This document shows, in pieces, positions 1 through 39,554 of a stretch of DNA of 39,554 nt (the stretch's first letter is position 1; each line of letters begins with the position of its first letter). The notes below the pieces were generated by a model. That model was not told the origin of the DNA and ran no database searches. It was given only the letters and a program-made list of their open reading frames with translations. The position numbers and the translations under genes were made by a program. The stretch comes from an uncultured Verrucomicrobiota bacterium (GTDB lineage: Bacteria > Verrucomicrobiota > Verrucomicrobiia > Limisphaerales > CAIQOK01): positions 1 to 39,554 of the forward strand of contig CAIQOK010000133.1 in assembly GCA_903873415.1 (NCBI GenBank), in the 5' to 3' direction.

Positions 1-199
1 ATTCGAGGTCGTAGTAAAAGCCGTTCTCAACGGGAGGGCCGTAGGCGAACTGGGCATCGGGCCAGAGCCTCAGGATGGCGGTGGCCATGACATGGGCGCA
101 GGAGTGGCGGATGCGCTCCAGCTCGGTCATTTTGGCGCGGTCGTCCAAGGTTTTGCGTTCGGAATTGGCGTCGTCGGGTTGAGGATTGGCGTCGGACAT
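1..199 (-). CDS. thrS: Threonyl-tRNA synthetase, N-terminal part (cut by window edge)
   Basis: Reading leftwards from an ATG at 199, the 66 visible residues include [13 protein letters not shown] and then [16 protein letters not shown]. These match the start of the editing (second additional) domain of threonyl-tRNA synthetase, where RHS-AH is the zinc/editing histidine motif and GP-ENGFYYD is invariant. ThrRS charges tRNA-Thr in the cytoplasm and clears mis-charged Ser-tRNA. The ThrRS found in many bacteria begins with a TGS domain of about 60 residues; here only about 20 polar residues precede the editing domain, so this enzyme lacks TGS unless an upstream start is used. The remainder lies beyond position 1. 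It is divergent from the transferase-like gene at 552. Confidence 0.85.
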
Positions 200-551
200 A
201 AAACAAATTCGATTCAGAAGGATTTGCTGTGGCAACAGGGGCTGAACGCGGCACTCGCCCGGGCCAAAGGGACACTCGCTTGCGGGCGGCGCAAGGGAAA
301 AGCCGTCGATGACACGCCGGACAGACATATTTCATGAAACTGAGTTTGCGGTGCTTTCACGGGCCCAGAATACGGGCACCGCCGCTAAAAGACAAAGCAG
401 ATTCAGGCAATGTGTCCCGAGCGAGTCCGCCTGCAGGGTTTGCCGTTCATTTTTTTCTTCGGGCATGAATCAAACAGGCGTATCATTCGCAATAGTCTGG
501 GCGGGTTGCCGGATTGATGATTTGCCGGCGCTCCTCCGCGATTGATTTGAC
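200..551. other. Divergent intergenic region between thrS and the Bpt-like gene
   Basis: This 352-base stretch must hold the promoters of both flanking genes. I see no convincing -35/-10 pair, T-box, hairpin terminator or small coding frame. The open frames across it are low-quality shadows of the thrS start. Confidence 0.4.
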
Positions 552-1355
552 ATGAAACTCCTTTTCTCCGAGCAGAAATCGGATTACGCCCACTATCAGT
601 TTCCCTACGCCATATGGGGGCTGCCGGAGGCGGGCGAGACGCCGGCCGGCCTGTTCAACGCCGGATTCCTGCCGTCGTCGCGTAATCTCGACCGCTTTTA
701 TCTCTGCCGCCAGGTGCGGGTGGATCTGGCCAGGTTCAAGCCCTCGTCCGAAAACCGCCGCATCCTGCGCAAGGGAGCCGGCATTGCGGTGAGTCTGGTG
801 CGACGGGACGAATTCGAATACACGCCCGAGCGGCGCCGGTTTTTCAAAACTTACGCCGACATTAAATTCGGCAAAGACGTGATGTCTTTTGAACGGCTCG
901 ATGCGCTGTTCGATTCCCCCATCATTTCGCATCTGCTCTTGTTTACGGACGCGAAGAGCGGCGCGGAAATGGGCGTGGCCACACTGTATTTGGAGGGCCT
1001 GGCCCTGGCCTTTTACTACTACGCGTTCTACGATCTGGCTTATCACGGCAGCAACCTGGGAATGTTCATGATGACCTCGGCGGCGGGATTCTTCGCCGGA
1101 CAAGGCTGCCGCCATCTCTATCTGGGAACCTGCTATTCGCCCGCCGCGCTCTACAAGACGCAATTCACCGGCGCGCAGTTTTTCAACGGGTTCAGATGGT
1201 CGGATGATTTGGGCGAGTTGAAATTCGTCCTTCAGCACGACCAGCAAAAACAGGAAAAACACCTCCTGGAGTCCGACGGATACCGGGCCGGGTTTTACGA
1301 CGACAGCCTGGAAAAAATAAGCGCCGCCAGCGCATTCCGGGTCAACCTTCCCTGA
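552..1355 (+). CDS. Bpt/ATE-like aminoacyl-tRNA-protein transferase family protein
   Basis: 267 residues. Residues 55-77 (VRVDLARFKPSSENRRILRK) resemble the segment of bacterial leucyl/arginyl-tRNA-protein transferases that reads CVPVRVDVA-F-PS-SQRR-L-RN. Residues 155-200 (YYYAFYDLAYHGSNLGMF, later HLYLGTCY and ALYKTQF) resemble the C-terminal GNAT-like half, where FYDP-----SLG and YLGY-I----M-YK occur. Family members transfer an amino acid from tRNA to protein N-termini for N-end-rule degradation. The N-terminal cysteine cluster typical of that family (CPYLPG, then C-AC) is missing here, so the acceptor or donor may differ. The ATG at 552 is the first start. It is convergent with the gene ending at 1381. 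The family match is from memory of motifs; the exact activity is unknown. Confidence 0.55.
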   Translation: MKLLFSEQKSDYAHYQFPYAIWGLPEAGETPAGLFNAGFLPSSRNLDRFYLCRQVRVDLARFKPSSENRRILRKGAGIAVSLVRRDEFEYTPERRRFFKTYADIKFGKDVMSFERLDALFDSPIISHLLLFTDAKSGAEMGVATLYLEGLALAFYYYAFYDLAYHGSNLGMFMMTSAAGFFAGQGCRHLYLGTCYSPAALYKTQFTGAQFFNGFRWSDDLGELKFVLQHDQQKQEKHLLESDGYRAGFYDDSLEKISAASAFRVNLP

Positions 1356-1380
1356 CACCGCCCCGCGCCCGCTCGACGGA

Positions 1381-1878
1381 TCACATCCCCATTCGGCTGA
1401 GTTCCCGCTCCAAAGCCTGCTGGAATTCCTGAACATCGGGGGCCGCCGGACGATAGCCGGGTTGCTGGGCCGAAAGCCCAAGCCTCCCCATCTGGTCAAG
1501 AGTCCAGTCCGCTGTCATGCCGTCACTGAATGTCACCTTGCCGCTGACCATCGCACCCGGCCGGGCTAGATGATCCACGCTCACCGAGACGCCGCCCGCG
1601 CCGGCAGCCGGCTCGCCGGTCGGAGGCGGCGGACTTGCGGGGACTGGGTTGGAACTGGCTGCGGCGGGCGCGGCGGGCGCGGTCAGAAGGGAGTTTTGCG
1701 GCTTGGGCGGTTCGATATCCTTCGGGGTCAGTTTCAAGTCATCCACCAGCAACCGGACCTCCATGTAAGTCATCCGCACCCCCAGATCGGCCACCAGCCG
1801 GTTTTGGATGTCCGATAATTTGAGTCCCTCCGCAATCCATGCGGAGACTTGTTTTCGCTGAGCTTCGTCCAAATTCAT
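1381..1878 (-). CDS. Conserved protein of unknown function
   Basis: 165 residues in three parts. An N-terminal helical segment (residues 1-55, with AWIAEGLKLSDIQNRL) looks like a small helix-turn-helix or helical bundle. A Pro/Ala-rich linker follows (about 56-95). A C-terminal part (about 96-165) carries SGKVTFSDGMTADWTLDQMG and ends in a charged helix (QEFQQALERELSRMGM). There is no signal peptide or membrane segment, so it should be cytoplasmic. I recognise the overall layout as one I associate with Verrucomicrobia but cannot give a function. It is monocistronic as far as can be seen, convergent with the transferase-like gene; its promoter would lie in 1879-2056. Confidence 0.7.
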   Translation of the reverse strand: MNLDEAQRKQVSAWIAEGLKLSDIQNRLVADLGVRMTYMEVRLLVDDLKLTPKDIEPPKPQNSLLTAPAAPAAASSNPVPASPPPPTGEPAAGAGGVSVSVDHLARPGAMVSGKVTFSDGMTADWTLDQMGRLGLSAQQPGYRPAAPDVQEFQQALERELSRMGM

Positions 1879-2056
1879 AATCGCAGTGTCAGATTTAACC
1901 AGGCAACTCTAGCGGAAGCAGGCGGCGGAGAAGAGGAAAAAATGGGGGGGGGACTTGAACGACCCAGCCCGACACCTGCCACCGCGCCGGGATTCGGCTC
2001 GGGGCAAGCCTGAATCGCGGATCGAGGAGTTCAGCTCAGACCCGGCAACACCCGTC

Positions 2057-2329
2057 TCAGGCGATCCGGAATTCGCTGGACCAATGGTCCGCAAGCAATG
2101 TCGCAAGCCTATCCATCTGCTCGGACCGGGGATAATCCGGGCTTGTTACCAGTGCCCGCGCCCGGGCCACCTCACCTACGCGCACAGAGTCAGGACTCCC
2201 GACCAACTGCCTGATGCGTGTGCTTTGGGCAAATCCGTCGCCTGCGGAGAGGGGGGATGCCCCGGTCCGCTTGCACTTGTTGGCCAGTGATTCCGCAGCC
2301 GTTGACGAATAATTGCGTTCGATTCTCAT
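2057..2329 (-). CDS. Small FlgM-like protein
   Basis: 90 residues from the ATG at 2329. The C-terminal half reads VRVGEVARARALVTSPDYP followed by a second amphipathic helix. This resembles the C-terminal two-helix region of FlgM-type anti-sigma-28 factors (R---V---R--I--G-Y-----IA--LL), and the basic start MRIERN also fits. FlgM binds and holds back FliA. No flagellar gene is present in the window, so the family assignment is tentative and the protein could be a cousin with another partner. Longer in-frame starts exist up to 2608, but the upstream extension looks non-coding. No clear Shine-Dalgarno sequence is seen. Confidence 0.45.
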   Translation of the reverse strand: MRIERNYSSTAAESLANKCKRTGASPLSAGDGFAQSTRIRQLVGSPDSVRVGEVARARALVTSPDYPRSEQMDRLATLLADHWSSEFRIA

Positions 2330-2979
2330 AAGTGAGTTGACGTTCTGACCCAAGTAATCGGAGCCATTGTCTTGAACTTGAACACTTTTTTCAAATTCCA
2401 TCCGAATCGAAACAGGCAGAGAGACGCCCGTACGGAATAACGCTTGGAACGCCCACGGTTTTACCGCTGACACAAAGCTCAATTCAATTTGAAAACCCAT
2501 TATAACAAGCATTTTGTGCGCATAAAACGCCTTCATTGACAGGCGGATTTTGGTTTTATCCCGGCCAGTCAAAGGCCCGGCGGACAACCCGCGCCCTTTG
2601 CCGCGCACCAGCCAGGGCAGTGGCTTAGTCCACCGGCAGCTGCGTCGATGGACTGGGATGGGCCATGCGTGCCAGAAGAACCAGTCAGGAATCGCCCACC
2701 CTAGTCGGCACCTTGTCCGACGGCCCCTAAGAACCCCTGCAGCCCGGAGCGCGACACGGCAGTCCTAGACCTGCCGCCAAACAGGGACAAACAGACGCTA
2801 CAGAACTTCCGGTCTCGTCTTCTTCTCCGGTCCTTCGCAATCCAAAACCTCAGCATGGCCAACCCTCACTCAGCCGCAAAGGTGGGCGGATCTACGCGCT
2901 TTTTGGAACAATCAAAGCGGGTTCCGCTTTGATTGCGATCACTGACCTTGACGACGCCCTGCCGCCCGTAGGTGATGAT
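2330..2979. other. Gene-free stretch between the FlgM-like and DUF4832 genes
   Basis: About 650 bases with no reading frame I would defend. The one clear structure is a perfect 12-bp hairpin at 2909-2935, listed separately. Confidence 0.4.
2909..2935. repeat. Perfect inverted repeat, 12-bp stem and 3-base loop
   Basis: CAATCAAAGCGG (2909-2920), loop GTT, then its exact complement CCGCTTTGATTG (2924-2935). It lies 45 bases past the stop of the DUF4832 gene and could end that transcript. However, neither strand shows the run of T expected after an intrinsic terminator, so it may be a processing or protein-binding site instead. Confidence 0.6.
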
Positions 2980-4443
2980 TTATCTGATGATTACCTGCCC
3001 GACTCTGTATCGCTTCTGGCCGTCGTCGCCGCGCAACGGCAACGCAATCGTCGGCGTTCCATCCAGTTTTCCAACCGACACAAATAAATCATACGCAGCC
3101 GGCTTCACCGGCGGCGCGTGGCCGCCATGCCGCATCGCAACCACAAACCGCGATTTCAATTCTTTCGCGGCTGCCTTACCCGGTTCGGCCACGCCCAGTT
3201 CCTTAATATCAAAAGCCTCGTCTGCCAGCACCGCCACGATGCCGCCCTTTGAATCCTTCAACGTCAGCGCCCAAAATCCGCTCCCATAACAAGGCGCAAC
3301 ACCTGTGTTGGCCCATGCGGTTTCCACGGTGAATGGTTCACTGAGTTTCACCTCGGCAGGCCACCGGATTTGCCTGAGTTGAATCCGATATCCGAGCCGA
3401 AGATTGATCCGCTCGATTGTCTCGCGGTTTTCGGCCAGCTCCTCCCGAGGCCACCAGTGGATGGACAGATAGCTGGCGTGATAATCCTCCACCGACTTCA
3501 ATAACAGGTCGCCCCTCCAGGCACCCCGCTCCTTGGAACTGCCGTAATGTTCGTGCTCCAAAATCACCGGCATGCGCGGCCAGAACTCCTGCGCCATCTC
3601 AGAGTGATACCACGAATCGGGCGGCGGCTGAACCAGAATGCTGTCGTCCCGCATCGTCACCCCCTTGGAAACCGCATAGTCCATCGCCGGGAAATGACGG
3701 CCGGGCTTGGTCGGGCCCGCAACATCGTCGCTGATGCACAGCTGCGTGGTCTTGAAATATTTCAGGTGCAGGTCAATGTGCTTCTTAACCACGGCAAGTG
3801 TTTGATCCTCGCTCAATCGGCTGCTGAAACCCGTGTGGCCTTCTCCCCACATGCCGAAGGATCCGACGTCAATGAACGCGACGTTTGGATTCCCCTCGTA
3901 GCGGCGGGCCATCGCGGCTAGAAAATGTTCGAGCTTCTCCAGAAAAACCGGGTCGACGTAGTCCGGATCCCAGAGCGCACCGTTCATTGCCGGACCTTTG
4001 CCGAAGTCGAAATTGACGCCCTTTGCGCCGGCGTCCCGCACCCATTTGGGCGTCGCGTAGCGCCACCAGCTTTCCGAGCAACTCACACGGATGGCAATCT
4101 TCTTGCCCTTGTCGATCCAGCGTTGGGCAGGAGTGTCGAAGAGCGACCAGTTGAACTCACCTTCTTTTGGTTCGAGGAACGACCACGGCACCCGTAAATA
4201 AATCACCGACAGTCCCGGCCAATCATCGACCGTGTCGGACGGTTCCAGTTGCGACCCGTAGTTTTCGATGAGGTTGGAGTAAAAATGCAACGTCCATCCC
4301 ATGCCGGGATTAACCAGTGCTTCGCCCGTGTCCTGGGGGCGGACCGTGACAAACTCATTGATCGCGCCGAACAGACCACAAGTGCAGGCCGTCAACGCGA
4401 TGGCAATCAAGCGCGCCCTGGCGAGGATCCTTTTGGGTGGCAT
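2980..4443 (-). CDS. DUF4832-family glycosidase-like probable lipoprotein
   Basis: 487 residues. The N-terminus is basic and hydrophobic and ends in LTAC at 17-20, a good lipobox, so it is probably a lipoprotein (otherwise secreted). The body has NPGMGWTLHFYSN (45-57), YLRVPWSFLEPKEGEFNWS (82-100), IDVGSFGMWGEGHTG (191-205) and MPVILEHEHYG (291-301). This is the pattern of DUF4832 proteins, which have a TIM barrel like beta-galactosidases, followed by a beta-sandwich (about 345-487). Glu201 and Glu296 or Glu298 are the natural candidates for the acid/base and nucleophile. The substrate cannot be told from sequence. It stands alone on the minus strand. Confidence 0.8.
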   Translation of the reverse strand: MPPKRILARARLIAIALTACTCGLFGAINEFVTVRPQDTGEALVNPGMGWTLHFYSNLIENYGSQLEPSDTVDDWPGLSVIYLRVPWSFLEPKEGEFNWSLFDTPAQRWIDKGKKIAIRVSCSESWWRYATPKWVRDAGAKGVNFDFGKGPAMNGALWDPDYVDPVFLEKLEHFLAAMARRYEGNPNVAFIDVGSFGMWGEGHTGFSSRLSEDQTLAVVKKHIDLHLKYFKTTQLCISDDVAGPTKPGRHFPAMDYAVSKGVTMRDDSILVQPPPDSWYHSEMAQEFWPRMPVILEHEHYGSSKERGAWRGDLLLKSVEDYHASYLSIHWWPREELAENRETIERINLRLGYRIQLRQIRWPAEVKLSEPFTVETAWANTGVAPCYGSGFWALTLKDSKGGIVAVLADEAFDIKELGVAEPGKAAAKELKSRFVVAMRHGGHAPPVKPAAYDLFVSVGKLDGTPTIALPLRGDDGQKRYRVGQVIIR

Positions 4444-4760
4444 AGAATAACGCAGTCAGGAGGTGGTGAAGGGTGTGAGTCTGGCGCAAGTGCGATTCCT
4501 GCGTGTCGCACCGTCGCGGCAATTTTTCCGCCTGCGCCACGATCTGTTTTTTGTTTTCCTTTCAATTTTGCTCCGGCTTTTAGATCACCCGCCCGCGAAG
4601 ACTCGGTCAAAGTTGGCTCCGGTTCCGCAGGACCTCTGCAGGGCCTTGGCCCGTTGCCCGGTCCCAGAAGGATCGTCACTCAACAACGCTACAAATGGGT
4701 TATGCGCCTGACTCGCGCCACGTTTGGTGGAAATTCGTTTCGATTCGGCTACGGGATCTT
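4444..4760. other. Intergenic region upstream of the DUF4832 gene
   Basis: 317 bases containing the promoter side of the DUF4832 gene and the downstream side of the VF530 gene. No convincing gene, promoter or terminator was found; open frames here have poor composition. Confidence 0.35.
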
Positions 4761-4991
4761 TCATTTTATCGGCATCTCGCCGATGAACCATTCTTCCACC
4801 CGCTTGCGCGCCCAAGTTGTTTTGCGCAGAAATGTAAGGCTGGACTTCACCGAGGGATTGAATTGAAAACAGCGAACCGGAATGCGCCGAGCCATTTCGC
4901 TCCAGCCGTGCTCTTGCACCAGATGATTGAGGATTTTCTCCAAGGTAATCCCGTGCAACGGATCACGTGGATGAGAGGCGGGGGAGGTCAT
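4761..4991 (-). CDS. VF530-family (DUF2132) small DNA-binding protein
   Basis: 76 residues. DPLHGITLEKILNHLVQEHG (10-29), then IPVRCFQFNPSVKSSLTFLR (37-56) and a TTWARKRVEEWF segment. This is the full signature of the VF530 family, whose members are about 70-80 residues and have been described as double-stranded DNA-binding proteins. The start at 4991 is chosen because family members begin a few residues before the (N/D)PLHG motif; an in-frame ATG at 5033 would add 14 unrelated residues. The start overlaps the TGA (4988-4990) of an upstream small frame in an ATGA arrangement, which suggests translational coupling. Confidence 0.85.
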   Translation of the reverse strand: MTSPASHPRDPLHGITLEKILNHLVQEHGWSEMARRIPVRCFQFNPSVKSSLTFLRKTTWARKRVEEWFIGEMPIK

Positions 4992-5245
4992 AAATTTAGG
5001 CGGCAAGGAGGTGGTGTGGTTGAGGATGCACACCGACGAGGGAGATGGTCTGGTGCAACTGCGCTTCCAGCATATTCCAACAGCGTAGCAATTCCTCTAC
5101 CCGGGCATCTAAGCCAGCGCGTCTGGCCGATCAACAAATCAAAATACTTGAAGAACGTGGCGCGTGTCACAATCGGTGGCAGGTCGATATGGTTTCTTGT
5201 TTTTGTCAAATGTTGAAAGTATCGCAAATCATCATTCCCGTCCAT
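4988..5245 (-). pseudogene. Small gene coupled to VF530, probably frameshifted
   Basis: An ATG at 5245 is preceded by AGGAGG with a 3-base gap, one of the strongest ribosome sites in the window. The first 40 residues (MDGNDDLRYFQHLTKTRNHI onward to FDLLIG) look protein-like. After about 5130 this frame turns into a Pro/Ser/Arg-rich tail, whereas another frame of the same strand (4996-5130) reads as a good helix (LDARVEELLRCWNMLEAQLH) and stops with TAA at 4996. The simplest reading is a one-base shift near 5130 in a gene of about 80 residues; an intact 85-residue protein in the first frame is the alternative. No family is recognised. Confidence 0.35.
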
Positions 5246-5718
5246 TCCCCTCCTGCAAAGCTTTGTTCATGAGTTTATAGGGTGGCGGGTTTCTACAAAC
5301 AACTCGGGCATTTGTCCCCCCCGCGTCCGGATGGCCCGCCAGCAACTGGGAATGATTTATGAAGCTGGCACGGATCCTATTTTTATCCAAAAGCACCCGT
5401 CTTGGGCAGGGTAAATTTAAAGATACAGAGGATATGAACCTTTTCCAAAACCATCGGGTTTACATGTGTCCCTGCGCCCGGGGCGGGCGCACTCCGGTAA
5501 AACCTTTCGTAGCTCCAAGGCCTCCTGCAATTCTTTTTTCATTTCTCTCGATTGCTCAGAAGTTTTCCGGGACAAGAAATTCGACGACCTTCAAGCCCCG
5601 GGTAAGGGCGGTGGCTGATGGCGTCCCAAAGGATTCAACAGCCTACCAGGCTTTGAGGTGTAAATCCTCCGTCGGCATTCTGTTTGAACCGCCAAAGGGA
5701 GGAATATCCGCTGAAAAG
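5246..5718. other. Gap between the small coupled gene and tmRNA
   Basis: 473 bases. On the minus strand around 5500-5590 there is a short helix-like reading (MKKELQEALELRK and some residues before it) that could be a scrap of a coding region, but it is only about 40 codons long and has no context. No terminator with a T run is visible after the tmRNA 3' end. Confidence 0.3.
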
Positions 5719-6071
5719 TGGTGGACGCGGCGGGAGTTGAACCCGCGTCCCTGACAAGCAAACCAGCTGCGACTACATGCTTAGTCTGGTGTAGATTTTC
5801 TGCTATGCGATGACGTCCAGACTCGAGTCGCACTGCCTAGTCCGCATGGAATTTCTCGGCTGACGACGCGCGGTCTCCGTCTTCAACCATGCCTGCTATG
5901 GCGTTCATCCAAAGTAGCAGGTGTCCCTTGGTGAACGTCGTGGCGCATTAGGCCGCGAGAGCTAGTTCTTGATTAGCACTTAATTTTTGACTCGATGATT
6001 AACGAGGCCAACGAATCATCCTCGGCATGCCGCCTCTGACGTGTCTATCAGGTCGAAACCAGTACGCGCCC
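5719..6071 (-). ncRNA. ssrA: Transfer-messenger RNA (tmRNA)
   Basis: Read on the minus strand, the 5' end GGGCGCGTACTGGTTTCGAC is the typical tmRNA start. The 3' end carries the near-invariant T arm GGGTTCAACTCCCGC, then CGCGTCC, A and an encoded CCA. GGGCGCG (6071-6065) pairs with CGCGTCC (5729-5723) over seven pairs with one G-U. The sequence GGCATGCCGAGG after the 5' domain also matches known tmRNAs. It is the standard one-piece form, 353 nt. tmRNA with SmpB rescues stalled ribosomes and adds a degradation tag. Confidence 0.95.
5948..5977 (-). other. tmRNA tag reading frame, peptide ANQELALAA
   Basis: Within tmRNA, the codons GCT AAT CAA GAA CTA GCT CTC GCG GCC followed by TAA encode ANQELALAA. 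The LALAA ending fits tags recognised by ClpXP-type proteases. The first codon is inferred from similarity to other tags: the resume codon cannot be fixed exactly by eye because the usual UAGUC-like signal is only weakly present just before it. Confidence 0.75.
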
Positions 6072-6346
6072 ATCAGCGAACCCGAATATCATCACCCGGG
6101 TCGGCGCCCGGGTCAAGAATTGTTCGGGGGATTGTTTTTTGGGAGGGGCACGCGCGAGACTCCGTAGTTTGGAGGTCCAGTCGAAACCTGCATGGCTCGC
6201 ACATGTTTCAACCCACCAAATCACACGGGAAATAAAAAGGGACAGGAACGACCCGGATCCCCGGGAAACCTCTGCGAATTGAACCCCGAAAAACCAGTGT
6301 GAACGAACCAGGCCTTGCCGAAAACCTTGGGGGGATCCAGGAAAAC

Positions 6347-7585
6347 TCAGCGTTTGCGTTTTTTGGCAAAGCCGAAATGATAGCCCCCATGCACCCGGGC
6401 ACCGGTCACGCGACGGTCAAACCCCTTGGGCTGCCCCGGCTTCTCCTCTTCAAACAGCGCGGTGTAGCGGTATTCAAAATTCTCCAGCTTCACACGGGCG
6501 ATTTTCTGGCTGATGAACCGTTCGATGGCAGCAACATGCTTGCAGTCCTCGGCCACCATTAGGGTGAACGCGTCGCCGGTGGCTTCGGCGCGCCCGGTGC
6601 GACCGATGCGGTGGATGTAATCCTCCGGATGCTGCGGAACATCGTAGTTGATGACATGGCTCACATCGGCGATGTCCAATCCGCGGGCGGCAATGTCCGT
6701 GGCAACCAGGACCTCGAAGCGGCCGTCGCGAAAGCCCTGCAGCGCCTGTTCGCGCTCGCGCTGGGTACGGTTGGAATGGAGCACGGCCACCGCATGGTTG
6801 TTGCGCTTAAGCAGCTGGGCCGCCCGGTCCGCTCCGTGTTTGGTGCGGCAGAAGATGATGACCGAATCGTAATTCACTCGGTCCAACAGCGCGAGAAGAA
6901 GATCGGTTTTTTGGGCGTCGGCCACCGGGTAGATGACATGCTTGACGGTTTCGGCCGGGGAGCGCCGCGCGCCGATCTCCACCGTTTCGGGATTGTGCAT
7001 GGCCCATTTGATGAGCGTTTCAATCTGCGGAGGGACGGTGGCGGAGAAGAGCAGCGTTTGGCGGGAGCGCGGACACCGTTCCAGAATCCGGCGGACATCC
7101 GGCAGAAAGCCCATGTCCAGCATCCGGTCCGCTTCGTCAAGCACCAGGTGCTGGATATCGTTGAGCTGACAGTTGCCCTGCTCAATATGATCAAGTAAGC
7201 GGCCCGGCGTGGCGACGATGATGTCGACGCCGGTTTTGAGGGCGTCGTTTTGTTTGCCATAGCCCACGCCGCCAAAGAAAACCGCGACGGACAAGTTCGT
7301 GAAGCGGGCAAAGTCGCGGATCGCGGTTTCCACTTGGGCGGCGAGCTCGCGGGTCGGTTCAAGGATGAGGACGCGGGGACGTGCATCATGCTGGCCGAGT
7401 TTTGAAAGAATAGGGAGAGCGAACGCGGCGGTCTTTCCTGTGCCGGTTTGCGCGCTGCCAATCACATCTTTCCCTTCCAGGATCAGCGGAATGGCGCGGA
7501 GTTGAATCGGGGTGGGGTCGGTGTAGCCCATGGCCCGGACACCTTCCATCATGGGGGCTGACAAACCAAATTTCAAAAATGCCAT
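6347..7585 (-). CDS. DEAD-box ATP-dependent RNA helicase
   Basis: 412 residues, RhlE/DeaD-like core. Q motif with Gln28, motif I AQTGTGKT (45-52), Ia PTRELA (77-82), GG and TPGR (126-129), motif II DEAD (150-153), SAT, then in the second RecA domain TDIAARGLDIADVSHVINYD and HRIGRTGR. The C-terminal tail is short and basic, ending FAKKRKR, probably for RNA contact. It unwinds RNA duplexes in ribosome assembly or mRNA turnover. The ATG at 7585 is chosen because MAFLKFGLS is the usual start just before the Q motif; the frame remains open to 7807, but that extension overlaps the small cysteine-rich gene. It is probably last in an operon with the two genes upstream. Confidence 0.93.
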   Translation of the reverse strand: MAFLKFGLSAPMMEGVRAMGYTDPTPIQLRAIPLILEGKDVIGSAQTGTGKTAAFALPILSKLGQHDARPRVLILEPTRELAAQVETAIRDFARFTNLSVAVFFGGVGYGKQNDALKTGVDIIVATPGRLLDHIEQGNCQLNDIQHLVLDEADRMLDMGFLPDVRRILERCPRSRQTLLFSATVPPQIETLIKWAMHNPETVEIGARRSPAETVKHVIYPVADAQKTDLLLALLDRVNYDSVIIFCRTKHGADRAAQLLKRNNHAVAVLHSNRTQREREQALQGFRDGRFEVLVATDIAARGLDIADVSHVINYDVPQHPEDYIHRIGRTGRAEATGDAFTLMVAEDCKHVAAIERFISQKIARVKLENFEYRYTALFEEEKPGQPKGFDRRVTGARVHGGYHFGFAKKRKR

Positions 7586-7628
7586 TGACAGAGTGTGAGG
7601 TAGTAAGGGGGAAATGTCATGCGGGAAG

Positions 7629-7814
7629 TTACAGTCCGCCCGTCGGCCCGGTTTCCCCATGGCCGAATCCGGGGCAGCAGGAACCGCTCGCCGCATAGCA
7701 GTCCGCGCAAAGCTTGATCCCGGCGAACGAAACGGCGCCGAATTGGCCGCACTCGTCGCAGGTGTCATCCCGCGCCGGATCAGGCCGGCAGGAAGGTGGA
7801 ATTCCATCGGTCAT
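7629..7814 (-). CDS. Small cysteine-rich (zinc-ribbon-like) protein
   Basis: 61 residues. The middle reads CDECGQFGAVSFAGIKLCAD then CYAASGSCCPGFG: two C-x2-C type pairs plus a double Cys, typical of a small zinc-binding protein. Its start codon (7812-7814) overlaps the TGA of the LysE-family gene (7811-7813), so translation is probably coupled. I recall similar short proteins with a LC-DCY---GSCC core but no assigned function. It sits between an exporter gene and an RNA helicase gene. The helicase starts 43 bases after its stop. Confidence 0.7.
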   Translation of the reverse strand: MTDGIPPSCRPDPARDDTCDECGQFGAVSFAGIKLCADCYAASGSCCPGFGHGETGPTGGL

Positions 7815-8503
7815 ACGTTTTTAGAATGAGCCAGTTGCCAGACAATCTGCCCGCCGTGGAGCACGGCCAGCACCAGCAAACACACCCCGGAAAACTGCTC
7901 CATGCGCAGCAGGGTTTTCTCGCGAACCCTGCCCCGACGGCGGGAACAACCAAAACTCAGGAGCAAAAACCACAGCCCGGTCCCCACCCCAACCCCGGCC
8001 ACACACGCGCTCTTGCCCGGGCCATCGGCCGGCACCCAGCCCCTCGACATCAGATTCGCCGCCAGGATGATCCAAAAAAGCAGCACCCCAGGGTTGGCCA
8101 GTGTCCTCACAAAACCCGTCATGAAAGCGGAGTGGGGTTGGAACCGGGCCTCAACCCGCTGCTGGAATTTATCGGTGGCGCCCCCCAGATGGGTGGGGGC
8201 AACCACCGATTTGGCCAGGAGAAATTTCATTCCCAAGAAAAACAGGAAGATGAAGCTCAGGAGTTCCATACCGGTTTTGACGAAGCGGTTCTCGAAAACC
8301 GAGGCGAATCCGGTGAACGCCACCGCGCAATAAAACAACTCCATGGCCGAGGCACCGATACCGATGAAGAGCGCCCAGAAGAAACCCCGGCGCGCCGCCT
8401 CGTTCATGATGGTGAGGTTGACCGGACCCACCGGGATGGAAAGCAGGAAGCCGGACAGAAACCCCGCCAGCCCGGCCTTCAAGATGAGAGGCAGTCCATC
8501 CAT
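7811..8503 (-). CDS. LysE-family amino-acid exporter
   Basis: 230 residues with six hydrophobic segments (about 8-30, 38-58, 72-92, 125-148, 160-185 and 198-220). SIPVGPVNLTIMNEAARRG (23-41) is the family signature (PGP/PVGP near the first helix, then a helix with RG). LANPGVLLFW in the second half is the other conserved NP. LysE/RhtB proteins export amino acids or related small molecules through the inner membrane; the substrate is not evident. The stop overlaps the next gene by 3 bases. The pssA stop is just upstream (8515), so it is probably the tail of the psd-pssA transcription unit. Confidence 0.85.
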   Translation of the reverse strand: MDGLPLILKAGLAGFLSGFLLSIPVGPVNLTIMNEAARRGFFWALFIGIGASAMELFYCAVAFTGFASVFENRFVKTGMELLSFIFLFFLGMKFLLAKSVVAPTHLGGATDKFQQRVEARFQPHSAFMTGFVRTLANPGVLLFWIILAANLMSRGWVPADGPGKSACVAGVGVGTGLWFLLLSFGCSRRRGRVREKTLLRMEQFSGVCLLVLAVLHGGQIVWQLAHSKNV

Positions 8504-8514
8504 GAGCCAGGCGC

Positions 8515-9393
8515 CTAGTGCGCTTCCCCGGCATCCTCACCGTCCTCCTCCTCGATCTCATGGCGCATCTTGCGCGAAATCCGCGGCCGGATGAACCCGT
8601 AGAGCAGGTAGATGGTGAAGAGCACAGGCAGGACGTAAAAGATGATTTTCTCCCGCAGCACCAGCATCAGTCCTAGCAGCAGTGCGGTGAGGATGGCCTT
8701 GGTGAAGGTGCTGGTCGATCGCAACCCTAGCGCCTTGAAGCTGGGATATTTCACCTTGCTGACCATCATGGCAGAGAGGAACACCAGAACCACCGCAGGC
8801 ACGAAGCGCCAGTGACCAAGACTGCGCTCGCGTTCATTGAGCTGAATGATCAGCAGCGTCAGCGAGGCCACCAAACCCGCGGCCGAGGGGATGGGGAAGC
8901 CGAGAAAATCCTTGCTGCTCCCGCCGCCCGACATTGCGGCCAGACAGTTGAACCGTGCCAAGCGAAACGCTCCGCATACCAGGTAAATGGAGGCGATGAA
9001 CCAGCCCATTTCCGGATGGTCAAATGGCGGGCCTTGAAACACATCGCGCAGCACAACCCGGTGCACCAGAAAAGCCGGGGCGACCCCGAAGGAAACCAGA
9101 TCGGCCAGCGAATCAAACTCCCGGCCGAATGGGCTCTCCACCCCGGCCATGCGCGCCACCCGGCCGTCGAACAAATCAAAAATACAGGCCAGCAGGATAA
9201 ACCCCAGCGCCAGCTTGATCGGCAGCCAGTTCACCACCCCGTCCGCGGACGGATCGAGGTTGGCCTCGACGATTTTGGTCAAGGCCACGAAACCGCAAAA
9301 GAGGTTGCCCGCTGTGAGCAAGTTCGGCAGAAAATAGATTTTCAGCTTTTCGTCGCCGGACTGGGGCTGGGAAATCGGGGCGGCCATGCGCAA
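8515..9393 (-). CDS. pssA: CDP-diacylglycerol-serine O-phosphatidyltransferase
   Basis: 292 residues. The CDP-alcohol phosphatidyltransferase motif is complete: Asp76-Gly77, Ala80-Arg81, Gly90, Asp94 and Asp98 in FDGRVARMAGVESPFGREFD and the following SLAD. About seven membrane segments follow the motif and flank it. It makes phosphatidylserine from CDP-diacylglycerol and serine in the inner membrane. Directly upstream, three bases away, is psd, the next enzyme of the pathway, which supports serine rather than glycerol phosphate or inositol as the acceptor. The C-terminus is charged (EIEEEDGEDAGEAH). An ATG two codons downstream (9387) is an equally possible start. Confidence 0.93.
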   Translation of the reverse strand: MRMAAPISQPQSGDEKLKIYFLPNLLTAGNLFCGFVALTKIVEANLDPSADGVVNWLPIKLALGFILLACIFDLFDGRVARMAGVESPFGREFDSLADLVSFGVAPAFLVHRVVLRDVFQGPPFDHPEMGWFIASIYLVCGAFRLARFNCLAAMSGGGSSKDFLGFPIPSAAGLVASLTLLIIQLNERERSLGHWRFVPAVVLVFLSAMMVSKVKYPSFKALGLRSTSTFTKAILTALLLGLMLVLREKIIFYVLPVLFTIYLLYGFIRPRISRKMRHEIEEEDGEDAGEAH

Positions 9394-9396
9394 TTC

Positions 9397-10083
9397 TTAT
9401 TGAAAAGCAGCCAGAATCGTTTCACCGCCCACCACCCGGTCGCCAAGTTTAACCCTGATGGTCGCGCCTCGCGGCAAATAAACGTCCGCCCGGGATCCAA
9501 ACTGGATAAGGCTGATGCGGTCACCGCGAAGCACCTCATCGCCCGTCTTGACCCAGGGGACGATACGCCGGGCGATAAGGCCGGCAATGAGTCGCAGTCC
9601 CACCTTGGCTCCCTGCGGGTCGCTGGATTCTAGGCCGATCAGCACGTTTTCATTGTGCACGGCCGAATCCGCCGCCATGGCATTGAGAAACTGGCCTTCG
9701 GTGTATTTGAAGAAACTGACTTTGCCGCTGACCGGGGCGTTTTGCACATGCACATCCACCACGGAGAGGAAGATGGAAATACGCTGGCACTCCCCTCCCA
9801 TGAACCGGGGTTCGGTGGTCATGCCTACGGCGTCCACTTTACCATGGGCCGGGGAGATGACCAAACCAGCGCCCTTGGGCACCTTCGGGGTGGGATCGCG
9901 GAAGAAATACAGGGTGAAGATGGCAAACAACACCCAAGCAACAAGAAGCACACCCCAGACGGCAACGATCGTCGTGGTAATCATCCAACCCAGCAGGGCG
10001 GCGGCCAGAAGAACCAGCAAGGTGGCCAGTGTGATCAAAATCATTTTGAACGCCGCTTTCCTTGCTTTTCCGGAATTTATCAT
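9397..10083 (-). CDS. psd: Phosphatidylserine decarboxylase proenzyme
   Basis: 228 residues, the short (PSD-A-like) form. N-terminal membrane segments at about 14-60, then FFRDPTPKVP, SPAHGKVDAVG (77-87), SIFLSVVDVHVQNAPVSGKV (103-122), YTEGQFLNA and HNENV. Near the C-terminus is FGSRADVYLP, in which Gly196-Ser197 is the self-cleavage site that generates the pyruvoyl group. The enzyme converts phosphatidylserine to phosphatidylethanolamine. pssA follows after three bases, so the two form one operon for the zwitterionic membrane lipid. An in-frame ATG at residue 14 is an alternative start. Confidence 0.93.
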   Translation of the reverse strand: MINSGKARKAAFKMILITLATLLVLLAAALLGWMITTTIVAVWGVLLVAWVLFAIFTLYFFRDPTPKVPKGAGLVISPAHGKVDAVGMTTEPRFMGGECQRISIFLSVVDVHVQNAPVSGKVSFFKYTEGQFLNAMAADSAVHNENVLIGLESSDPQGAKVGLRLIAGLIARRIVPWVKTGDEVLRGDRISLIQFGSRADVYLPRGATIRVKLGDRVVGGETILAAFQ

Positions 10084-10191
10084 GCGCGCAGGGTATGACC
10101 AAAATTTCCGGCTTCAAAGTCCAAAGTTTGCCGCCTGCGGCCGCTGTGGCTCGGGCAAAATATGAGGTGTTGGGACCCGGCCCTCAGCCCG

Positions 10192-12978
10192 TTAGGGGGC
10201 CCCTTCCAGAGAGAGAATGGCGTGGCGCAGCCGTTTCTCGATGTCGGCCTGCGCTTGGGGCGCGGTGATTTTGTTTCCCTTCAAGTCATGAAGATAAAAC
10301 GTGTCGATGGCCGCTCCCCGTTCGGTGCAGATTTTGGCGGCTGAGATGTTCAAGTCCAGCTCCACCAAGGCCTGGGAAATGGCATGCAAGAGGCCCACGC
10401 GGTCTTCGGTCTCGATTTCCACCACCGTGCGGGTTTCGGAGGAGTCGTTGTCAAACTGGATTTGCGTGGGCATCTGCTCGCCGGCATAGGCTTGGTAAAG
10501 GGGCCGGGTGATTTTGTGGCGGGCGATCAGGGCGGGGAAATTGACGCCGCCGCCCGTGAGCACTTTGCGGAGCACTTTTTCAAACTCCTCACGCTGATCC
10601 CGGTCGGCCAGCCCGCCTTTTCGGGCGTCGGTCACGAAAAAAGTGTCCAAGGCAATGCCGTCGGTCCGGGTGAACACCTGGGCTCCGAGGATGTTGAGTC
10701 CGGCGGCGCTGAACGAGCCGGCAATCTTCCCGAACAACCCCGCCCGGTCCCAGGTGCAAATCTTGACCGTGTTGCAACTGCGATCCGGGTCGTTGCGCCA
10801 ACCGACCACGGGCGTGAGCGGGACGGTCCCCCCGCCGCTTTGCTGGCAAAAAAAGCGATGGGCCAAATGGAGATCGTCCACCATTTCCCCAGCGGCATGG
10901 ATCTGAAAATACCTTGGGGGCAGCGAAGCGAAATGGGCTTCGATTTCGTCCGGGGGGAACTGTCCTGCGGCAAGCCGACGGGCTTCCTCCAGGAGCAATT
11001 CAAGTTGGCGCTCGCCGGCACGGACAAATTCGGGTGCCCCGCTGAGCAGCGGCAGCGCTTTGCGCTGCAGCGACCAGAGCAAAGTGTCCTTGAACCCGTT
11101 CCAAAGCTTGTCGCTGGTCGCTTGGGCATCGGCGAAGGTGAGCAGGGTCAGCAGGCTCAGCGCCTCGGAGTTTTGCACCATCCGTGCGAAATTACGGATG
11201 ACCAAGGGGTCATCCAAATCGCGGCGCTGGGAAAGCACCGCCATTAAAAGATGGTGTTCGATCACCAGCAGCAAATTGTGGGTGGTGGAAGCATCCAGAT
11301 TCAGGCGGCGGGCCACCCGCAGGGCCATTCTGGCGCTGACCTCCGAGTGTTTTCCATGGCCTTCGGGTTTGCCCACATCGTGCAGCAGCAGCGCCAAATA
11401 GAGCAAGTATGGGCGCTCGAGCTTTTGCAGCAGCGGCGCGTAGGCGTCATACGGCGGCGCCTTGGCTTCCCAGATTCGATCCGCCTGTTCCAAGCAGACC
11501 AGAGTGTGTTCATCGGCGGTGTATTGGTGGTAAAACTCGTGCTGAACCAGGCAGGTCAGCTTGCCAAACTCCGGCAGGTATTTGCCCAGCAGCCCCACCT
11601 CGTGCATGGAGCGAAGGATCGGGGCGACGTTGCCCCGCTGGTTGAGAATGGCCAGAAATGTTTCCCGCACATGCTCATCATTCAGAAAAACCCGGTCCAC
11701 CAAAGCCAGCTGATTGCGTATCAATTGGGCCAGATCGGGGTGAAGCCGCATTCCCCGCTGCTGGGAATGCAGAAAAACCCGCATCAGCCGGCGCGGCTGG
11801 TCCCGGAACACCCGGCTTGAAGCGGCATGAATCTCAGCGCCGAGAAATTTGAATCCGTCCACCGGCTCGGGCTCGGTTGTTTTGCGGCGCCGGGACAGGA
11901 GTTTAGTCAGCGCAAGCAAGCGCTGGGGCGGGGGCGGAGCCAGCGCCATGCGCTGCTCCAGAGTCCGGGTGATCAGGTAGATGTTGCGCAAATGCAAATA
12001 GACCTCGCGCATGAAGGTTTCGATCCGTTTGCTGGGGGAACGCTCCACGTAACCCAAGTTATGGGCGATGGCCGGCTGCAGGTTTTTGCCAAGCACATCG
12101 GTGGCGCGGCTGGTGTGGTAATGCATTTCCGTCCGCAACCGCAGCAGAAAATCATAAGCCGCCTCCAGTTGCTTCCTCTCCGCCGGACTGACAAACTCCC
12201 GCTCTTCCAGATCCGCAAGGGAGCGGGTGCGGTATTTGAAAAACGCCATCCACAGCAGATTTTGAAAGTCGCGCAAGCCGCCGCAACCGCTCTTGAGGTT
12301 GGGCTCCTGCATGCTGGCGGAATTGCCGAACTTGGCCCGCCGCGATGCCTGATCCTCCAAGCGCATCCCGATATACTCCTGCTCGTGGCCGTCAATACAT
12401 TTGGCCAGCAGCGCCCGCTGGAATTTCTTGTAAAGACCTTCGTCCCCCATCAGCAGCCTCGACTCGATCAGCGATGTCTTGGACTGCATATCGGTGTTGG
12501 CCACCTTGACACAGTCCTCAATGCTGCGGACCGAATGCCCCACCTTCAACCCAAGGTCCCAAAGCGGATAGAGGATCCCGTCCACAATCCGCGACAAATA
12601 AGGCAGGGGTTTGCCGCCGGCCACCACCTGGCCACTATGCAGAAACATGAAATCAATGTCGCTGGCGGGGTTCAGTTCGGCGCGGCCATAGCCGCCGATG
12701 GCGACAAGGGCCAGAGGCGGAAATTCACTCCGGGCCTCCTCCGACAGGCTGGCTTTGGCTGAATCCCAAAAATGCCTAAGAAGCAGGTCGAGAATAAAAG
12801 CCCGCGCCTGACAGATCTTCCGCCCGCTGGTCCCGGCCCGGTGCTGCAACTTGAGCCGGTGGGTCTCCACCTTCAAAAAAGCCTTGTAGCGGTCCAGTTC
12901 CTGCGCCGGCAGCCTGTCTGGCGGCAAGGCGAGTCGCCGGGCCGCGCTGACTTCTATCTTTTTCAGCAAATCCTGCAT
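10192..12978 (-). CDS. glnD: PII uridylyltransferase/uridylyl-removing enzyme
   Basis: 928 residues, the usual GlnD size. Nucleotidyltransferase domain with GGYGRAELNPASDIDF (95-110), whose Asp107 and Asp109 bind metal; a helical UR-linked domain; an HD domain around residue 530 (LLHDVGKPEGHGKHSE); and two C-terminal ACT domains (about 735-805 and 845-920, with DRAGLFGKIAG and DRVGLLHAIS). GlnD senses glutamine through the ACT domains and adds or removes UMP on PII proteins. The start MQDLLKK at 12978 is preferred; an in-frame start at 13035 adds 19 residues that look unlike the family. It stands alone, with the ECF sigma gene divergent from it. Confidence 0.93.
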   Translation of the reverse strand: MQDLLKKIEVSAARRLALPPDRLPAQELDRYKAFLKVETHRLKLQHRAGTSGRKICQARAFILDLLLRHFWDSAKASLSEEARSEFPPLALVAIGGYGRAELNPASDIDFMFLHSGQVVAGGKPLPYLSRIVDGILYPLWDLGLKVGHSVRSIEDCVKVANTDMQSKTSLIESRLLMGDEGLYKKFQRALLAKCIDGHEQEYIGMRLEDQASRRAKFGNSASMQEPNLKSGCGGLRDFQNLLWMAFFKYRTRSLADLEEREFVSPAERKQLEAAYDFLLRLRTEMHYHTSRATDVLGKNLQPAIAHNLGYVERSPSKRIETFMREVYLHLRNIYLITRTLEQRMALAPPPPQRLLALTKLLSRRRKTTEPEPVDGFKFLGAEIHAASSRVFRDQPRRLMRVFLHSQQRGMRLHPDLAQLIRNQLALVDRVFLNDEHVRETFLAILNQRGNVAPILRSMHEVGLLGKYLPEFGKLTCLVQHEFYHQYTADEHTLVCLEQADRIWEAKAPPYDAYAPLLQKLERPYLLYLALLLHDVGKPEGHGKHSEVSARMALRVARRLNLDASTTHNLLLVIEHHLLMAVLSQRRDLDDPLVIRNFARMVQNSEALSLLTLLTFADAQATSDKLWNGFKDTLLWSLQRKALPLLSGAPEFVRAGERQLELLLEEARRLAAGQFPPDEIEAHFASLPPRYFQIHAAGEMVDDLHLAHRFFCQQSGGGTVPLTPVVGWRNDPDRSCNTVKICTWDRAGLFGKIAGSFSAAGLNILGAQVFTRTDGIALDTFFVTDARKGGLADRDQREEFEKVLRKVLTGGGVNFPALIARHKITRPLYQAYAGEQMPTQIQFDNDSSETRTVVEIETEDRVGLLHAISQALVELDLNISAAKICTERGAAIDTFYLHDLKGNKITAPQAQADIEKRLRHAILSLEGAP

Positions 12979-13127
12979 GAACCGGCAGGTTACGAAGGAA
13001 TCCGGCCAAAAGGAAAAGTAAAAAACTCCCGCCAACAGCCCCCGCGCAGAACTTTTTATCCCTGAGGCGAAACCTTGTCACTGCCCCGAGGTTTGTTAAC
13101 CTGTTGTCGTTGCCAGTCCCAAAGTCG

Positions 13128-13736
13128 ATGTCTGCCGATCCTAACTCCGATGCCGCCCTGATGCTTCGCGTCAAGGAGGGTGACGTGGCGGCATTTACCG
13201 AACTGGTGGAGAAATACCAGCAGCCGGTGATAAACTTGGCCTACCGCAGTCTGCGCGACTTGACCGAAGCCGAAGACCTCGCCCAAACCGTTTTCCTGCA
13301 GGTCTACAAATCCGCCGCACGCTATCAAACCACCGCCAAGTTTTCCACCTGGCTCTTCACCATCGCGCGCAACCTCTGCCTCAACGAAATCCGCCGGCGC
13401 ACCCGGCATCCGGCCCAATCCCTCGATTATGCCCATCCCGATCAGTCGGATCAGCCCTTGCGGCAGTTTGAAGACATCAAAAACTTTTCACCCCCGGACA
13501 ATCTTCTGCAGCGGGAGCTTGAGGCCAAAATCGAGCAGGCCCTGGCCGACCTTCCGGAAAACCAGCGCACCGCCATCCTCCTGTGCCGGCAGGAAGAACT
13601 CAGCTACGAGGAAATCGGCTTCGTGCTCGGCTGTTCAATCTCCGCCACCAAATCGCTCATCCATCGCGGACGGGAGACCCTCAAGCAAAAGCTCAAGCCC
13701 TATCTGCACAGCGGCGCCTGGCCACCCCCGTCATGA
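13128..13736 (+). CDS. ECF-type RNA polymerase sigma factor
   Basis: 202 residues. Region 2: DAALMLRVKEGDVAAFTELV with LRDLTEAEDLAQTVFLQVYK and FSTWLFTIARNLCLNEIRRR. Region 4: LPENQRTAILLCRQEELSYE, EIGFVLGCSISATKSLIHRGRETL. This is a sigma-70 family group IV factor. It directs RNA polymerase to a small set of promoters, usually held inactive by a membrane anti-sigma factor, here probably the next gene. The ATG at 13128 is chosen; a TTG at 13104 in frame would add eight residues. A weak TTGTCA (13075-13080), 16 bases, TAACCT (13097-13102) pair lies upstream, but it is far from consensus. Confidence 0.92.
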   Translation: MSADPNSDAALMLRVKEGDVAAFTELVEKYQQPVINLAYRSLRDLTEAEDLAQTVFLQVYKSAARYQTTAKFSTWLFTIARNLCLNEIRRRTRHPAQSLDYAHPDQSDQPLRQFEDIKNFSPPDNLLQRELEAKIEQALADLPENQRTAILLCRQEELSYEEIGFVLGCSISATKSLIHRGRETLKQKLKPYLHSGAWPPPS

Positions 13737-13779
13737 ACGCAACTTTCTTTGCCACCCGGTTTTGAATGGAAAGGAACCA

Positions 13780-14274
13780 ATGAACCACGATCAGCCAGAG
13801 AAGTTTCCGCACGAGCAGGTTTGGCGACGAAACCCGGCCGCTTCCGGAAGAACCGGCCCACAAACCCGTCTGGCAACAGATCCTCAGGCCCGGGCGGAGC
13901 GGGCGCTGGAGATGGCGTTGACTTCCATGCTGGACCGCCTGCCACCCGTGCCGATCCCCTCCAACTTCACTTCCCGTATACTGCAAGCGGTGGAGCGCGA
14001 AAAGGCCGACCAAACCCTCAAACCCGCCGGACTACGCCCGGGATGGCGCAGTTGGTTTCCACGCGCCGCCTTTGCAGGGTTGCTCCTCGGCACCGGCGGA
14101 ATCGTATATCACCAAATCATTATCGGAAAACGTCTTGCATTGGCACGTGACGTGGCTGCGATTTCACAATCCGGATTGTGGCCCGCCCCGGAAGTCCTCC
14201 AGGATTTCGACACGATTCAGCAGATCAACCCGACCCCCGCCGCCGACACGGAACTGCTGGCTTTGCTTCCATGA
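13780..14274 (+). CDS. Probable membrane anti-sigma factor
   Basis: 164 residues, starting after AAGGA with a 4-base gap (good ribosome site). A cytoplasmic N-terminal part of about 90 residues contains LDRLPPVPIPSNFTSRILQA (51-70), a phrase common in proteins encoded just after ECF sigma genes. One membrane segment follows (about 95-115, FAGLLLGTGGIVYHQIII). A short periplasmic tail ends TELLALLP. There is no HxxxCxxC zinc motif, so it is not a classic ZAS-type anti-sigma. The role is inferred from position, 43 bases after the sigma gene, and topology. Its stop overlaps the next start (ATGA). Confidence 0.65.
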   Translation: MNHDQPEKFPHEQVWRRNPAASGRTGPQTRLATDPQARAERALEMALTSMLDRLPPVPIPSNFTSRILQAVEREKADQTLKPAGLRPGWRSWFPRAAFAGLLLGTGGIVYHQIIIGKRLALARDVAAISQSGLWPAPEVLQDFDTIQQINPTPAADTELLALLP

Positions 14275-15281
14275 AACGCAGGTGGAATCATTTTCTTTTG
14301 CTGGCACCTTACCTGATCGTCCTGCCAACGATGCGGGTTGCGGCTCAATCCCCCGGCCAAACGCCCCATCGCCTGCCGGCTTTGGCGCAGCCGCTCCCCA
14401 TGCCGCCGCCGCCCTTGCCGGCACTACCAACACTGCGTTCGCCGGTGGCTCTCTTTCGCGATCTTCTCGCCCTCCCAATAGCCCGCCGTCCTGAAGCCTT
14501 GACCAACCGCCCGCCCCAAATCCAAAAACGCCTCCTGGCCAAGCTGCATGAATACGAAATCCTCCCGCCCGACGAGCGGGAACTGCGCCTGCTGGCCACC
14601 GAACTGCGGTGGTACTTGGAGCCTCTCATGTCAGAGCCAGTCACCAACCGCGCCGCCCGCTTGGCCTTGGTCCCCGCGGAACTGCGCGCCTTGGTGGAAG
14701 AGCGAATGCACCGCTGGGATCTAATGCCTCCTCCCCTACAACAGACCTTGTTGGATGAGAACACGGCGGCGCGGGATTACGGCCAAATGGCAACCGCCAG
14801 CGAGGAGCAGAAAAAAATTCTGCTGTCACGTTTGCCCGCCGACCAGCGCGCCCGATTAGAGGCTGGAATGCAGCACTGGCAGAACCTCTCCCAAGCCCAG
14901 CGGGAGGAGGCCCTGAGCGGATTCAACGCCTTTTTCGAGCTCACCCCGCGCGAGAAAACAAAAACACTCAATTCCTTCTCCGTGGCGGAGCGGGATCAGA
15001 TGGAACAGACCTTACAGGCTTACGGCCAACTTTCCCCGCCAGAGCGGACTCAATGCCTGCGCTCCTTCGAAAAACTCGCCCGCCTCACTCCCGCTGAGCG
15101 CCAGTCGTTTCTGAAAAACGCCATGCGTTGGCAGTCTTTATCCCCGGCGGAGCGCCAGGCTTGGCGTGACTTGGTGCGCTTGGCCCCTTTGCCCCCACCT
15201 CTGCCCGCCGCACAGCTCCCACCACACCTGCCGCCACGCCCCTCCCGCCACCTCACCCCCTTGGCCACCAACGGTAACTAA
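14271..15281 (+). CDS. DUF3106-family exported protein
   Basis: 336 residues. A signal peptide (1-25, LLLAPYLIVLPTMRVAAQ) is followed by a proline-rich stretch. Then come repeats of about 20-25 residues built on W..LSPAER / F..L.P.ERQ.FL, e.g. AYGQLSPPERTQCLRSFEKL, and then RLTPAERQSFLKNAMRWQSL. This is the DUF3106 pattern, a helical periplasmic protein that resembles metal- or stress-sensing repeat proteins, though the function is unknown. The start overlaps the anti-sigma stop (14271-14274), so the sigma, anti-sigma and this protein form one unit and it may be the periplasmic sensor. The C-terminus is a Pro/Leu-rich tail. Confidence 0.75.
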   Translation: MKRRWNHFLLLAPYLIVLPTMRVAAQSPGQTPHRLPALAQPLPMPPPPLPALPTLRSPVALFRDLLALPIARRPEALTNRPPQIQKRLLAKLHEYEILPPDERELRLLATELRWYLEPLMSEPVTNRAARLALVPAELRALVEERMHRWDLMPPPLQQTLLDENTAARDYGQMATASEEQKKILLSRLPADQRARLEAGMQHWQNLSQAQREEALSGFNAFFELTPREKTKTLNSFSVAERDQMEQTLQAYGQLSPPERTQCLRSFEKLARLTPAERQSFLKNAMRWQSLSPAERQAWRDLVRLAPLPPPLPAAQLPPHLPPRPSRHLTPLATNGN

Positions 15282-15652
15282 ACCAGGTTCCTGCCGGTCG
15301 CCGCCGCCAACCGCCTCTTGTATTCCGTAGCATCGAGTTCTCGCGGCACCGCATGGCAGACCTTTTCAAACCCCGGAAAACTCCACAAATTCGGAAAATC
15401 CCGGCATTGTTGGGGCTTGACCGCCTGCACTGCGCAATCGTCGCCTTCCAGAAAAACACAGCCGCCATCAGGCTTTTCGACCAAGGCCAGCCCCTGTCGA
15501 TCGGCTCCCAACCGGGTGAATTGCTGGATGAAGTCGTGTTCGCTGATCTTTTTATGCCCCGCCATCCGGGAGATTTCCAATCCAGTCAGGCGGACTTGCC
15601 CCGGCCAGCGACAGCAGGCCGTGCAGCGTTGGCATTCATAGAAAATTGGCAC
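15278..15652 (-). CDS. YkgJ-family cysteine-cluster protein
   Basis: 124 residues. Cys at CQRCTACCRWPG (7-18), CVFLEGDDCAV (about 65-75) and PQQCRDFP (about 81-88), the layout of YkgJ-type proteins, which bind a metal or iron-sulfur cluster through about eight cysteines (CxxC...CC, C....C.IY..RP..CR.FP). No partner or substrate is known. The stop codon overlaps that of the convergent DUF3106 gene (15278-15281), so the two transcripts meet tail to tail without a spacer. It is upstream of and on the same strand as no close neighbour; fmt ends at its 5' side 66 bases away. Confidence 0.8.
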   Translation of the reverse strand: MPIFYECQRCTACCRWPGQVRLTGLEISRMAGHKKISEHDFIQQFTRLGADRQGLALVEKPDGGCVFLEGDDCAVQAVKPQQCRDFPNLWSFPGFEKVCHAVPRELDATEYKRRLAAATGRNLV

Positions 15653-15718
15653 CGCGCAAGCATAACCACCCGCCGCGCCCGGTGTGAAATCATTTTCCGC
15701 GCCGCCGGAGTTCAGACG

Positions 15719-16669
15719 TCATTCCAGCTGCTGCCCCGGAGCGAGAGGATTGCCGGCCAGAAATTCCGCCGCGCTCATCCGCCGCCCTCCTTCGCGCTGC
15801 AGCACCAAAACCCGCAGAGATTCCGCGCCGCAGCCCACCACTATGCCGTCCTTGTCTGAACGCAAAACGCAGCCGCAGCGGCCCGATTCCCCGGACACGG
15901 CGGCTTCCCAGATTTTCAATAAAACGGGCTGGGATTGGGCGGGCAGATAGGTGTGGATGCCTGGCCACGGCGTCAGCGCCCGGAGTTGGATGTGGATGGT
16001 CCGGGCGGGCTGAGACCAGTCGATCCGGCCGTCGCTCTTGTTGATTTTCCGCGCGTAACTCACCCCTTCCAACGGCTGGGGCTGTGGAGTGATCCGCCCG
16101 GCCGCCAAGGCCGGAAGGGTTTCCACCAGCAATTTCGCGCCAAGCCCGGCAAGCCGGTCATGCAGCGTTTGCGCAGTGTCTTCAGGGTAAATAGGGGTTT
16201 TGCACCGCGCCAGAATCGCCCCCGTGTCCAGACCGGCATCCATCTTCATCAGGGTGATCCCGGTCTGCGTCTCGCCTTCCCAGAGAGCGCGCTGGATCGG
16301 CGCGGCGCCGCGATATTTGGGCAGCAACGATGTGTGGACATTGACACAACCCAGAGGAGGCAGATCCAAAATCGACTGGGGTAAAATCTGGCCGTAGGCG
16401 GCCACCACAATGACATCGGGTTGATAACCGCGCAATTCTTCCAGAAAAAGCGGGTCCCGGGCCCGTGCGGGTTGGAGAACCGGCAACGCCTGACGCAGGG
16501 CGGCTTCCTTGACCGGGGATGGCTGCAATTTCAACCCCCTCCCCTTCGGCTGGTCCGGTTGGGTCACGGTGGCCACCACCTCAAACTTCGGCCCGGCCTC
16601 CATCAACGCCTCCAAGCTGGTTGCGGCCAGAGCCGGGGTCCCCATGAAAATAATTCGCAATGGTGCCAT
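15719..16669 (-). CDS. fmt: Methionyl-tRNA formyltransferase
   Basis: 316 residues, full length. FMGTPALA at 8-15, VTQPDQPKGRGLKL (35-48), VVAAYGQILP (88-97), and the formyl-transfer centre NVHTSLLPKYRGAAPIQ (110-126) with Asn110, His112 and Asp148 (MDAGLDTG). The C-terminal RNA-binding domain starts near 205. It formylates initiator Met-tRNA using 10-formyl-tetrahydrofolate. The start ATG at 16669 gives MAPLRIIFMGTP, the usual distance to the first strand. It lies 46 bases after the nucleotide kinase stop, probably in the same unit. Confidence 0.95.
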   Translation of the reverse strand: MAPLRIIFMGTPALAATSLEALMEAGPKFEVVATVTQPDQPKGRGLKLQPSPVKEAALRQALPVLQPARARDPLFLEELRGYQPDVIVVAAYGQILPQSILDLPPLGCVNVHTSLLPKYRGAAPIQRALWEGETQTGITLMKMDAGLDTGAILARCKTPIYPEDTAQTLHDRLAGLGAKLLVETLPALAAGRITPQPQPLEGVSYARKINKSDGRIDWSQPARTIHIQLRALTPWPGIHTYLPAQSQPVLLKIWEAAVSGESGRCGCVLRSDKDGIVVGCGAESLRVLVLQREGGRRMSAAEFLAGNPLAPGQQLE

Positions 16670-16715
16670 TCAAACATCCCGGAACGCGGCTCCAAAACGG
16701 CCCGAGGCCATCCCG

Positions 16716-17303
16716 TCAGGGATGCACCTTGACCATATGCCCCAAAATGTCCGAGAGCACTTTCACTGGCGGCTGATCCGCATCAATGTGGTGAACGATT
16801 TCCTTGCCGTAGAAACTGAGCAGCGGCTTGGTTTCCTCGTCGTAAGTCTTGAGCCGCTGCCGGATCACATCCAAATTGGCGTCATCAAGCCGGTTTTCCT
16901 TGAGCGCGCGGCGCTGAAGGCGTTTGACCAGATTGTCCAGATTATTGCAGCACAGATAGAAAACCCCAATCACGTTCAGGGTGTCCCGGAGCATTTCGGC
17001 CTGGTGAATGTTTCGGGGAATGCCGTCCAGCACCAAGGTGTCCTGTTCCGGATTGAATCGGCCGGTGCGGGTGTTGCCTTCGATAAACTCGCGCCACAGC
17101 TGGATCGTGGGTTCATCGGGAACGAGTTGACCGCGCCCGGAGTATTCCACAAAGACGCGGCCCACATCGCTCTCCATTTTCAAATTGCGAAACACGTCAC
17201 CGCAAGCGCAATGATAGAAATGCGGAATGGTCCCGAGAATTTTACCTTGGGTGCCCTTGCCGGCACCGGGAGCGCCAAACAACAAAATCGTTCGGTATTT
17301 CAT
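16716..17303 (-). CDS. Nucleoside monophosphate kinase (adenylate kinase-like, short LID)
   Basis: 195 residues. Walker A GAPGAGKGTQ (10-19), the NMP-binding region with GDVFRN and a long helix, and DGIPR (93-97). The LID is a short loop (about residues 130-142, RRALKENRLDDAN) followed by VIRQRLKTYDEETKP. Bacterial Adk usually carries a LID domain of about 30-40 residues; this short form is like UMP/CMP kinases and some short adenylate kinases. It balances nucleotides by transferring phosphate from ATP to a monophosphate. AMP is the likeliest acceptor but UMP or CMP is possible. It is followed by fmt on the same strand. Confidence 0.85.
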   Translation of the reverse strand: MKYRTILLFGAPGAGKGTQGKILGTIPHFYHCACGDVFRNLKMESDVGRVFVEYSGRGQLVPDEPTIQLWREFIEGNTRTGRFNPEQDTLVLDGIPRNIHQAEMLRDTLNVIGVFYLCCNNLDNLVKRLQRRALKENRLDDANLDVIRQRLKTYDEETKPLLSFYGKEIVHHIDADQPPVKVLSDILGHMVKVHP

Positions 17304-17375
17304 GGTTGCTAACTGTAACTGGTTATCGGGTCGGGCACGGCCGGCGCACTGGCACCTACGGATCCCCCCTTCCCA

Positions 17376-18353
17376 TCAGGCGTCTTTGTGTTTCAGGTGG
17401 ATTTCCTGGATTTCAGTGAACGGAATCAAAATCTCTTCGCTGGCGGGGCCTTTTTCAACGAGCAAGTGCAGTTCACCGGCGGAAATCCGGGTGATCCGCC
17501 GCCCCAGATGCTGACCCCGCGCCGCTTTTATCAGCAGCACCATGTCCTTGTCGGCCTCGTCGGCCACCACGCCCAGAAAACCGGAAAACTTCGTTTCAAA
17601 AAAACGGCGGTTAAAGGTGAAAGCCCCCCGTTGAAACACCTGCGTTTGCGGAAGCGCGCCTGTGCCGGACGCGACCTTCGATTCCGCAAGCCTCAGCCCT
17701 CCCCCGGATGCCGAAGCGGCTGCGGGAGTCTCCGGCACAACGGCTGTCTGGCCGGGCACACTGAATGTGGGGGCAGGTGCCAGAGTGCTCTCTTCCTGCT
17801 CAGCATTCCCTGCCGGCCGCTGCTGCGGGGCGGGCAGAGCTAGAAAAAGAATTGGACCCCCCAAGGGCAGAAGAGCCGACACACCGCAGACCAGTCCCGC
17901 CGGACGCGTCCGATAAATTGAAATCTCATACGCGGCATACAGGTTCCCAGCGTAGAGCAACAGCACCACCAGAACACCCAGGCCGGAGGAGAAAAAAGCA
18001 CCCGTAAGAGACTGCTCAGGGGGACGCTCCAACCGGGAAACCGCTTTGATCTGCACTTCGGTCTTCCGTGACCGTTCCACCGGAACCACCTCGATGAAAG
18101 GCGCCACCAGCGGGGCTATCTTCGGATTTTGAGCCAGCCTCTTTAAATCCTCTTGGGAAAATTTCGTCCACGGCACCCGATCGGAATATTTCCCGTCCCC
18201 TTCCCGCGCAATCAGGCCGCTTTCATTGAAGGAAATCACATCCCCGGTCAGAGCAGCCCCGTCAGTCAATTGGAAGGTTTCCGCCCGTCCGATACCGGCA
18301 CACAACCCGGTCAGCCAGAACGCAGCGCAGATCACTTGGATCAATCGGAACAT
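17376..18353 (-). CDS. Membrane protein of unknown function
   Basis: 325 residues. A signal peptide or first membrane segment (1-24), then ETFQLTDGAALTGDVISFNE, a small beta domain like those that open many Verrucomicrobia and Planctomycetes surface proteins. A charged linker follows, then two or three membrane segments (about 122-145 and 155-175). A low-complexity Ala/Pro region follows, and a C-terminal domain (about 240-325) with FFETKFSGFLGVVADEAD and an EIL-I-F-EIQEIHLKHK strand pattern. I do not recognise a family. It sits between nnr and the kinase on the same strand; the spacing (72 and 102 bases) does not force an operon. Confidence 0.65.
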   Translation of the reverse strand: MFRLIQVICAAFWLTGLCAGIGRAETFQLTDGAALTGDVISFNESGLIAREGDGKYSDRVPWTKFSQEDLKRLAQNPKIAPLVAPFIEVVPVERSRKTEVQIKAVSRLERPPEQSLTGAFFSSGLGVLVVLLLYAGNLYAAYEISIYRTRPAGLVCGVSALLPLGGPILFLALPAPQQRPAGNAEQEESTLAPAPTFSVPGQTAVVPETPAAASASGGGLRLAESKVASGTGALPQTQVFQRGAFTFNRRFFETKFSGFLGVVADEADKDMVLLIKAARGQHLGRRITRISAGELHLLVEKGPASEEILIPFTEIQEIHLKHKDA

Positions 18354-18455
18354 TGTCCTTGGTTAACAGACACCGAACAGCAAAGGAAGCAAATTTCCGC
18401 TTCCCCTTTCCCCGAACCGCCCTTCCACCCCGGGTCTAGATCCCAAAACACCCGT

Positions 18456-19865
18456 TCAGCACTTGCCGATTTCCACCACCAGCTCCTCGATGATCCAATT
18501 TGAGCTCCGGTCCGAAAGTCGGTCGGCGGCATGACCATGCGCCCAGACCGCAAACCGCGCCGTCTTCAGAGAATCAATTCCCATCACCGGCTGAGCCAGC
18601 AGTCCGGCAAGAAAACCAGCCAACACATCGCCTGATCCGCCTTGGGCCAGTTGCGGATTGCCTGAGCTATTGAAAAAAAGATTGCCGCTGCTCCGACCCA
18701 CCACAGTCTGATACCCCTTGAGGACAACCACACAACCGCCCCACTTGGCGGAAAGCGCCCTCACAGCTGCCGGTCGATCCGACTGAATCGTCCCGCTGCT
18801 CACACCCAGCAACCGTCCCGCCTCCCCAGGATGCGGGGTGATCACCCGGACCGCACCTTGGCGCGGCAACTCGTTTCCAAGCCAGTCCAGCGCACTGGCG
18901 TCAACCACCACCGGAATATCCGCTTCTCTCCACACTTCTCGGGCAAATGCCGGAATTTCCCCGGGCATTTCGGGGGCTGCCAACCCCGGACCGATAAGTA
19001 TCGCACTCACACCGGCGAACAATCCCTTCTCCGTTGACCACGGCCGCACCATGACCGCTTGTAACTGTGCGGCCACCGGAGTGTAAACGGCCGGCTCGGT
19101 AAACAAGGTCACCAACCCCGGCTGGGCCCGCTGGGCACCCCGTGCTGACAGAACGGCTGCGCCGTGATAACCAGTGCTACCCGCCAAAATTGCCAGATGC
19201 CCGAAGCTACCCTTGTGCCCGGCGACCGGACGCGGTGGCCGAAAGCCTCTGAAATCCCCAGCCAAAGTCCAGTTCAGCTCGCCCTGCCCCAGACCCGGCA
19301 CCAAACCAACCTCGTCGGCAACCTCCAAACGCCCCACATACGGCCAGGCTGCGGGATGCAACATCCCCCTCTTCGGCGCACCCACACTAACCGTCACCGC
19401 CGCGACAACTGCCGCCCCCATCGGCTCCCCTGTGTCCGCATTGAGCCCTGAGGGCACATCCACCGAGAGCACCGGACAGCCCGCCGCATTCACACATTCA
19501 ATCAATCTTACCCAGGCCCGGTCCAGAGGCCGGTTCAGGCCGATCCCAAAAAGACCGTCGATCACCAGAGCCGGTTGCAAGCCCAGCAAAACCTCCAATT
19601 CACCCAGATCCGCTTCAGGCTGGATGATGTGCAGCGTGTCAACACGCCTATCCTCAAAAAACTCCAGGGTGGCACGGGCGTCCGCACCGTTGTTCCCCTT
19701 GCCGGAGAGAACCAAAATCAGTTCCCCCGCGCGGGTCAGCCGCAGCGCGGTCTGGACCAGCGCCCTGCCGACGCGGCGGATCACCTCCGCATCCGAAAAG
19801 CCGGCAGCCCAAGTGGCGTCCTCCCAAGCGCGCATCTGCGCGATGCTCAGAACCGGTAACGACAT
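18456..19865 (-). CDS. nnr: Bifunctional NAD(P)H-hydrate epimerase/dehydratase
   Basis: 469 residues with two domains. The N-terminal YjeF/NnrE domain (1-205) has SGKGNNGADARA (54-65; the usual form is GNNGGDG), VIDGLFGIGLNRPL and VLSVDVPSGLNADTGEP. The C-terminal NnrD domain (about 220-469) has a ribokinase-like fold with HKGSFGHLAILAGS, ITPHPGEAGRLLG, VVLKGYQTVVG and AQGGSGDVLAG near residue 405, whose Asp is catalytic. The pair repairs damaged NADHX and NADPHX: the first domain epimerises the hydrate and the second dehydrates it using ADP or ATP. It is divergent from nadC, also a NAD gene, across 192 bases. Confidence 0.92.
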   Translation of the reverse strand: MSLPVLSIAQMRAWEDATWAAGFSDAEVIRRVGRALVQTALRLTRAGELILVLSGKGNNGADARATLEFFEDRRVDTLHIIQPEADLGELEVLLGLQPALVIDGLFGIGLNRPLDRAWVRLIECVNAAGCPVLSVDVPSGLNADTGEPMGAAVVAAVTVSVGAPKRGMLHPAAWPYVGRLEVADEVGLVPGLGQGELNWTLAGDFRGFRPPRPVAGHKGSFGHLAILAGSTGYHGAAVLSARGAQRAQPGLVTLFTEPAVYTPVAAQLQAVMVRPWSTEKGLFAGVSAILIGPGLAAPEMPGEIPAFAREVWREADIPVVVDASALDWLGNELPRQGAVRVITPHPGEAGRLLGVSSGTIQSDRPAAVRALSAKWGGCVVVLKGYQTVVGRSSGNLFFNSSGNPQLAQGGSGDVLAGFLAGLLAQPVMGIDSLKTARFAVWAHGHAADRLSDRSSNWIIEELVVEIGKC

Positions 19866-20057
19866 GAACCAAAACTACACCTCGATTCTGCCGACTTAAA
19901 GTGAATTACAGCTTTAAGCCCTCTTGGAACCACAAAACGTTCCCAAGCCGGATCCCTTGGTATCCAACCTCACATCCCAGCCCGTTGCCGACAGATCCCA
20001 TTCCAAGCCGCCCCCTTTTTCCTTTTCCAACTTTTCACTTGGCCCCACTCTCGCCAC

Positions 20058-20939
20058 GTGCAAACGCTCAGCCCGGAAGAAATTCACCGCGCCGTCACCG
20101 CAGCTCTGACTGAGGATGTGGGCGATGGGGATGTAACAACTCTAGCCACCGTGCCGTCGGATGCCACCGCCACCGCTTGGATGCGGTCCCGCGAACCGCT
20201 GATAGTGGCCGGGCTGGATCTGGCCGAATCCGCCTTCCGTCAACTTTCCCCGGCACTCCGGCTTGAGCGCCTGACAGCTGACGGCCAGCAGATGCAGGCC
20301 GGCCAAACTCTCCTGCGCGTCTCCGGCCCGGCCCGGGCGATCCTCACCGCCGAACGGGTGGCCCTGAATTTCGTCCAGCGCCTCTCGGGCATCGCCACCC
20401 TGACCGCCCGTTTTGTCGAGGCCGTTCGCCCAACAAACACCCGTATCCTCGACACGCGCAAAACCACACCCGGCTGGCGCCGGCTGGAAAAATATGCCGT
20501 CACCTGCGGCGGCGCCCTCAACCATCGCTTCGGCCTCTTCGATATGGTGCTGATAAAAGACAACCATCTGGCAGCCCTCCGACACGCCTCCCCCAACGCC
20601 GTGGCCGCAGCAATCCGCCTCGCCCGCGAAAAATTCCCCCAACTCAAAATCGAGGTCGAAACCGACACCCTGACCCAGGTCGGACAGGCCTTGGACGCCG
20701 GCGCGGACTTGATCCTGCTCGACAACATGTCCCTGCAAGACTTGCGCGCGGCGGTTCACATGTGTCTGGGACGAGCGCAAACAGAAGCCAGCGGCGGCGT
20801 CAACCTCACCACCGTCGGCAGCATCGCCGAAACCGGGGTCGATTACATCTCCGTCGGAGCCCTGACCCACTCCGCCCCTGCGGTGGACCTGGGGCTGGAT
20901 TTTGAAAACGAACCCCTTCTGAAAGAAGACCAGCCCTGA
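20058..20939 (+). CDS. nadC: Nicotinate-nucleotide pyrophosphorylase (carboxylating)
   Basis: 293 residues from a GTG at 20058; it gives MQTLSPEEIHRAV, the expected N-terminal helix, and no better start lies upstream. Residues include LTEDVGDGDVTT, ERVALNFVQRLSGIAT, DTRKTTPGWRRLEKYAV, MVLIKDNHL, EVETDTLTQ and LILLDNMS, which are the phosphoribosyltransferase signatures of QAPRTase. It converts quinolinate and PRPP to nicotinate mononucleotide, CO2 and pyrophosphate, the third step of de novo NAD synthesis. The stop TGA (20937-20939) overlaps the ATG of a 33-codon frame that leads into birA. Confidence 0.94.
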   Translation: MQTLSPEEIHRAVTAALTEDVGDGDVTTLATVPSDATATAWMRSREPLIVAGLDLAESAFRQLSPALRLERLTADGQQMQAGQTLLRVSGPARAILTAERVALNFVQRLSGIATLTARFVEAVRPTNTRILDTRKTTPGWRRLEKYAVTCGGALNHRFGLFDMVLIKDNHLAALRHASPNAVAAAIRLAREKFPQLKIEVETDTLTQVGQALDAGADLILLDNMSLQDLRAAVHMCLGRAQTEASGGVNLTTVGSIAETGVDYISVGALTHSAPAVDLGLDFENEPLLKEDQP

Positions 20940-21040
20940 TGAAAATTACACGGCCGCCCCCCCACCGGTCCGCTTCCCTCCAACGGGCACTGCGCCAGTT
21001 CACAATCCCACTCCGGATTCACAAAACGGCTGACTCATGA
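20939..21040 (+). CDS. Possible 33-residue protein linking nadC and birA
   Basis: The ATG at 20939-20941 overlaps the nadC stop (TGATG). The frame runs without a break through MKITRPPPHRSASLQRALRQ to TADS, and its TGA (21038-21040) overlaps the birA ATG (ATGA). It exactly fills the gap between the two genes. The peptide is strongly basic (two Lys, five Arg, two His, one Asp). It could be a real small protein, a coupling frame that carries ribosomes from nadC to birA, or chance. No family is known to me and there is no conventional ribosome site. Confidence 0.3.
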   Translation: MKITRPPPHRSASLQRALRQFTIPLRIHKTADS

Positions 21041-22017
21041 CCACTGATTCCCAAATCCTCACCGCCCTGCGCCAAGCCGACGATGGCTCAGTATCCGGCG
21101 CGGACCTCTCCCAGCGCTTGGGCATCAGCCGCGCCGCCATATGGGCGCGCATCGATGAACTCCGCTCCCTCGGCTACGAGATTGAGGCCAGCCCGCATCG
21201 GGGCTATCGACTACTCGACTCCCCCGATCTGCTGCATGCAGACGATCTGCTCGCCCGGCTGGGCAAAACCCGGGTGATCGGCCGCGACATCCGCGTTTTT
21301 GAAGAAACCACTTCAACCAATGATGTCATCGATAAACTCGCCCGCGACGGCGTCAAAGAAGGTGTGGTGGTCTTTGCTGAATCCCAGACCAAAGGGCGCG
21401 GCCGCCTGGGCCGGCGCTGGATCTCCCCGGCACGACGCGGATTGTGGTTTTCAGTCCTGCTCCGCCCAGCCCTGCGCCCTCAGGAAGTCACCCAGCTCAT
21501 TGTGGCCGCCGCAACTGCTCTGGTCCGGGCCATCCACCTCCAAACCGGCCTCAAACCCAAAATCAAATGGCCCAACGATATTCTCATTCACGGCAAAAAA
21601 GCGGCCGGCGTCCTCACCGAACTCAGTGCCGAGCTGGATCAGGTAAAACAGGTCATCTTGGGAATCGGCCTGGATGTGAATCTGACCGCATCCGAGTTTC
21701 CACCTGAGGTCCGAAAAACCGCCACATCCCTCAGCCTGGAGACAGGCAAAAAAATATCCCGCGCCGCTCTGGCAGCCGCTCTCTTGCACGAATTGGATGC
21801 CGATTACACCCGAATCGCAACGGGCGGTTTTGCGGCGCTGGCCGACGAGTGGGAGTGCAACTGCTCCACGCTGGGTTCCGAGGTCATCATAGGCCAGGGT
21901 GACCGCCAAATGCGCGGCCGGGCCGAGTCCCTCGACGACGATGGCGCACTGTTGCTCCGCACTGAACATGGGCGGCTGGAACGCATCATCGGCGGCGACG
22001 TGACGCTGGTCAAATAA
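21037..22017 (+). CDS. birA: Biotin-protein ligase with repressor domain
   Basis: 326 residues. N-terminal winged helix-turn-helix (residues 1-60, SGADLSQRLGISRAAIWARI) followed by the ligase domain: FEETTSTND (88-96), AESQTKGRGRLGRRW (114-128, where GRGRLGR holds the biotinyl-AMP), KWPNDIL, and the C-terminal SH3-like domain (about 275-326). It joins biotin to acetyl-CoA carboxylase and, with its DNA-binding part, probably represses biotin genes. Its start overlaps the small frame after nadC, so it is in the same transcription unit. Confidence 0.94.
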   Translation: MTTDSQILTALRQADDGSVSGADLSQRLGISRAAIWARIDELRSLGYEIEASPHRGYRLLDSPDLLHADDLLARLGKTRVIGRDIRVFEETTSTNDVIDKLARDGVKEGVVVFAESQTKGRGRLGRRWISPARRGLWFSVLLRPALRPQEVTQLIVAAATALVRAIHLQTGLKPKIKWPNDILIHGKKAAGVLTELSAELDQVKQVILGIGLDVNLTASEFPPEVRKTATSLSLETGKKISRAALAAALLHELDADYTRIATGGFAALADEWECNCSTLGSEVIIGQGDRQMRGRAESLDDDGALLLRTEHGRLERIIGGDVTLVK

Positions 22018-22502
22018 CCAGCCCCGAAAACCGCGCCGATTTGCCTGAATTGCGCACCTGCCGTTTGTGCCGCTCCTACGAAGCTTGGATTTTGTTTTGG
22101 ACCGGCATTCCAATAGACAGGTCGCTCCTACGGAGATTCAAGAAAGCCCGGTCTCTCGAGCTTGTCCCTTGGTCCGTTGTCCGTTATCCATTGTTTTCAC
22201 GCCCCGAAGGGGCGACACGAGGCGGTAAAGCGATTCCTCACTCAGCAGCGATATTCGACACATCGGGCACACCAAAGATGCCAAAGTTGCTTGTGATTTT
22301 GTGCTAGCACAAGGCATAGGAAAATGGATTCGTAAAACTATACTTCGCCCTATTAATTTTCTTCAAGCACAATTTTCCCCATAAAAACGCCGCCTATTCA
22401 TATCAAAAGTGTGCTGTCGCGATCTGGGGAAAAGCCTTACTCCAATCCAGAAGTCATTTCGCCGGCGTGCTCGTTCCAAATTCCTTCGCATGTTGATGCA
22501 GG
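22018..22502 (+). other. Gene-free stretch after birA
   Basis: About 485 bases without a defensible gene. CGCCCCGAAGGGGCG at about 22199-22214 forms a stem of six pairs that might end the birA transcript, but no T run follows. Two identical CGCTCCTACG 10-mers lie at 22071-22080 and 22123-22132. Confidence 0.35.
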
Positions 22503-22673
22503 CTAGGCCACTGGCACAGCCGGGGCCGCTCCGTATGTTTCCAGCCTGTGTTCCAAAATCTTCTTCGACGTTTGCCGGTGCATCCCCGTCTCCCGGAGAA
22601 TCCGCCGCCGGCGAACGCCCTCCACCAACACTCTTCTGCAAATCTCGGTCTAGTCGTTCATGCTCCGATACAT
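22503..22673 (-). pseudogene. istA transposase fragment, broken
   Basis: The frame starting at 22673 reads MYRSMND, a TAG stop, then TEICRRVLVEG and RRILRETGMHRQTSKKILEH before losing similarity and stopping at 22503. The part after the stop matches the N-terminal helix-turn-helix region of IS21 IstA proteins (..RILRETG(M/L)HW-T--KIL-H-EPPGY). The TAG stands where Trp (TGG) is expected. Only about 50 of some 400-500 codons remain. Confidence 0.65.
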
Positions 22674-22693
22674 GCTTGATGGTTAATGAAAAT

Positions 22694-22713
22694 GCCGCAC
22701 TTTTGAACCGCCG
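22694..22713 (-). repeat. IS21 end repeat, inner copy
   Basis: GCCGCACTTTTGAACCGCCG on the plus strand; it differs from the outer copy at 22732 in one base. The two copies are 38 bases apart, start to start. They are likely transposase-binding sites of the former element. Confidence 0.6.
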
Positions 22714-22731
22714 AGTCGCACACATGACCCC

Positions 22732-22751
22732 GCCGCACTTTTCAACCGCCG
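22732..22751 (-). repeat. IS21 end repeat, outer copy
   Basis: GCCGCACTTTTCAACCGCCG on the plus strand, six bases inside the presumed element tip at 22757. It is the outer partner of the repeat at 22694. Confidence 0.6.
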
Positions 22752-22790
22752 TTTACACCACCCCTGTCAGAAATGGGGATTCCGAAGCGG

Positions 22791-22814
22791 GGTCCTTCTA
22801 ACGGTCCTTCTAAC
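22791..22814. repeat. Tandem 12-bp duplication
   Basis: GGTCCTTCTAAC occurs twice head to tail with no change (22791-22802 and 22803-22814), just outside the IS21 remnant. It is probably a replication-slippage duplication. Confidence 0.7.
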
Positions 22815-22960
22815 AACCCCAGCGAAAAACAGCGAAAAAACCAGCAAAACAGGGCATTTGGGCAGACGGGCGAAACCGGTCCAGCGACACTTTCACCAAA
22901 ATGAAAAGCGAAAACACATTAATGAAGACGGGTGGAATTGGAAAAAAGAAGACTGGAAAA

Positions 22961-23037
22961 TGGAGCGAGCGAAGGGATTCGAACCCTCGACACTCACGTT
23001 GGCAACGTGATGCTCTACCAGGCTGAGCTACGCTCGC
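22961..23037 (-). tRNA. tRNA-Gly, anticodon GCC
   Basis: Minus strand 5' GCGAGCG ... 3' CGCTCGC with seven acceptor pairs, D arm AGCTCAGCCTGGTAGAGC, anticodon stem TCACG/CGTGA with loop TTGCCAA (anticodon GCC), T arm AGGGTTCGAATCCCT, discriminator T, and encoded CCA. It is 77 nt and fully canonical. It stands alone between the IS21 remnant and the sigma-54 promoter region. Confidence 0.96.
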
Positions 23038-23377
23038 GTCCTAACCAGTTCGTTGATATTAGCGCAGCGCCTCAAGTTGGCAAGCGTGATTTTTTCAGAA
23101 AACGAAAATCCCCACCAGCAAGCCACCCGACCCTCCCCGCTGTCGAGCCAACCACGCCTGGATCCAATGGGAAACTCTTTTCTTTGGGGGATTTTGATCG
23201 TGCCGAAAAAGACAACGAAGTTTGAGCCTGCTCCCCTTTCATGTGTTTCCTGTCAAAACCGAAGACATTAAATTAGGCAAAGAAGTCCGGATCGCCCGAT
23301 CTCTTCAATCCAGGCGAACCAACCCATCCCCCGGGCGGACATGGTGACAGCCCCGCTTTTTTCCAACATCCCGGATC

Positions 23378-23394
23378 TGCGCAAAGCATGCGCA
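23378..23394 (+). promoter_or_regulatory. Dyad site 1, probable activator binding site
   Basis: TGCGCA AAGCA TGCGCA: two 6-base half-sites with a 5-base spacer, flanked by C and G that extend the symmetry. This has the same architecture as NtrC sites (TGCACC-N5-GGTGCA). It is centred at 23386, about 107 bases before the predicted sigma-54 start site. Confidence 0.5.
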
Positions 23395-23408
23395 GCAAAC
23401 GCCAATAT

Positions 23409-23425
23409 CGCGCAATTTTTGCGCA
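23409..23425 (+). promoter_or_regulatory. Dyad site 2, probable activator binding site
   Basis: CGCGCA ATTTT TGCGCA: a second site with the same half-sites (one base different) and the same 5-base spacer. Its centre (23417) is 31 bases from that of site 1, close to three DNA turns, so the two sites face the same side. Confidence 0.5.
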
Positions 23426-23465
23426 GCGCCCGGGTGGTTGCACTGCCAATTCATCAGTTTTCCTC

Positions 23466-23481
23466 TTGGCACGCGGATTGC
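23466..23481 (+). promoter_or_regulatory. Sigma-54 (RpoN) -24/-12 promoter
   Basis: TTGGCACG CGGA TTGC matches the consensus TTGGCACG-N4-TTGC at every defined base, with GG (23468-23469), ten bases, then GC (23480-23481). Transcription would start near 23493, giving a leader of about 67 bases before the start at 23560. The downstream genes are the small secreted protein and the secretion operon. Confidence 0.8.
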
Positions 23482-23559
23482 GTGTGGGGTTAGATGAATT
23501 AGGCGGCGGCACTGAGTGCTGTGCGCCAAAAAACAAAAACAGACAAAACCGATCAGCCC

Positions 23560-24108
23560 ATGAAAATCAACCGCATTTTTACCCTTTGCGCTTTGGCAGG
23601 CTCCCTGTTCCTGAGCGCGCACAGCGTCTCGGCCCAATCAGAAAACGGCGGCGACCAAGGCGGTCGTCGCAATCGCGGCGGCGGCGGAAACTTTGATCCG
23701 GCCCAGTTCCAACAGCGCATGATGGACAATGTCCGGGACCAGCTCGGCTTCACAAATGACACCGAGTGGAGCGCAATCCAACCGCTCATCCAAAAGGTGA
23801 TGGACGCGCGCCGGGACGTGGGCATGGGCGGCATGAGCCGACTCTTTCGCGGACGCAGCAGCGGTGGGGACCAGGGCGGCTCACGCCGGGGTGGCGGCAT
23901 GTTCGGTCAATCCAGCCCGGAAGCCGAAGCCCTGCAGAAGGCCCTTGATGACAATTCTCCGGCCGCGCAAGTGAAAGCGGCGCTGGAAAAGTATCGCTCC
24001 ACGCAGAGGGACAAGGAAACCAAGCTGGAGACCGCTCAGAATGCCCTGAAACAGGTGTTGACGGTTAAGCAGGAAGCTCAAGCAGCCCTGCTGGGACTGG
24101 TGAACTGA
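23560..24108 (+). CDS. Small secreted protein, first gene of the secretion operon
   Basis: 182 residues. Signal peptide 1-23 (FTLCALAGSLFLSAHSVSA). The mature protein opens with a Gly/Arg/Asn-rich stretch. A helical segment follows, QFQQRMMDNVRDQLGFTNDT, EWSAIQPLIQKVMDARRD, then a second Gly/Arg/Ser-rich stretch and a C-terminal charged helix (VKAALEKYRSTQRDKETKLE). I recognise a layout seen in Verrucomicrobia periplasmic proteins with a helix pair, but no function. It is first after the sigma-54 promoter and 33 bases before gspE, so it is probably co-transcribed with the secretion genes. Confidence 0.7.
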   Translation: MKINRIFTLCALAGSLFLSAHSVSAQSENGGDQGGRRNRGGGGNFDPAQFQQRMMDNVRDQLGFTNDTEWSAIQPLIQKVMDARRDVGMGGMSRLFRGRSSGGDQGGSRRGGGMFGQSSPEAEALQKALDDNSPAAQVKAALEKYRSTQRDKETKLETAQNALKQVLTVKQEAQAALLGLVN

Positions 24109-24141
24109 GCGATAACCAGCAGAGAGTTGAGTGCGCCAGCC

Positions 24142-25875
24142 ATGAACCCAGCCGTTCCACCCAACCCGGCCCTGCCATCGTTGCTTGACCGCATGGTGGC
24201 GGCGCGACAACTCTCCGCTCTGGACGCGCAGGCTTTGCGCCAAGCCAAGCCTGCCATCTTGTCAGAGGAAGAAGCACTCCGCTGGCTGGCCCGGGAATAC
24301 GGCCTTTCCTTCACCAGTCTTGAAGACGTGGATCCAGACCGCCAGTTGCTCTCCCTCTTTCCCGCCCGACTCCTGCTCAAGGAGGAACTACTTCCCCTGC
24401 GTCGCCACAACGGCACCGTGGAGGTGGCCACCAGCCGGCTCTTCGCCACCCACGGACTGGACGCTCTCAAAACACTCACCGGTCTGAACCTGCAACCGGT
24501 GCTCGCAACCTCGGAAGCCGTCCAGCGCGAAATCAAAAAACGCCTCGGCGTAGGCGCCGACACCATCGGCACCCTCGACGAGGAAAAGGGCTTCCAAGTG
24601 GTGGACGAGAACTCCGAGGACACCAATCTGGATGACGCCGCCGAAGACGAGGCATCCATCATCCGGTTCGTCAACCAGGTCCTCAAAGACGCCATCGAAC
24701 TGCGCGCCTCCGATGTGCATCTGGAACCCTTCGAGGACGAGTTCCGAATCCGCTACCGGATTGACGGTGAATTGCAAGAGGTGTCCGTGCCGGCGCAACT
24801 CAAGCGGTTCCAGCCAGCCATCGTTTCCCGCGTCAAAATCCTCAGTCATCTCAACATCGCCGAAAAGCGCCTGCCCCAGGACGGCCGCATCAAAATCCGG
24901 CTCGACAACGCCGAGGTCGACATCCGCGTCTCGGTCATCCCCATGCTGCACGGCGAGGCGGTCGTGATGCGTCTACTGCGCCAAAACTCCACCCTGCGCG
25001 GCCTCTCGGATATCGGGATGAACCTGCGCGAATTGGAGCATTTCCGGCATGTTCTTGGAATGCCCCATGGCATCATCCTCGTCACTGGCCCGACCGGCAG
25101 TGGCAAAACCTCCACCCTCTACACCGCACTTAACGAGATCAACGATTCAGTCCGCAAGATCATCACCGTGGAGGATCCGGTCGAATACCAGCTCAAGGGC
25201 GTCAACCAAATCCAGGTCAACGAAAAATCCGGACTCACCTTCGCCCGGGGCCTGCGCTCCATCCTGCGCCACGATCCGGATGTCATCCTGATAGGTGAGA
25301 TCCGGGACGCCGAGACGGCGCAGATTGCCGTGCAGGCGTCGCTCACGGGGCATCTGGTCTTCTCCACGCTGCACACCAACGACGCTCCCGGCGCCCTGAC
25401 CCGGCTGGTGGACATGGGTGTCGAACCCTATCTTGTAGCCTCGTCACTCGAGGCTGTGCTGGCCCAGCGACTGGTGCGTGTGCTCTGCAAACTCTGCAAG
25501 CAACCCGACACCTCCGCCCGTGCGGCGCAGTTCAAATTAAAACTCGGCATCGCACCGGATCGCACTCTTTTCAAATCCGTGGGCTGCCGCGAATGCCGCA
25601 ACACCGGATTCTTCGGCCGGCACGCCATTTTCGAGTGGATGGATACCGACGAGGAAATCCGGCAACTGATTCTCAAAAGCGCCTCCACCGACCAGATCAG
25701 GGCTGCGGCACGCAAGGCGGGCATGCGCACTCTGGCCGAAGATGGCTGGCGCCTGGTCGCCGCCGGCGTCACCACCGTCGAGGAGGTCCTGAGCGTCACC
25801 ACCGCCAAAGAGGTGGAGAGCGCCACCAGAAACCAGACCGGCGACTCCGCCGCCAGCATCGCGGTGGCGGGATGA
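24142..25875 (+). CDS. gspE: Type II secretion ATPase GspE (PilB-like)
   Basis: 577 residues. N1/N2 domains (1-150), then the ATPase: RASDVHLEPF, DGRIKIRLDNAEVDIRVS, Walker A GPTGSGKTST from about residue 316, Asp box TVEDPVEYQL, Walker B LRHDPDVILIGEIRD, His box GHLVFSTLHTND. A zinc-binding tetracysteine follows, at Cys449, Cys452, Cys482 and Cys485. It powers pseudopilus assembly from the inner face of the membrane. ATG at 24142 is chosen; a TTG at 24127 in frame is possible. The stop overlaps the ATG of a 47-codon frame. Confidence 0.94.
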   Translation: MNPAVPPNPALPSLLDRMVAARQLSALDAQALRQAKPAILSEEEALRWLAREYGLSFTSLEDVDPDRQLLSLFPARLLLKEELLPLRRHNGTVEVATSRLFATHGLDALKTLTGLNLQPVLATSEAVQREIKKRLGVGADTIGTLDEEKGFQVVDENSEDTNLDDAAEDEASIIRFVNQVLKDAIELRASDVHLEPFEDEFRIRYRIDGELQEVSVPAQLKRFQPAIVSRVKILSHLNIAEKRLPQDGRIKIRLDNAEVDIRVSVIPMLHGEAVVMRLLRQNSTLRGLSDIGMNLRELEHFRHVLGMPHGIILVTGPTGSGKTSTLYTALNEINDSVRKIITVEDPVEYQLKGVNQIQVNEKSGLTFARGLRSILRHDPDVILIGEIRDAETAQIAVQASLTGHLVFSTLHTNDAPGALTRLVDMGVEPYLVASSLEAVLAQRLVRVLCKLCKQPDTSARAAQFKLKLGIAPDRTLFKSVGCRECRNTGFFGRHAIFEWMDTDEEIRQLILKSASTDQIRAAARKAGMRTLAEDGWRLVAAGVTTVEEVLSVTTAKEVESATRNQTGDSAASIAVAG

Positions 25876-26015
25876 CTCCCATGAACCTTTCAAACCCAAA
25901 AGCCAAAGGTAAAAAAGACCTTGCAACCGCTGGTGGAGGGCTTGTTTGCACCGAAGAAAACACCGGATTTCATTCCCTGCCCCAGCCGAGTGTCGAAGGA
26001 GTCTGGACGTTTTAG
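25872..26015 (+). CDS. Possible 47-residue protein between gspE and gspF
   Basis: The ATG at 25872 overlaps the gspE TGA (ATGA). The frame encodes MTPMNLSNPKAKGKKDLATA and continues through GGGLVCTEENTGFHSLPQPS to VWTF, stopping at 26015, six bases before the gspF ATG. All other genes in this operon are packed within a few bases of each other, so an otherwise empty 146-base gap would be an exception; the frame fills it. The composition is basic then neutral, with one Cys. No family is known. It may be a small operon protein or a fossil. Confidence 0.35.
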   Translation: MTPMNLSNPKAKGKKDLATAGGGLVCTEENTGFHSLPQPSVEGVWTF

Positions 26016-26021
26016 AAAATC

Positions 26022-27272
26022 ATGCCCGCCTTTTCCTACAGAGCTTTGCTGGCTGACGGCAAGATCGCCGAAGGGCACATTGACGCCCCTGGCCGGCCCG
26101 ATGCGCTGCGTCAACTCGAGGCTCTGGGCTTACGCCCCCTCAAACTCGCGGAAAAAGCAGGCTCCAAAAACAGCCCCGTCCGCCCCGCGTCACTTCAGGG
26201 CTTGGGAAACGTCTCCTTCAAACTCGGGCCAAAAAAAGTCTCACCCAAGGAGGTGGAAAACTTCACACGCCTGCTCTCCAGCCTGCTGGCTGCCGCCGTC
26301 CCCTTGAGCCGGGCGCTCATTATCCTCCAGAAAGAAGCCTCTTCCCCCGCCGCACAGGCCCAGTGGAAAGAAATCCACACTCTCGTCGTCGACGGCATGT
26401 CCTTGGCCGATGCCATGGCCCGCTCCCCCGAAACCTTCCCCCGTGTCTATGTGGCGATGGTCGAGGCCGGTGAGGCTGGCGGTTTTCTTGATGTTGTGCT
26501 GGCTCAGATCGCCGACTTCCAGTCCCGGGAAAAGGAGCTTAAATCCAAGGTCGTCACCGCGATGATCTACCCGTGCATCCTCTTAGGTCTGGCCTTGGTG
26601 GTGTTGACGGTGCTGCTGGTTTTTTTCATCCCGAAATTCCAAAAGGTTTTCGCCAGCGTCCACGGCGCTCTGCCCCTCATCACCCAGCTGGTCATCGGCC
26701 TGAGCGATCTGGTCCGCTCCTATGGATTCCTTGTGGGCGCGGGACTCGTCGGCGCCGGGTTCCTGATCCGCAGCTGGTTCGTCTCGGCAAAGGGCAAGCG
26801 CACTTGGGAAAGCCTTGTGCTGCAATCCCCGCTGGTCGGCCCCCTCATCGCCCAATTCGCCATGGCCCGTTTCTGCCGCATGCTCGGCACCCTGCTCGGC
26901 GCAGGCGTCCCGCTGGTGCACGGCTTGAATGTCGCCCGCAAATCCATCGGCAACCAGGTCCTCGTGGACGCCGTCAGCCAAGCCATCGACCGGGTCCAGC
27001 AGGGCGGCCGGCTGGGTCAGAGCCTGGCCGATTGCAAACGACTCTTCTCCGGCTCAGTTCTGGAAATGATCTCCGTGGCGGAGGAAAGCGGCCGGCTCGA
27101 CGCCGAATTGGTCCGTATCGCCGCCGTAACCGAGGTGGACTTGGACCGCAATCTGAAAACAGCCGTCGCCTTTGCCGAACCAATGATGCTCTTTCTCATC
27201 GCCGGATTCATCGGCGTCATTTTCATCAGCATGCTGCTGCCTGTGTTCTCCCTGCAGGATTACATCAAATAG
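26022..27272 (+). CDS. gspF: Type II secretion inner-membrane protein GspF
   Basis: 416 residues. N-terminal short domain (1-60, MPAFSYRALLADGKIAEGHI), then two GspF domains, each with a helical cytoplasmic part and membrane helices. Motifs include FTRLLSSLLAAAVPLSRAL and SPETFPRVYVAMVEAGEAGG in the first and FCRMLGTLLGAGVPLVHGL and MISVAEESGRLD in the second. Membrane segments lie near 185-210, 235-258 and 390-412. It forms the platform to which GspE and the pseudopilins attach. Six bases follow the small frame and 21 bases precede gspG. Confidence 0.93.
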   Translation: MPAFSYRALLADGKIAEGHIDAPGRPDALRQLEALGLRPLKLAEKAGSKNSPVRPASLQGLGNVSFKLGPKKVSPKEVENFTRLLSSLLAAAVPLSRALIILQKEASSPAAQAQWKEIHTLVVDGMSLADAMARSPETFPRVYVAMVEAGEAGGFLDVVLAQIADFQSREKELKSKVVTAMIYPCILLGLALVVLTVLLVFFIPKFQKVFASVHGALPLITQLVIGLSDLVRSYGFLVGAGLVGAGFLIRSWFVSAKGKRTWESLVLQSPLVGPLIAQFAMARFCRMLGTLLGAGVPLVHGLNVARKSIGNQVLVDAVSQAIDRVQQGGRLGQSLADCKRLFSGSVLEMISVAEESGRLDAELVRIAAVTEVDLDRNLKTAVAFAEPMMLFLIAGFIGVIFISMLLPVFSLQDYIK

Positions 27273-27293
27273 AAACACCCCACCATCAACCCC

Positions 27294-27731
27294 ATGAAAA
27301 CCGCAGTTCACTCAACGCTCCGTTCCCGGCCTCCCGCCCCGCTCGCCTTCACGCTCGTCGAAATGCTTCTCGTCGTCACCATCATCGGCATCCTCGCCGC
27401 TCTGGTGATCCCGAAAATCGTCGGGCGCAGCGAACAGGCGCGTATGACCGCAGCGCATGCCGACATCAACGGCGGCATCAAGTCCGCCCTCGACGCCTTC
27501 GAGGTGGACAGCGGCTCGTATCCCAAGAACCTGCAGGAACTAATCCAGGCGCCAGGCAACGCCAAAAACTGGCATGGACCCTATCTGGACCGAATCCCTC
27601 TGGACCCCTGGGGGAACAACTACCTCTATTACTACCCAGGCAAACGCAACCAGCGCGGCTACGACCTGCTCTCAGTCGGCCCGGACGGCAAAGAAGGCTC
27701 CGACGATGATCTTGGCAACTGGGCTAAATAA
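27294..27731 (+). CDS. gspG: Major pseudopilin GspG
   Basis: 145 residues. Prepilin signal PLA^FTLVEMLLVV with cleavage after Ala18 and Glu at mature position 5. The hydrophobic helix is ILAALVIPKIVGR. The C-terminal domain has DPWGNNYLYYYPG and the calcium-loop residues GPDGKEGSDDDLG near the end, as in GspG. It is the main subunit of the pseudopilus. The residue before the cleavage site is Ala rather than the usual Gly, which prepilin peptidases tolerate in some proteins. It overlaps gspH by 26 bases. Confidence 0.92.
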   Translation: MKTAVHSTLRSRPPAPLAFTLVEMLLVVTIIGILAALVIPKIVGRSEQARMTAAHADINGGIKSALDAFEVDSGSYPKNLQELIQAPGNAKNWHGPYLDRIPLDPWGNNYLYYYPGKRNQRGYDLLSVGPDGKEGSDDDLGNWAK

Positions 27732-28227
27732 CCCGCGCCTCCCCCGGGCCTTCACCTTGATCGAATTGATCCTGGTGCTGGCGCTGCTGGTGATCATCAC
27801 CTCGCTGGCGGCCCCGGCCATGGCGCGGTTCATTCGCGGCCGGGCGCTCGATTCCGAGGCCCGACGGTTGCTGGCCTTGCTGCACGCCGGGCAGAGCCGC
27901 GCCGTGTCCGAAGGATTACCGGCGGTGCTCTGGGTGGACGCCAAAAAAAACAGCTACGGTCTCGAGGCTGAGGCATCCGGAACGGATGGGGATCCGAAAG
28001 CGGAGACTCTGCTGGTGGATGCCACCCTGCAAATCGCATCGGAAAGCGGCACCGCCGGCGAGGCATCGACTTTCAAAAACCTCCCGGCCATCCGGTTCCT
28101 GGCCGATGGATCGGTGGACGAGAACGCTCCGTCCGCCCTGCGCCTGAGCGATGGCGAGGGCTTCTCGCGCTGGCTGATCGCCGCACAGGACGGATCGGGT
28201 TATGAGATTCGCGACCGGCAAAACTAA
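27706..28227 (+). CDS. gspH: Minor pseudopilin GspH
   Basis: 173 residues. Prepilin signal RLPRA^FTLIELILVLALL with Glu at mature position 5; again Ala precedes the cleavage site. The hydrophobic helix is followed by a beta-rich domain with LLALLHAGQSRAVSEGLPAV, resembling the GspH/FimT segment (A-R-AV--G--V-L). It is one of the tip subunits. The start ATG at 27706 lies inside gspG and the stop overlaps gspI by 26 bases, the tight packing expected of this operon. Confidence 0.85.
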   Translation: MILATGLNNPRLPRAFTLIELILVLALLVIITSLAAPAMARFIRGRALDSEARRLLALLHAGQSRAVSEGLPAVLWVDAKKNSYGLEAEASGTDGDPKAETLLVDATLQIASESGTAGEASTFKNLPAIRFLADGSVDENAPSALRLSDGEGFSRWLIAAQDGSGYEIRDRQN

Positions 28228-28606
28228 GAGCCCGGCCGGGTTCACCCTGGCCGAGGTGCTGGCGGCAATGCTCTTTCTGGCCATCGTCATCCCGGCCGCC
28301 GTGGAAGCACTCCATGTCGCCAGCCTCGCAGGAGAGGTCGCCGCACGCAAAGGCGCCGCCGCACGCATCGCCGACCGGGTTTTAAACGAAAGCGTGGTCC
28401 TGACAAACTGGACCGGCGGCGGGCGCAGCGGGACGGTGACCGAAGGCGCGCTGCCGTTCCGCTGGACCTTGACGAGTGGAAACTGGACATCGGACAACCT
28501 GCAGTTGCTGACGGCCGAAGTGAGCTTCGCCGCGCAGGGCAAAGAGTACTCAGTCAGGCTGAGCACGTTGGTCAACAACTCCGGCATGACCGGCACCACA
28601 CGATAA
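28202..28606 (+). CDS. gspI: Minor pseudopilin GspI
   Basis: 134 residues. Prepilin signal SPAG^FTLAEVLAAMLFLA with Glu5, a hydrophobic helix, then AARKGAAARIADRVLNESVV and a short beta domain (PFRWTLTSGNWTS, LLTAEVSF). This is the size and pattern of GspI, the pseudopilin that binds GspJ and GspK at the pseudopilus tip. Confidence 0.85.
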   Translation: MRFATGKTKSPAGFTLAEVLAAMLFLAIVIPAAVEALHVASLAGEVAARKGAAARIADRVLNESVVLTNWTGGGRSGTVTEGALPFRWTLTSGNWTSDNLQLLTAEVSFAAQGKEYSVRLSTLVNNSGMTGTTR

Positions 28607-28613
28607 TTTCACA

Positions 28614-29327
28614 GTGACTCCGGCAATCTATACGCAACTCCGGTCCCGCCACGGCGCACCGGGCTTCACGCTGATCGAGATGATTCTCGCCATCGGCGTC
28701 GCCGCCCTCGTGCTCATTGCCGTCAATGCCACTCTCTTTGCCGCATTGCACCTGCGCGACATCACCGCTGACGCTGTGGACGCAGCCTCGCCGCTCGACC
28801 GGGCGGCGGCCCTGCTGCACCGCGACTTGGAGTGCGCCGTGCCCCCCACCAACGGCTCCACCCGGGTGCTCTCCGGCAGCTTCCGGGTCGGCTCACTCAC
28901 CAGCCCCGGCGTGAACGGCCCCGTGTCCATCGAACTGTTCACCGCCACCGGCGCACTCAATAGCAACACCCCCTGGCCCGACATCCAGCGCGTCAGCTAC
29001 GGGTTGAAAGCCTCCACCGACCGTTCGGTAACCGGCAAAAACCTGGTGCGCAGCGTCACCCGCAACCTCCTCTCACTCACCGCCCCGGAAGTGCAGGAAC
29101 AACTCCTCCTCCACGGCGTGGCGGACATCAAGTTTTCCTGCTATGACGGCGCGCAATGGCAGGAGATCTGGGACACCACCAGCCCGACTTCGGCCAGCAC
29201 AAACCTCCCTCAGGCCGTGCGTGTTGACATTCAAATGGCGGGCGGCCCCCTGTCGCAACCGGTGGAACTGCTCGTCCCTTTGGGCGTGCAGTCGCTCACC
29301 AACATGGTCCTGACCAGCTCCCAGTAA
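28614..29327 (+). CDS. gspJ: Minor pseudopilin GspJ
   Basis: 237 residues from a GTG at 28614, seven bases after gspI. Prepilin signal APG^FTLIEMILAIGVAALV with Glu5. Later parts are beta-rich, with LLHRDLECAVPPTNG (the RDLE phrase is typical of GspJ) and, near the end, a VADIKFSCYDGAQWQEIWD phrase (typical LFRYY/FRYFDG-W-W). It forms the tip complex with GspI and GspK. Confidence 0.88.
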   Translation: MTPAIYTQLRSRHGAPGFTLIEMILAIGVAALVLIAVNATLFAALHLRDITADAVDAASPLDRAAALLHRDLECAVPPTNGSTRVLSGSFRVGSLTSPGVNGPVSIELFTATGALNSNTPWPDIQRVSYGLKASTDRSVTGKNLVRSVTRNLLSLTAPEVQEQLLLHGVADIKFSCYDGAQWQEIWDTTSPTSASTNLPQAVRVDIQMAGGPLSQPVELLVPLGVQSLTNMVLTSSQ

Positions 29328-29334
29328 ACCGGCC

Positions 29335-30759
29335 ATGAAAACCCGGCACAAATCCCAACTCCCGATCAACACCCGCCCGCACCGGACCTCCCCCCTCGGA
29401 AACCGGGCCTCTGGCCCACAACCTTGCACGCCCCAAGCCGGTTCCGTGCTGATCATTGTGCTCTGGATTTCGCTCGGGCTGGTGAGTATCGCCCTTTATT
29501 TCGCCAACTCCATGACCTATGAACTTCGCGCCTCAGACAACCGGGTGGGCGGCATGGCGGCCGACCAAGCCGTGGAAGGCGCGGCGCGTTATGTGAGCTA
29601 TGTGCTGCAGAACTTCGCCACCAACGGCACCGTACCCGACACCAACCTTTTCAACACCGCCGCCGTTTCCATCGGCGAGGCCAGATTCTGGATCGTAGGC
29701 CGCAATCCCTCCGACCAGAAACCGGCCACCCCCACCTTTGGACTCGTGGATGAAGGCGCCAAGCTGAACCTAAACACGGTCAACACCAACGTCCTGGCCT
29801 ATCTCCCCAACATGACCACCGATTTCGCCCAAGCCATCCTGGACTGGCGCGGCACCAATGGCAGCATCTCCCTCGACTATGCCACCCAAGGGTATACAGC
29901 CAAAAACGCCCCGTTTGAAACCATCGATGAACTGCGCTTGGTCTACGGCGCAACTATGGGTCTTCTCGCTGGCGAGGATGTGAACCGCAACGGCATTTTG
30001 GACCCGAACGAGAAAGATTTAAACAGTAACGGCCAAATGGATCCTGGCCTGCTGGACTGCGTCACTGTCTACACCCGGGAACCCAATTTTTACGCGGATG
30101 AATCATCCCCGACCAACGTCAACACAGCCACAGAATCGCGCCTCATCACCTGCTTCAAAAACTGCGGGGTCAGCAGCGCCACAGCCGCCGCCACCGCTCT
30201 CTACCGCTCCATCCACATCTCCCCCGCCCGGCTCAACACCTGCTCGGGAACCTTAGACCTGGCCGTCCGCTGCCGCACCGCAGGCCTAAACTCCTCCGAT
30301 TTCGCCAGGGTCGCCCCCTGCCTGACCACCAGCACCAACGCATACCTCCGCGGCCGCGTCAACGTCAACACCGCGACCGCCCCCGTGCTGACCGCTCTGT
30401 TCATGGGCTTGGACATCGACGAATCCACCGCCTCCGGCGCCGTGCAGACCCTAATCACCTACCGGGATCAGAACGCCGGCAACCTCGCCACAGTCGCTTG
30501 GGTGATTGACGCCCTGGGCAATAAAAACCCGGTCCTCACCGCCCTGGTCCGCGGCGATTTTCTCACCACCCACAGCTACCAATTCACCGCCGACATCGCC
30601 GCCACCGGCCCCTTCGGACGAGGCTACCGCCGGGTGAAATTCATCTTTGACACCAGCAACGGCGGGCCGGTCTTGATCTATCGTCAAGACCTGAGCCGGT
30701 TGGGCTGGGCGCTGGGGGAAGATGCCCGTCAAAGCTGGATCGCCAAACAAACGCCCTAA
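29335..30759 (+). CDS. gspK: Minor pseudopilin GspK with EF-hand-like loops
   Basis: 474 residues. A long N-terminal leader (about 35 residues), then AG^SVLIIVLWISLG, the GspK-type signal that lacks Glu5. The large globular part has NLNTVNTNVLAYLPN (145-159), TNVNTATESRL (260-270) and VNVNTATAPVL (about 340-350), helix-hairpin-helix-like phrases common in GspK. Residues 215-226 (DVNRNGILDPNE) and 228-239 (DLNSNGQMDPGL) are two calcium-loop sequences; the first is a perfect EF-hand loop. GspK caps the pseudopilus tip, and known members bind calcium. A gap of seven bases follows gspJ and five precede the next gene. Confidence 0.9.
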   Translation: MKTRHKSQLPINTRPHRTSPLGNRASGPQPCTPQAGSVLIIVLWISLGLVSIALYFANSMTYELRASDNRVGGMAADQAVEGAARYVSYVLQNFATNGTVPDTNLFNTAAVSIGEARFWIVGRNPSDQKPATPTFGLVDEGAKLNLNTVNTNVLAYLPNMTTDFAQAILDWRGTNGSISLDYATQGYTAKNAPFETIDELRLVYGATMGLLAGEDVNRNGILDPNEKDLNSNGQMDPGLLDCVTVYTREPNFYADESSPTNVNTATESRLITCFKNCGVSSATAAATALYRSIHISPARLNTCSGTLDLAVRCRTAGLNSSDFARVAPCLTTSTNAYLRGRVNVNTATAPVLTALFMGLDIDESTASGAVQTLITYRDQNAGNLATVAWVIDALGNKNPVLTALVRGDFLTTHSYQFTADIAATGPFGRGYRRVKFIFDTSNGGPVLIYRQDLSRLGWALGEDARQSWIAKQTP

Positions 30760-30764
30760 ACCAA

Positions 30765-32213
30765 ATGTTCAAAATACCTTTCCAAAGCGAGAAACGCCTC
30801 ACCAGCCTGCTGGGCCTGGCCCTCGACGGCAATCGGCTCGACGGCGTCGTCTTGCGCCGCGTCAATGGCGCCATCGAACTCCAACAACGGTTTTCCGTCA
30901 CGCTCTCGCTCGATCCACTCACCGCCACCCCGGAACTGGCCGGACGCGAAATCCGCAATCAGCTCGAGGCCGCGGGCATCCGGGAACGACAATGTGTTTT
31001 GGGACTGCCGCTCAAATGGGTGCTCACCGCCCAGACCGAAGTCCCCCCGCTGCCGGAGGCCGACACTGCAAGCTTGCTTCAACTGGAGGCCGAGCGCGGA
31101 TTCCCCACCGACGCTGCCACCCTGCAACTGGCCTACTCACGCTGCCCCCTGCCGGCCGACCATCAACTCGTACTCCTCGCCGGCATCCCCCGCCTCCACC
31201 TCGCCGCCCTGGAGCAGGTGCTGCTCTGCGCCAAGCTAAAACCCCTTAGTTTCACCATCGCATCCGCCGCCTTGCAGAACCCCGCCTCTCCCACCTCAAA
31301 TGGGGTCATGACTCTGGCCGTCGGCGAAACCTCCGTAACCCTGCAGATCTCCTGCGGCGGCGGCTTGGCCGCACTCAGGGCGCTGGAGGGCGCGATCAAC
31401 ACCGAATCAGGCCAGCCGGGTATTCAGGTCGACGTCGTGGCCCGCGAAGCCCGCATCACCCTGGGCCAGCTTCCATCCGCATTGCGGGCCGAAGTCAAAA
31501 ACATCCGCATCTTCGGACCGCAGACGCTGACACGGCCGCTGGCCGACGAATTGGAGCTGCGCTTTGAAACACTGGGCCTAAAGGTCTCTGTCGTGGACGC
31601 CTACTCACCAGGCGAATTGGGGGCAACCATCCCGCCGAACACCGCCGTGTCCGCGGCCCTAAGCCTCGCGGCCCGGACTCTAACCGGTCAGGTGCCCGCG
31701 CTGGAATTTCTGCCGCCCAAACCGACTCTGCTCGAAAACTTGGCCGCAAAATATTCTTCAGGCCGCCTCCGCGCCGTCGGCGCCGCCGCCGGCACCTTGG
31801 TCGCCTTGGTGGGCGGACTCTTTTTATTCCAACAAATCCAACTCTGGCAGCTCCGCTCTCAGTGGTCCAAAATGTCGCCCCAAGTGTCCGACCTCCAGGA
31901 CGTCGAGGACCAGATCCGGCAATTCCGCCCCTGGTTCGACAACTCCTTCCGCAACCTGTCAATCCTCCGCCAACTCACCCAAGCCTTCCCCGAGGACGGC
32001 GCGGTCACCGCCAAGAACATCGAAATCCGCGAGGACGGCACTATCAACTGCTCCGGCAATGCCCGGGACAATGCGGCGTTGCTGGCCACATTGTCACGAC
32101 TCCGGGCCGCCGAGGGCGTCAGCGGAGTGAAAATCGATCTCATCCACGGCAAGACTCCGATGCAATTCACGTTTGAATTCCGCCAGGGAAATGGAGGCAG
32201 TCATGAAAATTGA
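30765..32213 (+). CDS. gspL: GspL-like protein (PilM-like domain joined to PilN-like domain)
   Basis: 482 residues. Residues 1-310 look like an actin-fold PilM/GspL cytoplasmic domain (LLGLALDGNRLDGVVLRRVN, VLGLPLKWVLTAQTEVPPLP, later LRALEGAINTESGQPGIQVD). One membrane helix follows at 335-357 (RAVGAAAGTLVALVGGLFLF). The periplasmic part (360-482) has a coiled helix and a ferredoxin-like PilN/GspL domain (SILRQLTQAFPEDGAVTAKN). It links GspE inside to GspM outside the membrane. The next gene overlaps its end by 11 bases. Confidence 0.8.
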   Translation: MFKIPFQSEKRLTSLLGLALDGNRLDGVVLRRVNGAIELQQRFSVTLSLDPLTATPELAGREIRNQLEAAGIRERQCVLGLPLKWVLTAQTEVPPLPEADTASLLQLEAERGFPTDAATLQLAYSRCPLPADHQLVLLAGIPRLHLAALEQVLLCAKLKPLSFTIASAALQNPASPTSNGVMTLAVGETSVTLQISCGGGLAALRALEGAINTESGQPGIQVDVVAREARITLGQLPSALRAEVKNIRIFGPQTLTRPLADELELRFETLGLKVSVVDAYSPGELGATIPPNTAVSAALSLAARTLTGQVPALEFLPPKPTLLENLAAKYSSGRLRAVGAAAGTLVALVGGLFLFQQIQLWQLRSQWSKMSPQVSDLQDVEDQIRQFRPWFDNSFRNLSILRQLTQAFPEDGAVTAKNIEIREDGTINCSGNARDNAALLATLSRLRAAEGVSGVKIDLIHGKTPMQFTFEFRQGNGGSHEN

Positions 32214-32739
32214 AAATCGCCAGCAGTTTCTTCTCGTGCTGACCCTCGCCGCCGCCGCGCTCTTGGTGGGCGTCAATTTCATTTATGAACCCCTCCAAAA
32301 CCTTTGGTCGGCGCGGAGCGCCCAGATCCGCGAACTGCAGGCCAAAATCGAGAGCGGCCGCAAGCTTCAACTCCGAGGACCGGCGGATCATAAGCGCTGG
32401 AACAACATGCTCACCAATTCGTTGCCGAGCAACACCTCGATGGCCGAGCAGCAGCTCTTCACCGCCTTGGACAACTGGCGGCGCAGCAGCGGCGCCGAAA
32501 TCACCAGCCTCAGCCCGCAATGGAAATCCACCTCAACCAACCACCTCACCCTCCACTGCCGCGTCGAAGCCACCGGAAATCTCGGCGCACTGAGCCAGTT
32601 TCTTTACAGCCTTGAACAGGGCCCTCTGGGAATCAAGGTCGACACCGCGGAACTCAGCGCCCACGACCTGACCGGCCAGCAACTCACCCTCGGCCTGCAG
32701 CTCAGCGGCCTGGCCCTGCCACAACCCGCCCAAAAATGA
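32203..32739 (+). CDS. gspM: GspM/PilO-like protein
   Basis: 178 residues. Start at 32203 chosen because GGAGG lies five bases before it; an ATG at 32191 is in frame but overlaps that site. A membrane helix at 8-25 (FLLVLTLAAAALLVGVNF), a coiled coil of about 30 residues (SARSAQIRELQAKIESGRKL), and a periplasmic ferredoxin-like domain (NHLTLHCRVEATGNLGALSQ, FLYSLEQGPLGIKVD). It partners with the GspL-like protein. Its stop overlaps the next start (ATGA). Confidence 0.75.
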   Translation: MKIENRQQFLLVLTLAAAALLVGVNFIYEPLQNLWSARSAQIRELQAKIESGRKLQLRGPADHKRWNNMLTNSLPSNTSMAEQQLFTALDNWRRSSGAEITSLSPQWKSTSTNHLTLHCRVEATGNLGALSQFLYSLEQGPLGIKVDTAELSAHDLTGQQLTLGLQLSGLALPQPAQK

Positions 32740-33329
32740 AATTCACGCAAACCCTCCCGGGCCTCACCCTGGCCCTCCTGCTCCATCACGTCCGCCCGGT
32801 CGCGGCCCAGACCAACCTGCCCGCCCCACCGCCCACCCCGGCCACCTTCAGCCGGTTTATCTCCGAGCGGAACATCTTCGACCCGAACCGCTCCCCGCGC
32901 TTTGCCCGCAGCAGCCCGAGAACCGAGCCCAAACCAACCCGCACCACCCGCGAAACCCCCACCTTCACCCTCGTCGGCACCATGAGTTATGAAAAAGGAC
33001 TCTTCGCCTTCTTTGACGGCAGCAGCCCCGAACTGCGCAAAATCCTCTGCCAGTCTGACTCCAACACCATCGCCGGCTACTCCGTGGCCGAAATCACCCT
33101 CACCGGGGCCAGACTGCTGAGCATCGACAAAAAAGAAACACTCGAACTCAAGCTCGGCGAGCGAATGCGCCAAGAGGAAAACCGCTGGCGAGTCATCGCC
33201 CCCTCGGAGTTGCCCCCCGAAAACACCCCGAAAGAGACGCCCGCAGCCACTCCGGCCCCCGCCGCAGCCGCTGAACCTAATGATATTTTGAAAAAGCTCA
33301 TGCAGAAACGAGAACAGGAATTAAAATGA
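32736..33329 (+). CDS. GspC/PilP-like protein
   Basis: 197 residues. A hydrophobic N-terminus (8-24) may be a signal peptide or anchor. Then FSRFISERNIFDPNRSPRF, the phrase (..NIFDP.R) found before the homology region of GspC and in PilP-like proteins, followed by FTLVGTMSYEKGLFAFFD, IAGYSVAEITLTGARLLS, IDKKETLELKLGERM. This is the small beta domain that binds the N0 domain of secretins. A Pro/Ala linker and a charged C-terminal helix follow; no PDZ domain is present. It connects the inner-membrane platform to the outer-membrane channel, and its position directly before the secretin genes supports this. ATGA overlap at both ends. Confidence 0.7.
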   Translation: MKFTQTLPGLTLALLLHHVRPVAAQTNLPAPPPTPATFSRFISERNIFDPNRSPRFARSSPRTEPKPTRTTRETPTFTLVGTMSYEKGLFAFFDGSSPELRKILCQSDSNTIAGYSVAEITLTGARLLSIDKKETLELKLGERMRQEENRWRVIAPSELPPENTPKETPAATPAPAAAAEPNDILKKLMQKREQELK

Positions 33330-34663
33330 AAACCACAGCCTCAGCCCTTCTTAGCGCGCTCTGCCTTTCCGCCCTGACCTTCCCGGTGGCCGCCCAACCG
33401 ACCCCCGGAAACTCAGCGCAGACCAATAGCATTGGCACCCAGCCCCCCACCCCCCCAACGCAAACCGCTCCCGACACCGCGGCCGATAAACAGTCGACCC
33501 CTCAAATACCACGCCAGACCGAGTCCATCATCATCCAACCCAAACACAGAGAGCCCCAAGCCCTGCCAAACCCGTTCGCCCCGCCAACGAAACCGGTAGG
33601 CACCAATACCGCAGAACTGCGCCTGAACTTCCGCAACGCCCCCTTGGAAATGGTGCTCAACTATCTCAGCGATGCAGCCGGTTTCATCATCGTTCTCGAC
33701 ACCCGCATCACCGGCACCGTCAATATCATCAGCAGCCATCCGGTGACCCGCGAGGAGGCCGTCGACCTCCTCAATACTGAGCTGAACCGCAACAATTATG
33801 CCGCCATCCGCGAAGGCCGCACCCTGACCATCGTGGACAAAAGCGTTGCCAAAACCCGCAACATCCCCGTCCGCACCGGCAACATCCCCGCCAACATCCC
33901 CAAAAACGACGAAATCGTCACCCAGATCATTCCCATCCGCTTCGTCGAAGCCCGGCAGCTAACCTCCGACCTGGCGCCGTTCCTCTCCTCCCAGGCAACC
34001 ATTACCGCGAACGAAACCGGCAATGCCATTTTGATCACCGACACCCAGGCCAACATCCGGCACCTCGTTGAAATCATTCAAGCGGTGGACAGCAACGCCG
34101 AAGCGGAAACCGAAATCCGCGTCTTCCGATTGAAAAACGCAAGTCCGACAGATATTGCCAATGAACTTGGCAGCATCTTTCCAAGCAGCTCCGGCGGTTC
34201 ACAATCCCCAATCCGCTTCGGCGGCGGCAGTGGCGGATTCTTCTCCCGGATGATGGGCGGTGGCGGCGGCGACACCGGTGGTCAAAGTAAGAACGCCAAC
34301 GATCGCATCAAAAAGGCAACCCAGGTTACCGCCGTGGCCGATACGCGTATCCAAGCCGTCATCGTAACCGCGCCCAAGGACTTGATGCTCCAGATCGCTG
34401 AGATGATGACCGACCTGGATGTCCCCTCGGACCGGGATCAAGGGGTTTATGTGTTTCAGATGAAAAACGGGGATCCACAGCAGGCGGTGCAGGTCTTGCA
34501 AAACATGTTCCAGAGCGGCACATCCGCCCGCACGAGCAGCGGATCCTCGCAAAACAGCCCACTGCAGCAGCGGGCTTTGAACAGCACCACCAGCATGGGC
34601 TCCACCACCCCCTCGGGGATCGGCGGCGGCACAACCGGCGGCGGCAGTCGGACTGGCCTGTGA
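33326..34663 (+). CDS. Secretin N-terminal half (N0-N1-N2 and first part of N3)
   Basis: 445 residues with a signal peptide (1-23) and a Pro/Thr/Gln-rich stretch to about 90. N0 (96-175, LRLNFRNAPLEMVLNYLSDA), N1 (196-256, IIPIRFVEARQLTSDLAPFL), N2 (262-368, interrupted by a Gly-rich loop at 288-320) and the opening of N3 (373-397, VYVFQMKNGDPQQAVQVLQN). It then ends in a Ser/Gly/Thr-rich tail (GIGGGTTGGGSRTGL). No secretin pore domain is present, so alone it cannot form a channel. The remaining part is the next gene, 18 bases downstream. It reaches down into the periplasm to meet the GspC/PilP-like protein. Confidence 0.85.
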   Translation: MKTTASALLSALCLSALTFPVAAQPTPGNSAQTNSIGTQPPTPPTQTAPDTAADKQSTPQIPRQTESIIIQPKHREPQALPNPFAPPTKPVGTNTAELRLNFRNAPLEMVLNYLSDAAGFIIVLDTRITGTVNIISSHPVTREEAVDLLNTELNRNNYAAIREGRTLTIVDKSVAKTRNIPVRTGNIPANIPKNDEIVTQIIPIRFVEARQLTSDLAPFLSSQATITANETGNAILITDTQANIRHLVEIIQAVDSNAEAETEIRVFRLKNASPTDIANELGSIFPSSSGGSQSPIRFGGGSGGFFSRMMGGGGGDTGGQSKNANDRIKKATQVTAVADTRIQAVIVTAPKDLMLQIAEMMTDLDVPSDRDQGVYVFQMKNGDPQQAVQVLQNMFQSGTSARTSSGSSQNSPLQQRALNSTTSMGSTTPSGIGGGTTGGGSRTGL

Positions 34664-34681
34664 CACCTGAAACACAATTCG

Positions 34682-36019
34682 ATGAAAACGCATAATATGA
34701 AAGCAAACGGTTTCAAGAAGCATCTCGCTGCAACGCTGGCCCTCGCCCTATCCTCCGCGATCGAACTCTCCGCCCAGTCCAGATACGGCGGCGGCGGATT
34801 CGGCGGATTTGGTGGATTTGGAGGCTTCGGCGGATTCGGAAGTGGATCCAGTGGCAGTTCCAGCAGAGGCAGTACCACCCCCAGCGGCCAATACAACAAC
34901 AACGGCACCGTCGGCAACGCCGTCATCTCCGTCGATCCCGTCACCCACAACATCATTGTCATCGCCGACAAGCAGACCCGCGAGCAAATCGGCGAAGTCC
35001 TCGCCAAACTCGACGCCCCGACGCCGCAGGTGCTCATCAAAGTCGTGTTCCTTGAGGTCGAACATAACAACCAGTCGGAAATTGGTGTCCAAGGCGGTTA
35101 CACCGGAGTTAACAAGAATTTCTCCCAGGCGGTGGGCTATGCCACCAACTTCGCCGTGGCCGACAATTCCATCGTTCCTCAAAGCATCTCTCCGGTAAAA
35201 CAGAGCGTCAACGCCAACAACAACTTCGGCCTGCCCCAATCCATCCCCGGAGCCACCGGCAACGGAGGTGTCTACCAGCTCATGGGCAGTGATTTCACGG
35301 CCACCCTGCAAGCCATCGCCGCCGCTGGCAAATCCCAGGTCCTCTCCCGCCCCTCCATCCTGGCCCGCGACGGTCAAATGGCACAGATCATTGTCGGCCA
35401 GAGCGTCTACCTGCCCAGCGGAGTGAGCTATAGCTCCGTCGGCGGAACAGCCTCCAGCATCCCAACCATCAACGGCAGCTATCAAAACGTGGGCATCCAG
35501 CTCGATGTCACCCCATTCATCGGAGCCAACAGCCTCGTCCAGATGATCCTTCAGCCACAGATCACCTCCGTCGACCTCTCCACACCCGGTCAGATAATCG
35601 CAGTCGCCCCAAGCACCCTGAGTTCAACTGCCGTCTATGCGCCCAACCTCAACAAACGTTCCGCCAACACCGTCGTAGTCACCCCGGACGGACAACCAGT
35701 CGTCATCGGCGGCCTCATCTCCAACGCCAAATCCTCCAGCGACACCAAAGTGCCGATTCTGGGCGATATTCCGCTGCTGGGCTTGCTCTTCAAATCCAGC
35801 GCCAAATCCAGCCGCAAAAACGAACTCCTCATCTTCCTCACCCCCCATATCGTCCAGATGCCTTCCGCCCTGGCCGCCCTGGCCACCAAGGAAACCGGCC
35901 AGTCCCAGCTCATCACCAACTCCATCTCGGAACAGGACCTCGACCGCTATCTGGAACGGGTCCCAGTCAAACCTGTTCCCCACGGCAAGCCAGACCCCAA
36001 ATCCACACCTCGGCGTTGA
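34682..36019 (+). CDS. gspD: Secretin C-terminal half (end of N3 and pore domain)
   Basis: 445 residues. Its own signal peptide (about 10-32, FKKHLAATLALALSSAIELSA), then a Gly-Phe tract (36-54), a Ser-rich linker, and AVISVDPVTHNIIVIADKQT (80-99) through LDAPTPQVLIKVVFLEVE. This is the second half of an N3 domain and the start of the pore domain. The pore domain has KSQVLSRPSILARDGQMAQI (217-236), VGIQLDVTPFI, and the secretin signature VPILGDIPLLGLLF (357-370), ending ELLIFLTPHIVQ. It forms the outer-membrane ring. ATG at 34682 or 34697 are both possible starts. A C-terminal extension of about 50 residues may bind a pilotin. Confidence 0.88.
   Translation: MKTHNMKANGFKKHLAATLALALSSAIELSAQSRYGGGGFGGFGGFGGFGGFGSGSSGSSSRGSTTPSGQYNNNGTVGNAVISVDPVTHNIIVIADKQTREQIGEVLAKLDAPTPQVLIKVVFLEVEHNNQSEIGVQGGYTGVNKNFSQAVGYATNFAVADNSIVPQSISPVKQSVNANNNFGLPQSIPGATGNGGVYQLMGSDFTATLQAIAAAGKSQVLSRPSILARDGQMAQIIVGQSVYLPSGVSYSSVGGTASSIPTINGSYQNVGIQLDVTPFIGANSLVQMILQPQITSVDLSTPGQIIAVAPSTLSSTAVYAPNLNKRSANTVVVTPDGQPVVIGGLISNAKSSSDTKVPILGDIPLLGLLFKSSAKSSRKNELLIFLTPHIVQMPSALAALATKETGQSQLITNSISEQDLDRYLERVPVKPVPHGKPDPKSTPRR
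34787..34843 (+). repeat. Gly-Phe coding repeat
   Basis: The codons for residues 36-54 of the secretin half repeat GGA/GGC-TT(T/C)-GG units, giving GGGGFGGFGGFGGFGGFG right after the signal peptide. Codons vary at the third base, so the peptide rather than the DNA seems to be conserved. Confidence 0.75.
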
Positions 36020-36071
36020 ACCCCACAGGGCCTCTTGGAGGTAATCCACCACCCAAAACCACAAAGCTTCT

Positions 36072-37595
36072 ATGAATGCCCCAGTCGGCCGACGCATCCT
36101 CGTTTACGGGGCGCTCCTCACCCTCTGGGCCCTGATCCTAGGCTGGCAGGTCGCGGAGCATTTCCGGGTACGCCGGGCCGCCCGGGCCGAACTCATCTAC
36201 AGAGCCAAGGACATCTCCTCCACTCTGGTCATCGTTCTGCGCTCCCAGCGCCGCTTCGGCGGCGTGGTCTCCAAGGAACGACTCGAGTCCGCACTGACCG
36301 ATCTGGTCAAACCCGCCGAGCCCGGGCAATCCGGCGAGCTCAAAGGCATCGCCCTGCTCAATGCCGCCGGCGATGTTGTAGCCTCCGCCGGAACAGTGCC
36401 CGAACTCTCCCAAAAGGGAGCCCCTCATCCCCCGGAGCTGTGGGAGGAACGCACCGTCACCTTGATGAACCTGGTGGATCTGGGCACCAACCTCACCCGC
36501 GAGGTCGAAAACACCACCACCCCGATCATCCTGTCACGGGAAAACTTTTTCCGGCCCGGAGAAACCAATCACTCCACCAACCTGCTGATGGACGCCCGCT
36601 TTGACCTCCACCGTTCCACCAACCTCCTCACCTCGGCCATCACTACCAATCCCCCACCGCGCGGAGACTGGACACGGGGTCGCCCCCGCTTCGGCCGCCC
36701 CTTCGGCATGAGCGAAGATCAGTTCAAAACAATCCTCGAAAAACAAGGCGTTCACAGCTTTGTCATCCTCATGTCCACAGATTCCGCGGACGAAACCTGC
36801 GCACGCGATCGGTGGCTGCGAATCATCATCGCCTCCCTGGCCACCGTCTCGGTGGCCGGTTCCGGACTGGCCTGGCGCACACTCTCCAATTCGGCCGAGT
36901 TGCAAATCCGCCTGCTCCGCGCCAGCGAACTCAACACGCATCTGCGGGAAATGAACCTCGCCGCCGCCGGACTGGCCCACGAAACCCGCAACCCCCTCAA
37001 CATCGTCCGAGGCTTGGCGCAGATGATTTCACGCCAGCCCGACGCACCCGCGGAGACACGGGAAAAGTCCCGCGCCATTGTCGAGGAAACGGACAAGGTC
37101 ACCGCACAGTTGAATGAATTCATCAACTACTCCAAACCGCGCCAAGTCCGACGCACCGCGCTGGCTCTGGCACCCGCCATCCAGGAAGTCGTCCGTGCTC
37201 TAGGCTTCGATCTTGAGGAAAAACAAATCAAACTGGAAGTCAAAGGCGACCCCCTCACTATCCAGGCCGATGAACAACTCTTCCGCCAGACCCTATTCAA
37301 CCTGATGCTCAACGCCATCCAAGCCGTCGAACCGGGCGGAACCATCCAGCTCTTGTCCGGACGACAAAACACCTCCGCAGCCTGGCTCGAAATCCGCGAC
37401 ACCGGGCCTGGAGTGCCGCCCGAACGACGGCAGGAAGTGTTCAAACCCTACTTCACCACCAACCAGAAAGGCACCGGGCTGGGCTTGGCGGTCGTCCAGC
37501 AGATCGTTCTGGCGCACGGTTGGGAAATCACCTGCCTGCCCAACGAACCGCGCGGCGCCGTCTTCCGCCTTACCCACCTGGCCTTGGCAACCTGA
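36072..37595 (+). CDS. Membrane sensor histidine kinase (NtrB/ZraS type)
   Basis: 507 residues. Membrane helix 1 at 8-27, a periplasmic sensor region of about 220 residues (28-249) with no recognised fold, and helix 2 at 250-268. Then the phosphoacceptor LAHETRNPLNIVRGL (301-315, His303), N box FNLMLNAIQAVEPGG (Asn414), G1 DTGPGVP (443-449), F box VFKPYFTT, G2 GTGLGLAV (467-474). The H-E-x-R-NPL and N-box patterns are those of kinases that pair with sigma-54 activators of the NtrC class. It follows the secretin half by 52 bases, probably in the same operon. No response regulator is present in the window. Confidence 0.88.
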   Translation: MNAPVGRRILVYGALLTLWALILGWQVAEHFRVRRAARAELIYRAKDISSTLVIVLRSQRRFGGVVSKERLESALTDLVKPAEPGQSGELKGIALLNAAGDVVASAGTVPELSQKGAPHPPELWEERTVTLMNLVDLGTNLTREVENTTTPIILSRENFFRPGETNHSTNLLMDARFDLHRSTNLLTSAITTNPPPRGDWTRGRPRFGRPFGMSEDQFKTILEKQGVHSFVILMSTDSADETCARDRWLRIIIASLATVSVAGSGLAWRTLSNSAELQIRLLRASELNTHLREMNLAAAGLAHETRNPLNIVRGLAQMISRQPDAPAETREKSRAIVEETDKVTAQLNEFINYSKPRQVRRTALALAPAIQEVVRALGFDLEEKQIKLEVKGDPLTIQADEQLFRQTLFNLMLNAIQAVEPGGTIQLLSGRQNTSAAWLEIRDTGPGVPPERRQEVFKPYFTTNQKGTGLGLAVVQQIVLAHGWEITCLPNEPRGAVFRLTHLALAT

Positions 37596-38039
37596 CACAC
37601 CCCGTTGCCCCCTCCCCCTTCAGCCGCAGATGGCAGAAAATCCGATCGCCCTTTTCCCTTCTCCGAGCTCCGAGCTTCCGCGTCCTCCTTTCTGGCCGGA
37701 GGAAACAACGAAAAACCGCGGCAACCATCCTGCACCGACCGCTATTGCCCGTTGCCGTCCTTTCAAGCGCCGGAGGCAAGACTTGTCTATGGCCAAAACC
37801 AAAAAATTACATCTTCCCAAGCCCCGGAGAGTTGACACAGAAGACCGAATGTCGAAGGTCAGTCCTGAAAATGCCGATCACCTCCGGCGGCCTATGCCCA
37901 CCGGCATCTTAAAAAACACCAATTGTTGTGACCCTCCTCCGCTTTGCCCTTCACCAACAGCCTACTGACGCCAAGCCACCCGCCCCGCCTTGACGCAATC
38001 CCTTTTACACCCCGCCGGCGCCTGATATGCTCTTGCTCT
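37596..38039 (+). other. Gene-free stretch between the kinase and mnmA
   Basis: 444 bases. Open frames exist but none has a credible composition or motif. No terminator with a T run was seen. The mnmA promoter should lie here; TGATAT just before the mnmA start is a possible -10 but no matching -35 is at the right distance. Confidence 0.35.
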
Positions 38040-39158
38040 GTGAATTTTCAAAAACGTCAGCGCGTCGTCTGCGGCATGAGCGGCGGGGTGGACTCCTCCG
38101 CCACCGCAGCCCTCCTGATCGAGCAAGGCTATGACGTCATCGGCATTACCCTCAAACTCTGGCCTCAAGATTGCGTCAACCGCGCCGAAGATAAGTGCTG
38201 CGGCCCGCAGGCCGTGACCGACGCCCGCTCGGTCTGCCACAAGCTGAACATCCCCTATTACCTCATCGACGAGGCCGCCGAATTCCAAAAACACGTCATC
38301 CAGTATTTCGCCGACGAATACAAGGCCGGCCGCACCCCGAATCCCTGCGTGATGTGCAATCAAAACCTCAAATTCGGCCGCCTCATCGACCGCGCCGACC
38401 AGCTCGGCGCCGACTTCATCGCCACCGGCCATTTCGCCCGAATAGAACGCGCCCCCACCCCGACTGACGGACCGGACTTGGCTCTGCCCGCCCAGGGCCG
38501 TTACCTCCTCAAACGCGGCCGGGACTTGCGCAAGGATCAAAGCTATTTCCTCTTCTCCCTGCGCCAGGACCAACTGGCCCGGACACTCTTCCCCTTGGGC
38601 GAAAAAACCAAGAGCGACACCCGCGAGCTGGCCCGGCACTGCAACCTCAAAACCGCCGACAAACAGGAGAGCATGGAAATCTGTTTCGTTCCGGACAACA
38701 ATTACGGCGGCTTCCTGCAGCAAGCCAACCTCGTCCAAAAACACCGGGGTGAAATCGTCAACCTCTTCGGCCAAGTCCTTGGCCACCATGACGGCATCGA
38801 ATTTTACACCATCGGCCAGCGCAAAGGCCTGGGCATCACCACCCCAAAACCAGTCTACGTCGTCAACCTCGAAGCGGAAACCAACCGGGTCGTCGTAGGC
38901 GATGAGTCGGATCTCGACCGGGACGAGTTCACCGCCGACAGATGCAACTGGCATCCCTTTGAAAAACTCACCGGGCCCATCGAGGTCATGACCAAAATCC
39001 GCTACAACCACCCCGGCGCATCCGCCACCTTGACTCCACTGGAAAATGGAAAGGTCAAAGTAAAACTCCACTCCCCCCAGCGCGCCATCACCCCGGGACA
39101 GGCCGCCGTCTTTTATCAGGATGACCTGGTCCTAGGCGGCGGTTGGATCATGCGCTAG
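38040..39158 (+). CDS. mnmA: tRNA-specific 2-thiouridylase
   Basis: 372 residues from a GTG at 38040, which gives VNFQKRQRVVCGMSGGVDSS, the PP-loop SGGVDSS at 14-20. Catalytic Cys103 in TPNPCVMCN and Cys215 in ESMEICFVPDN. Further motifs include DFIATGHFARI, KDQSYFLFSL, YTIGQRKGLGI and the C-terminal beta barrel (ATLTPLENGKVKVKLHSPQR). It makes 2-thiouridine at position 34 of tRNA-Lys, Glu and Gln. An in-frame ATG at 37944 would add 32 residues of unlike composition and is rejected. MnmA usually ranges 350-380 residues. Confidence 0.94.
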   Translation: MNFQKRQRVVCGMSGGVDSSATAALLIEQGYDVIGITLKLWPQDCVNRAEDKCCGPQAVTDARSVCHKLNIPYYLIDEAAEFQKHVIQYFADEYKAGRTPNPCVMCNQNLKFGRLIDRADQLGADFIATGHFARIERAPTPTDGPDLALPAQGRYLLKRGRDLRKDQSYFLFSLRQDQLARTLFPLGEKTKSDTRELARHCNLKTADKQESMEICFVPDNNYGGFLQQANLVQKHRGEIVNLFGQVLGHHDGIEFYTIGQRKGLGITTPKPVYVVNLEAETNRVVVGDESDLDRDEFTADRCNWHPFEKLTGPIEVMTKIRYNHPGASATLTPLENGKVKVKLHSPQRAITPGQAAVFYQDDLVLGGGWIMR

Positions 39159-39307
39159 CCCGAATTCCGATTCCGGGACAGCGATCTGATTTTTTCGCGG
39201 TATCGACCTTCGGATTTCCTCAGGATTCCGCCATTTTCCGCTGTCAAACGGCGTGTGGTGGCGACCCACCCTCTTCTCATCCGTCGCGCCGCGGTTACTC
39301 TGGCGAC

Positions 39308-39554
39308 ATGTCTCTCAAGTCCAGCACGCGCAAAAAGAGCGGCAAGGAGCCTCGCTCCTGGTCCGTCGTCAAAAGCCGCCGCATCGGGCCCGGCATGGGG
39401 CAGCGGCATGTCCCCTGCCTGGGCGAGATCGACGATTCCCAGCGCGCCGCGTGGCAGAAGGCCATCGACGTCTTTGACGAACACGACGGGCAGACCCGGC
39501 GCTGCGCGATCTCTCCCGCCGATCGCACCCCGCCCGCCGTGCAGGTCCAACCCA
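39308..39554 (+). CDS. IS1634/IS4-like transposase, N-terminal part (cut by window edge)
   Basis: 82 residues visible from the ATG at 39308. After a basic start, SWSVVKSRRIGPGMGQRHVP then CLGEIDDSQRAAWQKAI. This matches the N-terminal phrase of IS1634-type transposases (YWALVES-RT--G-RQRVVAYLGEL...). The DDE domain would lie beyond the window. The left inverted repeat should be in 39159-39307 but cannot be picked out without the other end. It marks a mobile region continuing to the right. Confidence 0.65.
   Translation, partial: MSLKSSTRKKSGKEPRSWSVVKSRRIGPGMGQRHVPCLGEIDDSQRAAWQKAIDVFDEHDGQTRRCAISPADRTPPAVQVQP

Follow-up and report, generated by a model that had tools for sequence, protein, structure and literature searches.

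A conserved sigma-54 promoter with paired TGCGCA dyads precedes a type II secretion operon in Verrucomicrobia and is probably served by a dedicated two-component system

Background

The window analyzed here, a stretch of DNA of 39,554 nucleotides from an uncultured Verrucomicrobiota bacterium, carries an operon that resembles those of type II secretion systems (T2SS), which raises the question of what switches this operon on. The original prediction, made from the sequence alone, was that sigma-54 controls the entire operon through a promoter and two upstream dyads and thereby links secretion to a signal sensed by an activator. As argued below, it is very likely that a dedicated sigma-54 two-component system activates the T2SS operon via the dyads and the -24/-12 promoter.

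The secretion operon and its control region

Comparison with Pfam profiles identified GspE, GspF, GspG, GspH, GspJ, GspK and secretin domains with scores over the respective cut-offs and GspI below the cut-off. Judging by this complement of GspE, GspF, pseudopilins and secretin, the locus can be classified as a T2SS; for the inner-membrane components GspC, GspL and GspM, there are three conserved ORFs in the corresponding positions, without Pfam matches. The features of the control region and the operon are:

23378..23394, plus strand: putative distal enhancer dyad, TGCGCA-N5-TGCGCA, centre at about -107 (read in the sequence; conserved)
23409..23425, plus strand: putative proximal enhancer dyad, CGCGCA-N5-TGCGCA, centre at about -76 (read in the sequence; conserved)
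23467..23481, plus strand: sigma-54 -24/-12 promoter, TGGCACG-N4-TTGC (11/11 match to the consensus)
23493, plus strand: expected transcription start, predicted from the position of the -12 C at 23481
23560..24108, plus strand: g1, which opens the operon and encodes a small exported protein with a predicted helical hairpin; no family reached the cut-off
24127..25875, plus strand: gspE, ATPase (T2SSE, PF00437)
26022..27272, plus strand: gspF (T2SSF, PF00482)
27294..27731, plus strand: gspG, major pseudopilin (T2SSG, PF08334)
27574..28227 as the listed ORF, plus strand: gspH, pseudopilin (GspH, PF12019, 24.0 bits, cut-off 21)
28202..28606, plus strand: gspI-like pseudopilin (20.5 bits, below the cut-off of 25)
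28614..29327, plus strand: gspJ (T2SSJ, PF11612)
29335..30759, plus strand: gspK (T2SSK, PF03934)
30765..32213, plus strand: ORF in the gspL position (a positional label from conserved gene order; no Pfam match)
32173..32739, plus strand: ORF in the gspM position (likewise positional; no Pfam match)
32736..33329, plus strand: exported protein in the gspN/C position (likewise positional; no Pfam match)
33326..34663, plus strand: gspD1, an exported protein of its own that carries the N0 and N domains of the secretin (PF21305, PF03958)
34682..36019, plus strand: gspD2, secretin barrel with an apparent signal peptide of its own (PF00263)
36072..37595, plus strand: sensor histidine kinase with the H-box HETRNPL, last gene of the operon (profile matches; conserved order)

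The listed gspH ORF overlaps gspG, so its true start is probably located further downstream. Two genes share the secretin (33326-36019), with the N0 and N domains in gspD1 and the barrel in gspD2; because all 21 relatives of 21 likewise encode the two parts in different open frames, the split is not a sequencing error. A tRNA-Gly gene is located upstream of the control region, on the opposite strand.

The original prediction of a near-perfect -24/-12 promoter is borne out by direct reading of the sequence: TGGCACGCGGATTGC at 23467-23481 fits TGGCACG-N4-TTGC in 11 of the 11 specified positions. This is the only match without mismatches among the 14 in the window that have two or fewer, and one of three perfect matches in the 3.80-Mb genome; the other two lie within one long open frame (contig C113) and antisense to a 464-aa ORF (C176). 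When one mismatch is allowed, matches are not rare (91 in the genome vs 72 in the reversed control). By the search criterion used, no sigma-70-like site was found on the plus strand of the 22900-26100 segment, and a competing sigma-70 promoter near the operon was accordingly rejected.

The two dyads, each 17 bp long, are positioned as predicted, with centres at 23386 and 23417, that is, 31 bp apart and at -107 and -76 relative to 23493. The distal dyad, TGCGCAaagcaTGCGCA (23378-23394), has no mismatches and occurs once in the genome; the proximal one, CGCGCAattttTGCGCA (23409-23425), has a single mismatch, C as the first base. With up to one mismatch, dyads were found in 14 places in the genome compared to three in the control, and with up to two mismatches, in four places in the window compared to 3.3 expected, which is not rarer than chance. 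For the composite pattern of dyad and promoter, there is a single occurrence in the 3.80-Mb genome, and none in the control. Thus, a loosened dyad or a one-mismatch promoter taken alone is at the chance level, and the combination of the dyads with the promoter exceeds it.

Conservation of the control module

The module formed by two dyads and the promoter was scored on a scale with a maximum of 35, and scores of at least 28 were considered high. In the first set, comprising 30 named loci from metagenome-assembled genomes (MAGs) that were found via g1, mostly from Verrucomicrobia subdivision 3 / Limisphaerales, the best score was taken within 400 bp before g1 or as much of this region as the contig holds. 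High scores were obtained for 28 of the 30 loci vs 1 of 3,000 dinucleotide shuffles. In all 28, the promoter matches the consensus in 9-11 of the 11 positions and the dyads are spaced by 29-33 bp; the distance from the centre of the proximal dyad to the TGG of the promoter is 48-52 bp in 27 loci and 61 bp, one helical turn further, in the remaining one. The layout of NtrC-family enhancers that had been proposed for the window, with two sites in a fixed register to the promoter, is therefore maintained in these loci.

The second set consisted of 37 relatives in which the identity of the gspE ortholog is at least about 66%. Of these, 25 scored 28 or higher, compared to 0 of 2,220 shuffles; the genome sets overlap in part (G150/L106 and G230/L091 are apparently the same contigs), and the relatives are not independent samples. 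In a further set, seven of the eight assessable operons carry the module. Of those outside the order, five of six score at least 30, and the sixth (G332) has two perfect dyads 31 bp apart without a good promoter match. Given this conservation in relatives, the control region is far beyond chance. The possibility that the promoter-like and dyad sequences arose by chance, or reflect nothing but the structure of GC-rich intergenic DNA, is compatible with the chance-level rates of loosened single dyads and single promoters in the window but is contradicted by the shuffles and the conservation, and we consider its probability to be negligible. In one relative (L271 in G049), the g1 gene of a single operon is preceded by two distinct dyad pairs with about 230 bp between them.

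The cognate regulator

The genome encodes a single RpoN (contig C120; PF04552, E-value of 4.2e-58), along with seven strong sigma-54 activators and four weak AAA+ matches. One of the seven exceeds the NCBIfam equivalog cut-off for PrsR of the PEP-CTERM system (608.9 bits vs 502.6), whereas the remaining six pass no NCBIfam equivalog cut-off among the best 25 matches listed for each. The prsR gene (L178 in G000:C127) adjoins a kinase gene, so a sigma-54 system of the PEP-CTERM type is also present in this genome.

The kinase encoded by the last gene of the operon is of the NtrB/AtoS type, with two membrane-like stretches that flank approximately 220 residues. It follows the secretin genes in all 21 relatives examined, and the order of the genes is unchanged over the stretch that each contig covers. 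In 16 of these 21 genomes, the kinase gene is directly followed by an ortholog of the NtrC-family activator L006, which, in the genome of the window, is encoded outside the window (L181; G000:C150:47716-49083). Counted from coordinates, the kinase and the activator genes are located on the same strand within 1 kb of each other in 23 of the 33 genomes that hold both. The activator gene lies on another contig or in another place in several relatives, and in the genome of the window, it is away from the operon, so that the pairing with the kinase relies there on the orthologs. The neighbors of the detached gene on C150 encode lytic transglycosylase-like and TolQR/ExbBD-like proteins.

The C150 activator matches PF00158 with 227.9 bits, contains the GAFTGA motif and a helix-turn-helix (HTH) domain, both read in the sequence, and aligns through residues 10-447, nearly its whole length, with 4l4u, a structurally characterized regulator of the NtrC family. 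By its domain composition (receiver, sigma-54 AAA+ and Fis-type HTH), it can be assigned to the response regulator type of bacterial enhancer-binding proteins. The HTH segment, NRTETAKALGISRRALLYKLQRF, is identical to that of Escherichia coli AtoC in 18 of 27 positions, compared to 10-15 of 27 for the other six activators, and the DNA-binding helix is strongly conserved in 30 orthologs.

These data support the identification of the candidate regulator of the operon as the NtrC-family activator that is paired with the kinase encoded by the last gene. Together with the presence of rpoN and the conservation of the promoter before the orthologous operon, the absence of either of which would have been incompatible with the original prediction, the finding of an NtrC-type activator orthologous to the neighbor of the operon kinase supports the predicted sigma-54 link between the T2SS-like operon and a signal sensed by an activator. 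With seven activators in the genome, two-component crosstalk being a known occurrence, and the favored activator unlinked to the kinase in the genome of the window, it can be asked whether the dyads bind another activator, such as the NtrC-like one encoded on C18 or PrsR on C127, with the operon kinase serving a different partner. The linkage of the favored ortholog group to the kinase in most genomes with both genes, the assignment of the AtoC-like helix to this very activator, and the looser association with the operon of a control activator, the one other of the seven that was traced in relatives (see below), make this alternative unlikely.

The detached activator genes themselves do not appear to be controlled in the same manner: at the C150 gene and nine other such loci, neither a 12/12 dyad nor an operon-like pair was detected, and autoregulation via the dyads was rejected given that only single matches of 10-11/12 were present.

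Co-occurrence and joint loss

Two of the seven activators, the favored one and the control L004, were traced across the relatives. The kinase and the activator show the same distribution with respect to gspE: each is present together with the operon in 31 genomes, 6 genomes have the operon only, 3 the pair gene only and 18 neither, that is, each is found in 31 of the 37 operon-carrying genomes and in 3 of the 21 others. For L004, the corresponding counts are 25, 12, 7 and 14, so that the control is found in only 25 of the 37 operon genomes and in 7 of the 21 without the operon. Among the exceptions for the kinase and the activator, G003 has only a fragment of the activator, at a contig end, and the apparent absence of gspE in G015, G028 and G056 was rejected as an assembly gap, with the operon located on broken contigs.

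Among the 31 operon genomes with both the kinase and the activator, 7 have a module score below 28: in 2 of these, the region is cut by contig ends, and the remaining 5 keep at least one dyad, with an odd distance or a poor promoter. The dyads were then compared with the presence of the pair in 34 of the 37 operon genomes, the other three being G032, with no placeable g1 start, and G035 and G036, in which the contigs end before the promoter. Where the pair is present, all 29 genomes of 29 have a dyad with at least 11 of 12 matching positions within 400 bp before g1, and where it is absent, 1 of 5 does (Fisher p of 1e-4, with kinship among the genomes ignored); among mononucleotide shuffles, 17 of 3,400 contain a dyad of this quality. 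In two of the pair-less genomes, G007 and G021, long contigs cover the entire operon up to and including gspD2, and the kinase, the activator and the dyads are missing; G057 and G045 also have neither dyad nor pair, on contigs that end before the far end of the operon. In the exception, G040, the sites are present, and neither the kinase nor the activator was found in the assembly, which is 86% complete. The dyads and the kinase-activator pair are thus lost together.

This pattern bears on yet another explanation, namely, that the protein on the dyads is a repressor or an architectural factor with no relation to the switch, whereas the promoter is served by an activator acting from solution or from distant sites. 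Palindromes by themselves name no protein, and the distances of the dyads are unusual in several genomes, but the joint loss and the retention of the spacing and helical position of the dyads relative to the sigma-54 promoter speak against an unrelated protein, and we regard this explanation as very improbable.

Extent of the regulon

The perfect TGCGCA-N5-TGCGCA form, a search for which had been suggested in the original prediction, is unique in the genome as noted above; at the level of the order, the composite pattern was scanned for in 196 genomes, and 49 loci (29 besides the window and 20 chosen by hand) were examined. A second dyad matching in at least 10 of 12 positions is present in 24 of the 49 loci, and 22 of these 24 double-dyad modules precede g1, which in one case is a fragment cut off by the end of the contig. 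The switch therefore seems to serve secretion specifically. Of the other two, one (L332) is weak and precedes unrelated ORFs. The second, in G106, precedes a stand-alone gspD1-like gene (38% identity over 303 residues) with a promoter match of 11/11; the predicted control thus appears to have this gene as another target. The G106 module, with the dyad pair and the sigma-54 promoter, is located on the reverse strand at the high end of the locus (L347, G106:C109). Among the 25 loci without a second dyad, L129 and L329 represent the same operon, and the others resemble chance matches.

The product of the first gene

For g1, AlphaFold2 modeling with 29 sequences yielded confident helices between residues 47 and 177. 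CnrX and Spy are periplasmic stress or metal proteins and belong, with ZraP, to a group whose fold is a hooked helical hairpin. The best matches of the g1 model in the PDB include CnrX (Z-score of 6.1) and Spy (4.9), but unrelated helical proteins equal these values, which fall below the level that denotes relatedness for helical bundles. A comparison of the g1 sequence profile with the PDB and Pfam yielded nothing significant, and Foldseek produced no match at E of 0.001 or lower. Membership of g1 in the ZraP/Spy/CnrX group can accordingly be suggested only tentatively, the fold match being weak and not accompanied by a sequence match. The g1 gene is retained in four operons that lack the kinase and the activator; because g1 persists where the kinase is missing, a role as the sensor partner of the kinase is weakened and is not favored.

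A model of the switch and its implications

In soil and freshwater Verrucomicrobia, an export operon is located behind a predicted sigma-54 promoter with paired putative activator-binding sites. Because a sensor and an activator are, in most cases, encoded in the operon itself, a signal perceived by these two proteins probably turns export on. We infer the following course of events. The membrane histidine kinase (36072-37595) would sense a signal, probably from the envelope, and phosphorylate the NtrC-family activator, dimers of which would bind the two dyads, about three helical turns apart, and then oligomerize. ATP hydrolysis by the activator would open the closed complex of the sigma-54 RNA polymerase at the promoter located about 50 bp downstream, giving rise to a transcript that would start near 23493 and span g1-gspEFGHIJK-L-M-N-D1-D2-kinase. 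Given that the predicted transcript includes the kinase gene and, in most relatives, also that of the activator, positive feedback on activation is to be expected and appears probable.

A more far-reaching possibility, to which we assign a rather low probability, is that the T2SS is self-regulating across much of Verrucomicrobiae: the sensor and activator of the operon would read the state of the apparatus or its cargo, with g1, perhaps a CnrX/Spy-like protein, as the cargo gauge, resulting in secretion on demand with positive feedback and a split secretin.

The analysis yields a named candidate regulator pair, a putative binding motif and a promoter for the secretion machine of a lineage with hardly any cultured members, and offers a direct route to asking what triggers secretion in these bacteria. 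Furthermore, the joint presence and loss of the pair and the sites make this a clean case in which to test how orphan activators can be assigned to the DNA sites they recognize.

Comparison with known systems

A circuit of this kind is well known; as far as our literature search shows, what is new is that it is attached to a T2SS operon and widely conserved in Verrucomicrobiae. The search, which covered few subscription journals, produced nothing that links a sigma-54 system to T2SS in Verrucomicrobia, and queries on TGCGCA enhancers and on sigma-54 with type II secretion returned nothing on the present system.

One close parallel is AtoSC, the sigma-54 two-component system of E. coli that activates atoDAEB. 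Both systems combine an AtoS-type kinase adjoining an NtrC-family activator, a similar recognition helix, and paired TGCGCA/TGCACA sites upstream of a TGGCAC-N5-TTGC promoter. We located the AtoC site pair in the MG1655 sequence before atoD, with TGGCACTCCCCTTGC in the same promoter region; the verified pair includes GCTATGCAGAAAATTGCGCA, which contains TGCGCA (PMC3118216). The differences are that AtoSC targets short-chain fatty acid catabolism rather than a T2SS operon, that the AtoC sites have a 6-bp centre compared to 5 bp in the dyads described here, and that the C150 activator scores 459.1 bits against the AtoC equivalog (NF008469), below the cut-off of 714.

NtrC enhancers are 17-bp dyads of the TGC-N11-GCA form, and this form is shared by the dyads described here, along with the sigma-54 promoter and the pair of histidine kinase and response regulator that are also characteristic of NtrBC in enteric bacteria. 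The NtrC half-site, as given in the original prediction, is TGCACC, and the claim that the half-site in this control region differs from it holds: TGCGCA is closer to an AtoC site than to that of NtrC. In addition, the activator scores 396.7 bits against the NtrC equivalog (TIGR01818), below the cut-off of 558.6, and the unit contains no nitrogen genes.

PilSR is a sigma-54 two-component system that controls type IV pilus genes. It resembles the present system in the association of such a two-component system with a type IV filament machine of a related kind, and differs in that, here, the pair ends the T2SS operon and the sites precede the whole machine. Secretins encoded by two genes, RhcC1/RhcC2, are known from rhizobial-type type III secretion systems (PMC3574062); the present split secretin, of a type II system, is likened to these by the division of the gene. 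Apart from the secretion operon, the window contains a tmRNA gene (5719-6071) with the tag ANQELALAA.

Follow-up and report, generated by a model that had tools for sequence, protein, structure and literature searches.

A type II secretin (GspD) encoded by two genes in Verrucomicrobiota, with an N3 domain divided between, and probably completed across, the two chains

The window analysed here is a stretch of 39,554 nucleotides from an uncultured Verrucomicrobiota bacterium of the order Limisphaerales. It contains a GspE-to-GspC T2SS operon (24127-36019), the last gene pair of which, D1 and D2, encodes chains related to the secretin GspD. The genes preceding this pair are:

24127..25875, + strand: GspE ATPase (PF00437, PF05157)
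26022..27272, + strand: GspF (PF00482)
27294..27731, + strand: GspG-like major pseudopilin (N-methylation motif in the translation)
27574..28227, + strand: GspH-like pseudopilin (PF12019)
28202..28606, + strand: GspI-like pseudopilin (N-methylation motif in the translation)
28614..29327, + strand: GspJ (PF11612)
29335..30759, + strand: GspK (PF03934, NF037980)
30765..32213, + strand: GspL-like, a weak assignment made by position only, without a family match
32209..32739, + strand: GspM (NF040576, E = 3e-10)
32736..33329, + strand: GspC-like (NF041515, E = 7e-05, weak)

The stop codon of the GspC-like gene overlaps the start codon of D1 (ATGA), and a sensor histidine kinase gene comes after D2. 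Four more secretin genes are present in the genome, all of them one-chain; one, an 847-residue frame on another contig, adjoins a GspE-type ATPase gene of its own.

D1 and D2 were called as two open reading frames of 445 amino acids each on the + strand (33326-34663 and 34682-36019), 18 bases apart. They share one frame, in which a single TGA and six codons intervene. Judging from the alignment with orthologues, the ATG at 34697 is more likely to be the start of D2 than the one at 34682. The gap of 18 bases noted in an earlier, sequence-only reading of this DNA is thus right for the frames as called; with the likelier start it becomes 33 bases, equal to the median of 153 non-redundant loci (150 with two chains and three with three chains). 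The features of the pair are as follows:

33326..34663, + strand: D1, GspD N-terminal chain, 445 aa (signal peptide, N0, N1, N2, first half of N3, Gly/Ser/Thr tail)
33614..33874, + strand: N0 domain, about residues 97-183 of D1 (PF21305 at residues 100-165; AF2)
33911..34099, + strand: N1 domain, about residues 196-258 of D1 (PF03958 match at 199-257; AF2)
34106..34423, + strand: N2 domain, about residues 261-366 of D1 (alignment; AF2)
34436..34516, + strand: first half of N3, strand 1 and helix 1, about residues 371-397 of D1 (end of the TIGR02517 match at 299; AF2 of the joined chain; co-variation)
34517..34660, + strand: D1 tail, an S-x-QNS-x-L-x-x-R motif followed by Gly/Ser/Thr (AF2 pLDDT mostly below 50)
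34682..36019 (likely start 34697), + strand: D2, GspD C-terminal chain (signal peptide, Gly-Phe tract, second half of N3, pore)
34697..34777, + strand: putative D2 signal peptide, MKANGFKKHLAATLALALSSAIELSAQ (sequence; orthologue pattern)
34784..34906, + strand: Gly-Phe and Ser-rich low-complexity linker of D2 (orthologue listing; AF2)
34907..35029, + strand: second half of N3, strands 2 and 3 and helix 2, about residues 76-116 of D2 (Secretin_N profile 25-69; AF2; co-variation)
35030..35881, + strand: secretin pore (gate and barrel) domain of D2 (PF00263, E = 7.6e-44; PDB matches to XcpQ and GspD)

The N-termini of orthologous D2 proteins show the same pattern, MK...KK-hydrophobic-A-x-A-Q.

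Against the NCBIfam model type_II_gspD (TIGR02517), D1 matches profile positions 1-299 with 187.7 bits and D2 positions 286-599 with 222 bits. The cut-off is 351, so both chains fall short of a complete GspD on their own, and our claim is limited to the pair working as a GspD and does not extend to either chain singly. In Pfam terms, D1 consists of an N0 domain of the GspD type (PF21305, E = 3.8e-13) and Secretin_N, and D2 of a partial Secretin_N (profile 25-69) and the Secretin pore domain. The full set of N1-N3 and C-terminal pore is reached only by the two chains jointly, with N3 present only across both. These matches, together with the signal-peptide-like start and Gly-Phe tract of D2 and the tail of D1, bear out the sequence-only reading, which had assigned N0-N1-N2, the start of N3 and a Gly/Ser/Thr tail to D1, and a signal peptide, a Gly-Phe tract, the remainder of N3 and the pore to D2.

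The same boundary is found in solved structures. On the ExeD chain, D1 matches residues 94-180 and D2 residues 180-488, so that the pieces abut; on XcpQ the D1 piece extends up to residue 265 and the D2 piece starts from 269, and on E. coli K-12 GspD the D1 piece likewise reaches 265 and the D2 piece begins at 280. Taken singly, the D1-side matches to solved GspD chains are weak. Because the two pieces abut both in the profile and in the solved GspD chains, the cut in N3 follows strand 1 and helix 1. The break is the known variable loop from helix 1 to strand 2 of N3, where it had already been placed from the sequence, and it is conserved across the order and beyond; the Gly/Ser-rich tails of D1 and D2 are both ends of this former loop. 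In the PulD structure, residues 288-303 form a loop that was left out of the model (PMC6882859); it may correspond to the loop cut here, the numbering being unchecked.

For AlphaFold2 (AF2) modelling, D1 and D2 were joined by reading through the TGA, giving one covalent chain and not a multimer; 15 of the 49 rows of the alignment were joined in frame, and the rest entered as separate halves. In the joined chain, the D1 half of N3 (residues 371-400) forms strand 373-378 and reaches block pLDDT values of 89, 89 and 70; values in the D2 half are 88-91, and the approximately 130 residues between the halves are mostly below 50. With D1 alone (30 rows), the blocks of the half-domain are at 53, 68 and 58 and strand 1 is lost, N0-N2 being almost unchanged between the two models; the D1 half of N3 is predicted to be ordered only with the D2 half present. 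An alignment of the joined model with PulD spans 819 columns (E = 7e-30). The AF2 results were judged without coordinates or PAE, and contacts between the N3 halves were not inspected directly.

To measure co-variation between the chains, mutual information was computed with average-product correction and ranked by block over 150 pairs, a small sample with an effective number of about 120. Mean-field DCA on the same 150 pairs was too noisy, and mutual information with block ranking was used instead. A block pre-defined from the domain limits, D1 370-398 by D2 76-116, ranks in the top 0.26% of blocks of the same size, and the best block of the whole matrix, D1 368-396 by D2 72-107, again pairs N3 half with N3 half. 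After thinning to 76 or 32 sequences the N3-half block remains in the top 0.24%; at 17 sequences it drops to 0.66%, with a different block coming first. Its z of 3.2 falls to no more than 1.36 when partners are shuffled within clusters. In an 8-group alphabet it lies in the top 0.6%, the best block being instead D1 367-393 by D2 230-264. The halves of the intact N2 domain, taken as a control, give a weak signal. Co-variation and modelling fit completion of N3 across chains without proving it; the suggestion made from the sequence, that N3 is reassembled from two chains, is in this sense supported by the joined-chain prediction and the 150 pairs, with no bench data.

D1 and D2 are two conserved, separate genes with complementary domains. 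In our preferred reading, they very probably form one mixed T2SS secretin (GspD) with N3 completed across the chains, for which there are no biochemical data. Each chain would be exported by Sec via its own signal peptide. In the periplasm, strand 1 and helix 1 of D1 would pack with strands 2 and 3 and helix 2 of D2, completing N3. By inference from known GspD biology, D2 would form the outer-membrane pore and D1 the N0-N1-N2 periplasmic rings, reaching the inner-membrane platform through GspC; the inferred function of the pair is that of a multimeric channel secreting folded proteins. Studied secretins depend critically on N3 to oligomerise and to form the pre-pore (PMC6946019, PMC6155069), and because of this requirement docking of D1 may license the assembly of D2.

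Both proteins could also belong to the T2SS without sharing N3. D2 would then form the pore with only a reduced N3 of its own, and D1 would be a separate protein serving as an N0-N1-N2 ring or for docking. RhcC1 has been read as a linker to the inner-membrane ring (PMC3459982), comparable to such a separate D1, and long disordered tails lie between the N3 halves. In some genomes there are free-standing D1 paralogues with no D2 gene next to them, so a role of D1 independent of D2 is also possible. However, the terminal strand-helix of D1 is kept in the D1 proteins examined, orphans included; it is ordered in the model only with the D2 half, and it co-varies with that half above almost any other block. 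We consider this arrangement unlikely, although it remains the most serious competitor.

A further possibility, to which we give markedly less weight, is that N3 is domain-swapped, D1 completing the N3 of a neighbouring protomer, or that D1 and D2 are not present at 1:1 (for instance, 12 N-modules to 15 C-modules). The 15:12 mismatch between secretin and inner-membrane partner in the canonical T2SS is debated (PMC10550240), and a chain cut between N- and C-modules would relax it. Against this, each complete N3 requires one D1 and the link of D1 from N2 to its half of N3 is short; there are no stoichiometry data here.

The sequence-only reading had anticipated relatives in the PVC group and proposed looking for the adjacent pair in other Verrucomicrobiota. 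Such pairs do exist: the break has the same position in 150 non-redundant orthologous pairs, and D1 and D2 are separate open reading frames at every orthologous locus with enough sequence. Five close loci in the named-genome collection belong to Verrucomicrobia subdivision 3 / Limisphaerales; D2 orthologues extend to most sampled families of Limisphaerales, other orders of the class and two genomes of other classes. A tree was built from 111 rows; 83 split D2 proteins lie on one side of a branch with an SH-aLRT support of 100, and 28 one-chain secretins lie outside it. This is a quick tree in which some outgroup branches are long and the root was not inferred; that the split arose once would be its simplest reading.

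The shared frame of D1 and D2 in the window, with only a TGA and six codons between them, taken alone would suggest that one gene had been interrupted, by a nonsense mutation or a sequencing error, or that stop-codon readthrough joins the two parts. The comparison of 153 loci removes this doubt. The frame of the D2 start relative to D1 is random (0, 1 and 2 at 49, 46 and 58 loci), all three stop codons end D1 (TGA 74, TAA 61, TAG 18), and the gap ranges from 4 to 809 bases. D2 has a new, signal-peptide-like N-terminus in 150 of the 153 proteins, with starts chosen by a simple hydrophobicity rule and without a signal-peptide predictor. Searches of the order, class and phylum gave no fused orthologue among close relatives, only distant one-chain secretins, and the sampled D2 proteins make up a single clade (support 100). 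The frames, the stop codons and the comparative loci rule out a sequencing error, a pseudogene and readthrough, and a broken gene has practically no probability left; error and frameshift had been discounted before, with the same-frame TGA and six codons unnoticed, a layout close to the continuous frame across 34650-34700 that the sequence-only reading had named as its own disproof. Partial gene replacement, proposed for rhizobia with RhcC1/RhcC2 as the precedent (PMC3459982) and implying different evolutionary origins of D1 and D2, can equally be discounted: both chains match T2SS GspD best, as complementary halves of one model, they are adjacent at nearly all loci (no D1 tree was made), and they co-vary at the break.

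At three loci, D1 is itself encoded as two open reading frames: L017 and L022, from one genus, and L062, from another family. In all three, the first chain (A) includes N2 only as far as helix 1 and closes with a Gly-rich tail, and the second (B) starts with a new signal peptide followed by the N2 strands, a whole further N-domain and the opening half of the final one. L017 and L022 lack the 5' end of chain A, which is truncated by the locus boundary. N2 of D1 in the window carries a Gly-rich loop from helix 1 to strand 2. In the D2 tree, L017 and L022 pair with a two-chain locus and L062 lies elsewhere. Since the N2 split is thus found on two separate branches, it probably has two origins, both in the loop of this homologous domain that matches the N3 break.

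A wider proposal, which we offer tentatively and think more doubtful than likely, is that much of Verrucomicrobiae uses an obligate mixed secretin in which strand-helix complementation of N3, or of N2 in some lineages, acts as an assembly checkpoint. The copy numbers of N- and C-modules may then differ, and free D1 paralogues may exchange to give alternative gates. With these modules on separate chains, the debated 15:12 symmetry mismatch of the T2SS and the role of N3 in assembly become testable. The pair also shows that, in a large membrane machine, a ring-building domain may exist with a cut inside its fold and be kept so across an order and beyond.

Canonical GspD (PulD, XcpQ/XcpD, ExeD, EpsD) has the same N0-N1-N2-N3-pore order as D1 and D2 together and the same operon neighbours (GspE, F, pseudopilins, K, M and C-like). 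It is one chain, whereas D1 and D2 are two exported chains cut in the helix 1-strand 2 loop of N3, and some relatives have three. Split secretins as such are already known, and the sequence-only statement that no such system had been described holds only in part: RhcC1/RhcC2 and mitochondrial GspD are published (PMC3973906, PMC3459982, PMC8134430), and for a bacterial T2SS we found no description in the literature searched. That search, on split secretins and on GspD in Verrucomicrobia, returned only the T3SS and mitochondrial precedents and left subscription papers mostly uncovered.

The T3SS-2 secretins of rhizobia and some P. syringae are split into RhcC1-RhcC2 (HrcIIC1-HrcIIC2), an N-terminal and a C-terminal protein as in D1/D2, with more splits in some strains (PMC3973906, PMC3574062). 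Their genes, however, belong to a T3SS and are non-adjacent, and different origins have been proposed, RhcC2 being Tad-like (PMC3459982); for an N3 shared between RhcC1 and RhcC2 we found no description. D2 is not of the Tad (CpaC/RcpA) type and does not lie in a T3SS cluster, its best match being GspD and its setting a T2SS operon.

The mitochondrial T2SS of jakobids, heteroloboseans and others contains GspD, GspDL and GspDN1-3 pieces (PMC8134430). Mitochondrial GspD is thus made of several polypeptides, two of which have only the N- or C-terminal half of an N-domain (PMC8134430), a division like that between D1 and D2. By analogy, the pair may work like the mitochondrial split GspD, although kinship is not shown. 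The mitochondrial proteins are eukaryotic, highly divergent and without N0, and assigning their pieces to a specific N-domain was stated to be impossible (PMC8134430). D1 and D2, in contrast, are bacterial, lie as adjacent half-genes in one operon, keep N0 and have a mapped break, and may be regarded as a bacterial counterpart of the fragmented mitochondrial T2SS secretin.

The secretin is divided in different ways among the related Verrucomicrobiota. At three loci (L017, L022 and L062) it is made up of three chains, with N2 also split, within its helix 1-strand 2 loop. Many relatives, L035 among them, have an N-terminal chain (D1) of about 530-600 amino acids, containing one additional complete domain of the ring-building Secretin_N family:

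L035:2650-4305, minus strand, longer D1 with the additional complete Secretin_N domain

At this locus and at L036, D1 is separated from the C-terminal, pore-containing chain (D2) by about 800 bases, and the intervening stretch contains no clear gene. Free-standing D1-like genes, encoding N0-N2, half of N3 and a Gly/Ser tail, are found at L163, L183, L190, L192 and L199, with no D2 downstream within the sequence stretch examined; several genomes contain such a gene on top of a normal, adjacent D1-D2 pair.

Two genomes from other classes of the phylum also contain a split secretin (L096 in G364 and L100 in G403), possibly due to transfer or to an older origin, contamination not being excluded. 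The window's own genome contains a second secretion or pilus-like cluster:

L213:6462-12586, one-chain GspD-like secretin with its own GspE-type ATPase

Limisphaerales genomes also encode giant secretins, each in a single open reading frame:

L210:987-13412, plus strand, giant secretin
L211:808-12693, minus strand, giant secretin
L212:1281-13601, plus strand, giant secretin

These proteins, about 3960-4140 amino acids long, have a signal peptide, an N0-like start and, at the C-terminal end, the secretin pore. Similar open frames are also present in other genomes. Two of the three were scanned for Secretin_N repeats, yielding 32 and 36, a number of ring domains far above that of any secretin known to us.
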